Source: a virus. From it: a stretch of DNA of 47,900 nt. The position numbers were made by a program, and so were the translations under genes. The notes beneath the pieces were generated by a model. The model was not told where the DNA came from. It searched no databases and worked only from the letters and a program-made list of their open reading frames with translations. Shown here piece after piece: positions 1 through 47,900 of this stretch (its first letter is position 1; each line of letters opens with the position of its first letter). The stretch is from positions 1 to 47,900 of IMG/VR virus record IMGVR_UViG_3300037349_000216; one strand, 5' to 3'.

Positions 1-200
1 TTCTTCCGAGTGCTCAATATCGTCGCATATGATCTTAGTTGGCCGATCTGCACCGAATCTTGTCCCACGAATTTCAGAGCCAGCGCCAAAGCTCGCAAAT
101 AGAACACCATCGTCTTCACAATAAATCGTGTACTGTGTTTCGCCTGGCGTTTTAGTTCTAAAATGTACTCCGTAATCAGCAATGAGCTTAGGGTTACTAA
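1..200. repeat. Terminal overlap (copy 1) closing the circular genome
   Basis: These 200 bases recur at 47701-47900. The only difference seen is A at 124 versus G at 47824. Both copies lie inside the terL frame, and reading through them joins the two halves of one terminase. The change is synonymous (Ile ATT versus ATC). The simplest reading is that the sequence was read past one full turn of a circular or circularly permuted molecule of about 47.7 kb. A true direct terminal repeat inside terL is unlikely, because it would break the gene. Confidence 0.9.
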
Positions 201-543
201 GTATCTCAGTCCTAATGTCTCGAAGTTTTTGAGCAGATTGCGGTGCTGTGTTTGAGAGTATGATGATAAACTTCTCAGTCCCATAACACACGTCATGTAT
301 TGGTTTGATAAGAGCTTCAACCGTTGACTTCGCATAGCCGCGAGGTGCTGCACGCGCACGTCTAATGCCTCTTTGATCAAATTCAGTTTGCGAGAAACAA
401 TCACGGTGAAGTTCGTTAAACTTGAGTTTACAATAATGCGGAAAATAACGAAGGGCGAAATATTCAAGATCCGTTGCACATCGACCCCAGCACGCAGCTT
501 TAAGAGCTTCACTTTTTCCCTGACTCTCGTAGCTTTCGAGCAT
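1..543 (-). CDS. terL: Terminase large subunit, N-terminal part (continues at 47700)
   Basis: ATPase half of the DNA-packaging motor. Translation from the ATG at 541-543 reads leftward through position 1 and continues without a stop at 47700 down to 46621, giving a protein of about 540 residues. The ATPase signatures seen are a Walker A-like segment APRGYAKST near residue 70 and a Walker B segment IICDDI near residue 170, the latter within the terminal overlap. The start overlaps the end of terS by 35 bases, so translational coupling is likely. The protein binds portal and TerS at the procapsid vertex. The gene is split only because the circle was cut inside it. Confidence 0.95.
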   Translation of the reverse strand, partial: MLESYESQGKSEALKAACWGRCATDLEYFALRYFPHYCKLKFNELHRDCFSQTEFDQRGIRRARAAPRGYAKSTVEALIKPIHDVCYGTEKFIIILSNTAPQSAQKLRDIRTEILSNPKLIADYGVHFRTKTPGETQYTIYCEDDGVLFASFGAGSEIRGTRFGADRPTKIICDDIEHSEE

Positions 544-1153
544 CTTCACAAACTGATTTATCGACAGCGCCGCCATTTCCTTGATTAGGTTTAATTTTGA
601 AGCCGAAAATTGTTTGTAAGCCACGCTCTGCCCACGCTTTCGATTCTAGTTCGAATTCGTATTTAGTTCCGAACTCGCCGGTTGTTTCTTTTGTTTTATG
701 TATCGCATATTCTTTATCGCCAAGATCGGCGTAATTTTCTTTGTCGTTCACATCTTTAGCAACTTCGCAAAAGTCTGATCGTCTCGCTGTGTACACACCA
801 ACTAATACTTGAACATGTTTCGCCATACTATAGTTTGCAACTTCGAGTAAATATTGTCGCCGCTTTTCGATAGCAGCTTTAACCCGACCGTTACCGACCA
901 GCCGTGGACCGTGCGTATCTGCCGACTCCAGGGTGCAATCGTAAACTTTTAAATAGGCTTGTGTAGCGTTTCCACTTTCAACATATGCCTCGACAAATCT
1001 CGATTGCTTCCAATTAAGTTTTTCTTCAGGCGGCGCATCTAGCGTCTTTTTGCTCACAGCCGCCTGGACTGTTTTGCTTTTAGCCATGTGATAATTGTCA
1101 ATGAAAAAAATAAGTTCCGCCAGGGTTATTTCATCTGTGTATCTGTAACCCAT
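509..1153 (-). CDS. terS: Terminase small subunit
   Basis: A 214-residue protein that should recognise viral DNA and load TerL. Its N-terminal region carries a helix-turn-helix-like segment (residues near KQSRFVEAYVESGNATQAYL) typical of Terminase_2-type small subunits, followed by helices and a basic C-terminus. It lies immediately upstream of terL and overlaps its start. The ATG at 1153 has only a distant AAGGA. A second ATG at 1087 would remove 22 residues and leave three ATCTGT repeats outside the gene. Family assignment rests on the N-terminal motif and the position. Confidence 0.85.
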   Translation of the reverse strand: MGYRYTDEITLAELIFFIDNYHMAKSKTVQAAVSKKTLDAPPEEKLNWKQSRFVEAYVESGNATQAYLKVYDCTLESADTHGPRLVGNGRVKAAIEKRRQYLLEVANYSMAKHVQVLVGVYTARRSDFCEVAKDVNDKENYADLGDKEYAIHKTKETTGEFGTKYEFELESKAWAERGLQTIFGFKIKPNQGNGGAVDKSVCEDARKLRESGKK

Positions 1154-1447
1154 CTGTAACTATCTTTTCCTTAATTATTTCAACTACTTTACAGATACTA
1201 CAGATAGATAATAAGAAAAGAGTTATATACAAGTAATAATGACATATATACGTATATACGTATATACTACTATAAAACGTTATATATAAAGTTTAGGGAA
1301 AAGGGTCCGCATCTGTTATCTGTAGTGCATGTCGCGTCAAGTATATGAAATCATTTAGTTCACAAAGCTACAGATAAAACATAGTATATACACTTGACAT
1401 ATCATTTAACCCTGTACTAGTTTCATCTCCAGAAAAGGAGAGTATTT
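1133..1447. other. AT-rich repeat block between divergent operons (candidate origin, operator or packaging site)
   Basis: ATCTGT occurs at 1133, 1141, 1152, 1311 and 1318, and its complement ACAGAT at 1191, 1200 and 1370, making eight copies in about 245 bases. Between them lies an AT-rich tract of alternating TATA/ACGT steps (about 1240-1290). No gene is seen from 1154 to 1447. The block separates terS (leftward) from the early rightward operon. Clustered short repeats beside an easily melted tract resemble an iteron origin, an operator set, or a pac/cos region beside terS. The sequence does not decide between these. Confidence 0.55.
1394..1420 (+). promoter_or_regulatory. Possible promoter for the early rightward operon
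   Basis: A perfect -35 hexamer TTGACA lies at 1394-1399. The best -10 candidates (TACTAG at 1415 or ACTAGT at 1416) are poor and spaced 15-16 bases away. The position, 28-50 bases upstream of the first early gene and beside an ACAGAT copy at 1370, fits a regulated or activator-dependent promoter. Confidence 0.35.
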
Positions 1448-1708
1448 ATGGACCGTGTATTTGATATAGTTCAACAGATTCCGCGAGGCGGAATTAAACG
1501 TCTTGTTAGATTTCCTGACCCAATAGAGCATTTAATACGGGAGTTTTGTGGGGGAACAAAGATCTCAAGAAATGAGCTTATCTATAGTGCTCTGATATTT
1601 GCAATCAGAGAGCATTACGAAGCTATAAAGGGAGAAAGTTTTTGGCTCGATAAATGCCGTGCAGAATTTGGCATTATGTACAAGGAGAATCAAAATGAAA
1701 AGAGATGA
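1448..1708 (+). CDS. Ribbon-helix-helix-like DNA-binding protein
   Basis: An 86-residue first gene of the early operon, with a strong AGGAG Shine-Dalgarno. Residues about 19-55 read as a short basic strand (KRLVRFPD) followed by two helices (HLIREFCGG, then SRNELIYSALIFAIREHY). That is the pattern of Arc/CopG-type dimeric repressors. Its place next to the ATCTGT repeat block suggests it could bind those repeats and autoregulate, which is inference. It overlaps the next gene by 14 bases. Confidence 0.6.
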   Translation: MDRVFDIVQQIPRGGIKRLVRFPDPIEHLIREFCGGTKISRNELIYSALIFAIREHYEAIKGESFWLDKCRAEFGIMYKENQNEKR

Positions 1709-1943
1709 ACACCTGGAGCGCGCGCGTCGCCTTCGTAACGCCAGGGTGCATACTGTAGAGGCACAAATCGCGGTTGGTAAGGCTTTTGGAATCGCGTCCA
1801 AAGAATACCATTGGTTTAAACCGATCATCGAAACCATTGACGTAAAGCTTGACAGCGGCCATGAGGCATTCTTTTACGAGGGTCATAAGGAGCCATGCCC
1901 CTATCGTCCTGATCCCCGAGCCCCGAAGCGAGGTGCAATATGA
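1695..1943 (+). CDS. Hypothetical early protein
   Basis: An 82-residue protein starting at the ATG at 1695, preceded by AAGGAG at good distance; an in-frame ATG at 1659 lacks such a site. The N-terminus is Arg-rich (RDEHLERARRLRNARVHTVE), followed by a mixed region and a Pro-rich basic tail. No family recognised. Genes on both sides are DNA-binding-like, so a regulatory role is possible but unsupported. It overlaps the next gene by 4 bases (ATGA type). Confidence 0.7.
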   Translation: MKRDEHLERARRLRNARVHTVEAQIAVGKAFGIASKEYHWFKPIIETIDVKLDSGHEAFFYEGHKEPCPYRPDPRAPKRGAI

Positions 1944-2140
1944 ACAGATGCCCTAATTGTGGATATAGAAAAATAGCTAAGGGTGAGGCGACCAAGATGC
2001 GAATTGATAAGATATTGCCTAAGATATTTGCCCAGCTTGATGCTGGATTTAGTATTGCTGAAATTGCGAGGCAAGAAAACATTGGGCGTAATCTTATTAG
2101 TAAGCGTTTGAAAGAAAGGAATGGATCTTTCTGGCAATGA
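1940..2140 (+). CDS. Small zinc-knuckle and helix-turn-helix protein
   Basis: A 66-residue protein with an N-terminal CPNCG pair. Residues about 26-59 (ILPKIFAQLDAGFSIAEIA, then RQENIGRNLISKRLKE) match the resolvase/transposase-like helix-turn-helix layout in which the second helix reads DNA. It is probably a transcriptional regulator. Only one CxxC pair is visible, so zinc binding would need a dimer or partner. Confidence 0.6.
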   Translation: MNRCPNCGYRKIAKGEATKMRIDKILPKIFAQLDAGFSIAEIARQENIGRNLISKRLKERNGSFWQ

Positions 2141-2201
2141 ACAAAACAGAGATACCGTAATGAAGCGCGCCAAAGAACTCGCTTTGGCTTTGCGACAATA
2201 A
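2121..2201 (+). CDS. Possible 26-residue microprotein
   Basis: A short frame starting within the previous gene just after AAAGGA. The C-terminal half (RDTVMKRAKELALALRQ) would form an amphipathic helix. The second half of the frame coincides with a hairpin at 2169-2188. The frame could be fortuitous; no homology is recognised. Confidence 0.35.
   Translation: MDLSGNEQNRDTVMKRAKELALALRQ
2169..2188 (+). other. RNA hairpin upstream of the secreted-protein gene
   Basis: A perfect 7-bp stem GCCAAAG / CTTTGGC with a 6-base loop, ending about 30 bases before the next start codon. No U-tract follows, so it is more likely an mRNA processing or stability element than a terminator. Confidence 0.45.
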
Positions 2202-2217
2202 AAGGAGCAGGAAATTT

Positions 2218-2658
2218 ATGAATCCCACATTATATAAAATATTATTTATAGCTGCATTGGTTAGTTGTAATGCTTTCGGAGGTGGCCAGGTTGGAACAAT
2301 CGAAGGCAGCTACAACATAATTATAGGTTACGGCGTTGGGGCTAATTTAACCTCTGGCTCCGGAAACTTAATTATGATGAATGTGCTAGATAAAACCGGC
2401 AAAAAAGGTGACATCTTTAAAAAGTGTAAACTCTTACGTGATGGCTCGGATATCACAACTCAAGATAACCAAGTACTGATAGGTCCTATGATACCGTCTA
2501 TTGAACTTGTTAAAGATATCGACGCCAGGTTTCTAGAACGAAGGCACTGGCTTCAATTTCAGATAGAAGGTGAAAAAATGTTTGCAATCACGAGTCAGTG
2601 TAAGAGAGTTGAGCTGCAAGCAAAGAAAGGGGTAAATAATGTTGGGACCTCTAAATGA
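2218..2658 (+). CDS. Secreted protein with a YadA-head-like GxNxxIGxG motif
   Basis: A 146-residue protein with a strong AAAGGAG ribosome site and an N-terminal signal peptide (hydrophobic KILFIAALVSCNAFG). Residues about 30-52 include NIIIGYGVGANLTSGSGN, which closely resembles the repeat unit of the 513-residue secreted protein at 36559-38100 (NTVIGYNIGANATGQQN). A NQVLIG segment follows near residue 83. Such left-handed beta-roll repeats occur in YadA-type adhesin heads. Only about two units are present, so it is a miniature relative of the larger protein. Confidence 0.65.
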   Translation: MNPTLYKILFIAALVSCNAFGGGQVGTIEGSYNIIIGYGVGANLTSGSGNLIMMNVLDKTGKKGDIFKKCKLLRDGSDITTQDNQVLIGPMIPSIELVKDIDARFLERRHWLQFQIEGEKMFAITSQCKRVELQAKKGVNNVGTSK

Positions 2659-2737
2659 TAATACCTCAGTTAATATAATTTTGATTTTTGGTCTTATTAC
2701 CATTGGATTAATATGCTGGGCATTCAAAGGTTTATAG
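2639..2737 (+). CDS. Single-pass membrane microprotein, 32 residues
   Basis: ATG at 2639 is preceded by AAAGGGG at good spacing and overlaps the upstream gene by 20 bases. Residues about 12-29 (VNIILIFGLITIGLICWA) form one transmembrane helix, leaving short polar ends. Small membrane proteins of this kind in early operons can modulate host membrane complexes. No family recognised. Confidence 0.6.
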   Translation: MLGPLNDNTSVNIILIFGLITIGLICWAFKGL

Positions 2738-2741
2738 CCTG

Positions 2742-2822
2742 ATGAAATTATGCAAGACATGTAATGGGGCTGGATGTTTGGATTGCAAATTAACTGGTTT
2801 GGTGAACAGAAGGAAAAAATGA
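2742..2822 (+). CDS. Cysteine-rich microprotein, 26 residues
   Basis: It follows the membrane microprotein by four bases and overlaps the next gene (ATGA). The sequence contains CKTCNGAGCLDC, two CxxC pairs around a Gly-rich turn, like one zinc-binding repeat of the DnaJ Cys-rich region, then a basic tail. Probably a tiny zinc-binding peptide. The ATG has no strong ribosome site of its own, so translation may be coupled. Confidence 0.45.
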   Translation: MKLCKTCNGAGCLDCKLTGLVNRRKK

Positions 2823-2914
2823 AATTTAAAGAGATGGAGAAGATATTAGTCCGGCATGGCTATAGATTAGTGAGAGTAAAGAAGCATCCTATATACAGCA
2901 ATGGAAGGGTATAA
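2819..2914 (+). CDS. HicA-like minimal protein, 31 residues
   Basis: ATG at 2819 follows GAAGGAAAAA. The order of residues (KEMEKILVRHGYRLVRVK, then HPIYSNGRV) resembles the N-terminal helix, Gly-Tyr/Phe turn, Arg strand and His of HicA mRNA interferases. HicA proteins are usually about 58 residues or longer. This one lacks the last strand and helix, and no HicB antitoxin is seen beside it. It may be a reduced HicA-fold RNA-binding peptide, a remnant, or a chance resemblance. Confidence 0.45.
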   Translation: MKFKEMEKILVRHGYRLVRVKKHPIYSNGRV

Positions 2915-2918
2915 GACT

Positions 2919-3263
2919 ATGATGAAATTCCTCGTAACGAGAACAAGTGCGTTTGAGAAAAAGCCGTGTGAAGAGGCAGCGCCGATACTCCTTCACCAGC
3001 GGTGGGAGAAGAGGGCTACAACTCTGGAGGCGGCGAAGACTGCGGCAGGGTATAGTAATTGGCGAACAAACGGAACGTGTCACAGGGTGGAGAATGGCCG
3101 AGTTGTTTGCGACAGTAAGGATCGGTTTCCATATTGGTACGTTGAGTTTAAGGGTTTAATTGAGCTTTGTGCATTTGTGCATAAGTACAAAAGAGTTGAG
3201 ATCACCGAGCCCCGAGCCACGATTGGTATAAATTGGAAGATTGAGATCATAGACGAGGAGTGA
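2919..3263 (+). CDS. Conserved-type phage hypothetical protein
   Basis: A 114-residue protein. Starts at 2901, 2919 and 2922 are possible; GGAAGGG at 2904-2910 favours 2919 or 2922, giving MMKFLVTRTSAF. The sequence has mixed alpha/beta character, with Cys at two sites and a C-terminal acidic end. It looks like a small globular cytoplasmic protein of unknown function within the tight early operon. Confidence 0.65.
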   Translation: MMKFLVTRTSAFEKKPCEEAAPILLHQRWEKRATTLEAAKTAAGYSNWRTNGTCHRVENGRVVCDSKDRFPYWYVEFKGLIELCAFVHKYKRVEITEPRATIGINWKIEIIDEE

Positions 3264-3269
3264 AGATCA

Positions 3270-3572
3270 ATGCACGAAGAGGATGAATTACCGAGTGAGT
3301 TAGAACTTATTTCTGTGCCGCCCACGCAACAAATCGAGGTGGAGACCCTGGAGTTGGCGTTTGCAGTGGATAGAGTTTGGAAGACGTTGAATCCAAGAGC
3401 CGCGATAATTTTAAAAGAGTACTTTGGATTTGATGGGGCAAGGAGAACTGGAAGGCAGATTGCAGAAGATCTTAAGCTTTCTGAAGCTAGAGTTAGCCAA
3501 ATTAAGCGTAATGCTCTTAGGAAACTTCGAGTGTATCATCCCAGTTTAGCTGATTTTTTATTTGCAAAATGA
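3270..3572 (+). CDS. Sigma-70 region-4-like DNA-binding protein
   Basis: A 100-residue protein whose C-terminal two thirds match sigma region 4: a helix with LNPRAAIILKEYFGF, an RTGRQIAEDLKLSEARVSQI helix-turn-helix, and a basic RNALRKLR end. The N-terminus is acidic. In sigma factors this domain contacts the -35 element and the RNA polymerase beta flap. A free-standing copy could act as an activator, anti-sigma competitor or phage sigma. It overlaps the next gene (ATGA), which may hold a region-2-like partner. Confidence 0.75.
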   Translation: MHEEDELPSELELISVPPTQQIEVETLELAFAVDRVWKTLNPRAAIILKEYFGFDGARRTGRQIAEDLKLSEARVSQIKRNALRKLRVYHPSLADFLFAK

Positions 3573-3778
3573 CGTTAGTTCAGCTTTACCGCAGAGCAGT
3601 TAAGACGGGGAGATATAAGGGTTTAGGCCATGAAGCAGAGGATTTTGCTGGGTGGCTTACTATTGAATATTTAGAGGGTAAACGTAGGCATCAAACAATA
3701 GAGCAATCTTTGGTTGACTATTTAAGGGCTACAAGAAAAGAATATAAACGAAAGAAGGTTGAGGGGAAATTAAAATGA
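3569..3778 (+). CDS. Possible sigma region-2-like partner protein
   Basis: A 69-residue basic protein, translationally coupled to the upstream sigma-4-like gene (4-base overlap). The segment HEAEDFAGWLTIEYLEG resembles the D-x-E-D-x-x-Q helix of sigma region 2 that binds the RNA polymerase clamp, and is followed by QSLVDYLRATRKEYKR. If correct, the two genes encode a split sigma factor in reversed order. The similarity is short and judged by eye. Confidence 0.4.
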   Translation: MTLVQLYRRAVKTGRYKGLGHEAEDFAGWLTIEYLEGKRRHQTIEQSLVDYLRATRKEYKRKKVEGKLK

Positions 3779-4818
3779 ATAAACTAATTTTATTTATACT
3801 ATTATTAAGCAGTTTTGCTCGTGCACAGACCTGCACACAAGAGACATTACTTACTGGGACACTGGCTCAAACTGTTGTGCCAGTGGGCTCAGCGTTTAAT
3901 GTGTCTTGTGATTATGGGCCAGCGGTTGGTGGTACGGATGCTGTGAGGGTTGATTACCCAACGTGCCATTGGACAAGTTGGACGGGGGAAGTGGCTAACT
4001 TTACCTGTACTGCGGAATCATACGCTGCATCGTATCCGATTTCTTGTTTGTTGGTTCAGCAGAATCCGAATTACTTTTGTCCGCAGGCAAATTATATCGG
4101 TAGTGTATCTTTTGTTATACCGCAGCCAACGCCTACGCCGCCTGTGAATCCTAACTTTACCTTTACTGGAGCTACGAGCCCTGGGTCGTTAGTCGCGGGA
4201 AGTTCCATAGCGATAGATGCAGCGGTGACTGTGGATCAGGATATTACAGACCCTGCGATTGTGATATATGCGACTGACCCACTTGGGAATCAGTACACGT
4301 ATGTTACAGTGCAAACGTTATTGGCTGGGGCTCAACAGAACATTGTAGGGTCTATCCCGCTTCCGAATATTGCGGTGGCTGGGCTATACGGCGTTTCTGT
4401 AAACATATTTTACGGGCAGCAGCAGCTTTTTGTTCAGCCCAATTTTTCAACGGTTACGGTGGCGGCTAACACTAACATTCCTGTGGGCACAAGTGCCTGT
4501 CAGTTTGTGATGAATATGTCATGGCTTCCGGTTCCCATTGCTACAGGCTATAAGATTTATTATGGCAATACTTCCGGCGGCCCTTATCCAAACGTAATAG
4601 ATGTTGGGAATGTGTTGCAGTATCCAGTAGCCAACCTTTGCGCTGGGACTTACTACTTTGTCGTAAGCGAGTACAACCCTGGAGGCGAGAGCAATAAGTC
4701 GGTAGAGGTTATTCCAACCTACACGGCAACGGTTACCGAATCTTTTGTAAATTGGGTTAAGAGACTTTTTAAAAACCCAATAGGTGAAACAAAGAAGACA
4801 TTTAAGGCGGTGAAATAA
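3775..4818 (+). CDS. Secreted beta-rich protein with fibronectin III-like domain
   Basis: A 347-residue protein with a clear signal peptide (KLILFILLLSSFARAQ, cleavage after ARA). The first ~115 mature residues contain several Cys, fitting disulfides in the periplasm. A Pro-rich linker (PQPTPTPPVNPN) leads to a beta-rich domain, and residues about 245-318 look like a fibronectin type III fold (MSWLPVPIATGYKIYYG, then YYFVVSEYNPGGESN). The C-terminus is basic. It probably acts in the host periplasm or on the cell surface, for example in adhesion or superinfection exclusion, but no function is shown. Confidence 0.7.
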   Translation: MNKLILFILLLSSFARAQTCTQETLLTGTLAQTVVPVGSAFNVSCDYGPAVGGTDAVRVDYPTCHWTSWTGEVANFTCTAESYAASYPISCLLVQQNPNYFCPQANYIGSVSFVIPQPTPTPPVNPNFTFTGATSPGSLVAGSSIAIDAAVTVDQDITDPAIVIYATDPLGNQYTYVTVQTLLAGAQQNIVGSIPLPNIAVAGLYGVSVNIFYGQQQLFVQPNFSTVTVAANTNIPVGTSACQFVMNMSWLPVPIATGYKIYYGNTSGGPYPNVIDVGNVLQYPVANLCAGTYYFVVSEYNPGGESNKSVEVIPTYTATVTESFVNWVKRLFKNPIGETKKTFKAVK

Positions 4819-5219
4819 TGGAATATCTTGAATTACTTAAGTTTGCACTTTTGCTCATGATAACAGTAGGTGTTTTAGGTTTACTTTGGCAAAGTGTTAA
4901 GGATGCAGACACTATTAGAGAATTAGAGCGAGATTTAAAATGGTCTACTAGTACATGGAAGGGCCTTCAAGAATCTATGCGTCTTGAGAGGATTCATGGT
5001 CAAGAACAGGTAGAGTCATTGAATAAGGCTATTGAGTTGTCGGTTAAAAATAAAGAGGTGCTTCGTGATGAGCTTAGACGTGCAAAAGAAGATACCGAGT
5101 TTGTGAAGATGGAGCGCAATAATAATTGGTCTAAGATAGTTGACTTGAAAGCTCAGATTCAAGAGCAAGTAAAATTTATTGAGCATTTACAGCGCCGCTT
5201 AAAACGTAAGAAGAAATAG
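4818..5219 (+). CDS. Membrane-anchored coiled-coil protein
   Basis: A 133-residue protein starting at the TAATG junction with the upstream gene. Residues about 7-25 (LKFALLLMITVGVLGLLW) form a transmembrane helix. Residues about 30-125 are heptad-like and highly charged, and the end is RLKRKKK. The topology resembles inner-membrane spanins, but the position among early genes and the basic C-terminus argue for another scaffold role. No family recognised. Confidence 0.7.
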   Translation: MEYLELLKFALLLMITVGVLGLLWQSVKDADTIRELERDLKWSTSTWKGLQESMRLERIHGQEQVESLNKAIELSVKNKEVLRDELRRAKEDTEFVKMERNNNWSKIVDLKAQIQEQVKFIEHLQRRLKRKKK

Positions 5220-5243
5220 ATATTTTGCAGTTTCGCAAAATAT
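5220..5243 (+). other. Perfect 9-bp RNA hairpin before a ribosome site
   Basis: Stem ATATTTTGC / GCAAAATAT with a 6-base loop, beginning right after the upstream stop codon and ending beside GAGGAGG. No U-run follows. It may protect or insulate the mRNA or tune translation of the next gene. Confidence 0.6.
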
Positions 5244-5257
5244 AGAGGAGGAAGAAA

Positions 5258-5560
5258 ATGGAAACACTAGCTTTTATAGCGTTCAACAGATGGAGAAATA
5301 AACTGGCTAACGGTTACTTCAAAACTGAAGTTATCTGTAAGTCAAAAGGCGGGGAGCCCACCGGAGAAGTGTCCGGTCAAGGAAAGATTTATCGTGGCCC
5401 CTGTCCTTACAGAGAAGAGGAATGGGCTGATTATATTTGCCTAAGAGATTTAGTTGATTACAGAAGACCAAAAACAGAAAGCGGCTATCCGGTATTAGAA
5501 CAAGACCAGTTCGAAACTCTTAGAGGTAGAGTGGAGAGAGCATCGAGGCTAGTTTCATGA
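5258..5560 (+). CDS. Hypothetical early protein
   Basis: A 100-residue soluble protein with a strong GAGGAGG ribosome site preceded by the 5220-5243 hairpin. It is rich in charged residues and has four Cys-containing positions, including a CPYREEEWADYICLRD segment that might bind metal. It overlaps the protease gene by four bases (ATGA). Function unknown. Confidence 0.65.
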   Translation: METLAFIAFNRWRNKLANGYFKTEVICKSKGGEPTGEVSGQGKIYRGPCPYREEEWADYICLRDLVDYRRPKTESGYPVLEQDQFETLRGRVERASRLVS

Positions 5561-6423
5561 TTGCAATTCTTGTGGCCTTGACATGCGTTGCGATTGTTGG
5601 TGGTATTGATATTCTTAAGAGTCGTAACATAAACCCATTCTTATTTAGGAGAAACAAAATGTCAGAGAAAAGAATTAAAGTAATACCGTTCTCTCATAAC
5701 CGAGTGCTGAATTGGAAACCTGGATTTAAGTCCCATAGAAAAGTGCCCCACTCGTTAGAAGCTATGGATCTACCGTCAAACGTTGATCTTCGTGACCAAT
5801 GCTCACCTGTACTAGATCAAGGTCAAGTCGGTAGCTGCTCTGGAAATGCAGCCGCAGGTCTCTTTGATTTCGGTGACACCAGGGGGGCTTCGCTATCCTC
5901 GCGCCTGTTCATATACTGGCATGAGCGTTTCTTAGAGGGCGATACCTCAACAGACGCAGGGGCTACCACCCTGGCGGATGCGTGCCACACCATGATTGAT
6001 AAGGGCGTTGCTTTAGAAGATCCCTTTTGGCCTTACGACCCGTCTAAAGTTCTCGTGTGTCCTACAAGCCAAGCCTTTGGTAACGCTACAAAGCGTAAGA
6101 TCTCAAGCTTCTCAGAGCTTGAGGAATTTAACGACTTGCAGTTATGCCTAGCTAATGGCAAGCCCTTCATGTTTGGTATTCCTGTGTATCAGAGTTTTAT
6201 GGAAGCTCAAGATGGTCAGATCCCGATGCCCGATCCAGACAACGGCGATCAGATACTCGGCGGTCACGCACTTGCATGCGTTGGCTATGATGACGGGTCT
6301 CAGTGTTTTATCTTTAAGAATTCCTGGGGCACGAGTTGGGGCGATAATGGGTTTGGCTATTTGCCTTACGATTACATGTGTCAATTAGCAGACGATTTTT
6401 TCTGCATTACGAAAGGAAAATAA
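5557..6423 (+). CDS. Papain-like (C1A) cysteine protease, possibly membrane-anchored
   Basis: A 288-residue protein. The papain triad is clear: oxyanion Gln and catalytic Cys in DQGQVGSCSGNAA (Cys about 93), His in GGHALACVGY (about 236) and Asn in FKNSWGTSWGDNGFGY (about 255). The first ~34 residues contain a hydrophobic anchor (IAILVALTCVAIVGGI). A second in-frame ATG at 5659 has a better Shine-Dalgarno (AGGAG) and would give a soluble 254-residue form. No long inhibitory propeptide is present. The substrate is unknown; a host protein or phage structural precursor is possible. Confidence 0.92.
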   Translation: MIAILVALTCVAIVGGIDILKSRNINPFLFRRNKMSEKRIKVIPFSHNRVLNWKPGFKSHRKVPHSLEAMDLPSNVDLRDQCSPVLDQGQVGSCSGNAAAGLFDFGDTRGASLSSRLFIYWHERFLEGDTSTDAGATTLADACHTMIDKGVALEDPFWPYDPSKVLVCPTSQAFGNATKRKISSFSELEEFNDLQLCLANGKPFMFGIPVYQSFMEAQDGQIPMPDPDNGDQILGGHALACVGYDDGSQCFIFKNSWGTSWGDNGFGYLPYDYMCQLADDFFCITKGK

Positions 6424-6424
6424 G

Positions 6425-6706
6425 ATGGCTCTTAGAGGCGACGAACAAAGACAAAAGTTTGGGCGTAATAGGCTTTCTCAAGTTCAGCATTACATTAAAA
6501 ATAAGGGCGCAAAGCTAACCAAGCCCGAAGCAACAATCGTTGCGGCTTTAGAGAAGCTGCCCTATGACTTTGAACTTAAAGGTCATCAGATCAACGATAT
6601 CGACGATGTGGCTGTGCGTATTGAAAAGGATTTAGGCATATCTGCTGTCAGAACCCCGAACCCTGGGAAATCGGAGACAGAGCCGGAAACAGTTATTGAC
6701 GAATAA
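6425..6706 (+). CDS. Hypothetical protein following the protease
   Basis: A 93-residue soluble protein whose ATG lies one base after the protease stop codon. The N-terminal half is basic, the centre contains KPEATIVAALEKLPYDFEL, and the end is acidic. It is the last gene before the terminator at 6783. A role as protease partner is suggested only by adjacency. Confidence 0.6.
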   Translation: MALRGDEQRQKFGRNRLSQVQHYIKNKGAKLTKPEATIVAALEKLPYDFELKGHQINDIDDVAVRIEKDLGISAVRTPNPGKSETEPETVIDE

Positions 6707-6782
6707 GAAGGGCTTGACAACCGCTCCGCCGTATGTTCGGCTAATAATTCAAGGGGCGCGCTTTCTTCCTTTCTTCGGGGAT

Positions 6783-6818
6783 CGGCGGCTAGAGAAATCT
6801 AGTCGCCGTTTCTTTTTG
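6783..6818 (+). terminator. Intrinsic terminator of the early operon
   Basis: Stem CGGCGGCTAG / CTAGTCGCCG (10 bp with one G-U pair), 6-base loop, then TTTCTTTTTG. It ends the transcription unit running from about 1448. The rest of the 6707-6905 gap holds no gene. Confidence 0.8.
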
Positions 6819-6905
6819 TGGTCAGCCATTTTTCGCTTGCATTTGTGCCGGTCACAATAAACTATTGAATAGATTACAGGTGTAACTAATACAAAAGGGG
6901 AATTT

Positions 6906-7274
6906 ATGGATCACAAAGCAGTTATCAAAAAGATTTTACAAAACAGTAAATATCTAACCAGAAAAGAATTAAAAGAGGTAAAGGGTTTTGATCAAAAAGA
7001 AAAGCTATCTAATCCAGAGCAATTTTATTTATCTGATCTTGAGCGCCGAGTAAGTAAAAAAGAATTTTCTGCCGACGAAGTTCAAAGCGACATTGATTTT
7101 AAAGAGAAACTTTCTGACCCACAACCGGAGAAGAAAAATGACTTACCCGCAAAGAATGCTCCTAAAGAAAAGGATAAGGGATCTGCAAAGAAAGACTCTA
7201 AATCAGGAGATAAACAGATACCCAGTGAGCCAAAGAACAAAGATGTTGAAGATGCGGGAAGTGAAGAAAAATAG
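6906..7274 (+). CDS. Lys/Glu-rich hypothetical protein
   Basis: A 122-residue protein with an AAAGGGGA ribosome site, first gene after the terminator. The N-terminal ~65 residues look helical (KAVIKKILQNSKYLTRKELK). The remainder is a low-complexity, probably disordered charged tail rich in Lys, Glu, Pro and Ser. No enzymatic motif seen. Possibly a nucleic-acid or protein-binding factor. Confidence 0.65.
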   Translation: MDHKAVIKKILQNSKYLTRKELKEVKGFDQKEKLSNPEQFYLSDLERRVSKKEFSADEVQSDIDFKEKLSDPQPEKKNDLPAKNAPKEKDKGSAKKDSKSGDKQIPSEPKNKDVEDAGSEEK

Positions 7275-7344
7275 AATACTCCTTAACGAGCTTGTAAAGC
7301 TTGATAATCAGCACGAAGATTTTTTAACCGAAGGGTTAGAATAA
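7243..7344 (+). CDS. Possible 33-residue overlapping microprotein
   Basis: A frame overlapping the end of the previous gene, ending 15 bases before the next start. The part beyond the overlap (NRILLNELVKLDNQHEDFL) looks like an amphipathic helix. ATG at 7243 or 7252 is possible; neither has a strong ribosome site. It would fill an otherwise empty 85-base gap. Confidence 0.35.
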   Translation: MLKMREVKKNRILLNELVKLDNQHEDFLTEGLE

Positions 7345-7359
7345 AAAGGAAGAAAGATT

Positions 7360-8376
7360 ATGCATGGACCAGATCAGCACTTAGTAAATCATATAAAACA
7401 TCCAGGTCTTAAATCAGACAATACACTTCACGTAATTGGGGTGTGTTCAAATCCCGTTAGATATCATTCAAGATATCGTTTAGCAAGAGAGTGGATAACG
7501 GCCATGTCAGCTACTAACTGTGTAAAGCTCACGGTTGTAGAAGCTGCGTTCGGGGATCGAAGCCACGAAATAATTGATGAGCCATCCCCGCCAGAGTTTG
7601 AAAGAATTTCCGTCAGAGTTAAGTCTCACGCTTGGATTAAAGAGACGATGATAAATTTAGCGTTTCGTCACATATCCTCGTACGATCAGCATGCAAAATA
7701 CTTTGCGTGGATTGACATGGATGTATTTTTTAACGATCCAAATTGGGCACAAGAAACTTTGCACCAGCTCCAAACGTTTGAAGTAGTCCAACCCTGGAGC
7801 GATGCGATTGATCTTGGACCTAATGGAAATATTACGAGGCATTATAAATCTTTTGGTCTTCAACACCAGCGAAGGCGTCCGAAACAAAAGCATCCTGGGC
7901 AAACTTATTATGAGTATGCACATTCAGGTTTTGCTTGGGCTTGCACGAGACGTTTTGCTGAAACAACTTTCGGTGCCGGTGGAGCTAATGGACCCTTTAT
8001 GGATTGGGCTATATTAGGATCTGCTGATCATCACATGGCGTTTGCTATGATCGGCGAGACTAAGGACACTATTCATAAGATGATGCATCCAAGTTTTTTT
8101 AGAAAATGTTACGAATGGGAAGCAAAGGCTTTAAAAGCCACAAGAGGTGAGGTTGGGTTTACGCCAGGGTTTATACAGCATAGGTTTCATGGACCAAAGG
8201 GGCGTCGTTACTATCGTGAGCGTTGGCAGATTTTAGCTGATAATAAGTATGATCCAGATACGATGCTTACTCATGATGAGCAAGGTATTGCTACACTTGT
8301 GGGTAATCATCGTTTAGAGCATGCGATTTATCAGTATAACCTTTCAAGATTCGAGGATTCCATTGAAGAAGTTTAA
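7360..8376 (+). CDS. GT-A-like glycosyltransferase
   Basis: A 338-residue protein with ribosome site AAGGAAG. It begins with an HVIGVCSNPVRYHSR strand-loop and has a DxD-type metal/nucleotide-sugar motif in YFAWIDMDVFF (near residue 125). Towards the end it has QHRFHGPKGRRYYRER, which resembles the HxxHGxxKxRxYxxR signature of phage-encoded glycosyltransferases. It probably transfers a sugar to host surface glycans, DNA or a virion protein; the acceptor is unknown. Confidence 0.7.
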   Translation: MHGPDQHLVNHIKHPGLKSDNTLHVIGVCSNPVRYHSRYRLAREWITAMSATNCVKLTVVEAAFGDRSHEIIDEPSPPEFERISVRVKSHAWIKETMINLAFRHISSYDQHAKYFAWIDMDVFFNDPNWAQETLHQLQTFEVVQPWSDAIDLGPNGNITRHYKSFGLQHQRRRPKQKHPGQTYYEYAHSGFAWACTRRFAETTFGAGGANGPFMDWAILGSADHHMAFAMIGETKDTIHKMMHPSFFRKCYEWEAKALKATRGEVGFTPGFIQHRFHGPKGRRYYRERWQILADNKYDPDTMLTHDEQGIATLVGNHRLEHAIYQYNLSRFEDSIEEV

Positions 8377-8402
8377 GATCATTAATAAAAGGAGATATTT
8401 GT

Positions 8403-8597
8403 ATGGGTCAATCAGTTATTAAAAACAGTTCTTATCGTCAACGTATTTATCAGGATGCTAACGGAGAAATTACTTTAGTGTTTGGTAATGATAATGTGCC
8501 TGTAACTTCGGAAGGATTTCCTAAGCTTCTTGCTGATCACGATGTTGTTCAGGTTACGACCGTAACACCTCATGTGGATGATGCGCCGACATTATAG
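8403..8597 (+). CDS. Small hypothetical protein
   Basis: A 64-residue protein with an AAAGGAG ribosome site, 26 bases after the glycosyltransferase. The sequence looks like a small beta-rich domain (EITLVFGNDNVPV, then VVQVTTVTPHV). It is the last plus-strand gene before the convergent minus-strand island. Function unknown. Confidence 0.6.
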   Translation: MGQSVIKNSSYRQRIYQDANGEITLVFGNDNVPVTSEGFPKLLADHDVVQVTTVTPHVDDAPTL

Positions 8598-8614
8598 CGA
8601 AGAGCTATGGCTTT
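8594..8614 (+). terminator. Weak candidate terminator at a convergent junction
   Basis: A 5-bp stem ATAGC / GCTAT with a 5-base loop, then GGCTTTTT, overlapping the ends of the convergent genes at 8597 and 8605. The short stem makes it weak. An outer CCGAC / GTCGG pairing could strengthen it. Confidence 0.35.
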
Positions 8615-8934
8615 TTATCGTCGGGGGCATCCTCATGGGGTGCCTCCTTTTTCTCTGCGACAAGTTTTAAGTGCCGCCCTTTTTCTTGTGGCATTCCTGG
8701 ATGTATCTTTTTAAATAGCTCCACAAGCTCTAAGGCCCTATCCTCATTGATTTGAATCCAATTATGAATAATAAGATGGTGGGTATTAGTGTATTTGAAC
8801 AGGTAGGCGTATGTGTTCGCTATATTGAGTCCTGGCCTATCGTCTGTTTGATCAATGATGGCAGCCGACGGGGTCACGATTCCGTTAACGATTGCGACGA
8901 AATAAACGTAATACCATTTCTTAACGTTGCCCAT
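8605..8934 (-). CDS. Hypothetical protein beside the primase
   Basis: A 109-residue protein starting at the ATG at 8934, eight bases after GGAGGAG; an upstream in-frame GTG at 8943 is less likely. It overlaps the end of the primase-helicase by 14 bases. The first 60 residues are globular-looking (KKWYYVYFVAIVNGIVTP), followed by a charged, disordered tail ending DDKKP. Co-transcription suggests a replication-related role. Confidence 0.65.
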   Translation of the reverse strand: MGNVKKWYYVYFVAIVNGIVTPSAAIIDQTDDRPGLNIANTYAYLFKYTNTHHLIIHNWIQINEDRALELVELFKKIHPGMPQEKGRHLKLVAEKKEAPHEDAPDDKKP

Positions 8935-11251
8935 ATGTTGCACTCCTCCATGTCATGCCTTCAATTACGCGCTCGGATTTTCCGTCAACCTTGATTATCT
9001 TAATTCTGTCTTTATAATTGGGAATAAGCTTTGCTATCCTGCGACCAAAGTCAATCGAGTTAGTGGGCTTAAAGCCATTAAGCTCTGAGTCCTGCTTATA
9101 ATCAGAATACATCTTTTTAGGACTTGCGGCCTTGTCTGGATGATCCATGCAGTTCTCTTTGTACCAGTGAATCACGGTGTTTGATTCTTCCATATAGTTT
9201 GTAATGGCGTCATCAACGGCTGTGCTCTCGCTGAATTTCTTTTGCTTGCATAAACGCCTATAGCCTTCAATGACCAGATTAAAAATCCCTGGCAATTCCT
9301 TTAGAAGTTTATCCTTTATGAAGGGATCTTTTTCGGCAAGTGTAATCACTCGATCAAACGGCACAACTAGAAGCCTTCTAAAGTATCCGTGCGAAACATC
9401 CCAGGTAACGGGAAGCTTATTGCAAAGCAAAATGAGTTTACAAATATTTACGAATTCGTACCCCTGCTTATACAACTGGCGGCCAGTCGTCGCCCCGCCA
9501 CCTATGAGAGCTTTAAAAAATCCTGATTCTATAAGAGCATTGTTGGGAGTTTCTTCACCAACGTTAAATAAGGAGCCGTCAATTCTAAATCTGTTTTCCT
9601 GCTTCTTTAATTCTTCGATTGGTATTGATGTATAGGTGCCCTTTCCCGCCAGGGCTTGGAGAGTTTCTATGAAGGTTGATTTACCGTTTGCACCGTCACC
9701 ACTTAAGATCAAAGCTCTCTGAGCCCAACAAGTGTCTCCGCTGAAGGAATAGCCCATGAACTCCATTAAAACATCTTCGAGATCCTGACGGTCTTGCGTG
9801 ACAAATTTTAAAAATTTCTCCCATTCAGGAGCCTTTGCTTTACCATCATAATCGTAATCTAGAACATAACGAAAGCCATAAGATGGGCTATGAGGGCTTA
9901 ACTCCAGGGTATCTAGATCTAGTACTCCATTTTTAAAATTCATTTTCTTTTTTGTTGTATCAGTGAACCATGTTGGCTCTTTGATATTTGTACACTGAAC
10001 TATTCCCCTAAATTCTGCACGCATTATATTGGTGGCTGGCGGGTTGAAGTGTTGTTGAGCAAAATTTTCTAGGTAGATGTCTTCCATACCTTGCCAATGC
10101 GTTCCGGTCCATATGAGGCAAGCTTTAGAGTTGCCTAAAATAATGTAGGGTTGCTTTCGCTCAAAGAATTTTCTTAAATCATCATAATTAGGCTTTCCAG
10201 GCTTAGGCGGAGCATTTTGTACGGGTATCATATTGTGAAAACCTGTATGCTCTGTTTTTATAAATTCTGCGCCTCTAATCATGATAGGCGATTCTACTTT
10301 TTCAAAGTGTGGGCATTTTTGACAATCAAATCCTAGTTTTTGAATCCCTTTGCAAGTTCTAGGGCCAGAAGCCTCAAGTGCTTGGTCGATCTTTGTTTCT
10401 GTTTCGGCATGGGAATAAGTCTTATGTCCAGACGAGTAGTCGTGTGCAATTTTTCTATCGAGTCTGCCAGTAATCGAAAGTGCTCCATACCACTGAGCTT
10501 CTGAGATCTCATTTGGCTTCTCTTTAGTCCATTGAAGGAAACGGCAACCTTCCAATACAGCGTTTGTATCATTGGGAATTTTTGTTGCCACTCGGGAATT
10601 AATTTGATCCTCGGCTGAGACTTCAGGAAGACCAGAGAGCTTTGTAATGTCGAATTCTCTAGGGGCAAATCCCTTAGTTGAGAGTACTTTGCAATACTTT
10701 GTTTCCTTATCTTTCTTACGATTCTCTGTTTCTGGATAGCGCATGATGCGTCTCGGATCAAACACAGCAGGGTCAGTAACACCAGGAAGGTTAGCCCTGG
10801 CGAGAGCAGCATTAATCTTGTCGCAAAGTGCATTGTAATGTCTCCTATTTTTATCAAAGTACACAGCTTCAGTAATGGGCGTTTTCATAGCTACTATGAA
10901 GTGAAGCCCGTTGCCTGAATCAATGACCGCGAACCCCGAACCAATAACCGATTTAACTTGAGCCGCGTATTTTTGTGGAATATCAAGAGTAATTTTATCT
11001 ATGTCAAAAACCATTACTTCTTGTTTAACAAATTCTCGTTTCCCGAGTCCTTGAGCTACAGTATAGTAAGTATTGAACCATTCATTTTTTGGAAGTTTAG
11101 TTAAATATTTTTTTGGATTTTTGAGCATATCTAAGAAGTCTGTAAAACCGAGCCCCGATTTAGCAAGCCTTGTATCTGTGACAAGCCATTCTTCAGCTTT
11201 CTTATTATAGTATTCGCGCAGATTTAGGATTTGATGCTTAAGTTCTTCCAT
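8921..11251 (-). CDS. Primase-helicase fusion (archaeo-eukaryotic primase plus SF3 helicase)
   Basis: A 776-residue replication protein. The N-terminal primase-polymerase domain has a DxD metal motif (VMVFDIDKI, about 79-87), GNGLHFIVAM (about 113-122) and an Arg-rich DPAVFDPRRIMRYP segment. The C-terminal superfamily 3 helicase has Walker A GDGANGKST (about 517-525), an acidic VGEETP segment and a sensor-like LLCNKLP, with a D5-type region before it. This layout is that of P4-alpha/D5-like replicases, which prime and unwind at an origin. It lies on the opposite strand from the polymerase and nuclease genes. Confidence 0.93.
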   Translation of the reverse strand: MEELKHQILNLREYYNKKAEEWLVTDTRLAKSGLGFTDFLDMLKNPKKYLTKLPKNEWFNTYYTVAQGLGKREFVKQEVMVFDIDKITLDIPQKYAAQVKSVIGSGFAVIDSGNGLHFIVAMKTPITEAVYFDKNRRHYNALCDKINAALARANLPGVTDPAVFDPRRIMRYPETENRKKDKETKYCKVLSTKGFAPREFDITKLSGLPEVSAEDQINSRVATKIPNDTNAVLEGCRFLQWTKEKPNEISEAQWYGALSITGRLDRKIAHDYSSGHKTYSHAETETKIDQALEASGPRTCKGIQKLGFDCQKCPHFEKVESPIMIRGAEFIKTEHTGFHNMIPVQNAPPKPGKPNYDDLRKFFERKQPYIILGNSKACLIWTGTHWQGMEDIYLENFAQQHFNPPATNIMRAEFRGIVQCTNIKEPTWFTDTTKKKMNFKNGVLDLDTLELSPHSPSYGFRYVLDYDYDGKAKAPEWEKFLKFVTQDRQDLEDVLMEFMGYSFSGDTCWAQRALILSGDGANGKSTFIETLQALAGKGTYTSIPIEELKKQENRFRIDGSLFNVGEETPNNALIESGFFKALIGGGATTGRQLYKQGYEFVNICKLILLCNKLPVTWDVSHGYFRRLLVVPFDRVITLAEKDPFIKDKLLKELPGIFNLVIEGYRRLCKQKKFSESTAVDDAITNYMEESNTVIHWYKENCMDHPDKAASPKKMYSDYKQDSELNGFKPTNSIDFGRRIAKLIPNYKDRIKIIKVDGKSERVIEGMTWRSATYGQR

Positions 11252-11328
11252 AAGTTCGAGCTACCTTTCCATTTCTTCATAAAAGATAATTCTTGCAATT
11301 CTGCCCATTGTCAATAAAGTATTTTGTA

Positions 11329-11556
11329 ATGGTTACAAAAAAGGCTTGTAAAAGTTGCGTGGGTCGTGGTTGGATTTACGGAGGTTGTTGCTGTAATGTC
11401 TATTACGATCAAATTGGAGTCGGATATTTACAGCCTTGGATTAAATGTTGCAATACTTACAAAGTGCCGTGTATAGAATGCACGGAAGAAAGAGCAAAAA
11501 ATGGTCTTCACCCCGAGAGAAAAACCGAAGAATCCAGGGCCAGTACTAAAGCGTGA
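11329..11556 (+). CDS. Cysteine-rich zinc-binding-type protein
   Basis: A 75-residue protein if started at ATG 11329; an upstream ATG at 11293 would add 12 residues. Repeated Cys pairs (CKSCVGRGW, GGCCCN, KCC, CIEC) separated by Gly resemble the DnaJ-type zinc domain. It is the first rightward gene diverging from the primase gene and overlaps the next frame by 56 bases. Probably a structural zinc protein of unknown function. Confidence 0.6.
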   Translation: MVTKKACKSCVGRGWIYGGCCCNVYYDQIGVGYLQPWIKCCNTYKVPCIECTEERAKNGLHPERKTEESRASTKA

Positions 11557-11941
11557 TTCGAATAATAGAATAATACAAAGTGAAGCTGATCTGGAGCTTC
11601 TAAAACTTAAGGATAAACTTAAGAACGAGCAGCGTAATTACGAAAAAGATATCTCCTTTATGGCCACCACTGAGAAAAGGGATATTTATATTTTTGTTAC
11701 CGTAGGTGTTCGAAATTCGGTGGACGACAAAATAGCTATCGGCGAAGTTTCCGGCGTTAATGGATGGTGGAGATCTGGCACCGAAGGCGATCCTTATCTA
11801 TATAAAAATTATGACTATGTCGAATCCTACATCCCAGCATCTAAGCAGCCAGTGGATCAAAAAGAATTGGGATATGTTGTAGGTGGAATAATGAAGGCAA
11901 TTATTAATTACGTAGCGAAAATGAAGGGATTAAAATTATGA
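11501..11941 (+). CDS. Hypothetical protein
   Basis: A 146-residue protein. The first ~55 residues are charged and helical. The rest is a compact beta-rich domain (DIYIFVTVGVRN, IAIGEVSG) ending in a basic helix. It starts inside the preceding Cys-rich gene and overlaps the following gene by four bases (ATGA). No family recognised; probably part of the DNA-metabolism operon. Confidence 0.65.
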   Translation: MVFTPREKPKNPGPVLKRDSNNRIIQSEADLELLKLKDKLKNEQRNYEKDISFMATTEKRDIYIFVTVGVRNSVDDKIAIGEVSGVNGWWRSGTEGDPYLYKNYDYVESYIPASKQPVDQKELGYVVGGIMKAIINYVAKMKGLKL

Positions 11942-12690
11942 GTGGTAAGAAAGAAAAAGAGAAGAGAAAGGCTTTATCTATTGTACCAGAGCTTACAGGA
12001 ACTGAGCGAGTAGAAAAAGCAATCAAGAGTTTAGCAAACGTCATTAAGCGCCTTGGAGGCAAAATTGCCATAAGCCAAAAGCTAGGTAAAATTCCAGGCG
12101 ATTATTCTCTTGGATTTATCAACGGCCTTATCTTTGTTCAACATCAACTTATAGGGGAAAAACATGCCTCAAAATTCTTTGATAGAGTGGGATCAATCGG
12201 TAGACTCCCCGTTCCCGTAGCGTTAAGAACCCAAGAAGAAGTAACAGAAGAGTTAGGGTCTCCAGAGGTTAAGAAGATGCAGGAAGAAATTAAATTTCTA
12301 GAAAATAACATTATCACTCAAGCTAGAGGTTTAGTTACCACCATGGAAGCCATGGAAAAGGACGATAATCCAGATACTGAAAAATATCGGGTACAACATG
12401 AAAAATTATCTAGGGCCTTCTCATTAGGTCTTAGATCAGTCAAAAAAGCGGTCAAGGAATTAGAAGCGCAGGTCACCGAAAAACTGGAGGTTTATCGTGA
12501 AGAAAAAAAGAAAATGGAAAGCCCCGAAGAGTTGCAGCAAGAAGCAAAGGCAGGCGAGTCGAAAGTACAATGCGACCAAGAGGCAATTGACACCGGCTCA
12601 AATGGGATCGAGGAGAACAATAACGCAGCGTCTGGGACACCAGGGGTATCAAGGTTTTCTGGCAGCCAAAATGCAAGCACTGAAGGGTAG
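11938..12690 (+). CDS. Hypothetical protein with helical core and disordered tail
   Basis: A 250-residue protein coupled to the upstream gene. Residues about 20-75 look globular (TERVEKAIKSLANVIKRLGG), and residues about 110-190 are long charged helices, likely coiled coil. The last ~60 residues are low-complexity, and their DNA also encodes the 74-residue protein at 12497-12721 in another frame. The tail's unusual composition may be a by-product of that overlap. Function unknown. Confidence 0.65.
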   Translation: MSGKKEKEKRKALSIVPELTGTERVEKAIKSLANVIKRLGGKIAISQKLGKIPGDYSLGFINGLIFVQHQLIGEKHASKFFDRVGSIGRLPVPVALRTQEEVTEELGSPEVKKMQEEIKFLENNIITQARGLVTTMEAMEKDDNPDTEKYRVQHEKLSRAFSLGLRSVKKAVKELEAQVTEKLEVYREEKKKMESPEELQQEAKAGESKVQCDQEAIDTGSNGIEENNNAASGTPGVSRFSGSQNASTEG

Positions 12691-12721
12691 GCTTGGAATA
12701 GGGGCGAAACGTGGGTCATGA
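12497..12721 (+). CDS. Basic protein encoded inside the upstream gene
   Basis: A 74-residue Lys/Arg/Gln-rich protein with a GTG start seven bases after GGAGG, the best ribosome site locally. It overlaps the preceding gene by about 194 bases in a different frame. The composition (RRTITQRLGHQGYQGF, then LAAKMQALKGRLGIG) suggests a nucleic-acid-binding peptide with an amphipathic helix. The strong Shine-Dalgarno and continuation past the upstream stop favour a real gene. Confidence 0.55.
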   Translation: MKKKRKWKAPKSCSKKQRQASRKYNATKRQLTPAQMGSRRTITQRLGHQGYQGFLAAKMQALKGRLGIGAKRGS

Positions 12722-12956
12722 GTGTTTCATATGCCATAAGAAAGATCAGCGAGTTTACGTCGATTATGACGAGCAAAAACTTTGTAGCAGTTATTGCATA
12801 AAAATTTATCAGAAAGATTGGGAAGACAATGAATGGCTTAAATCCAAAACCAATGAAGTCGTACAGTCTAGCAACGAGACTGCTGTGTTCCCGATGCGGG
12901 AAAATCCCCAAGATAGTATCGGCCACAGGAATAGACGTAGTCACACTAACGGTTGA
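12711..12956 (+). CDS. Small zinc-finger-like protein
   Basis: An 81-residue protein beginning at a GTG at 12711 and overlapping the previous gene by 11 bases. CFICHKK and CSSYCIKIY supply two Cys pairs about 22 residues apart, the pattern of a TRASH/MYM-like zinc finger. The C-terminal third overlaps the next gene by 128 bases. The start is uncertain because the ribosome site is weak. Confidence 0.5.
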   Translation: MGHECFICHKKDQRVYVDYDEQKLCSSYCIKIYQKDWEDNEWLKSKTNEVVQSSNETAVFPMRENPQDSIGHRNRRSHTNG

Positions 12957-13062
12957 GTGTCACGGAGAGCGTGAGACTAGAACTGTTGAGAAAAAAGAGC
13001 TTGTACACGTACAAGAATTTTTCGCTATTCCAGAGGAAGTAAGGGATTTTGCAAATGATTAA
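12829..13062 (+). CDS. Small Cys-containing hypothetical protein
   Basis: A 77-residue protein with ATG at 12829 (after GGGAAGACA) or 12853. LLCSRCGK and a later ECHGE can supply zinc ligands. The rest is beta-rich and ends in a helix (PEEVRDFAND). It overlaps the preceding zinc-finger-like gene in another frame. It resembles small phage zinc proteins of unknown function. Confidence 0.6.
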   Translation: MNGLNPKPMKSYSLATRLLCSRCGKIPKIVSATGIDVVTLTVECHGERETRTVEKKELVHVQEFFAIPEEVRDFAND

Positions 13063-13092
13063 AACTGGTTCTCAGCCTGTGAAAGAAAAAGA

Positions 13093-13302
13093 ATGAAACG
13101 TGAAGATCAAATAAGACAAGCCGCAATCAAACTTTTTGGTGATAAAAAAGACGGTTGGGTTGTTGATAGTGCCTTCGCCGGTTTTATTAATGGCGCTAGA
13201 TGGGCTGATATAAATATTGACCCTCTTCAAAAAGAAGCATGGGACCGACTTATCGAAGAAAATAATCGGCTTAAAACAGGTTCGGAGCCAGAATCAAAAT
13301 GA
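13093..13302 (+). CDS. Hypothetical protein
   Basis: A 69-residue soluble protein coupled to the helicase gene by a 4-base overlap. A segment GWVVDSAFAGFINGARWAD is flanked by charged helices, a pattern common in small phage proteins next to replication genes. No function assigned. Confidence 0.6.
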   Translation: MKREDQIRQAAIKLFGDKKDGWVVDSAFAGFINGARWADINIDPLQKEAWDRLIEENNRLKTGSEPESK

Positions 13303-14807
13303 ACTATTTTATAAAGCCGTGGAAGCATCAGCTAAAAGCTATTGAGAAGGCGCGAAAGTTTCGAGACTTTGCCCTGCTATTTGATATGGGAACGGGTAAG
13401 ACCGGAACCGCTATAAACATAGTTAGAGAACTTTGCGCAACTGAGAAAAGGCTTTTACGAACTTTAGTCCTTTGCCCCGTCATCGTAGTCAACAATTGGA
13501 AGCGTGAATTTAAAATGCATTCCAAGATCTCACCACAAGACGTTATTTGCCTAGCGGGAGCGGGGGCAAAGCGTGCCGAATTGTTCTCTAAGTCCACAAC
13601 AGACGACACAGGTAAGATGACGGGAGCAAAGGTTTTTATTACTAACTATGAAGCAATGGAAATGGATGAACTATATAAGCTTATCCAGACCTGGAGTCCA
13701 GAAGTTTTGATTTGCGACGAAGCCCATAGGCTTAAGAATCATCAGTCAGTTAGAGCTAAACGAGTTGTCGGCATTGCTGATCATGCCTTGCATAGATACA
13801 TCTTAACCGGAACACCTATTCTTAATTCAGCGATGGACATTTTCAACCAATATAGAATCTTAGATAGCGGGCAAACTTTTTCAGTCTCCGATCCTGACTT
13901 CCCTGGCGGCAGGCGCCCTATGAATTTCTATGAATTCAGAGCTATATATTTCGAGGATCAAAATAAAGGAATGCCTTCAAACGTTCATTTTCCAAAATGG
14001 GTACCAAGAGCTGAGACTTACGAAGAGTTAAATAAAAAGATTTATAAAAAAGCGATGCGCGTTTTAAAAACCGAGTGCTTAGATCTTCCGCCACTTATTC
14101 GCCAGAGAGTTGATGTCACCATGGGTAAAGAACAGGCACGAATCTATAAAGATATGAAGACTGAGTACATAGCTTGGGTAAATGAGCATGAGAAATCAGG
14201 CGAACCCCGAGCCGTTGTTGCACAGATGGCGCTCACTAAAATATTGCGTCTTCAACAAATAGTAAGCGGCTTTTGTAAAACTGAAGATGGTAAAGAAATT
14301 ACTTTAAAAGATAATCCAAGAATAAAGGTGCTTGCAGATTTGCTCGAAGATATAACCCCCGCCCATAAAGTTATTGTATGGGCATGCTTCAAGGAGAACT
14401 ATCGTGCCATCGAAAACCTTTGCGATAAGCTTCACATTAAGTTTTGTCATATTTACGGTGGCGTCAAGGATGTGGCCGAACAGGAAAGATTGTTTAGAAC
14501 AGATCCGACTTATAGGGTCATGGTTGCTAATCAACGTGCGGGCGGTATCGGTATTAATCTTGTGGAAGATGGAACTATTGTTGAAGATGGCCAGAGCGCA
14601 TATTCACTCTTCTACTCCAAGGGAGCTAGCCTTGCTGATGACTTACAAGCTGAGAGTCGTAACCATCGCGGAGGTGCGGAGGTTTACAAAAATGTGGTCA
14701 GAATAGATCTTGTAACTCCTAATACTGTCGACGAACTTTTCATGGAATCTTTAAAAAATAAGCAAGAAATTTCAAATCAAATTTTAGATTGGAAAGATAT
14801 TTTATGA
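13299..14807 (+). CDS. SNF2-type superfamily 2 DNA helicase/translocase
   Basis: A 502-residue protein with motif I DMGTGKT (about 29-35), a DEAH box in VLICDEAHRLKN (about 140), motif III-like LTGTPI, and a second RecA domain ending in the SNF2 signature QAESRNHRGGA (near 450). The full two-domain core is present without extra domains. It likely acts as an ATP-driven duplex translocase in replication or recombination. The csrA gene follows with an ATGA overlap. Confidence 0.93.
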   Translation: MNYFIKPWKHQLKAIEKARKFRDFALLFDMGTGKTGTAINIVRELCATEKRLLRTLVLCPVIVVNNWKREFKMHSKISPQDVICLAGAGAKRAELFSKSTTDDTGKMTGAKVFITNYEAMEMDELYKLIQTWSPEVLICDEAHRLKNHQSVRAKRVVGIADHALHRYILTGTPILNSAMDIFNQYRILDSGQTFSVSDPDFPGGRRPMNFYEFRAIYFEDQNKGMPSNVHFPKWVPRAETYEELNKKIYKKAMRVLKTECLDLPPLIRQRVDVTMGKEQARIYKDMKTEYIAWVNEHEKSGEPRAVVAQMALTKILRLQQIVSGFCKTEDGKEITLKDNPRIKVLADLLEDITPAHKVIVWACFKENYRAIENLCDKLHIKFCHIYGGVKDVAEQERLFRTDPTYRVMVANQRAGGIGINLVEDGTIVEDGQSAYSLFYSKGASLADDLQAESRNHRGGAEVYKNVVRIDLVTPNTVDELFMESLKNKQEISNQILDWKDIL

Positions 14808-15037
14808 GCGGCTTCTATAGGCCATTTATGAAAAAATCTTCTTTAGGCGGTGGTTTAGTTCTCCAGCGTAGTCCTGGAGAAATGATTTGGATTGCTAACG
14901 GCGAAATAAAGCTTCAAGTCGTTGAGATAGTTGGGCAACGAGTTAGAATCGCAATTAAGTGTAATAAAGACCTGCTGATTCAGCGGGTAGATAAAGAGGG
15001 TGCAATGGAGTACCCAGAAAAGGAAGGGTCAGGATGA
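14804..15037 (+). CDS. csrA: CsrA/RsmA-like RNA-binding regulator
   Basis: A 77-residue protein; ATG 14804 overlaps the helicase stop codon. After a 20-residue N-terminal extension, the sequence aligns by eye with CsrA: LVLQRSPGEMIWI matches the first strands, and VVEIVGQRVRIAIKC then KDLLIQR match beta-3 to beta-5. The two Arg residues that contact GGA-loop RNA in CsrA (after the first strand, and in the last strand) have counterparts here. CsrA dimers bind leader RNAs and block ribosomes or stabilise messages. A phage copy could redirect host carbon metabolism, motility or biofilm genes, or time phage translation. Confidence 0.85.
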   Translation: MSGFYRPFMKKSSLGGGLVLQRSPGEMIWIANGEIKLQVVEIVGQRVRIAIKCNKDLLIQRVDKEGAMEYPEKEGSG

Positions 15038-15525
15038 ATCAAGAAGCTCAAGCGGGCGAAGTTAAGCCCCACATGGATTTTGGGGGGAAAACCCTCAACC
15101 TCGCAGAAATGGAAGCGTTGTTAAAAGAATACAACGTTACCTGGGATGAATACGAGGCGGCTAAAGAAATTTCAAGTAATGCTTACGAGAAATTTGCTGA
15201 AGTCGAATCCCGAATCATGAAGGCTTTGGGCGACGCTCAAAAAACTTCATACAAAGGAGAAGAGGGTACCGTTACGGTATCCGTTACTCCAACGGTTAAA
15301 GTTCCGGAGAATCTAGACGAGAAGAAAAAACTTTTTGCCTACATTCAGAAAAGAAGTAAAGAGATGTTTCTGGGACTCGTCTCAATTAATAGTGCAACCC
15401 TTAACAAATGGTATAACGAAACAAGAGAAGCTGCGGGCGATCCTCCAGGGTTTTCTATTCCTGGGATTATGGCCGGAGCTGATCGAGTAAAACTGCTGTA
15501 TAAAGCAGCAAAGAAAGGAAAATAA
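15034..15525 (+). CDS. Hypothetical replication-module protein
   Basis: A 163-residue protein starting within the csrA stop (ATGA). The N-terminal half is a helical region (LLKEYNVTWDEYEAAKEI), followed by a beta segment with a repetitive TVTVSVTPTVKV, and a C-terminal helical part ending in Lys. It sits directly before an SSB-like gene. No known family recognised. Confidence 0.65.
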   Translation: MNQEAQAGEVKPHMDFGGKTLNLAEMEALLKEYNVTWDEYEAAKEISSNAYEKFAEVESRIMKALGDAQKTSYKGEEGTVTVSVTPTVKVPENLDEKKKLFAYIQKRSKEMFLGLVSINSATLNKWYNETREAAGDPPGFSIPGIMAGADRVKLLYKAAKKGK

Positions 15526-15526
15526 C

Positions 15527-16342
15527 ATGGCCAGTACACAAACAAGGGGGAAAGAAGTGAAGACCACCAACAAGGCAATCGTTGCAAAGGGAGCGGCAAA
15601 TATAGCGACAAAAATCGCTGATATGTCAACCTTTGATGCGCCCATCATCACACAACGCGAGCGAATTATTCCGCGTATTGTTCCAATGCAAGGTTTAAGT
15701 AAAGCTGTTGCCGCAGGTGACGCTAAGTTTGGTGAGTTCCGCGACTCCGCTACAGGTGAGCTTTTGGGAGATATCAATAATCCCGTAACAGTTCTGCCTT
15801 TGGTTTGCTTTAAACAATATTTAGTTAAGAAGCTTGAGAAGGGCGGAACCTTTAAGTTTGTAAAGATTATTCCGAACGTAGAGGAACTTCCCTATGAGCA
15901 AAAAACTAAAGAAGGTGAATTCAAAAATGAAGCTATGCTTACCTTTTTGGTTCTATTGCAAAAGCAACTTAAGGAAAGAGATCCTGTGCCATACGCCGTT
16001 AGCTTTAAAAGCTCAAGCTTTGGCGGAGGAAAGAAGCTCATAGATCAGATGTATATTAGAAATGCTCCTCGCGGCGAAGAAGTTAAGCCTGAAGACGCAT
16101 GGAAGTTTTGCCCGCTCTCTATGGTTATGGATATCACTGGAGCTAAGAAGACCAATGATAAGGGCACATTCATTGTTATGGATGTGAAGCAAAAAAGGGC
16201 GGCCACTGAGAAAGAAGTTTACTTAGCTTACAACACTCTCCAATTGTACCGCGATAAATCGGTCAAGGTTGACAACGCTGTATTTAACGAAGAAGCGGAA
16301 GCACCTGAGAGAGAAGTTAGCGAAGACGAAGACGAGTTTTAA
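15527..16342 (+). CDS. Probable single-stranded-DNA-binding protein
   Basis: A 271-residue protein with a basic N-terminus, a globular middle (residues about 45-235) and a strongly acidic tail ending EVSEDEDEF. An acidic tail with a terminal Phe is a hallmark of SSBs, where it recruits partner enzymes. The position between helicase, exonuclease and polymerase supports this role. The core was not matched to an OB-fold motif, so the call rests on tail and context. Confidence 0.6.
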   Translation: MASTQTRGKEVKTTNKAIVAKGAANIATKIADMSTFDAPIITQRERIIPRIVPMQGLSKAVAAGDAKFGEFRDSATGELLGDINNPVTVLPLVCFKQYLVKKLEKGGTFKFVKIIPNVEELPYEQKTKEGEFKNEAMLTFLVLLQKQLKERDPVPYAVSFKSSSFGGGKKLIDQMYIRNAPRGEEVKPEDAWKFCPLSMVMDITGAKKTNDKGTFIVMDVKQKRAATEKEVYLAYNTLQLYRDKSVKVDNAVFNEEAEAPEREVSEDEDEF

Positions 16343-16347
16343 CACCT

Positions 16348-16421
16348 AGGGCCTCAATGCGTGAATGAATGAAGTGCCGTATGGCGCTCTTTCGCCAGTA
16401 ATAGCAACGAGGCCCTTATTT
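16348..16421 (+). terminator. Structured intergenic RNA, likely terminator or attenuator
   Basis: Outer stem AGGGCCTC (16348-16355) / GAGGCCCT (16409-16416) encloses an inner stem TGGCG / CGCCA (16382-16397) with a CTCTTT loop. TATTTTTAA follows, as after an intrinsic terminator. The large loop makes this unusual. It could attenuate transcription between the SSB-like gene and the next, or form a folded regulatory RNA. Confidence 0.5.
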
Positions 16422-16437
16422 TTAACGGAGGAATTTT

Positions 16438-16737
16438 ATGAATGAAAATCAGAGCAAGGTTTCAGCCCTGGCGCAACCAAAGGCCCCTAATCCTGCCGAC
16501 AGATTAGAGGAAGTGATGCGCACTCTTCAACAAACAAGAGAATTGGGCAACATTAAGAATCACATGATGGCTTTACAAGAATTACATAAGCAAATCGACT
16601 CGACTCAGAATTTTATTTTGCAGAGCTATGACAAGCATCAAGGAATAAGACAGGAAGATCTTAAACATCTACACGCGCTTAGAGAAGGTTATCTAGACTC
16701 TATGGCGCGCTACTATCAGGAGCTAAATAAAAAATGA
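16438..16737 (+). CDS. Helical hypothetical protein
   Basis: A 99-residue protein with an ACGGAGGAA ribosome site. After a Pro/Ala-rich start, nearly the whole chain is charged helix (RLEEVMRTLQQTRE, then LREGYLDSMARYYQEL), likely a small helical bundle or coiled coil. It is coupled by four bases to the exonuclease gene. Function unknown; possibly an exonuclease accessory. Confidence 0.65.
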   Translation: MNENQSKVSALAQPKAPNPADRLEEVMRTLQQTRELGNIKNHMMALQELHKQIDSTQNFILQSYDKHQGIRQEDLKHLHALREGYLDSMARYYQELNKK

Positions 16738-17468
16738 TCGTATTAGGATTCGATACGGAGACTACAGGTCTTGATGTTAAGGAAGACTTCGTCATTCAGA
16801 TCGGCGCAGTGCTTTGGGATACAGAGGCAAAAACAAAGCACGCTAAAATGAAGATGGACCGTTTAATTAAAGGTGCTCATATTAAATCTATGAAGCCCGA
16901 CGCCATCGCAAGCCACGGTATTAGCCTCGAAGATCTAAAAAAATACGGCGTTCCTTTTGAGATTGCCTACGTTGAATTTATGGCTATGGCAAGAGAAGCC
17001 GATTATATAGTGGCTCACAATGCTCCTTATGATCGTGAGATTTTTAACAATAACTGTTTATTTCTAGGGGTAGAACCCATCAACAAAGGGTGGATTGATA
17101 CGAGTACGGATATCGAATTTCCAACTCATGTTACCACTAGGAAATTGGGTTATCTTGCTACTGAGCACGGCTTTATCAATCCGTTCCCTCACGATGCTGC
17201 CAGCGACGTATTAACAATGTTAAGCATTGCTCAAAAATACGATTGGAAGCATACCTTAAAGTATGCAAAAGCGCCTAATATCACCATTAAGGCTGAAACT
17301 AATTTTGCACAAAAAGAGCTTGCAAAAAAGCAGAATTACAGGTGGGATGGAGCTGCAAAAGAATGGACGAAGACCATTAAAGATTTTCAATTAGAAGAAA
17401 CAAAGAAAGCGGCCTCCGAAGCAGGTTTTAAAATAACGATTCTTAAAAAGGAGAGCCAAAATGTCTAG
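16734..17468 (+). CDS. DnaQ-like 3'-5' exonuclease
   Basis: A 244-residue protein with the three exonuclease motifs: FDTETTGL (Exo I, about 6-13), AHNAPYDREIF (Exo II, about 97) and HDAASDVLTML (Exo III, about 157), i.e. a DEDDh enzyme. A C-terminal extension with KELAKKQNYRWDGAAKEW resembles the small domain often fused to such phage exonucleases. It may proofread or trim DNA ends alongside the polymerase. Confidence 0.9.
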   Translation: MIVLGFDTETTGLDVKEDFVIQIGAVLWDTEAKTKHAKMKMDRLIKGAHIKSMKPDAIASHGISLEDLKKYGVPFEIAYVEFMAMAREADYIVAHNAPYDREIFNNNCLFLGVEPINKGWIDTSTDIEFPTHVTTRKLGYLATEHGFINPFPHDAASDVLTMLSIAQKYDWKHTLKYAKAPNITIKAETNFAQKELAKKQNYRWDGAAKEWTKTIKDFQLEETKKAASEAGFKITILKKESQNV

Positions 17469-17733
17469 AGGTTTAACAGCACTCGACAAGTGTCGAAAAG
17501 AAGTTAGGTCAAAAGTTTTGTACGCCAGGGTGAGGCCGTCTCGCTTGGCATGGGTTCACAATCAAATGAAGGCAACCGGACACAAAAGTAAGTCTGAGTT
17601 TGTCGACCAGCTTGTGAGCTTACTTATGGATCTATACGGGTCCAAGAAAGCAAAGAGTGATAGTCACACGAAAAAACTTTCTAAGCGTAATAAGAAAGCT
17701 AAAAAAGCCAGGTCAGTACGGGCTCGACACTGA
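17461..17733 (+). CDS. RHH-like basic DNA-binding protein
   Basis: A 90-residue protein coupled to the exonuclease gene. Residues about 21-57 (YARVRPSRLAWVHNQM, then HKSKSEFVDQLVSLLMD) follow the strand-helix-helix order of ribbon-helix-helix proteins. A very basic tail of about 25 residues follows. The last 77 bases also encode the start of the DNA polymerase in another frame. Confidence 0.55.
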   Translation: MSRGLTALDKCRKEVRSKVLYARVRPSRLAWVHNQMKATGHKSKSEFVDQLVSLLMDLYGSKKAKSDSHTKKLSKRNKKAKKARSVRARH

Positions 17734-19555
17734 GACCACTGGCCTTCGACAGACAGATAGGCTTTTTTCTATAATATTTTCTGACGACGATGGTGGGTAT
17801 TATTTTAATTTTAATTCGTCTATAGATCATGAAGGGGGCATTGCCCCCTACGATCAAACACTTCCTCTTGAGTGGCTTGAAAAGCTTAGTCCTATACTAG
17901 AAAACAAAGGCTCATTATTCTTTCTCAGTAACGCCAAGTTTGATTTAGGGATGCTTGCTAAGGAAGGTCTGAGCGTCATGGCTCTGATACATGACACGGA
18001 AGTGATCGAAAGAGTCCTTAAAAATAATCGCATGAAATACGGCCTTGCCTCTATTGCACCTAACTATGGATTTAAAAAAGACGAGAGCGTTGACGAGTAC
18101 ATTACAAAACACAAACTGTATACAGAAGTCTCTATCCCAGGAAAAGACAAGAGAGTAAAAAACAAACATTTTGATAGGGTACCTTTAGGCATAATTGCCC
18201 CTTACGGTATCGTGGATGCGGTTATAGTTCGTGCTATAGGAATGGCTCAACGTGAAACTTTAAAATTTCATGATATGGCAGCGCCTAGCTACCAACCCCC
18301 GCAAATCCCCCTGGTGAAAAACGAATACAAATTAACTAAGGCTTGTTTTAGAATTGAAAAGGCAGGAATTCATATTGATCGAGTTTATACCCAAAAGGCT
18401 CTTAACTATTGTCTTAAGGAGCAACGTGCAAAAGAAAAATTGTTTGAAAAAGAAACAGGAGTCGAGTTTGAAGACTCAGCGAGCACAATTGCTGAGGTTT
18501 TTTCAAAGAACGGCGTGGAACTTCCGAAAACTAAAACGGGAAAACCCTGTACTGCTAAAGGGGTGCTCGATGCACTTGAAAATCCAATCGCCGATAGGAT
18601 TCGGGAAATCAGGGGATTACAAAAACTGGCCTCCACATATTATTCCTCATTTCTCTACCACGCCGATAAAGAAGATCTAATACATGCCAACATGCGCCAG
18701 GGGGGGACTGAAACTTTACGCTTCTCTTACTCCGATCCTAACCTTCAGAATCTTCCAAAGGAAGACGATGAAGATGACAGGCTAAAGCCTTACATTGTGC
18801 GACGCTGTTTTACCCCTCTTGATTCTGATTGGTGCTTCGTACCTATCGACTTTAAGCAACAAGAATATAGAGTCATGGCCGACTATGCAGGTGAGACAGA
18901 ACTAATCAAAGCCATAATGAATGGCGAGGATGTTCACGAAGCTACGGCCAGAATGCTGGGAATCTCCAGGCAATACGCTAAGACGCTCAATTTCGGGCTC
19001 CTTTACGGCATGGGGGCTGGGAAGCTGGCGTATGCCCTAAAGATCTCGCTATCGGACGCCCATAAACTTAAAAACGCATATTTTGAGCGACTTCCAATGG
19101 TCAAGAGATTTGTTCGTCGAGTAATGGATCAGGGAATAGAAAAAGGCTACGTCTTTAATTGGAACGGCTTCAAATCTCATATTTCAAGCTCGGAGTTCGC
19201 CTATATTCTCCCAAATCACATCGTGCAAGGGAGTTGTGCTCAAGTTATCAGAGTCGCCATGGTTGAAATTGACGATGCTTTACGAAAATATAAACTAAGG
19301 TCTAGGGTAGTGCTTCAGGTCCATGATGAGCTTCTCTTTCAAATGCATCACACAGAATTCGATAAAATTCCTTTATTTAAGAAAATAATGGAGAATGTGT
19401 ATAGACCTAGAAACGGTATGATTTTAGAATGCAGTGTGGATCATTCTTGGAAGTCATTCGCTAAATTTGATATGAAAAAAGGGATACCGGATGTCAAAGA
19501 AGCCAGAAACCTTATTCAAGGAAAGAATACGCCCGCTATTAGAAGCCCTGCCTAA
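17657..19555 (+). CDS. DNA polymerase, family A
   Basis: A 632-residue replicative polymerase. The N-terminal 3'-5' exonuclease domain begins with GLDTETTGL (22-30). The polymerase domain has SDPNLQNLP, motif A PIDFKQQEYR (near 397), motif B RQYAKTLNFGLLYGMG (near 437-452) and motif C VHDELLFQ (near 555). No 5'-nuclease domain is present. The start is GTG 17657 inside the preceding gene with a weak ribosome site, so expression may depend on coupling. The 3' end overlaps the VRR-NUC gene by 65 bases. Confidence 0.95.
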   Translation: MIVTRKNFLSVIRKLKKPGQYGLDTETTGLRQTDRLFSIIFSDDDGGYYFNFNSSIDHEGGIAPYDQTLPLEWLEKLSPILENKGSLFFLSNAKFDLGMLAKEGLSVMALIHDTEVIERVLKNNRMKYGLASIAPNYGFKKDESVDEYITKHKLYTEVSIPGKDKRVKNKHFDRVPLGIIAPYGIVDAVIVRAIGMAQRETLKFHDMAAPSYQPPQIPLVKNEYKLTKACFRIEKAGIHIDRVYTQKALNYCLKEQRAKEKLFEKETGVEFEDSASTIAEVFSKNGVELPKTKTGKPCTAKGVLDALENPIADRIREIRGLQKLASTYYSSFLYHADKEDLIHANMRQGGTETLRFSYSDPNLQNLPKEDDEDDRLKPYIVRRCFTPLDSDWCFVPIDFKQQEYRVMADYAGETELIKAIMNGEDVHEATARMLGISRQYAKTLNFGLLYGMGAGKLAYALKISLSDAHKLKNAYFERLPMVKRFVRRVMDQGIEKGYVFNWNGFKSHISSSEFAYILPNHIVQGSCAQVIRVAMVEIDDALRKYKLRSRVVLQVHDELLFQMHHTEFDKIPLFKKIMENVYRPRNGMILECSVDHSWKSFAKFDMKKGIPDVKEARNLIQGKNTPAIRSPA

Positions 19556-19841
19556 TTCTTATTGGATCAAAATTCAGCAAACAACTATCAGAGGAGTGCC
19601 AGATTTTTTAGGTTGTATCAACGGGCATTTCGTAGCTTTGGAACTTAAAGCCTCAGAAAATGACGACGCCACGGATCTTCAAGCTTGGGTATTAAAGAAA
19701 ATTATAAATAGTGGTGGGATTGGTATAGTGGTTCATCCTAAAGTTTGGGACACGGTTTATTTTACTTTATTGAAAATTGCGAAGGGAAGAGCATCGTATA
19801 AACCAACGGTGCGCTTCCCTCCACAAAGAAACGATAGTTAG
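19491..19841 (+). CDS. VRR-NUC (PD-(D/E)XK) nuclease
   Basis: A 116-residue protein with the compact VRR-NUC core: an N-terminal Glu helix (ETLFKERIRPLLEAL), GVPDFLGCINGHFVALELKAS carrying the D-x(n)-E-x-K metal site, and a later helix. ATG 19491 follows AAGGG at good spacing, inside the polymerase gene. Stand-alone VRR-NUC proteins act as structure-specific (Holliday-type) nucleases in phages. Its stop overlaps that of the convergent next gene by four bases. Confidence 0.88.
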   Translation: MSKKPETLFKERIRPLLEALPNSYWIKIQQTTIRGVPDFLGCINGHFVALELKASENDDATDLQAWVLKKIINSGGIGIVVHPKVWDTVYFTLLKIAKGRASYKPTVRFPPQRNDS

Positions 19842-20230
19842 ATAGGGACGGCAGCTTCGCAAAGCGAGGTTAAAGTGGTAGCTAAGCCCGCTGTTGAAGC
19901 CCCTGGAGCACAGCCCCAGCTTGCAGGAACTTTGTTTGATAGAAGACCGATTGCGGCTCCTACAGCTAAAGGACAAACAAGATCACCCACAGGGCCTTGA
20001 AGTGGCGATGCTGTAAGAGCTTTTGCTGCTGTAGAAGTAGAGCAAAGGTTTGCTTTACTAAGAGCGCCTAAAATATCGCTTTTGATTTGGGCTGTATTTG
20101 TGCAAGAAAGAGCACTTGCAACACCGCCAGCTAATGCGCCAGCTACGGATGACTCCACCGAGCAAACAACAGGTGAGATCGTACTACACGCGAACGTAAA
20201 AAATAGACAAAGAGTTAAAAAATGTTTCAT
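19838..20230 (-). CDS. Exported Ala-rich protein, possible lipoprotein
   Basis: A 130-residue protein, last gene of the late operon, with an N-terminal signal sequence (FLTLCLFFTFAC). The Cys at about 15 is a weak lipobox match (TFAC); cleavage by the ordinary signal peptidase is the alternative. The mature part is small-residue-rich with hydrophobic stretches (LAVGAAIGLLSN) and several Cys. Adjacency to endolysin and holin candidates suggests a lysis or outer-membrane role, but it lacks an obvious o-spanin pattern. Confidence 0.6.
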   Translation of the reverse strand: MKHFLTLCLFFTFACSTISPVVCSVESSVAGALAGGVASALSCTNTAQIKSDILGALSKANLCSTSTAAKALTASPLQGPVGDLVCPLAVGAAIGLLSNKVPASWGCAPGASTAGLATTLTSLCEAAVPI

Positions 20231-20242
20231 AACATTTCTCCT

Positions 20243-20683
20243 TTATGGTCCTTCGCTGGTCGATCCAACGAGAGGCGCGGTTACACTAAACACACCAGTA
20301 AAATCCTGCTGTGATACGTTTTCAGATTCATCGGTCCAGGTCATTGAGAAGCCTAAACCCACATTGTTTACAGCCATAGCCCCAGTATTAGCAGACGTTA
20401 AACTAAACTGAAAACCAATGTCTCCGTCCAATGTGGCACTTGCTATCGGTATTACTTGAGAAAGCGAGAGCTTCTTTGTAATACTTGCCTGAGCAATCAT
20501 GCTGAATATTTCTAGCACAATCTCAGAGGCGGAAGGAAAAACAAACGGAGATCCGTCGTCATTAAAAAGAAAACACTGAAACGTCTTTGTTTCCCCCTGC
20601 TGAAATGGTATCGCCCCTTGAGGGTTGTTGACGGAATTTACCGCAACCCCTTTTTCATCCTTAACGACGTAATTTAAATCCAT
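20243..20683 (-). CDS. Beta-rich protein, possible baseplate or receptor-binding accessory
   Basis: A 146-residue protein starting at ATG 20683 with an AGAGGGGGAAG ribosome site; an upstream ATG at 20737 lacks this. The alternating beta-strand pattern (MDLNYVVKDEKGVAV, then FQCFLFNDDGSPFVFPSASE) resembles Ig-like or BppU-type domains of siphophage baseplates. No signal peptide. It overlaps the holin-like gene by 23 bases. Position after the fibres and within the lysis block leaves the role open. Confidence 0.55.
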   Translation of the reverse strand: MDLNYVVKDEKGVAVNSVNNPQGAIPFQQGETKTFQCFLFNDDGSPFVFPSASEIVLEIFSMIAQASITKKLSLSQVIPIASATLDGDIGFQFSLTSANTGAMAVNNVGLGFSMTWTDESENVSQQDFTGVFSVTAPLVGSTSEGP

Positions 20684-21233
20684 TCTTCCCCCTCTGAAGC
20701 TTAGCAGCAATTTGCGCACCAAGCTCATGCTGTTCACGTTGCAGAGCTGAAACAGGTTTTCCGCCCTTTAAAAATCCTTCAATCATATTAATAGCCAATT
20801 TGTACGTCCAACCAATCCCAGGCAGAGCCTTCACCGTATCCAGGAGTTGATGTATTATCAGAGCGCCTGCTCCTGCGCTTACATAAGCAAACACACTTGC
20901 CGGAGTGATAGCCTCTGTCTGACCTATTCCTATGATTCCTGCCAACAGACCTAACCCTGGCGCTACCCATGGTTGCCATGGAACCATCCAAGGCTTCGAC
21001 CAAATCAGTGTATTGAAGTAAGTCACTTTCATCGAGGAGATAAGGAGCGTTATGCATCCAGCTACTATTCCAAATTTGGTTAAACCGCCCCACGTTTGAA
21101 TGAACACTAGAACTTGATTTAAAAAATCTTGCGGACTGATTACCGTTTGCGCTAAAGCTGCGCAAGCATAAAATAACAAAAAAACTAAGAACAACACATC
21201 GAAACTCGCTAGCACATTAAGCAGCTTTTTCAT
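20661..21233 (-). CDS. Multi-span membrane protein, holin candidate
   Basis: A 190-residue protein with an N-terminal signal-like hydrophobic segment (LASFDVLFLVFLLFYACAAL), three further hydrophobic stretches (about 49-67, 83-104 and 107-128) and a positively charged tail. It is directly downstream of the endolysin, coupled by ATGA. Its size exceeds most holins (60-150 residues), so it could also be a membrane-bound structural or superinfection-exclusion protein. Confidence 0.5.
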   Translation of the reverse strand: MKKLLNVLASFDVLFLVFLLFYACAALAQTVISPQDFLNQVLVFIQTWGGLTKFGIVAGCITLLISSMKVTYFNTLIWSKPWMVPWQPWVAPGLGLLAGIIGIGQTEAITPASVFAYVSAGAGALIIHQLLDTVKALPGIGWTYKLAINMIEGFLKGGKPVSALQREQHELGAQIAAKLQRGKNGFKLRR

Positions 21234-21802
21234 CTTAAACCCTCCAGGGTAATATATCCTTTTATTGACATAACTCTTAAAAGTGCGGCAGCTCCTACTT
21301 GATTACTGACCGCATCGGGATCAAATTTATTATCAGATACAAACAGCCCCTTCGTATAGAGATTTGTAAAACTCCAAAGATAAGGGCTATTTATTCCACG
21401 CTGTGCATATCCTAAGCCGTTGTAACGTTCCATAAATTCTAACGCTTCCAAAGTAGTCCAGTTTGTGCCTCTGGTCGGAACCCAAAGAGCAGATTTAGAC
21501 AAAGCATCAATAGCGGCATCAGTCCATGAAAACGGAGGTGTTCCAGAAAATGGTCTCCCTTTCGGGACATTTACTGTTCTAGCCGTTAATGGATCTCCAT
21601 TGAGTAAATTCTCTTCGAAATTAAGATCGCACTCCATGCTGTGAATAATTCCTACAATGTACCAAGGAATTTGAGTTGCAGACTCAACAACCACATAATC
21701 ACTTTTGTTAAGCTTTATGTAATAAGCACGGTCTAAAACGTCCGGTATTTTCTCAGGAGTAATTTTCATGCTGTTAAATAAAGCTTTATAGTCGATGCTC
21801 AT
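21230..21802 (-). CDS. Endolysin, lysozyme-family peptidoglycan hydrolase
   Basis: A 190-residue protein from ATG 21802. PWYIVGIIHSMECDLNFEEN carries the likely catalytic Glu, followed by NGDPLTARTVNVPKGRP, a YNGLGYAQRGINSPYLWSF segment and a C-terminal FDPDAVSNQVGAAALLRV. This series fits the COG5526 type of phage lysozyme. The frame is open up to ATG 22021, which would add a membrane segment, but that stretch overlaps the 71-residue gene upstream in another frame. ATG 21802 has AGTGAG at good spacing. If the longer start is used, this would be a signal-anchored endolysin. Confidence 0.85.
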   Translation of the reverse strand: MSIDYKALFNSMKITPEKIPDVLDRAYYIKLNKSDYVVVESATQIPWYIVGIIHSMECDLNFEENLLNGDPLTARTVNVPKGRPFSGTPPFSWTDAAIDALSKSALWVPTRGTNWTTLEALEFMERYNGLGYAQRGINSPYLWSFTNLYTKGLFVSDNKFDPDAVSNQVGAAALLRVMSIKGYITLEGLR

Positions 21803-21812
21803 TTGTATCTGC

Positions 21813-22028
21813 TCACTTTCTTGTTCCTTCAGTTTCAACGGAGTCCCAGCAATTTCCGAGTTCTTCTGAGAGACGATTAAGTGTGCTTTGTAACTCTCCA
21901 ATTGTGCGTTCATGGACTTCAACTCTATCGCTAAGGCGAACAAGCCATACAACAACCACAACGGTAACAATAACAAGATGAAGCGAAATGGCAGTTTTAG
22001 AGCCGATCCTAGACTCTTCATTTTTCAT
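21813..22028 (-). CDS. Small membrane coiled-coil protein (inner-spanin-like)
   Basis: A 71-residue protein overlapping the often-predicted 5' end of the endolysin in another frame. One transmembrane helix (SLHLVIVTVVVVVWLVRL) is followed by a heptad-type coil (DRVEVHERTIGELQSTLNRL, then SEELGN). Codons are GNN-rich and T/A-ending like neighbouring genes, and GGGTAAG precedes ATG 22028. The stop lies 10 bases before endolysin ATG 21802. The N-in, periplasmic-coil topology resembles inner-membrane spanins, but no certain outer partner is seen. Confidence 0.6.
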   Translation of the reverse strand: MKNEESRIGSKTAISLHLVIVTVVVVVWLVRLSDRVEVHERTIGELQSTLNRLSEELGNCWDSVETEGTRK

Positions 22029-23139
22029 TGAACTTACCCGCTGCCCATTGTGCAACACTCTTTGGTTCTGGGAGCCAAGAGCGTAAAGTTTTCTCGTCAA
22101 TTTTATCCACCGTGACCTCCTCTTTTGCATTGGGGCAATGGTCAACAATATCCCACATGCCTCCAACACCTAGATTAGTTTCTCGATACTGCCAAACGCC
22201 TTTTCTAAAATGCGTAATGTAGTCTGGATGTTTGCAAGTCGCAATGTAACCAATATGACAGTGGCCTGAGTTTGGGTCCTTTGGATCTGTAGAAGCTGCC
22301 ATATGTAATGGCGACGAATCGTTTGTGATTAAAACCTTACAACGTTGAAGCATCCACACACTTTCTGCTCTAGTGAGTTTATTTCTTAAATCAATACAGC
22401 CATGAGTTTCAACATTCACAGTGGATCTTTTATCAAGAGTATCTGCGCCAATGATGACAGGTGTAATACCTTCTTTTCTAAGATCCAATAAAACTTTATC
22501 CCACCAATCTTTAGGAAATGTTTTTGTCTCCCAATGCTTTCCAGGATGAACAAAAGCAAAGTTTCCTTCGCAAAGTTTATGCGGGTCATTCCCATGCGCA
22601 AGAAAAGCTGGGTAATTAGAACTTAGATAAATCTCACGCTCTGAAACTGGAAGCTGCATTCTTAAAGCGTTAAGGGCTGGATGATCTACACAATTCACAA
22701 TGCAATGGGAGAAAAATTCCCAACTCAAATGATCAGAAGGATAGATCATAGAAAACACGAAATATTTATCCCAAATCGGATGAACCTTGTCAGTGTCGAT
22801 CACATCGTCAAAATAAAGATGCTTAAAAAGTTCTTGATACGGTGTCGCCAGGGTCATTTTGCATTTAGGTCTAAAATTCTTAAGCGCATGACGTAAAGTG
22901 GGCTCTGAGCAAATCTGATCGCCGAGGCCGCCCCAGGTGTTAAATAAAAGATTGTTCTCAACGCCGTTTTGAATCGCAATCATTGTGCGATAAGAAGGAA
23001 TCATCACAGACGGCATTACAACATTATCACTTAAAGAAGGCTTTGCTTTTGGATCTCCACTTAAGATCTTAAGCTCCTTCTTTGTCGAACGATCAGGATC
23101 TTCTATTCTCTCTGCGCTTAATTTTTTAGTAGAGTCCAT
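22018..23139 (-). CDS. GT9-family heptosyltransferase-like protein
   Basis: A 373-residue protein with the glycosyltransferase family 9 layout: GGLGDQICSEP (about 70-80) as the N-terminal Gly loop, VHPGKHWETKTFPKDWW (about 197-213) at the domain junction, VIIGA (about 228) and TNDSSPLHMAAS (272-283) as the nucleotide-sugar loop. Bacterial relatives add heptose to LPS core from ADP-heptose. The gene lies between the tail fibre and endolysin genes, so the product may alter host LPS to block reinfection or stop progeny re-adsorbing. A virion-modifying role is also possible. Confidence 0.85.
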   Translation of the reverse strand: MDSTKKLSAERIEDPDRSTKKELKILSGDPKAKPSLSDNVVMPSVMIPSYRTMIAIQNGVENNLLFNTWGGLGDQICSEPTLRHALKNFRPKCKMTLATPYQELFKHLYFDDVIDTDKVHPIWDKYFVFSMIYPSDHLSWEFFSHCIVNCVDHPALNALRMQLPVSEREIYLSSNYPAFLAHGNDPHKLCEGNFAFVHPGKHWETKTFPKDWWDKVLLDLRKEGITPVIIGADTLDKRSTVNVETHGCIDLRNKLTRAESVWMLQRCKVLITNDSSPLHMAASTDPKDPNSGHCHIGYIATCKHPDYITHFRKGVWQYRETNLGVGGMWDIVDHCPNAKEEVTVDKIDEKTLRSWLPEPKSVAQWAAGKFNEK

Positions 23140-23153
23140 TACCCCACCCCTTT

Positions 23154-24731
23154 CTATTGTTGATAAGCAATCGTAACTTGCTTGGCATTATAGCCTATTA
23201 TCGTTGTCCCGAATCTGGTAGCCCAAGTTAAACTAACAGCGTAACTTACCCCTGGAGTAACCGAAATTTTTGTTCTAGTTCCAGGAAGATTTACGCCCAT
23301 AGGTCTTATCGGACCTGCAACTAATGTCGGACTAGAAATATCTGCATTGTTTCCCGTTCCACATCCGCCTAGAGCATTAAATCCCCAAGAATAAAGTTGT
23401 CCGTATTGATCAACAGCATAAGCGGTAACTCCGCTACTTGATCCATCCGATCCGTAGGTTGACCACATCCATGTAAATGTGTGCCCACCAGCTACCGCAA
23501 CCGGAGAACTAACCGCAACCGTAGATCCTGGATTTAAATTTGCGCCCAACATTCCATTAGCATTTGATCCCCAGGCCCATAAATTTCCAGATACATCTAA
23601 ACCGAACATTGTATTTTTACTTGAGGTTTTTGAGGGGGCTGCAAATAAAACAGCAAAGCTTGTGCCTCCAACAACTTTAACGGGAGAGCTAACGCCGGTA
23701 GTACTTGGACTAAGATTTGCTCCTAATTGGCCCGCAATATTATCTCCCCATAACCAAATATTTCCGGAGAGATCCACTCCGCCGCATCCACCAAAAGATT
23801 GATTGCAGCCTTTTATTAAAGAAGCAAAGCTAATTCCACCTACAACAGCCACAGGAGAACTACGAGAAACTGTGTCACCTGTACCAAGATTTCCGCCTCC
23901 GTTGCCTCCCCAAGCCCACGCTTTTCCTGTGCCGTCTAATGCCACAAAAAAGTTTGCTGCGTAGAATCCACCGATTACTTGTGTGAAAGTATGAGAGCCA
24001 AGAACAGCGACAGGAGAGCTACGAGAGTTTCTATCTCCCACACCTAATTCGCCAGTTATATTTGTGCCCCATGACCAAGCGTTTCCACTAGTATCTAGGC
24101 CGAGAGAAGTATTTGCGGCTAGCACAACAGAGGCCCAAGTTTTTGCGCCCAGAACCAAAGTGGGTGAGCTTCTATTTACCGTGTCGCCTACACCTAACTC
24201 GCCGTTAGGGTTATTTCCCCAAGCCCATAAATTTCCATCCGGAGTTAATGCCATAACGGTGTTATCTCCAAAAGATCCATCTATAATTTTTGAAAATCTT
24301 GCCGATCCCACAACAGCAACAGGTGAGCTTGTAGACTCTGAGTCGGCATTATGACCGCCCGATCCGTTAGGTAAAAGTCCCCAGGTGTAACAATTTCCGT
24401 ACTCATCTAAAGCACTAGCTGAAAAATCTATGTTATAAACTTGGCGCCATTTAGTCCCAGGAACAGAAACTAAAACCGGAGAAGATACAGGAAGATTTGT
24501 GCCTGTCCCCAGCAACATTCCTGGGCCACCGTTACCAATTTGTCCACCTTGACCCCAGGCCCACATATTCTTATTTTGATCTATAAGAAACATGTTTCCC
24601 CAGGCACCTTGCCATTGATTTAAATCTACGGCTTGTGAGGGATAATCAACGATTGCCTCAATACTTGTAACTCCAGCGGGAGGAGTAAACGTGCCGCTAG
24701 CTGTAAAAACTTTGGTTGCTTGATTTCCCAT
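23154..24731 (-). CDS. RCC1-like beta-propeller tail fibre
   Basis: A 525-residue protein with about eight RCC1-type repeats, each with a W-x-WG-x-N-x-x-G-x-LG core (for example NLWAWGNNPNGELGVGD and NAWSWGTNITGELGVGD) and SSPVAV between blades. They should fold into a disc-like propeller. An N-terminal ~30-residue segment and a C-terminal ~45-residue beta region flank it. It is coupled to the upstream fibre gene by a TAATG junction. Propellers of this kind in virion tips usually bind surface ligands, so this is a receptor-binding candidate. Confidence 0.85.
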   Translation of the reverse strand: MGNQATKVFTASGTFTPPAGVTSIEAIVDYPSQAVDLNQWQGAWGNMFLIDQNKNMWAWGQGGQIGNGGPGMLLGTGTNLPVSSPVLVSVPGTKWRQVYNIDFSASALDEYGNCYTWGLLPNGSGGHNADSESTSSPVAVVGSARFSKIIDGSFGDNTVMALTPDGNLWAWGNNPNGELGVGDTVNRSSPTLVLGAKTWASVVLAANTSLGLDTSGNAWSWGTNITGELGVGDRNSRSSPVAVLGSHTFTQVIGGFYAANFFVALDGTGKAWAWGGNGGGNLGTGDTVSRSSPVAVVGGISFASLIKGCNQSFGGCGGVDLSGNIWLWGDNIAGQLGANLSPSTTGVSSPVKVVGGTSFAVLFAAPSKTSSKNTMFGLDVSGNLWAWGSNANGMLGANLNPGSTVAVSSPVAVAGGHTFTWMWSTYGSDGSSSGVTAYAVDQYGQLYSWGFNALGGCGTGNNADISSPTLVAGPIRPMGVNLPGTRTKISVTPGVSYAVSLTWATRFGTTIIGYNAKQVTIAYQQ

Positions 24732-25708
24732 TATCTTCCCCCTATAAACCAGTTAGTGCCGTCACTCCAGAAAGACCATTCACCATAAGGAGCTGACATC
24801 ACATAATCAGCCGCTAAATTTTCTATATTCTCAGAGCCAAATCTATGAAGCGTTATGGCATTAGTGCCTAGGCTTCCAGCAATATCTTTAATTGTAAAGT
24901 GAAAATTCGCTACAGGAGAAGGCAAATCAAATATCATGGCACCATTGGCAGAATTGACAAGAAATAACCTACCGTTATCTCCTGTTAAAAGAGTTGTGCT
25001 CATGGTATAGGGTGAGGCCGATCCTGGATTAATTGCCTTCACTTTTTCGCAAGCGTCATCAAGCTCATCAAGCTGGGCCTGAATGCTTGACCCAGTTGCT
25101 ATAACGTGATTTATGGCCGTAACCGTCAAAGCCGATAAAACCAATCTCTCATCAGTAATAGACCCGCTTCCAGTCATCCCAGTAGCGGCAGTTATGAGCA
25201 CATGAGCTATAACAATATTTCCCGCTGGAAGTGCGGGAGCAACAGGGGATGACCCTGGAGTACCTGCGGTCACTGTTAAAGTGTAACCATCTTCCATGAG
25301 TTTATTCACAGTCTGTAAAGCCACAGGACCAGTGCCGCCAGCTTTGACATATCTTGAAGCCGTTGCAGTCACCGCGAAATTTGGGGCAAGAGATACAACG
25401 TCAATACGATTGTGCGTTGGATCTGCCGCCGTAAAATTTACTGGAATTGCAGCGAGAGACATTATCTCTCTATATTTTGGATTAAACCCAGTCTGCGAGG
25501 AATCATAAAAGAATCCAGACCCTGGCGCAAGAGAACCCACAAGAGCACTTACGTAGGTCATAAGAAAACTTCCACCTACTACGCCATTATTATTAGCGAA
25601 CATATTATAAAGAATCTGATCTTGCAGAGCTTGGTAAACCGCAAGCTGCGAATTATTAAGGTCATTAGATGCGATTTTTTCGTACTCATTTAAGACAAGC
25701 TGCTGCAT
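24731..25708 (-). CDS. Tail fibre / baseplate distal protein
   Basis: A 325-residue protein following the gp48-like gene, in the place of Mu tail fibre S. The N-terminal region has Asn/Gln-rich helices (NDLNNSQLAVYQALQDQILY), and the middle and end are beta-rich with small residues, as in fibres (PALPAGNIVIAHVLITAATG). The C-terminal part (TLHRFGSENIENLAADYV) recalls a capping domain of fibre proteins. No receptor-binding fold assigned. Confidence 0.75.
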   Translation of the reverse strand: MQQLVLNEYEKIASNDLNNSQLAVYQALQDQILYNMFANNNGVVGGSFLMTYVSALVGSLAPGSGFFYDSSQTGFNPKYREIMSLAAIPVNFTAADPTHNRIDVVSLAPNFAVTATASRYVKAGGTGPVALQTVNKLMEDGYTLTVTAGTPGSSPVAPALPAGNIVIAHVLITAATGMTGSGSITDERLVLSALTVTAINHVIATGSSIQAQLDELDDACEKVKAINPGSASPYTMSTTLLTGDNGRLFLVNSANGAMIFDLPSPVANFHFTIKDIAGSLGTNAITLHRFGSENIENLAADYVMSAPYGEWSFWSDGTNWFIGGR

Positions 25709-25719
25709 TTTATCTCTCC

Positions 25720-26331
25720 TTAATCGTCAGTATCGGTGTCACTAGCCGATTTATAAAGTATGTCGTAAGTAGTACCCTCGGCCTTATTTGCCTCGATACT
25801 AGCTATAATGGTTGCTTGAATTGTGGCGTCAACACCGCCCGTCTGTTCTGGAATAATGGCCGTCCACCAATTATAAGTTTTTTGAGAAATTAACCATCGT
25901 GTCCAGTAATCATCAAAATAAGGAATGCCGTTTGTCTCTGTAATATCAGCATCGTCAAAAAATCCGTATTCCTGATTATCAATTAAAAATGCTTCTCCAT
26001 TATTTAAAGCGGCATCAATTACCGATTGAAGTTCAGTTTCTCCGACAGGTAAAAATAAAGAGTTTTGCATTCTAACGGCATATGCAGCCGTCGATTCTCC
26101 AGGGAGTCTAGGGCATTCTCGTTCAGCCCCGATCAGATCAATTACAGGTGCAGAAGATGTAAGTATAAAGCAGGCCGCTTGCTGAGAATCAGTGTCTTCT
26201 TGGATCTGACTAAACATTGCGGCAAGCGAATAATATAAAGCAGCACACTCACCATCAGGCTCTTCAAAGTACCAAGAAGGTACAAACTTCTGCAATTTTG
26301 CATACCATTGATCCGTTGTTAGTGCGCTCAT
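25720..26331 (-). CDS. Baseplate protein, Mu gp48-like (gpI type)
   Basis: A 203-residue protein directly after the baseplate J gene, as gp48 follows gp47 in Mu. The N-terminal segment (WYAKLQKFVPSWYFEEPDG) and a central RLPGESTAAYAVRMQN stretch fit the tail-tip family of gpI/gp48-like proteins, which link the wedge to fibres. The C-terminal acidic Asp/Ser tail is disordered. Confidence 0.78.
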   Translation of the reverse strand: MSALTTDQWYAKLQKFVPSWYFEEPDGECAALYYSLAAMFSQIQEDTDSQQAACFILTSSAPVIDLIGAERECPRLPGESTAAYAVRMQNSLFLPVGETELQSVIDAALNNGEAFLIDNQEYGFFDDADITETNGIPYFDDYWTRWLISQKTYNWWTAIIPEQTGGVDATIQATIIASIEANKAEGTTYDILYKSASDTDTDD

Positions 26332-27749
26332 ACTGTTTGAACCACTCCAGCGAATGCCGTTTCAGGCGTTGTTACTGTCACATCCCCCGTAGGCACAGAG
26401 GTTGTAAATCCCGTTAAATCGTTTGTTCCATCAGGCCCGTAGATTGCCATGATTGCAGCGTTGGCGGTTGTTCGTACAAAATTATTTCCTACACCTAAAG
26501 TGTTTATGTAATTTGTCATCGCTGAAATAATATCGACAGTATTGACACTAAACAAAGAGTAGTTAGGGCCTTCTGGATTCAATGTAAACGAACCTGTCCA
26601 ATCAACCGTTACAGGAGTTGCTCCGGCCACAGTAATATTTACCCCAAAAGCTTCGTAAGGAGCAATTGCCGCTTGCACAGCCGCAATCAAGGCTCCACTT
26701 GCTCCACCATCCACATCGGCAATGTAGAGAGTCACATATGGGATATAAAACCATTGATATTTTCCCGCTATAGCGTCGTCTTGTGGTGCATTGGTTGCAA
26801 TATTCCAATTCACGACAGCCTGCTCTACAAGTACAGGAACCGCTACCACCACACCGGAAACAGTTAAGGCAGTCGCAACAATTGCGGCCTGTGTGGCAGC
26901 TCTTAAAGAAGCTATAAGATTATAAATCAAAGCTCTATAATCAGCGTCGTCTAAAGCATCTTCCCCAGTGGCATTTCCTTCGTTGGTAACTAAAATCGTG
27001 GGATCAAGAAGAGTTGACGAAATTACGTTCAAAGCTCCAGCTACAGCGTTACTTGCTGATCCGGCTACAAGAGCGGTTACACCAATAATAACTCGGCAAT
27101 CAGGTGCAGACCTAGCAGAGAAAAGAATTGTCGCATCTCCTGTACCACTAAATTTTGTTAGCGTGCCAGACGCTGGCGGTAACGTTGTTCCGGTCGTTGC
27201 AAGAGAAACACCGGCGACTATAGTGCTTGCGACCGTATATGAATTTCCTAAAGAGTCTTTATAAACTGCACCAGAAGTTGCGTTAGCTGATTCGACCGTA
27301 AAACCTATACTTCCAGCATCTATTAGACTCACATCTTCATTGGTTGCGTACTGATAAACGTTTCCGTTCGCATCGGGTTGAGTTTGAATTACGGTGCCCT
27401 CTGGAATATCAACCTCTCCGGCATTATTATTGGGACGGGTAAAAATAGCCGTGTCAATAGCGTCGGTTGCCCCAGGTCTGGCAAATGCAGAGCCGTAACG
27501 ATCTACCGCTAATGTCTGAAGATCATCTGGGCCGCCAGTTATTTCTGGGCCGTTTGCTAGAGAAAAAAAGAGTTTATTAAACTGTAAAATATTATAGCGT
27601 TGAAGTTCTAAGCCCGCTACGGAAAATGTTCCTCCTAAACCGTCAACAAGAGATCCATCACTTGTATCAGTTAAGGCCGGAAATTCATCTTGAAGAGTTG
27701 ATATAAATAAATCGTAAAGATCAACCTGCGATTTTAAAGGTAGACTCAT
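26328..27749 (-). CDS. Baseplate wedge protein, Mu gp47 / P2 J-like
   Basis: A 473-residue protein with the baseplate J profile: N-terminal helices (DLYDLFISTLQDEFPALTDT), an AGLELQRYNILQFNKLFFS segment, then beta domains with EGTVIQTQPDANGNVYQY and a C-terminal portion with A-rich helices. It forms the wedge surrounding the hub in contractile tails. It is coupled to its neighbours on both sides by overlaps of a few bases. Confidence 0.88.
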   Translation of the reverse strand: MSLPLKSQVDLYDLFISTLQDEFPALTDTSDGSLVDGLGGTFSVAGLELQRYNILQFNKLFFSLANGPEITGGPDDLQTLAVDRYGSAFARPGATDAIDTAIFTRPNNNAGEVDIPEGTVIQTQPDANGNVYQYATNEDVSLIDAGSIGFTVESANATSGAVYKDSLGNSYTVASTIVAGVSLATTGTTLPPASGTLTKFSGTGDATILFSARSAPDCRVIIGVTALVAGSASNAVAGALNVISSTLLDPTILVTNEGNATGEDALDDADYRALIYNLIASLRAATQAAIVATALTVSGVVVAVPVLVEQAVVNWNIATNAPQDDAIAGKYQWFYIPYVTLYIADVDGGASGALIAAVQAAIAPYEAFGVNITVAGATPVTVDWTGSFTLNPEGPNYSLFSVNTVDIISAMTNYINTLGVGNNFVRTTANAAIMAIYGPDGTNDLTGFTTSVPTGDVTVTTPETAFAGVVQTV

Positions 27750-28165
27750 ACTGCCCCTCCATTAAACGGCTTAAATATCATTGCCTGTTCTGTGTAACCG
27801 ATTGGTGTTACGAAAACCTTTATAATTCCTAACCAAGGCTGATCATCTGAAGCTTCAAAGCTTACGCTATTTATAGATAAAGTTCTAGGATCAAGTGCAA
27901 ACTGCTCTTGAATAAGATCCGCTAATTTTTGCTGGTTCGCAAAAGTACTCGGAGAGTTCTGAAAGTTTCCGACCCCTACACCATACGTAGGCTTATGAAT
28001 CAACGTTCCTGGTACAGTAACCAGCCTATGAAAAAGAGCAAGACGATAATTAGCAAGTCCCGAAACCGTTCCAATATCCCCCCCTGGAGTTATTGTCATA
28101 TCTCCGCCAACATGCGCGATATCTGTTAAGAGCGAATCAACTAGAATATTTCCTAAGCCAGGCAT
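27746..28165 (-). CDS. Baseplate protein, gp25 / Mu gp46-like
   Basis: A 139-residue protein of gpW/gp25-like size and order. MTITPGGDIGTVSGLANYRL and LIHKPTYGVGVGNFQNSP resemble the N-terminal and core regions of Mu gp46, and IQEQFALDPRTLSINSVSF fits the conserved helix-strand. It should initiate sheath assembly in the wedge. Confidence 0.82.
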   Translation of the reverse strand: MPGLGNILVDSLLTDIAHVGGDMTITPGGDIGTVSGLANYRLALFHRLVTVPGTLIHKPTYGVGVGNFQNSPSTFANQQKLADLIQEQFALDPRTLSINSVSFEASDDQPWLGIIKVFVTPIGYTEQAMIFKPFNGGAV

Positions 28166-28770
28166 TAAGTACCCCTCTCAGTGAAAGCTATTTGACTTAA
28201 AATATTTGTAGCTTGGTCAGTTAAATAAGTTTCTTGAAACTCTTCTAAAGATTCTACCACACTTGGGTCTAGAGTTACAGGTCCAGCCGAAGATTGGCCA
28301 ATTTGAGGAGCAGTTAAAAATGCGTTCGCCAGGGCATTTAAAGCGTTTAATACCACATCTCCTAAGACCAAAGGAGAGCTTGGATTTATATCGGGCCTTG
28401 CAAGGCCGATCTTAGTGTCAGACCCAAAGAAAGCCATCTTTCCCGCTCTGGCATATTTTACCATACTGCCATCTTCAGCAAGCTGAGGAATCTGTTCGTC
28501 ACTATTAGTTATACTCTTTATAATAAAAGATTCGTCGGGGTGCCCGTCAACACTAGCGACAAGTACCAAGTCTTTAACTTGTGGAAAAGAGATGTCTAAA
28601 ACATCGCTCCATGCAACCTCGCACCATATCTGTCTATTTTCTGGCAACAAAGTTACAAGAGCACGAAGTTTATTTTTATCTAAAGAAAGCCCCGTCTGTG
28701 CAATAGTGCCTATGCCTATATGAAGTCTTTGATCTTTAAAAACTTCTTTTAGAAAATCTAATTCGTTCAT
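28165..28770 (-). CDS. Tail spike/puncturing protein, Mu gp45-like
   Basis: A 201-residue protein between hub and gp46-like genes. An N-terminal OB-fold-like section (RALVTLLPENRQIWCEVAW, then SFPQVKDLVLVASVDG) is followed by a KMAFFGSDTKIGLARPDINP segment and a helical C-terminus rather than the usual His-rich iron-binding tip. In Mu, gp45 forms the membrane-piercing needle. Confidence 0.7.
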   Translation of the reverse strand: MNELDFLKEVFKDQRLHIGIGTIAQTGLSLDKNKLRALVTLLPENRQIWCEVAWSDVLDISFPQVKDLVLVASVDGHPDESFIIKSITNSDEQIPQLAEDGSMVKYARAGKMAFFGSDTKIGLARPDINPSSPLVLGDVVLNALNALANAFLTAPQIGQSSAGPVTLDPSVVESLEEFQETYLTDQATNILSQIAFTERGT

Positions 28771-30341
28771 GCAATACCTGCGCTTCCAATAGCGGTGTTA
28801 TTGGTATCAAAACCTCTTTGGGTGGTATCCAAAACATTGTAAAATTCAATATGAAGCTTCCAGCCTTGCTCATGATCTAATGACATTGTATGACTCTTAA
28901 TCTGAAATCTAGGCGAGAATTTTCCGAAACAATTAGCAAATACGTTTGCAATGGCGTTGCTGTATCCACGTTGCACAAGATATTGTGTTCGTGCTGAGAC
29001 ATCCTGTACTCTTGATATTGCTTTTAAATCTTCCGGATAAAGTTCCAAAGAAATTGTCTGTCCCTTTTGGATTTGAGTAAGATCATACTGCACGTTTGAG
29101 TCTATAGAATTTCCTAATGCATCTCTGTTTGATCCGCGTCCTTGCATCTCAAAAGTGTCCATGGAACCCTCTAGCTGCTGCAAGGAGTACTGTTCGTATA
29201 TGGTCTGACCAATTTGAACAAGGGCTTGTTTATTCGCTATTTTATCGCCAGGAATGGGAAATACTAATGTAGGAGCTGGCTGTTGTGCAACCAATGCTCC
29301 GCTAGGGTCGAGGGTTGGAGCCATAACAGTGGTACGCTGTATTTGATAAGCATTCGCCCACTCTAAGGTCGCATCTTGTGGAATAGTAGCGGACAAAACA
29401 CTCTTACCGATTCTTGTGGTAACCCTAACGTTAAATCCTTTAAGCCTGCCTAACTTTCGTTTCATGGAAAAATTTTTAACGTTTTTTCCGTAAATAAATT
29501 TTATGTCATCAGTGAAGAGCCTATTTCTTGGTGTAGCTAAAATAATAGTCGGCACCGTCTGATTTGTATTTTGATTTAAAACAAGATCCATATAAGCAAC
29601 GAGGCCCGCCTTACCAACAAAACTCTGGATGATATCCCAATAAGAATCGTGTTTTCCCATATTGGTGTTAGCCGTTCCTATAGACCCAAAATCTGGATCA
29701 TATGAGCCTAAAATTGGTAGTGGTCCAACCACGCGAGAAGTATCCACATTAATTTTTTGTGTGGCAGGAAATCTCTGCAATAGAGATTTAATGGCAACAT
29801 CAATGGGCTGAGTATTGGAAAACGGAGAAATTAAAGTTCCAATAGTATTCTGATATTTTTGATCAATCAAAATAGAGGAGCAGTCCCTACCCTCAAAGTG
29901 TACCTCTCTTTTCGCATCATTAAATTCTACGCTTTCGTCATCGACAAAGCCGTTAAAAATAACGTTAGGTATTGGAGCCGCTGGCGGTCCAGATACGACA
30001 TCTCCATTAGCATTCGTAGCTTGAGCATTTGCTGTCAATGGAGTCGGTGAGCCAGGCTGTATAGTGTTCAAAGATCCATCATCGTTATAGAGTCTACCCA
30101 TATCTTGAAGATAAATAGTTACGCCGCAAGTTCTGATAGATCTTGGATCAAAGGGAAAGTTTTTATAGTCAAGATCCATAGAAAATGTATCCGCACTTCT
30201 GTAGTCATTTCTAACCACAGACACACGCTTTGCCTGCACGATAATTCTCTGCATCTTATTTAAATCAACAGCACTCGTAAGCTGAAAATCTTCAGGCAAA
30301 ATATTTAATTCAACCGCAGCTTGGGGGTAATAATAACTCAT
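28767..30341 (-). CDS. Baseplate hub protein, Mu gp44 (P)-like
   Basis: A 524-residue protein in the hub (gpD/gp27/gp44) position, between the LysM protein and the spike. The N-terminal beta domain has VVRNDYRSADTFSMDLDY, typical of hub fold domain 1. The central VHFEGRDCSSILIDQKYQNT and DSYWDIIQSFVGKAGL fit the family. It forms the trimeric hub connecting tape measure and spike. Confidence 0.82.
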   Translation of the reverse strand: MSYYYPQAAVELNILPEDFQLTSAVDLNKMQRIIVQAKRVSVVRNDYRSADTFSMDLDYKNFPFDPRSIRTCGVTIYLQDMGRLYNDDGSLNTIQPGSPTPLTANAQATNANGDVVSGPPAAPIPNVIFNGFVDDESVEFNDAKREVHFEGRDCSSILIDQKYQNTIGTLISPFSNTQPIDVAIKSLLQRFPATQKINVDTSRVVGPLPILGSYDPDFGSIGTANTNMGKHDSYWDIIQSFVGKAGLVAYMDLVLNQNTNQTVPTIILATPRNRLFTDDIKFIYGKNVKNFSMKRKLGRLKGFNVRVTTRIGKSVLSATIPQDATLEWANAYQIQRTTVMAPTLDPSGALVAQQPAPTLVFPIPGDKIANKQALVQIGQTIYEQYSLQQLEGSMDTFEMQGRGSNRDALGNSIDSNVQYDLTQIQKGQTISLELYPEDLKAISRVQDVSARTQYLVQRGYSNAIANVFANCFGKFSPRFQIKSHTMSLDHEQGWKLHIEFYNVLDTTQRGFDTNNTAIGSAGIA

Positions 30342-31528
30342 AAATTAGGAATCTCCAGTATCGTTCCATTAACGAGAACCGTTGATTCTAACTTGTTATG
30401 ATCATAAATATTTGTCCAATAATCTTGGACACCATAAAAACGAATAGAAATATTTTGAAGCGTATCGCCCTGTTTCACCTTATAACGAGCTTTAGGAACA
30501 GAGAGCGAAAGATTTTTAAACGTTGCTTCTAGCTGTGCCAGCATTTGCGCCAGGGTGACGGTCCCCGCCTGAGCCTCTAATATATATTGAATATTTGTAT
30601 AAAAACTAGCTGCCTGACTTACAGAGCCGCCGGAACTTGAGTAGTTTGCAAAGCTGTTGCTTAACCCGTTTATCTGGCGACTAAAGCTTGAAATATTGGC
30701 TTGAGCATTTTTGATTAGTCCTAATGCTCTATTAGCACTGGCTTCAATATCACTTGCTGTACTGATTACAGTCTGAACAAAATTTGTCACTAACGCTATG
30801 TTCTTTGCAACTCCCCCAATGATGTTATTTAGAAGACCGGCAATGCTTTGAGGCATCGTTTTAGGGATAGCCGAATAAGAAGCTTGAAACGCAGCAGCTT
30901 GCGAAATTAAAGTCGTATTCAATTGACCAGGTACTTGCTTCTCATCTGCGGCAAATTTCCCATTTACAGGTTGTTGATCGCTGATTATCTGAAACGTTAT
31001 CTCATAATCAATCCAAGAAAGTTTATTTAGCTTCCAAGAATTTTTCTCTAAAAATCCAAATCTCCACCAAGAGCCCTTCTGCCCAGAAAATCCAAATCTT
31101 AAAAGATTTCCCCTATCACACATTTCATCAAGAGCTTGAGACATGATGTAAGAAACACCGTAGTAATTTGCGGTCTTATAACGTTTATCTTTAAATCTTC
31201 CTTTTATAACAAGTGGGGGTTGTTGGCCGCCCATGATTTGTACCGAAGCTTCGGGATTTCCTGGGTAGTACTCCTTTACAATTTTCTGCTCACGCTCCCA
31301 TGGGAAAGGTTGCATAGGCATCATGTTACCTACTAGAGCTAAATCCATTCCAGGAACACCCTTTTGAGCTATACCATTTATGTATTCTGTAATTTGAAAG
31401 CCGCCTGGAAAATCCTGGGGCATCTCCTTATCAGTAGGAACATTTTGAGTAAATGGATTAGCAATAGCCGCCTGAATGGTGTCTAAAGAACTAGATCCAG
31501 AGGCCGCACTAGAATCTGAAACACCCAT
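30338..31528 (-). CDS. LysM-containing tail protein at the Mu N (gp43) position
   Basis: A 396-residue protein immediately after the tape measure. The N-terminal ~190 residues look like a baseplate/hub-associated beta domain. The middle is helical and Ala/Ser-rich. The last ~50 residues are a LysM fold (ARYKVKQGDTLQNISIRFYG), which in tails (T4 gp53, XkdP-like) binds cell wall or baseplate partners. Unlike gp53, the LysM is fused to a large N-terminal part. Confidence 0.78.
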   Translation of the reverse strand: MGVSDSSAASGSSSLDTIQAAIANPFTQNVPTDKEMPQDFPGGFQITEYINGIAQKGVPGMDLALVGNMMPMQPFPWEREQKIVKEYYPGNPEASVQIMGGQQPPLVIKGRFKDKRYKTANYYGVSYIMSQALDEMCDRGNLLRFGFSGQKGSWWRFGFLEKNSWKLNKLSWIDYEITFQIISDQQPVNGKFAADEKQVPGQLNTTLISQAAAFQASYSAIPKTMPQSIAGLLNNIIGGVAKNIALVTNFVQTVISTASDIEASANRALGLIKNAQANISSFSRQINGLSNSFANYSSSGGSVSQAASFYTNIQYILEAQAGTVTLAQMLAQLEATFKNLSLSVPKARYKVKQGDTLQNISIRFYGVQDYWTNIYDHNKLESTVLVNGTILEIPNL

Positions 31529-33339
31529 TAATTATTCCCCGCAAAGCCTGAGTCAATAGCATGCCCTCTGGCCCCTATCGCACTAAGGGTTAATTTTTTA
31601 AGATGTGTAGTCACAGCAAAGGCCACTCGATCAGGCTCAAGTTGTTCACGCATGTCGAATCGGGCTTCAATGTGGTTAGTATTATAAACAACGCTTTTAG
31701 CCGTAGGGGCTTCCTGACCATTTAAGAATGGATGCTGTTTTTCAAATAAGCTTAGACGTGCTCCATAAGCAGTTTCGAAAGTTTTCTCCATGGCTTTTGG
31801 CCCTTGAGCAATAACTTTAAGTCTAGTGGATTCAGTCAGCCCCGCATTAACAGCAATGATCTGACCTGAAATACCTAGAACAACATTTGCAAAAGTTTTT
31901 AAAAAATCAGCCAGCAAAGTCATGGCTGACAATGCCCAACTTGCATATGTGCTTATTCTAAATAAAGGACTGATAAATTCAGCTAGAGCATCCATCAAGT
32001 ATGTGATCGGGCTAAAAATAACTGAGATATATTTAGAAATTCTTTGAAACACAACTAAGAACTTAGCTCCAATATCCACACCTTTTTCTGCATCGTTAAT
32101 TTTAGCCTTTGCTTTAGCACGGGATATAGATTGAAAAATCGCGGCAAAAAGTAAAAACTCGGGCAAGAAAGCTCTAATTGCAGAGCCGATTAATCTTAAA
32201 GCTCCAAGAAATAAAGGACTAGACAAAACAAGCCAGATATAACGTAAACCCCTGCCAAGAGCAAAAAACATTCCATAAAGTAGGCCCCCGTTAATTAGCC
32301 CCATACTCTTTAGAATCGGAATTACAAATCGTAATGTTTGAAATAAACCAGCAAATTCAAAGGCCCTTTTTAAATCCTGCTTCAAATGACTTATCTGCAT
32401 GAGGCCAGTAATCAGAGCTTTTGGATCTGCCGTAAACTGAGTTATAAGCTTCCCTAACGCTTCACCAAGAGCAGGGCCATAAGTTTGAAGCCAATTATTA
32501 AGCTTTTGAAACAGCATTATAATAGGTGCCTTAATCGCATCGCCGATAGGTCTTAGAAGCTGATCTACACGATTCTTCAAAAGCTGAAACTGAAACCCTA
32601 AACTCTTAGCTCTCAATGCCAACCACTCGGCATTTCCACCGAGTTGCTCCAGGGCTTTAGTTAAAAGATCTATTCTGCGAGTATCGTTCATTCTCATAGG
32701 CGAGAGTTGCTCTGATCTCATGATGTGCTGTGCTCTGAAAGCTGGGGTATTTGCTAAACGTTCGAATAGCTTTCCACCAATAGCCCCCGTTGTAAGACCA
32801 CGCGCTAACATTTCCGCGCCCATCGTCTGAGGAAGTCCAACCGCCTCAGAAGTTAGCATCATGTTTCGTGCCATTGAGATGGCACCCTTATAATTAGTCC
32901 CAGCTCTCCCCCTGGCGGCCAAAGGTGAAGCTACAAGACCCGTAATTTGTGCAAGATCTTTGCTGGATAAACCAAACCTGTTTGCTTCACTATTGACATT
33001 ACCCATCAACATTTTACTTGTCTCTAAACGATCATTGAAGGTGTTAATAGTGCCCGATAAAACTTGCATGTTCGAATCTATGGAGTTCATAAACCCGAAC
33101 ATGCCTGTTTGAAATTCTTCCGATACATCAACCGCACGACGAAGAGCTGAGATAATTCCGCCTGAGCCCAAACCTAAATGAGCAACTAGGCCGCCAGCAA
33201 GATAACTTAATTGATTTTGAGCGTTCGATGCAGCATTAGAAAGATTGTCAACGGCACCAGTGAGAGCTTTGGTATTAATCAAAGCACTTCCGATATCGAA
33301 TCTAAACTCTGTTGCTACTTCAAAAGCTTGTTCAATCAT
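31528..33339 (-). CDS. Tail tape measure protein
   Basis: A 603-residue, mostly helical protein directly after the frameshifted chaperone genes. Residues about 30-130 are helical, and the central and C-terminal areas hold hydrophobic segments (LVLSSPLFLGALRLIGSAI, then EFLLFAAIFQSIS) as in other tape measures. Applying the usual 0.15 nm per residue gives a tail near 90 nm. It is relatively short for a contractile-tailed phage. Confidence 0.85.
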   Translation of the reverse strand: MIEQAFEVATEFRFDIGSALINTKALTGAVDNLSNAASNAQNQLSYLAGGLVAHLGLGSGGIISALRRAVDVSEEFQTGMFGFMNSIDSNMQVLSGTINTFNDRLETSKMLMGNVNSEANRFGLSSKDLAQITGLVASPLAARGRAGTNYKGAISMARNMMLTSEAVGLPQTMGAEMLARGLTTGAIGGKLFERLANTPAFRAQHIMRSEQLSPMRMNDTRRIDLLTKALEQLGGNAEWLALRAKSLGFQFQLLKNRVDQLLRPIGDAIKAPIIMLFQKLNNWLQTYGPALGEALGKLITQFTADPKALITGLMQISHLKQDLKRAFEFAGLFQTLRFVIPILKSMGLINGGLLYGMFFALGRGLRYIWLVLSSPLFLGALRLIGSAIRAFLPEFLLFAAIFQSISRAKAKAKINDAEKGVDIGAKFLVVFQRISKYISVIFSPITYLMDALAEFISPLFRISTYASWALSAMTLLADFLKTFANVVLGISGQIIAVNAGLTESTRLKVIAQGPKAMEKTFETAYGARLSLFEKQHPFLNGQEAPTAKSVVYNTNHIEARFDMREQLEPDRVAFAVTTHLKKLTLSAIGARGHAIDSGFAGNN

Positions 33340-33572
33340 TCGTTTCTACCGCTCTCCGCGTTTATCATATCCGACAACTTTTCAGAAAAAACTCTATACT
33401 CAAAAGGTGTCATATCTCTAACATCGTCCGGTCTTAAACTAGTGTACCTACAAATCCATGCAATTTGTTGCCACTGCTTTTTTCTGTCATCGTTGTTCAC
33501 AGACCTAAAAAAGTCATCTAATTGAATCAAGAATCGGTCTGGGCTACCATCTCGATTCGCGGCTCCTTTCCC
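33336..33572 (-). CDS. Tail assembly chaperone, frameshift extension
   Basis: The -1-frame extension made by slippage at G GGA AAG in the upstream gene. It contributes 76 residues, and the fusion would have about 183. The frame is open from 33578 to the stop at 33336 and has only a TTG at 33530 as independent start. The sequence (KKQWQQIAWICRYTSLRPDD) is of the tape-measure-binding T-domain kind. It overlaps the tape measure start by four bases. Confidence 0.75.
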   Translation of the reverse strand, partial: GKGAANRDGSPDRFLIQLDDFFRSVNNDDRKKQWQQIAWICRYTSLRPDDVRDMTPFEYRVFSEKLSDMINAESGRNE

Positions 33573-33886
33573 ATATCTTCAGCTCCAGATAGTTTTCCAA
33601 TTACTTTAAGAAGCTGACCATATTCGGACATCGTAAAAAGAGAATCCATATCTTCCTTTTCGTTGCCGGTAACTGTTCTCGGTGTTTCTTTCTCGTCTTT
33701 TGAAATCTTCACAAGGAGAATCTGGACGAGAGCTTTCTGCATTAACATTTGGAGTACGTTCATATCTCCATTTGCGCGACTTGATACTTGCTGAGCTGCT
33801 TTTTCTGAGTCCGAAATTTTCATTTCCCTCAAAAGAGCAACTTTCCCACTGGACAATACAACTTTGATTAAACTTAACTTGGACAT
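33527..33886 (-). CDS. Tail assembly chaperone (G-like)
   Basis: A 119-residue protein starting at ATG 33886 with AAAGG at good spacing; a frame start at 33913 has none. The charged helical chain coats the tape measure during tube assembly, in the order seen in nearly all long-tailed phages. Near its end it carries the -1 slippery site at 33566-33572 in the correct frame, so a minor longer product is expected. Confidence 0.82.
   Translation of the reverse strand: MSKLSLIKVVLSSGKVALLREMKISDSEKAAQQVSSRANGDMNVLQMLMQKALVQILLVKISKDEKETPRTVTGNEKEDMDSLFTMSEYGQLLKVIGKLSGAEDMGKEPRIEMVAQTDS
33566..33572 (-). other. Programmed -1 ribosomal frameshift site
   Basis: On the minus strand the bases read G GGA AAG, in frame with the G-like chaperone (codons ATG GGA AAG). 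This equals the lambda G/T slippery heptamer. A -1 shift joins a 76-codon open frame that otherwise lacks a proper start. Downstream secondary structure was not identified. Confidence 0.85.
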
Positions 33887-33925
33887 AAAAACCTTTCTGT
33901 GCTCCATAAGCACATAAATTTAAGT

Positions 33926-33954
33926 GCTCCCCGTTGTTTCCGACGGTGGGGAGC
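33926..33954 (-). terminator. GC-rich hairpin downstream of the tail tube gene
   Basis: On the minus strand GCTCC / GGAGC and CCGT / ACGG pair across a short loop, placed between the tube stop and the chaperone gene. There is no clear U-run. It probably acts as a partial terminator or mRNA-stability element that keeps tube expression above that of downstream genes. Confidence 0.5.
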
Positions 33955-33970
33955 GTACCGTGATGGAAGC

Positions 33971-34399
33971 TTACAGAGCCTTGCGGCCTGAAGCCTGGAA
34001 CTCTAACCTTTTTGTGATCTTCGCTTGCAAACCTTCTTGCTTACGAGACATCTTAAAATTCATGTCATAGTACACATAAGATTGTGTGGTACCGTCCCCA
34101 TACAATTCAGTCGATACCATGGTGTAATCTTCCACACCGATACCGTTTAAATTGTTGGTCACAAGAGCATCAATAAATAAATCAATTGATGAATCCTTGA
34201 CTTCTGCCTCACAATCTCCCGACCAACCTTCTACAGCCTGATCCCCTTCGGGTTCAGGTCGCCCCACATAGTAGGAGCGCATAAAAGTTGAGTCTTGATT
34301 GATGTTAACTCCTGTCAACACAATCGTTTGACCTACTTGTTGACCATTGGCAAAAAACTTTATCTGCCCCTGGTGACCACGTATTGATGGATTAGCCAT
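33971..34399 (-). CDS. Tail tube protein
   Basis: A 142-residue protein following the sheath, the order of Mu L-M and P2 FI-FII. The beta-rich sequence (GQIKFFANGQQVGQTIVLTG, then STFMRSYYVGRPEPEGDQ) is typical of tail tube monomers, which stack in hexameric rings. A hairpin follows the gene at 33926-33954. Confidence 0.85.
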   Translation of the reverse strand: MANPSIRGHQGQIKFFANGQQVGQTIVLTGVNINQDSTFMRSYYVGRPEPEGDQAVEGWSGDCEAEVKDSSIDLFIDALVTNNLNGIGVEDYTMVSTELYGDGTTQSYVYYDMNFKMSRKQEGLQAKITKRLEFQASGRKAL

Positions 34400-34411
34400 T
34401 GCCTTACCCCC

Positions 34412-35884
34412 TTACCCGTTTGATTCGGTGACTACAACGGTCTCACCGATTTCAGCTTGTAAAACAATGAATCTCATCGAGCTGTAGATTCTTCGCTTGT
34501 AAAGAATCTTGAAGTAACCCGCACCAACCGATCCATCGGTATTAAGGCTTTGGGTATCAATGAGACTCGCTTTCCCACTTTGCACTTCTGAATCTTTAGG
34601 CACTTGACCGCCAGATTCTAATAGGCTGTTAAAGGCCGTTATTGAAGCGCCAACCGTGGTACGGTTATCCTGTGAGTTAACTGCATTTTGATAATTCACA
34701 AGGTACTTGGCTAAGGATTGAATAATGTAATCTGTCATCCTTCTTCGGAAAACCATGATCAAAGAGCTGTTAGCAATTTGAGTCACTACACCACTCTTAA
34801 CTTTTGGGCCAACATCTGGATCAATTTCAAATGCAGAGATCCCAGCAGCAGCAAGATTGATATAATCGCTTCGTTGCAGAGTAACCGCTAGAGATTCAAT
34901 GCCTTGGAGAAACTGAGTGTTTGCAGCGTATGCAGGGTCAATTTGCGGAGCAATTTGGCTAAGTAACGATGCATAAAATGGGGCCGGACTCACCAGGGTT
35001 GAAATCCCCGCAATCGTGGTGTAAACACCAGGGAAAGCGTAGATCATTCTTCCCACCGCATCGCGATAGGTTGCAACGTCAGTTATAACCGCAGAAGCAC
35101 TTGCAGAATTGCTTGCATTTGCTAAGACGGCCATTTTGTCATTAGCTGCGGCCATTGAGGTCTTAAGATACCCGTTGTAGGTTGTGCTATACACATCCAA
35201 GAAAAGAATGTTTCCAGCTCCAGCGACTTGGGTTTCTGCGATTGCAGCTTGGTAATCAGCACTTTCGATAGTTCCGTCAGATCCACCGCTCATCGCTGTT
35301 GCACTGGCTGCTGAAGGTTCATGCGAAGTTGCAATTACTGTTGCAGCAACCAAATTGGAATTTGCAAATGGATTATGTCCAACATTTATCGAAGTAATTA
35401 CGACATTGTCGTAAACTTCATCTGGAAACACAGCGTTTGGATTACCATCATGGATGGTGTACTTACTTCCAGAAACAGACCCAGCGGCAACAGCCACTGT
35501 GATATTGTTTCCATAAGCACCTTCCCATAAAGCAGTAAATTCTATAATGCTTACGGGACCCGTTGAATAGGCTAGGGTTATGCTTGCAGCTACGGCAACG
35601 TCGTCCGTTTGAGATGCGATAACTCGTACCACATTCAAAAGACCAAATTGTTTATTTTGGAGAGCTACGTTTCCAGAATAATTCAAGTTATTTCCGTAAA
35701 GCTCGTAAAGCTCTCCGGTACTTCCAACAGATTGCAACGCACCTGACCCGCGTTCAAACTGCCCAACTAGAATAGCAACACTAGTCGGAACACCCGTAAC
35801 TGAAGGCGGTGGACTAGTCTCGTCGATGTAAATTCCATCGAGCGCCGCCCAATCGGACGGGTTTGATGAATCATAAACACCCAT
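34412..35884 (-). CDS. Tail sheath protein
   Basis: A 490-residue protein of the contractile sheath family. The N-terminal PPSVTGVPTSVAILVGQFER is the typical start. The middle has an AFPGVYTTIAG stretch, and the C-terminal part contains MVFRRRMTDYIIQSLAKYLV and SLIDTQSLNTDGSVGAGYF, the conserved interlocking region. A GGGAGGAGT ribosome site lies before the ATG, partly within a small ACTCC / GGAGT pairing. It establishes a myovirus tail. Confidence 0.92.
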   Translation of the reverse strand: MGVYDSSNPSDWAALDGIYIDETSPPPSVTGVPTSVAILVGQFERGSGALQSVGSTGELYELYGNNLNYSGNVALQNKQFGLLNVVRVIASQTDDVAVAASITLAYSTGPVSIIEFTALWEGAYGNNITVAVAAGSVSGSKYTIHDGNPNAVFPDEVYDNVVITSINVGHNPFANSNLVAATVIATSHEPSAASATAMSGGSDGTIESADYQAAIAETQVAGAGNILFLDVYSTTYNGYLKTSMAAANDKMAVLANASNSASASAVITDVATYRDAVGRMIYAFPGVYTTIAGISTLVSPAPFYASLLSQIAPQIDPAYAANTQFLQGIESLAVTLQRSDYINLAAAGISAFEIDPDVGPKVKSGVVTQIANSSLIMVFRRRMTDYIIQSLAKYLVNYQNAVNSQDNRTTVGASITAFNSLLESGGQVPKDSEVQSGKASLIDTQSLNTDGSVGAGYFKILYKRRIYSSMRFIVLQAEIGETVVVTESNG

Positions 35885-35937
35885 TTTGTGACTCCTCCCT
35901 TGGAGTTAAATAGTTCTTCCTGAACTCACTAGACGGG

Positions 35938-36558
35938 TCACGTAGGTAACGTGCTCTCGTCCGTGTTATCTGTATTATCGTCGGTGTCGTCTGTTCCGAC
36001 GTAAGTTTCAATATTGGTAATTGCATTAAGGCTTCGTTGCCTAATTTCCATGCAATTAGCTAGAACAGAAATCTTTTCTCTTCTTTCTTGACGTTGCGCT
36101 GCCGCTTCGTTGTCTACACACATCATGTCTCTTATTTCAAACCTGGCAGGTTCATTATAATATGAACTCATAACAATACTCAAGCCATCAGGTTGATTCG
36201 CTCCCGTAGGACTATCCGCCAGGGGGGGATTTTCCTGGGAGTTAAAAAGAGAAATTATGGCGTCAGTAAAAGTTTTTCTTTCTAATTTATCTCTGCACCA
36301 AAGGTCTAGCTGAAAAACATCATCCCATTCGGCCACCGCAAAGTTTGCCACTATTACACCATCAACAGGATCTGCCTGCGTGTCTATGTAAGGCATTATC
36401 GGAGTCCTTACAGGCTTAGTAGTTGAGATCGTAAGGCTTGGGTAAGTTAGTTGCTGATTCGCATAGGGAAACTCCTGGAGCACAGTGAGCCCAGCAATAT
36501 TAGCTGCTATAAATAAAGCTAATTCGTTTACCATCACATCAGCAACATCAGCAGACAA
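35938..36558 (-). CDS. Tail terminator-like protein (Mu gp37 type)
   Basis: A 206-residue protein upstream of the sheath gene, in the place of Mu gp37/38. The N-terminal helix (VADVMVNELALFIAANIAG) and a LTISTTKP strand with a VFQLDLWCRDKLERKTFTDA helix fit the tail-completion/terminator family that caps the tube. The tail ends in an Asp/Thr-rich disordered stretch (TDDTDDNTDNTDES). Confidence 0.72.
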   Translation of the reverse strand: MSADVADVMVNELALFIAANIAGLTVLQEFPYANQQLTYPSLTISTTKPVRTPIMPYIDTQADPVDGVIVANFAVAEWDDVFQLDLWCRDKLERKTFTDAIISLFNSQENPPLADSPTGANQPDGLSIVMSSYYNEPARFEIRDMMCVDNEAAAQRQERREKISVLANCMEIRQRSLNAITNIETYVGTDDTDDNTDNTDESTLPT

Positions 36559-38100
36559 TTAATATCCTTCCGCGATCACGAACCCGCTTAGGGTTGTAGT
36601 CGTGAACGTTGCGGTGGTAGTTGTAATGGTTGCCCCAGATACACCGGCAGAAAGGCCATACACATATGGAGTCTTTGAGAATGCCGTTGGAAATGTATAA
36701 GTTTGAGTTCCTGTATCGGTATACCCATTTAAATAAATTACCACTTTTTTATAAGAACTTCCTTGAAACGGTTCACTACATATTGCAGTTCCAGCAGAGC
36801 CCGTGAGAGTTGTTTGGGCCGCTGTAGAACTAAGAGTCGGAACCGTGAGATTACCCTGAAATGTATTTTGCGTAACTGAAGAGTTACCAAACATCATTGA
36901 ATTAGAAGCAGTTGCTTGAGCACCATTTCCTATCGAGGTTGCGTTTGACCAGTTTCCGGTTGGTCCTGATCCTGCACCTAAGCTAGTATTTCCTGTACCA
37001 CTGGATGTCTGGCCATCGGCATTATAGCCGATTATAACATTAGTGGCACCAGTGGAGATATTAGAGGCAGTATTATATCCTACTATCACATTATGAGCAC
37101 CAGCGCCTGCACCACCAGCGCCGCCCATTAGGCTAGCGGCACCATAACCAATAACGACGTTTCTTTCGCCGTTGCCCGCCGAATTATTATTTAAAATATT
37201 ATTTCCAATTAAAACGTTTTGTTGGCCAGTGGCATTTGCGCCTATATTATAGCCAATAACCGTATTGCCGCCCGTTGTGGCGACATTCGGCATGATCTCA
37301 TTTCCGATTAAAACGTTTTGTGTACCGGAAGAAATAGCGTTTTGCGCGGTACCGTTGGTAATAACTAAGTTACCAGTACCACCACTAAGAGCAGTAGATA
37401 CGGGTTGACCAATCCATAAATTAGCCGTACTTCCAGAGCCTGAAGGTACGATAAAATCTGTACCATTGCTTTGAATCTTAGTTGCAAAATTTAATATAGT
37501 GGCTGTTAAAGAATCAGTAGATGGATTTACACTTATTCCACTATTTAAATTAAACGCCTGATTTCCATTTGAAGACGAAGCCACAAATAACGGATAAAAA
37601 GAAGCGTTCGAAGATGTTGAAACAGTCGCAGCATTTGTAGCATTCGTTGCTGTGGTTGCTGTAGTGGCATTTCCCGTTGTATTTTGATTAAGGGTTGGAA
37701 AATCCGCAGCGACTGCAATACTTGGAACACCTGTTGACGTGGTATTTTTCAATATTCCAGTAGCCAGACCCGCAAGGGATGTCCCATTAATTTTGCCTAC
37801 TGTCGTAACAAATCCGCTAGAAGTAACGTCCCCCGATAAAGCTGTTGTCCCTAAAACTCCAGAAGCAGAGCTTACAATCCCACTTGATAGCGGAGTTGTG
37901 ATAGTTCCCGTAAATGTCGGACCCGCCAATGGCGCAAGTAATCCAAGAGCTGTGTTTAAATCAGTTTGACTGGATAACGTTCCGGTTATGCTTCCCCATG
38001 TAGCCGAGCCACCGCCGCCACTAGATATAGGAGACAAATAACCAAAACATATCGAGGTAAAAAGTATCGAGCTAAGAAATACCTTAGAAAAAGTTTTCAT
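36559..38100 (-). CDS. Secreted YadA-head-like repeat protein inside the neck module
   Basis: A 513-residue protein with an N-terminal signal peptide (SKVFLSSILFTSICFGYLSP). After a Ser/Thr/Ala-rich region, residues about 245-385 hold repeats of the N-x-V-I-G-x-x-A type (NTVIGYNIGANATGQQN, NVLIGNNI, NVVIGYGAASLMGG, NVIVGYNTASN, NVIIGYN), like YadA/Hia adhesin heads. The ~110-residue C-terminus is a separate beta domain. It lies between the tail terminator and a second exported protein. It may be exported to the host surface, or be a virion fibre whose first segment only looks like a signal peptide. Confidence 0.7.
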   Translation of the reverse strand: MKTFSKVFLSSILFTSICFGYLSPISSGGGGSATWGSITGTLSSQTDLNTALGLLAPLAGPTFTGTITTPLSSGIVSSASGVLGTTALSGDVTSSGFVTTVGKINGTSLAGLATGILKNTTSTGVPSIAVAADFPTLNQNTTGNATTATTATNATNAATVSTSSNASFYPLFVASSSNGNQAFNLNSGISVNPSTDSLTATILNFATKIQSNGTDFIVPSGSGSTANLWIGQPVSTALSGGTGNLVITNGTAQNAISSGTQNVLIGNEIMPNVATTGGNTVIGYNIGANATGQQNVLIGNNILNNNSAGNGERNVVIGYGAASLMGGAGGAGAGAHNVIVGYNTASNISTGATNVIIGYNADGQTSSGTGNTSLGAGSGPTGNWSNATSIGNGAQATASNSMMFGNSSVTQNTFQGNLTVPTLSSTAAQTTLTGSAGTAICSEPFQGSSYKKVVIYLNGYTDTGTQTYTFPTAFSKTPYVYGLSAGVSGATITTTTATFTTTTLSGFVIAEGY

Positions 38101-38435
38101 TATTGTCCCTCAACAATCTCAACGCTAGCTGTTGAGCTGGCTGATTTTAAATAAATAGAATCGTGGGGTGCAACAATCGGCTCCCAATTTCCTCCGGCTA
38201 CGATATAGACTCCTTCACCGGCACTTTGAGCGGCACCAAGAGTTACCGTCACACCAATCGTTGAGCTTAGATTTTGAATCAATAAATAATGCCTAGAATT
38301 ATTTCTAGAAATTACCTTAGTGCTGGTTACCGTAGCCGTGTAAAGAGCATCTGTCTGCACGTTAAAATCAGCAAACGCCGGTTGACAGGCGGCAAATACG
38401 AAAAAGACCGAGAACAAAAATAAAATTTTAAACAT
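38100..38435 (-). CDS. Small exported beta-rich protein
   Basis: A 111-residue protein with ATG 38435 eight bases after AGAGGAGA; an upstream frame start at 38480 has no ribosome site and runs into the previous gene. A signal peptide (KILFLFSVFFVFAACQPAFA) leads to a beta-strand-rich mature region (LYTATVTSTKVISRNNSRHY, then LLIQNLSSTIGVTVTLGAA). It is coupled to the 513-residue secreted protein by a shared junction at 38100. Possibly its partner in the periplasm or on the cell surface. Confidence 0.65.
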   Translation of the reverse strand: MFKILFLFSVFFVFAACQPAFADFNVQTDALYTATVTSTKVISRNNSRHYLLIQNLSSTIGVTVTLGAAQSAGEGVYIVAGGNWEPIVAPHDSIYLKSASSTASVEIVEGQ

Positions 38436-38922
38436 GCTGCATCTCCTCTTTAATATTTTTAATAATAGTCGGTATTTCATTTTCCATTATGTGCCGTGGC
38501 TGCATTCCAAATTGCGCAATCTTCTTCTGTGTTCCAACAGCCAAGCGCCAAACCTCTGGCGAATAATCACCTTCAGGTTGCCCAGTCTTTACAGCTTTGC
38601 CTTGTTCGTCTTTGCTGCCCGATAGCACGCGCTTAGCCCATTGAAGGAGAGGCGCAATTGGAGGAGTAAACGGGCGAGTTCCATATTCGATAATACCAGC
38701 ATAAGGCGCGTAGTTTCCAATGATGACCGATCTTTCCTCAACCGTGAAATCCCAAGACGCAGCGTAAAGACCAGTATCAACAGGAGATGCAGCCACAAGA
38801 TCAGGGATGCTTTTAATAACACCATTGAGAACTGCCTTGCGCTTTTTCTCCAAAGACAATTTAGAGAATCCTTTAAGCTCTCGTCCAAAGTTCTCAAGAT
38901 CTATCCTCTTAGTTGTGCTCAT
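38428..38922 (-). CDS. HK97 gp10-like neck/tail completion protein
   Basis: A 164-residue protein with the gp10-like profile: a helical start (LENFGRELKGFSKLSLEKKR), PVDTGLYAASWDFTVEERSV, IGNYAPYAGIIEYGTRPF and a C-terminal helix with MENEIPTIIKNIKEEM. Such proteins join head and tail. It overlaps its neighbours by a few bases. Confidence 0.8.
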   Translation of the reverse strand: MSTTKRIDLENFGRELKGFSKLSLEKKRKAVLNGVIKSIPDLVAASPVDTGLYAASWDFTVEERSVIIGNYAPYAGIIEYGTRPFTPPIAPLLQWAKRVLSGSKDEQGKAVKTGQPEGDYSPEVWRLAVGTQKKIAQFGMQPRHIMENEIPTIIKNIKEEMQHV

Positions 38923-39446
38923 ATGACCCTTAGAGCCTTTCGAGCAAAATTAACGACACCTGCCGCATACTTCGCAGCACCTTCTCTATTTTTCTTCAGT
39001 GCCACTAAGCCACTTAAAAATACCGCATTACCAACAGCAAAATTTACTGCTTCTTGTTTAGCGATAACTTTAGCTTTATCTTTCTTGTCTCCACCTTTAG
39101 CTGAAGCCACATTAAGCCCCACACCCAAGGCATCAACCAAATGTACGCCCAAAGCTCCACTAACCACCTTCTTAGCGCCTCCAGTAAACGTTAAAGCGCC
39201 TATCACACCACTAGCGACCGCCGTCCCCAGGCTGGCTATTTGTAGGGATTTGTTTATTTTAACTGGCGAGCCCTTTGGTTCTTTTCGCCCATGTTTTGCA
39301 ATGAGGTAAGCACCGCCGCCCACTACCGCACCACGGACAATATGTTTCGCTGCCACCGCTGTTCGGGCTCCATGGGCCGCCATACTTGCCTGCCGTATTG
39401 GGATTCGGTGGCCGTTTTTTGTGAAAAATTTCAATGCGTCGCTCAT
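38919..39446 (-). CDS. Ala/Gly-rich membrane-like protein with a GHRIPIR motif
   Basis: A 175-residue protein whose N-terminus (FFTKNGHRIPIRQASMAAHG) resembles those of the proteins at 39654-40052 and 44384-44962 (GRVVPIK). It has a hydrophobic stretch (GAVVGGGAYLIAKHG), an ASGVIGALTFTGGAKK segment and a C-terminal LSGLVALKKN. Such proteins, encoded among head genes, may be internal or ejection proteins. Membrane insertion is inferred only from composition. Confidence 0.6.
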   Translation of the reverse strand: MSDALKFFTKNGHRIPIRQASMAAHGARTAVAAKHIVRGAVVGGGAYLIAKHGRKEPKGSPVKINKSLQIASLGTAVASGVIGALTFTGGAKKVVSGALGVHLVDALGVGLNVASAKGGDKKDKAKVIAKQEAVNFAVGNAVFLSGLVALKKNREGAAKYAAGVVNFARKALRVI

Positions 39447-39670
39447 TATTCCTCACGATTTACAAATTTCGTCTTTCCATCTTTTTGCCATCCATTCCAA
39501 GATGATTGTGTACTTTTATCTAAAGCTTTATTTGCCTCTTCTATGTGCTCAGCATGAAGTTGATTGTCTCCAGGTTTTACAAGGTCTGCGCCTACACTTG
39601 TGCCTCCGTGTAGACCAATTGGATTATTATTCTCAAGCACGAAATCATTTATTTTACTTGTGTCTTTCAT
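39446..39670 (-). CDS. Small hydrophilic hypothetical protein
   Basis: A 74-residue hydrophilic protein coupled to the next gene by a TAATG junction. It is predicted to be mostly disordered with a helix (LHAEHIEEANKALDKS). The helical stretch loosely resembles that of the protein at 40052-40249. No function recognised. Confidence 0.6.
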   Translation of the reverse strand: MKDTSKINDFVLENNNPIGLHGGTSVGADLVKPGDNQLHAEHIEEANKALDKSTQSSWNGWQKDGKTKFVNREE

Positions 39671-40052
39671 CTTTATCCTTTTGAGATCTAGCGTATAGCG
39701 CAGCCAATCCCGTAACCGCCGCTCCTAAAGCTATTTTCCCAATAGCTTTACGTCCCGCTTGCATGTCAGATAAAAGCAATCCTGCATTACTTCTGGTGCT
39801 TGCTTTAGCCAGTCTGTAATGGGGGCTATCTTTTCCATAGAGATGTGCCATCGCACTAGCTTGCCTAAAATGATTTTCTATATGTGCCGCATGCGCTTTT
39901 GCTCGTGACGCAATTTTTCCGGCACTAATAGTATGCGCAACCGTGTACGCAGTTCCTGCGATACCCACGCCCTTAGCAATCTTGACACGAGCAGAATTGT
40001 TCTTGTCATCCTTGATAGGAACAACTCGCCCGTGTACACGAATGAATCTCAT
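39654..40052 (-). CDS. GRVVPIK-motif head-module protein
   Basis: A 132-residue protein starting RFIRVHGRVVPIKDDKN, followed by a Gly/Ala-rich helix (KGVGIAGTAYTVAHTISAG), charged helices, and another hydrophobic segment near the end (KIALGAAVTGLAALYA). The start is a close relative of that at 44384-44962. It overlaps both neighbours. Probably a minor virion or assembly protein; the shared N-terminus may be a targeting tag. Confidence 0.6.
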   Translation of the reverse strand: MRFIRVHGRVVPIKDDKNNSARVKIAKGVGIAGTAYTVAHTISAGKIASRAKAHAAHIENHFRQASAMAHLYGKDSPHYRLAKASTRSNAGLLLSDMQAGRKAIGKIALGAAVTGLAALYARSQKDKDERHK

Positions 40053-40249
40053 TAAATCTGATGTTTCCCATAGCGTTGCTTTCCGGCATCAGCGTTAATG
40101 GTTTCGCTGACTGTGCCCTTCTTAGCTTCGTCGATAGGATTGTACAAACGATCATGAGACTTCTCTAAAAACTCACTGTCAAGATGACGACCGCCACCGG
40201 CTTCAGCAGCTTGGTTCATTTGCTCTTGACCTTCTTTGGGACTTCCCAT
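40052..40249 (-). CDS. Small hydrophilic hypothetical protein
   Basis: A 65-residue protein. ATG 40249 is six bases after GGAGG and is chosen over the ATG at 40255, which immediately follows that site. Very polar (KEGQEQMNQAAEAGGGRHLD), with a central HDRLYNPIDEAKK helix. Role unknown; position among neck genes. Confidence 0.55.
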   Translation of the reverse strand: MGSPKEGQEQMNQAAEAGGGRHLDSEFLEKSHDRLYNPIDEAKKGTVSETINADAGKQRYGKHQI

Positions 40250-40260
40250 ATACATCCTCC

Positions 40261-40701
40261 TTAGTAGGTTGTTTGGTTCGTTAATTCTCTAACTTGAATA
40301 TCCCACGTCACATATTTTTCGGTGACGTTAATAACCTGATAAATTTTAGTCCCTATTTTGTATAAAAGCTGAGCTCCAGAGCCCAGCAAAGTTCCATCAA
40401 GATCCGTTATTTTAAACGACTGCTTTGATACGTTCTTAAGAATAATATCCCCACTCTTAATTGCACCGCCCTCTTTAAGTCGAATGTCTTGGCTGAAATT
40501 TCGCATCCCTGGGGTAGGAAGCATTTGCACAACATTGTCTCTTGCGTACCCCTCTGGTAATGTGGCTGGGGTTGTGAATCCTGAATCTTGATACCAAGTA
40601 CGCGTAACAAAATAAATAGGCTCAATAACAGCCCCAACACTATCACGCACACTAAGAATCGCATTGATGTTGGGCAAGAGCGCATCTATTATCCCCGCCA
40701 T
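40261..40701 (-). CDS. Probable head-tail connector or neck protein
   Basis: A 146-residue beta-rich protein (FKITDLDGTLLGSGAQLLYK, then IYQVINVTEKYVTWDIQVRE). Position after the 118-residue helical protein and before the gp10-like gene suggests a head-closure role. No family signature recognised beyond this context. Confidence 0.55.
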   Translation of the reverse strand: MAGIIDALLPNINAILSVRDSVGAVIEPIYFVTRTWYQDSGFTTPATLPEGYARDNVVQMLPTPGMRNFSQDIRLKEGGAIKSGDIILKNVSKQSFKITDLDGTLLGSGAQLLYKIGTKIYQVINVTEKYVTWDIQVRELTNQTTY

Positions 40702-41058
40702 TTAATTACTCACTGACATATTAGCGCCACCAACAGAACTATAGGGAATATCCAAGTGCACAGCAATCTCACGCCCAATTTTTCGGCGTTCAGCGCGTAG
40801 CATTTGCATTTCTTCTAAATTCGTCGTGATATCGCCGATAACTTTCGCAGCTAGACGCGCAGGCGCTTGAAACAATTGAGTCTCAATCGCGTACACTTGC
40901 TGCAAATATTCTCGTATCAATTCCTCAGTATCGAGCGGCAAAGTATGTAAACGGTCATTTAGGATCTTGTTATAAATAACAGATCCGGCCTGCACCATTT
41001 TACCGCCATACCCCAGGAGTTGAACTACCTTATTTATTTCCTTTGGGGAGAGCGCCAT
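40702..41058 (-). CDS. Helical head/neck protein
   Basis: A 118-residue all-helical protein (EINKVVQLLGYGGKM, then LDTEELIREYLQQVYAIETQ, then EEMQMLRAERRKIGREIA). Helical proteins in this place often act as head-tail adaptors. Order supports, but does not prove, that role. Starts inside the previous small gene by 29 bases. Confidence 0.55.
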   Translation of the reverse strand: MALSPKEINKVVQLLGYGGKMVQAGSVIYNKILNDRLHTLPLDTEELIREYLQQVYAIETQLFQAPARLAAKVIGDITTNLEEMQMLRAERRKIGREIAVHLDIPYSSVGGANMSVSN

Positions 41059-41230
41059 CTTTCTTAACCTCTGCTTTAGGTGGTACTACTTTCGGCTCAG
41101 GTTTAGGAAACGGTGTTTTTAAGCCGTGCCTCTTCATTGATTCCGCTTGGCGTTTTTGCACAGCTTTGGCTTTGTTAGCCCTGATATGTTTGGCCGCATC
41201 GGCCCTACGACGTGAAGACATTAAGCCCAT
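41030..41230 (-). CDS. Small basic protein
   Basis: A 66-residue Lys/Arg/Pro-rich protein with GGAGAATTT before its ATG. Residues 1-35 are a basic helix (RRRADAAKHIRANKAKAV), the rest a Pro-rich tail (PKPEPKVVPPKAEVKK). It may bind DNA or RNA during head filling; that is inference. Likely disordered. Confidence 0.6.
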   Translation of the reverse strand: MGLMSSRRRADAAKHIRANKAKAVQKRQAESMKRHGLKTPFPKPEPKVVPPKAEVKKDGALPKGNK

Positions 41231-41250
41231 AAATTCTCCATTGAAGGTCA

Positions 41251-41266
41251 GGGGACCGAAGTCCCC
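41251..41266 (-). other. Highly stable UUCG-tetraloop hairpin downstream of decoration gene
   Basis: On the minus strand GGGGAC-TTCG-GTCCCC forms a perfect 6-bp stem with a C(UUCG)G tetraloop. It lies between the decoration-like gene and the next gene. No U-tract follows, so it more likely stabilises the 3' end of the upstream message or pauses RNA polymerase. Confidence 0.7.
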
Positions 41267-41278
41267 CGCCTGTGGTTA

Positions 41279-41725
41279 TTACAGTGGATACCACTCTACC
41301 AAAAGGATGCCGTTCGTAGGAACAGCACTGCCTAAAGCCGCAATTGAGGCGTTAAGCATTGTTCCTGCGGGTACGTCAACCTCGGGTTGAGAGGCGGAGT
41401 TGGTGTCGTCACCACTCCCACCGCCAGCTTGAAGAGCTAACGGGTATTGAGTATTTTGCACAACAGCGGCGGCACTCGTAGCAGCCGAAGCATACGCAAC
41501 AGGGGTTGCGCTATTGTCTTGCAAAAGCAAAGACAAGTAGTTCGAGTTACTTTTCGCTACTGCACCATTGTTGACGAAATACACGTTCTTGATTCTGCTG
41601 CGTTTTCGCATATAGATACCAGGAACGACGACACCAGAGCTTAAGCCAGAGCTTGTGCTAATGGTGCCGATTTGAATTGGCGTAACCTGGGGGTTACGCT
41701 CATTGTTCATTACTGATCCACCCAT
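41279..41725 (-). CDS. Probable head decoration protein
   Basis: A 148-residue protein with ATG 41725 preceded by AAAAGGAGG; a frame start at 41791 would run into the coat gene. The sequence is beta-rich and small-residue-rich (GTISTSSGLSSGVVVPGIYM, then SLLLQDNSATPVAYASAA), as expected of a capsid-surface protein. It follows the coat gene by 13 bases with a strong ribosome site, so high expression is likely. Assignment rests on context and composition. Confidence 0.6.
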   Translation of the reverse strand: MGGSVMNNERNPQVTPIQIGTISTSSGLSSGVVVPGIYMRKRSRIKNVYFVNNGAVAKSNSNYLSLLLQDNSATPVAYASAATSAAAVVQNTQYPLALQAGGGSGDDTNSASQPEVDVPAGTMLNASIAALGSAVPTNGILLVEWYPL

Positions 41726-41738
41726 GATTAGCCTCCTT

Positions 41739-42635
41739 TTAATTCGTGGTTGTGGTTCGGATAAGAGCCGTCTTTTTAAACAGAGTCGCAATCTTCTGGT
41801 TAAAAGAGGTCACACCGTACCAGTGGTCAGCGGCGAAAACATATTGACGGTGAAGGATATCGTAATCTGATTCCATCTCCATCTCTTGCTTCACCATGAA
41901 CCCATAAGCGTTAGCTTTATGAATCCATGCATCGTAAGTATTTAGCCCACCTACTTGCGCAACCGTGTTTTTACCAACAGTGTCAACCGATACAATGGCA
42001 ACACCACCTAATCGACCTTCAAAACCTTCGACCAAGAACATAGGATCAAGTGCGTTAGCAACTAAAAATCCTGCGGTGGTGTCAGTCATCATATCCAAAA
42101 ATTGGAGTGAGTGCATGAAACACACAACAGAGTCTTTGTGTTTATCGCCGAAAGCGATAACTTTTCCTGAGTTCAGGGTTCGAATGTTCATTAAACTTGA
42201 CGAGGCAATCGTGTTGACGTTCCAGCCAGTAACATATGAGGCTGCAAAAGCACCGTACAAATCTTCGTCAATTTGTTCAGCGATAACACGACCAATTTGT
42301 TCTTGGATCTCTTTGATTATTCGATCAGTTCTTGCAGCCGATGTTTTCAAAGCTTTCTTGGTAACACCAACAGCTTTTGAAACTTCATAGCAAGTTACAC
42401 TGAAAGAATTATCAGTGAGGTTGTCGACGATCAAACCTTCATCTTCTGATGGAAGTTCAGCGCCTCCGATTTGTTGAAAATAGGGAAAATTCTGCGTTAA
42501 GCCTGGTTCAGCGGTTAAGCTTTCATCACGCAACGCGAATGCCCCGTAGACTAACTTACGATCGAAATACGCCATAATATGGTCTTGCCATACTTTGGGC
42601 GCAAACGAGAAGTCAGCCGATACTGTTGCTGGCAT
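41739..42635 (-). CDS. Major capsid protein
   Basis: A 298-residue protein directly after the scaffold gene, with GGAGGG before its ATG. Features typical of HK97-fold coats are an N-terminal FSFAPKVWQDHIMAYFDRKL helix, a SKAVGVTKKALK segment, a long helix (RIIKEIQEQIGRVIAEQIDE) as spine, and a LDMMTDTTAGFLV helix followed by GRLGGVAIVSVDTV. It builds the icosahedral shell with the scaffold and portal. Confidence 0.88.
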   Translation of the reverse strand: MPATVSADFSFAPKVWQDHIMAYFDRKLVYGAFALRDESLTAEPGLTQNFPYFQQIGGAELPSEDEGLIVDNLTDNSFSVTCYEVSKAVGVTKKALKTSAARTDRIIKEIQEQIGRVIAEQIDEDLYGAFAASYVTGWNVNTIASSSLMNIRTLNSGKVIAFGDKHKDSVVCFMHSLQFLDMMTDTTAGFLVANALDPMFLVEGFEGRLGGVAIVSVDTVGKNTVAQVGGLNTYDAWIHKANAYGFMVKQEMEMESDYDILHRQYVFAADHWYGVTSFNQKIATLFKKTALIRTTTTN

Positions 42636-42664
42636 CTTAAATACCCTCCGTGGTGACTGATTTT

Positions 42665-43426
42665 TTAGATCAGTCTGTTTGCGGCTTTCGCTTCCTCTGC
42701 TAGCTGCATGTACAAGTCTTTATTTTTTGTGTATAGTTCAGATTTCTCCACCATACCCATTTTACAAAACTTATTTAATGTAATCTCTGAAGGATCATTC
42801 TCAATTGGCTTTTTCCCTTTGCCATTGACGGATGTGTTTCCATTACCCGATGCTTTAGTCTTGATCTCTGCAACAATTTCCTTGGTCTTCTCTTCTGATA
42901 GCTCTTCACCATCTCCAAGTTCCGAGGCAGCTTCATTGATCAAAAACGTAAAGTACTTCAAATCCTTCTTAGCGATTCCATGCTCTACAGCTAACTCAAG
43001 AACAGCTTGTTTAAAAGCCAAGTTTTGAGTTTCCGTTTGAAGGTTTTTGATCTTATCTTCTGGCTTGACATCGTCATCTGGATCAATGCCCGCAGCTTTT
43101 AAAATCGCCTTCTTTTGTTCCTCAGAGGTTTTAAACTTAGAGTTCAACTCCTTGTTCTTTACTCTGCCTGCCGCAGCTTCATCACGTAACTTTTTGATGT
43201 ATGCTTTGGTCTTTGCGTCGGCCTTTTCCTCATCAAACTCATCGTCTGGTTCAGATTTTTCCTTGGCCTTCTTCGCCTTAGCTTCCAATTCATCTGCTTC
43301 GGCTTTGGCATCGTCGTAAGCTTTCTCGGCTTCAGCCGCTGCTTTCGCTAATACCTTGTCATCTACTTTTGCTAAAGATGCTTTTTTCGCATCTTCCATA
43401 GCTTTTTTCAGCTCTTCAAGAGTCAT
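42665..43426 (-). CDS. Capsid scaffolding protein
   Basis: A 253-residue protein with ATG 43426 after AAAGGACT; the frame opens further upstream to 43567 but without a ribosome site and overlapping the previous gene. The N-terminal ~110 residues are a Lys/Glu/Ala coiled coil (LEELKKAMEDAKKASLAKVD). The C-terminal part includes NKFCKMGMVEKSELYTKNKD, a segment found in phage scaffold C-termini that bind coat. Located just before the coat gene. Confidence 0.85.
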   Translation of the reverse strand: MTLEELKKAMEDAKKASLAKVDDKVLAKAAAEAEKAYDDAKAEADELEAKAKKAKEKSEPDDEFDEEKADAKTKAYIKKLRDEAAAGRVKNKELNSKFKTSEEQKKAILKAAGIDPDDDVKPEDKIKNLQTETQNLAFKQAVLELAVEHGIAKKDLKYFTFLINEAASELGDGEELSEEKTKEIVAEIKTKASGNGNTSVNGKGKKPIENDPSEITLNKFCKMGMVEKSELYTKNKDLYMQLAEEAKAANRLI

Positions 43427-43505
43427 GAAAAAGTCCTTTCTGCGCACCTGGCGCATTGCTATATTTAAAGTGTCAACTAAAAACTTTTTTACGCCTACTA
43501 CTATT
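43427..43505 (-). promoter_or_regulatory. Leader between Mu-F-like and scaffold genes
   Basis: This 79-base gap holds TTGACA at 43471-43476 (minus strand), an AT-rich TTTAAATATAG stretch, and a 5-bp hairpin TGCGC / GCGCA (43441-43455) just before the scaffold ribosome site. No convincing -10 box lies at proper distance. It may be a secondary late promoter boosting scaffold and coat, or an RNA processing site. Confidence 0.35.
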
Positions 43506-44402
43506 TTATGCTGCCGGAAACTTCGCTGGTATCCACGCGGGTCCCTTAGCTTTTCCCCATTCTTCACGATATGGAACTAAGATTGCGCGATCATTTGGCC
43601 TATCAGGAGGGGCTTGGAATTCGCGAGTTTTACCCTTCCATTCATACTTAAATGGCTCGTCAAGGACTGCCACCAGGGCTAATTTAGCCGCGTACTGGGA
43701 ATCGAGGCCCGTTCTAGCATCCATCGGATGCATTAGAGTTTTCATTAGATCGGGAACGTCATCTGTGAGTTCTCGCATTCCGTTGATTTTTCCAATATTG
43801 TAAATGTGGTGGAGTTCTGTTCTAACGACACGATGCAAGCGCCATTCTTCCCCCACAAAGAACTTAGAAATGTCACCAACAACTTGGCTATAGTTGGTAG
43901 CTCCAATGGCAGCAGATAATAAGTTTTGGCTGATAATTTGGCGCATGGATTGTCCATATGTCTCCATCGAAGTCTTATACTTCTCAATCATTAAATTTGA
44001 CGTGTCTCGTGCCACAACAGCCGCACGTAAATTAATAGGTGTCACTGCACCTATGAATTGTTTATCGAATCCGCTGAGTTCTTTAAGAAGGTGGCTAACT
44101 CCAGTGAGAGCAGCTTGATAAGCTCCCTCAACCATACCACCTTGTAGCGATTCGTTGAGAGCAATAATTGCCCCGTCGACTTGCGCCAAGACACCACGGA
44201 GATGCTGTGCCGTGAACTTGTTAACTGGCGCTTTAGATAAACGGTCAACCAAATCCTGGCGAATAGAGGAATAACTATCAAGTACTGATTGCGCTTGGTC
44301 GTGTTCCAAACGTAACACTTCTTTGATGTGATTTTCAACAATACCAGTCGAATCAACGTCATCAAAAAACCCCGCTTGTGGCATTATCGTTCTTTCAGCC
44401 AA
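43506..44402 (-). CDS. Mu F / SPP1 gp7-like minor head protein
   Basis: A 298-residue protein between portal and scaffold, the usual place. Its C-terminal half carries the Mu-F family signature: RTELHHIYNIGKINGMREL, HPMDARTGLDSQYAA and PPDRPNDRAILVPYR. The N-terminal half is helical. The family is associated with the portal and procapsid and is carried into the virion. Confidence 0.85.
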   Translation of the reverse strand: MAERTIMPQAGFFDDVDSTGIVENHIKEVLRLEHDQAQSVLDSYSSIRQDLVDRLSKAPVNKFTAQHLRGVLAQVDGAIIALNESLQGGMVEGAYQAALTGVSHLLKELSGFDKQFIGAVTPINLRAAVVARDTSNLMIEKYKTSMETYGQSMRQIISQNLLSAAIGATNYSQVVGDISKFFVGEEWRLHRVVRTELHHIYNIGKINGMRELTDDVPDLMKTLMHPMDARTGLDSQYAAKLALVAVLDEPFKYEWKGKTREFQAPPDRPNDRAILVPYREEWGKAKGPAWIPAKFPAA

Positions 44403-44962
44403 ATAGCAATGTGACTGCGCTCACCTGCATATTTAACGGCAGCTTTAAAACTACCTGTCGGATGTATCGTTGTTCTATAAATAATTGAGGATAATTTAGT
44501 CTGAAATGCTCTCGGTGCAGCAGCACCAAATGTGGCAGCAACCACAGATTTAACTTTTTCTTTTTTATCATCCCGCTCTGGTTTTTGCGCAAGTTTTCTA
44601 ACACCATAACCAATCAATGCGCCCGCTACTGTATCACCAACTAATAGCACTGCATTTCTAGCACGAAAAGTTTTAAGTCCTTTAGTTTTCATCGCGTGCG
44701 CTAAACTTAAATGACCCTCAGCACCTTGAAATAAATTGTACTGTCCTTTTTTGTTTGGTCTAAACAATGGATGTTTAAATATGGTTTCAGCAGTATTCAT
44801 CATTCCCGCACCTTTATGAACCATATTTGCAGCTATTTTACCCGCAAGCGCACCAACGCCAACGCCTGCACCAATAGCCGCAACTCCTTTAACATCGTTC
44901 TTATGCATCTTAATCGGCACAACACGACCGCCGATTCTACGAAAGACAATAACATCAGCCAT
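44384..44962 (-). CDS. GRVVPIK-motif protein next to the portal gene
   Basis: A 192-residue protein with N-terminus VIVFRRIGGRVVPIKMHKND, then a Gly/Ala-rich hydrophobic helix (VAAIGAGVGVGALAGKIAAN) and a second near residue 115 (NAVLLVGDTVAGALIGYGV). The tail is basic. It shares its start with 39654-40052 and, more loosely, 38919-39446. It overlaps the zinc-ribbon gene before it and the Mu-F gene after it. Possibly an internal virion or ejection protein. Confidence 0.6.
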   Translation of the reverse strand: MADVIVFRRIGGRVVPIKMHKNDVKGVAAIGAGVGVGALAGKIAANMVHKGAGMMNTAETIFKHPLFRPNKKGQYNLFQGAEGHLSLAHAMKTKGLKTFRARNAVLLVGDTVAGALIGYGVRKLAQKPERDDKKEKVKSVVAATFGAAAPRAFQTKLSSIIYRTTIHPTGSFKAAVKYAGERSHIAIWLKER

Positions 44963-45134
44963 TAAAGTCTAACTCCTTTGGCTCATCATTCTTTCGTTTA
45001 TCGTGCGCTCTACCACAATCCACACAAACAAATTGTGCTGCACCATTAAACCAATATATGCAACCACAGTGTGGACACGGTCTCTGCTCCACGATGTTAT
45101 CTGATTTATCTTTCACTGGATCTTTGAACTTCAT
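44955..45134 (-). CDS. Zinc-ribbon microprotein between portal and minor head genes
   Basis: A 59-residue protein; ATG 45134 overlaps the portal stop (ATGA) and its end overlaps the next start by 8 bases. It has RPCPHCGCIYWF and FVCVDCGRA, a complete four-Cys zinc ribbon about 17 residues apart, with charged ends. Small zinc-ribbon proteins encoded next to portal genes may aid head assembly, which is inference. Confidence 0.75.
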   Translation of the reverse strand: MKFKDPVKDKSDNIVEQRPCPHCGCIYWFNGAAQFVCVDCGRAHDKRKNDEPKELDFNG

Positions 45135-46621
45135 TGCGGGCCTCCACCCATTGGATCGCCAAATGGTGACGGTAATGGTTCTTGAGATTCTATTTTCTCT
45201 AACTCTTCATCAATATTTTCAACTCCAACATACGGAGCAATCCACCTGGTGAGTGACTCTCTACTTATAATTTGCGCTGTTGATAATACATTCGCAGCCT
45301 GAGACATTAAATTAATATCGTTTATGGTCGGTGGATAAAGAAGCGGCCACTTAACATCAATATCAAGTGAGCTTGGTTTATATCCATCGGGCACCTGAAT
45401 AGCTGTCTCATTGCCCGCAGCGTTTAGCGCCAGGGTTGTAAGACCGATTTTTAACAATAGATTCTTAAAGCTAGGGGCAAATGCCGCGCGGAGCTCATCA
45501 ACTAGTTCAACTAGTGGCATATTCAAAGCCTTTAAGGCTTCTCCACTCTGCGCTTGAGCAACCATTTTTTCCGGATCGTGTAAAACAACTCTGACCACAT
45601 CCAACATCAATTGACGTTTGTGATCTCGATCTTCTCGGGCTTCACTAATGCCTTTAAGATCTGATTCTATAAATTCGGCTTTACCTTCCTTGCCTAAGTT
45701 CCAAGCTTTCTGTGATGACTTAATGAGATTGTCTATCTCATCTTCGTCCATTCCATTCATACCTAACTGCGGCTCTTGATTATAGCCAATTGCTTGTGAA
45801 CTTTGTGAGAGTGAATAATTTAGATCATCAATAAATCCCAGAATGTCTTCGTAAAGTGACCATCCATCGGGGTCATGTTTATCTTTATCAGTACATAACC
45901 ACTCGCCTTGAACCCAACCCAATCCATGAGTCGTTCTCTCAACCTCTTTAAACGTTGGTTCGGAGTTCGGTTTATAGTCTGGATTGTCGTACAAGATATC
46001 AGCGGTCTTTGTAAGCACCATGCGATACCATTTTTTCTTATACTCACCTGTGATTTGATCTTTCTCTTCCTCATCAGCATAAACATATTTTATTTCTACT
46101 GAATCAAGTTCACCAACATCGTCGAATTCTGGATAACAATATTTTGAATTGTAGTGCTCAATCATCGGCATTCCATTGACGAAATAATATCTCACCAATG
46201 CGCTGCCTGTTCTTAATGCGTGCTTAACTGGGTCAAGTAATCGTAATTGAAAATTACACGCTTTTTGAACCGCGCGGAAAAACATAGTGTCATCTGGATC
46301 TTCTTCAATTATGAACTTTGGAAACACTGAGCTACCAACAAGTTTACTTGCAACTTTGTTGGTTAAAACCTTTGCCACATTGTAGATGATTCGGGGCTTA
46401 CGTTTTCTAATTGCAACGTATTCACCTTCAAGAGCTGATTCCCAGTCCACTAGATCGTCATATTGAGTATTATCGAAATATCTATCGAGTAGATCTAAAG
46501 AATCTTTACGCCACTCAGATACTTGACCCATATCACTTGTCATTATGACGCCGAGATTATTTTTTGCGTGAGTTCGTAAGCGGCTTAATCTCTGCTTACC
46601 AAAGGCCATAGTTCTAGCCAT
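45131..46621 (-). CDS. Portal protein
   Basis: A 496-residue SPP1 gp6/phi29-type portal. The N-terminal stretch (DSLDLLDRYFDNTQYDDLVD) is followed by RIIYNVAKVLTNKVASKLVG, typical of portals. HYNSKYCYPEFDDVGELDSV and a long C-terminal helical region ending in Pro/Gly complete the fold. Its ATG overlaps the terL stop (TAATG), so packaging motor and portal are translated together. It forms the dodecameric DNA gate. Confidence 0.9.
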   Translation of the reverse strand: MARTMAFGKQRLSRLRTHAKNNLGVIMTSDMGQVSEWRKDSLDLLDRYFDNTQYDDLVDWESALEGEYVAIRKRKPRIIYNVAKVLTNKVASKLVGSSVFPKFIIEEDPDDTMFFRAVQKACNFQLRLLDPVKHALRTGSALVRYYFVNGMPMIEHYNSKYCYPEFDDVGELDSVEIKYVYADEEEKDQITGEYKKKWYRMVLTKTADILYDNPDYKPNSEPTFKEVERTTHGLGWVQGEWLCTDKDKHDPDGWSLYEDILGFIDDLNYSLSQSSQAIGYNQEPQLGMNGMDEDEIDNLIKSSQKAWNLGKEGKAEFIESDLKGISEAREDRDHKRQLMLDVVRVVLHDPEKMVAQAQSGEALKALNMPLVELVDELRAAFAPSFKNLLLKIGLTTLALNAAGNETAIQVPDGYKPSSLDIDVKWPLLYPPTINDINLMSQAANVLSTAQIISRESLTRWIAPYVGVENIDEELEKIESQEPLPSPFGDPMGGGPQ

Positions 46622-47900
46622 TATCTGCCTCCCATGACGTTAAGTCCTAACGCCATTGGTTTATATCTTCCATTGCATAAATTCCAAAGCATCTCTAAAC
46701 AATCTGGCGCATCATCGTGAGCACCACGAGGAAATTCCTCGATCTGTCTCATCATCGTTACACTGAGCGCACGATTAAACAAGATGTTTCCATTCGTCAC
46801 TTTTGGCTCCAATGAAAAGATACGCTCTTCTTTGTTTTTGATTTGTTCAACTTCATACCAAGGTATCTTGATTTGCTTCTTAAAGGCCACCTGGCGACGT
46901 TTTTGTTCGGCCATTAGATTATCGCTTAAGATGTCACGATAAAGGTTTGTTTCAACTACGAACTTCTGAAAATCATATTGATCGTGATACTCAAAAATCT
47001 GAGCCGTGAACTTAGTCGGCGGCGCTACTTTAGTCCAGTCGCTATGAACAAATACGCGCTTAGTATCTAAATGCTTTAGTCCGACAAGGATACAACTATA
47101 GTCAGGTGTTTTGCCAACACGGGCTTTGGTTTGACCCGTAGCTGGATCAAGCGCGCCGAAGGCGTTAAGGTATTGTCCCTGACTATCTCGAAACTCAGAC
47201 CAGGGTATCGTGCGACCAGACTTTTCAATAAAGAGTCCTTCGTTGGTTTCACGGTAGTAATGAATTTCGTCAAAGACCGTGTCTTCGCCGCCCATCGGTT
47301 CATTTTGTTTCTCCTTCATAAATGCGCGTTTGCCTGTCTCAACCATTTCCTTCATCAAATCTAAATACGATTCGTGAGGTTCCCACAAAACATCGGTAGC
47401 ATTTAACATTAGTTTTTTATTTTTATCGTAGAATTGTAGCGCGTCTGTTTGTCGATTAGGATTATCTAAATCTATATAAATCTTTTTCCATTGGTCCCAG
47501 AGCTTTTCGTGGTCGCTCCAGGATTTAACGGCTCTGTAGATCTTTGCATCATACGCTGGGTTCTTCGTGAGCCCAGCGAGTAATGAGTCAGAATGGAGAA
47601 TCGTCCCAATGACGATGATATTGGTATTTTTATTTCCGATTTTACTGATGACTTGGAGATACCAGTCTTCGTATTTTTTTCTAATTGCTTCGTTCTCAAC
47701 TTCTTCCGAGTGCTCAATATCGTCGCATATGATCTTAGTTGGCCGATCTGCACCGAATCTTGTCCCACGAATTTCAGAGCCAGCGCCAAAGCTCGCAAAT
47801 AGAACACCATCGTCTTCACAATAGATCGTGTACTGTGTTTCGCCTGGCGTTTTAGTTCTAAAATGTACTCCGTAATCAGCAATGAGCTTAGGGTTACTAA
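46621..47900 (-). CDS. terL: Terminase large subunit, C-terminal part (starts at 543)
   Basis: Continuation of the terL frame that begins at 543 and enters through the circle junction. This part holds the ATPase Walker B segment IICDDI (duplicated at both window ends), a coupling segment VIGTILHSDSLL, and the RNase H-like nuclease domain beginning with GALDPATG (Asp about 366 of the whole protein). A further acidic patch (HDDAPDCLEMLWNL) lies close to the end. The stop codon is shared with the portal start. With one overlap removed, the whole protein has about 540 residues. Confidence 0.95.
   Translation of the reverse strand, partial: SNPKLIADYGVHFRTKTPGETQYTIYCEDDGVLFASFGAGSEIRGTRFGADRPTKIICDDIEHSEEVENEAIRKKYEDWYLQVISKIGNKNTNIIVIGTILHSDSLLAGLTKNPAYDAKIYRAVKSWSDHEKLWDQWKKIYIDLDNPNRQTDALQFYDKNKKLMLNATDVLWEPHESYLDLMKEMVETGKRAFMKEKQNEPMGGEDTVFDEIHYYRETNEGLFIEKSGRTIPWSEFRDSQGQYLNAFGALDPATGQTKARVGKTPDYSCILVGLKHLDTKRVFVHSDWTKVAPPTKFTAQIFEYHDQYDFQKFVVETNLYRDILSDNLMAEQKRRQVAFKKQIKIPWYEVEQIKNKEERIFSLEPKVTNGNILFNRALSVTMMRQIEEFPRGAHDDAPDCLEMLWNLCNGRYKPMALGLNVMGGR
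47701..47900. repeat. Terminal overlap (copy 2) closing the circular genome
   Basis: Second copy of the 200-base block found at 1-200, identical except for G at 47824. Removing one copy restores an uninterrupted terL and an unbroken late operon. The single mismatch suggests population variation or a sequencing error rather than an assembler-generated exact k-mer overlap. Confidence 0.9.

Follow-up and report, generated by a model that had tools for sequence, protein, structure and literature searches.

Does the short open reading frame embedded among the replication genes of an uncultured phage encode a working member of the CsrA/RsmA family, and if so, on whose transcripts would it act? The frame lies at positions 14804 to 15037 (+) of the window, that is, the whole stretch of DNA that was analyzed, which is a single phage record of 47,900 bases. 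The first and last 200 bases of the window (1 to 200 and 47701 to 47900) form a direct repeat with a single mismatch (A/G at position 124), and given this near identity, the window probably represents a complete genome with a circular map. Judged by its gene content, which includes tail sheath, major head, and portal proteins, the phage is contractile tailed. For host assignment, the pair of SNF2 proteins was compared against genome contigs, yielding a sole match (26%) in a Planctomycetia MAG, and the capsid matches, all below 60% identity, were in phages of unrelated hosts. Elsewhere, the phage encodes a papain-family cysteine protease with an N-terminal hydrophobic stretch (5557 to 6423, +; PF00112, 5.3e-16) and an RCC1-repeat protein (23154 to 24731, −; PF00415, 2.9e-36) that is perhaps a beta-propeller adhesin or part of a tail fiber. 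The RCC1-repeat gene adjoins a gene for a glycosyltransferase family 9-like protein (22018 to 23139, −; PF01075, 5.4e-8).

The initial annotation had assigned the frame to the CsrA family, and profile comparison bears this out. The 77-amino-acid product, with an ATG start and a TGA stop, matches the Pfam CsrA profile PF02599 with 34.7 bits (E = 1.8e-8), above the curated cutoff of 27 bits, with residues 18 to 61 aligned to profile positions 2 to 44 of 53; no other CsrA match occurs in the 47.9-kb record. The homolog in the nearest phage found, IMGVR_UViG_3300022602_000008 (hereafter L018), likewise exceeds the cutoff (35.1 bits). The G+C content of the gene (0.432) equals that of the genome (0.424) and thus gives no hint of recent acquisition. 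Residues 17 to 61 make up the predicted core, beta1 to beta5, and residues 1 to 16 form an N-terminal extension. The protein shares with Escherichia coli CsrA the predicted beta1-beta5 core, L2, L4, R6, R44, and an acidic residue at position 46, but is only 25% identical to it and differs in the 16-residue extension, in one extra loop residue after beta2, in the loss of R7 and I47, and in the lack of a recognizable C-terminal helix.

The family match raises the question of whether the RNA-binding face is preserved. In E. coli, the positions with the most severe RNA-binding phenotypes are R44, V42, L2, I47, V40, L4, R6, and R7, and in CsrA of E. coli or Campylobacter jejuni, alanine substitutions at such positions are among those most damaging to RNA binding or regulation (PMC6692469). 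In the alignment, L2, L4, R6, and R44 are unchanged in the window protein; V40, V42, and E46, the last of which forms a salt bridge with R6 in CsrA (PMC6692469), are replaced by Leu, Ile, and Asp, and R7, A36, and I47 are replaced by Ser, Cys, and Lys. The two RNA-contacting arginines that the initial annotation had reported are thus present, as R22 (R6 of E. coli CsrA) and R61 (R44). Their absence from close relatives had been named as grounds for rejecting the idea, and L018, the closest relative, has both. The L018 protein carries L, I, R, I, I, and E at the positions of L2, L4, R6, V40, V42, and E46, and Lys and Ser at those of R7 and I47. Hence, L2, R6, and R44 are identical in the two phages and L4, V40, V42, and E46 are kept or conservatively replaced; Arg44, the essential residue of beta5, is present in all 11 CsrA sequences compared. 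R7 and I47, which are sensitive positions in E. coli, are not kept in the window protein, but they also vary among other phage CsrA proteins and are therefore not family defining. The frame is intact in both phages even though their CsrA proteins are only 34% identical, and an RNA face that survives so much divergence speaks for a functional RNA binder.

A structure was predicted for the single chain from a two-sequence alignment. The model is of moderate quality (pLDDT of 62 overall and about 80 in the core; pTM of 0.42): the block of central strands reaches a pLDDT of 79 to 82, and the outer strands and the ends are poor. All of the 15 best Foldseek matches of the model in the PDB are CsrA/RsmA chains, with probabilities of 0.93 to 1.00 for the first 14 of the 15 and a best E value of only 0.08. 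The usual C-terminal helix of CsrA is not recognizable: residues 63 to 77 are modeled with a pLDDT of <50 and without a helix, and the Pfam match ends at beta5, position 44 of 53. With most contact residues kept, the protein probably forms the usual strand-swapped dimer, which would probably bind GGA-bearing RNA through beta1 and beta5.

The N-terminal extension had been described as 20 residues long. Its presence stands, but the length does not: from the ATG at 14804, 16 residues (codons 14804 to 14851, +) precede the position corresponding to Met1, and an in-frame alternative start at 14828 would leave 8. In the L018 protein, the extension is 11 residues long, counted from the sole ATG, GTG, or TTG codon available as a start upstream of the core, and both extensions contain an F-x-KKS motif, which makes the extension a real feature of the pair. 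The initial annotation had suggested that the extension could alter dimer packing; in the model of the window protein, nearly all of its residues have a pLDDT of <50. Since the extension is located at the start of beta1, a strand that takes part in the inter-subunit sheet of CsrA (PMC6692469), and carries the shared motif in both phages, the protein could be imagined to associate with host CsrA, or with the antagonists of CsrA, and to act as a dominant-negative or sequestering factor instead of regulating mRNAs directly, the extension being the altered part. We consider this improbable, because R6, R44, and the hydrophobic contacts, for which a nonbinding decoy would have no need, are kept in both phages. 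A slimmer chance still attaches to the proposal that the two proteins represent a distinct phage CsrA subfamily in which the beta1 extension modifies how dimers pair or which RNAs are chosen, with the host Csr network being taken over rather than mimicked during replication.

The position of the gene within a replication operon, as initially proposed, is confirmed by the annotation of its neighbors, which follow one another in a run. Upstream is a SNF2-family helicase gene (13299 to 14807, +; PF00176, 5.5e-29; phrog_62, 3.3e-99), whose TGA stop (14805 to 14807) overlaps the csrA ATG (14804 to 14806) as ATGA; an identical overlap joins the csrA stop to the ATG of the following gene at 15034. 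The gene that begins there (15034 to 15525, +) gives only a weak match to DUF7307 (Pam3 gp33-like; PF23984, 21.4 bits, below the cutoff of 27), and its homolog in L018, 47% identical, scores 27.7 bits. It is followed by genes for a Pam3 Gp34-like protein of the same module (15527 to 16342, +; PF23977, 8.6e-13), an RNase T/DnaQ-type 3′-5′ exonuclease (16734 to 17468, +; PF00929, 3.1e-14; phrog_192, 1.1e-30), and a family A DNA polymerase (17657 to 19555, +; PF00476, 3.9e-71). A D5-type primase/helicase is encoded farther upstream on the opposite strand (8921 to 11251, −; PF19263, PF08706; phrog_864, 2.3e-79). The gene is, then, integrated into a phage operon in a phage genome through overlapping starts and stops. 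From the overlap, csrA may be translationally coupled to the SNF2 helicase gene, and the gene order and overlaps suggest co-expression of CsrA with the replication proteins.

Comparison with related phages indicates how csrA came to occupy this place. Alignment searches with the SNF2 helicase retrieved 47 viral contigs, including 33 (L018 to L050) at ≥37% identity, and a CsrA match was found in only 1 of these 33, namely L018. The two phages are about 59 to 60% identical in SNF2, 58% in the polymerases, and 34% in CsrA. The L018 gene occupies the same interval of the replication operon, with SNF2 and a dATP/dGTP diphosphohydrolase gene on its upstream side and the gp33-like gene downstream, and shares with the window gene the F-x-KKS extension, R6, and R44; it differs in the shorter extension, in the diphosphohydrolase gene that precedes it, and in an extra 167-amino-acid gene that directly follows it. 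The orthology of the two genes would rest on place and extension, given that the 34% identity is no higher than that between the window protein and some other CsrA proteins and that a tree of 11 CsrA sequences contained no supported fork and left the two unresolved. Among the more remote relatives of the module, about 30 in number and some of them perhaps fragmentary contigs, csrA was not found; nor was there a CsrA match in the stretch covered of a polymerase-based relative (L071), and further scans for close relatives yielded none besides L018. Two candidates from a single-protein search of viral contigs (L002 and L003) were rejected because the matches fall within long frames that read differently and lack a CsrA profile match; a match in Lactococcus phage PLg-TB25 lies inside a 482-amino-acid frame and was also discarded.

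In 10 relatives, SNF2 directly or almost directly abuts the gp33-like gene, leaving no room for csrA, and in several others, different small genes fill the junction: a 113-amino-acid product is encoded there in L020, three genes in L021, and a 63-amino-acid product in L025. By gene content, the junction after SNF2 in L018 to L050 is a putative cargo hot spot, and the lack of csrA in the distant relatives marks this gene as apparent cargo gained, or kept, only in the sub-lineage of the window phage and L018. That csrA is found in only 2 of about 34 related phages, with other small genes at the same junction in other members, might suggest a passenger that has little or no effect on infection or has acquired a function unrelated to GGA-bearing RNA. 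Such a passenger would hardly be expected to remain intact and overlapping in two phages with CsrA proteins this divergent and with the RNA-contact residues preserved, and we hold this explanation to be very improbable.

If the protein binds RNA, its targets could be sought among phage or host transcripts. The initial annotation had suggested that the phage CsrA might time the translation of phage leaders bearing GGA loops, a suggestion that gains no statistical support from GGA counts around 60 phage gene starts in three zones. The counts were 37 in the zone from −60 to −20 (control, 37.6 ± 5.2) and 18 in the zone from 0 to +20 (control, 18.2), and the excess between −20 and 0 is that given by Shine-Dalgarno sites; with no enrichment beyond these sites, a phage-wide regulon is not supported. 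A narrower version has CsrA controlling mRNAs of the phage itself, for instance through autorepression at the overlapping starts or at the start of the gp33-like gene directly downstream, and thereby timing early genes; it draws on the leader of the 15034 start, which contains three GGA triplets, two of them in predicted hairpin loops at −27 and −2 (minimum-energy fold), and on the tight gene overlaps, through which a single binding event could control several genes. However, a GGA lies in a predicted hairpin loop at 16 of the 60 starts and one other start (35884) likewise has two, so that the 15034 leader is not exceptional and does not count as evidence; moreover, the gene after csrA differs in L018. 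Regulation of phage mRNAs accordingly appears unlikely. An Rfam search detected neither a CsrB/RsmZ-like RNA nor any other family.

Host mRNAs are the likelier targets, a view favored by exclusion and by the published correlation between the presence of CsrA in phages and in their hosts (Campa et al., PMC8450108), although the host of this phage may lack a Csr network. CsrA would most likely act early in infection on host transcripts, blocking the access of ribosomes to a subset of mRNAs such as those of metabolism, motility, or defense genes, and in this way it may override the carbon storage and motility network of the host, as initially suggested. Taken as a whole, the reading we prefer, to which we assign a probability of roughly 0.6, is that the frame encodes a genuine, divergent CsrA/RsmA-family protein, carried as sub-lineage cargo at the SNF2/gp33-like junction, that regulates host transcripts early in infection.

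Phage-encoded CsrA is not a new idea. Sobrero and Valverde reported csrA in 30 of 2,517 phage genomes (PMC7366521), and Campa et al., who screened GenBank and IMG/VR using a CsrA/RsmA profile derived from PF02599 matches, proposed anti-CRISPR action for the phage proteins, RsmA being a repressor of CRISPR-Cas (PMC8450108). Burkholderia phage JC1 also carries CsrA, and the protein may be present in the virion (PMC9144972). Like the window phage, the catalogued carriers and JC1 are tailed phages, of diverse kinds, for which host manipulation or CRISPR suppression has been proposed; our survey of the literature on phage CsrA found no natural phage member with a function tested by experiment. In our phage collection, 94 records match E. 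coli CsrA, among them Vibrio phage VvAW1, whose CsrA-like regulator (I904_gp26) is similarly encoded among replication and recombination genes, overlapping a DEDD exonuclease gene upstream and an HNH endonuclease gene downstream; unlike the window protein, it has a canonical N terminus, is 70 amino acids long, and is 57% identical to E. coli CsrA. Other locations differ from that in the window: csrA lies between the portal and major capsid genes in BcepMigl and in a region adjoining a repressor gene in Pseudomonas phages F116 and PP9W.

Because such genes have already been described in many phages, the window csrA is a real but largely ordinary case of phage-encoded CsrA, and its divergence and extension are its only unusual points. 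Coming from an uncultured phage, it does not make the question of what phage CsrA does any easier to test. With it, the known phage CsrA proteins gain a divergent member, and the case indicates that a conserved replication module of uncultured contractile-tailed phages can acquire or retain csrA at one fixed junction. Should the protein bind RNA, it would join the examples of phages that redirect host translation at the posttranscriptional level.
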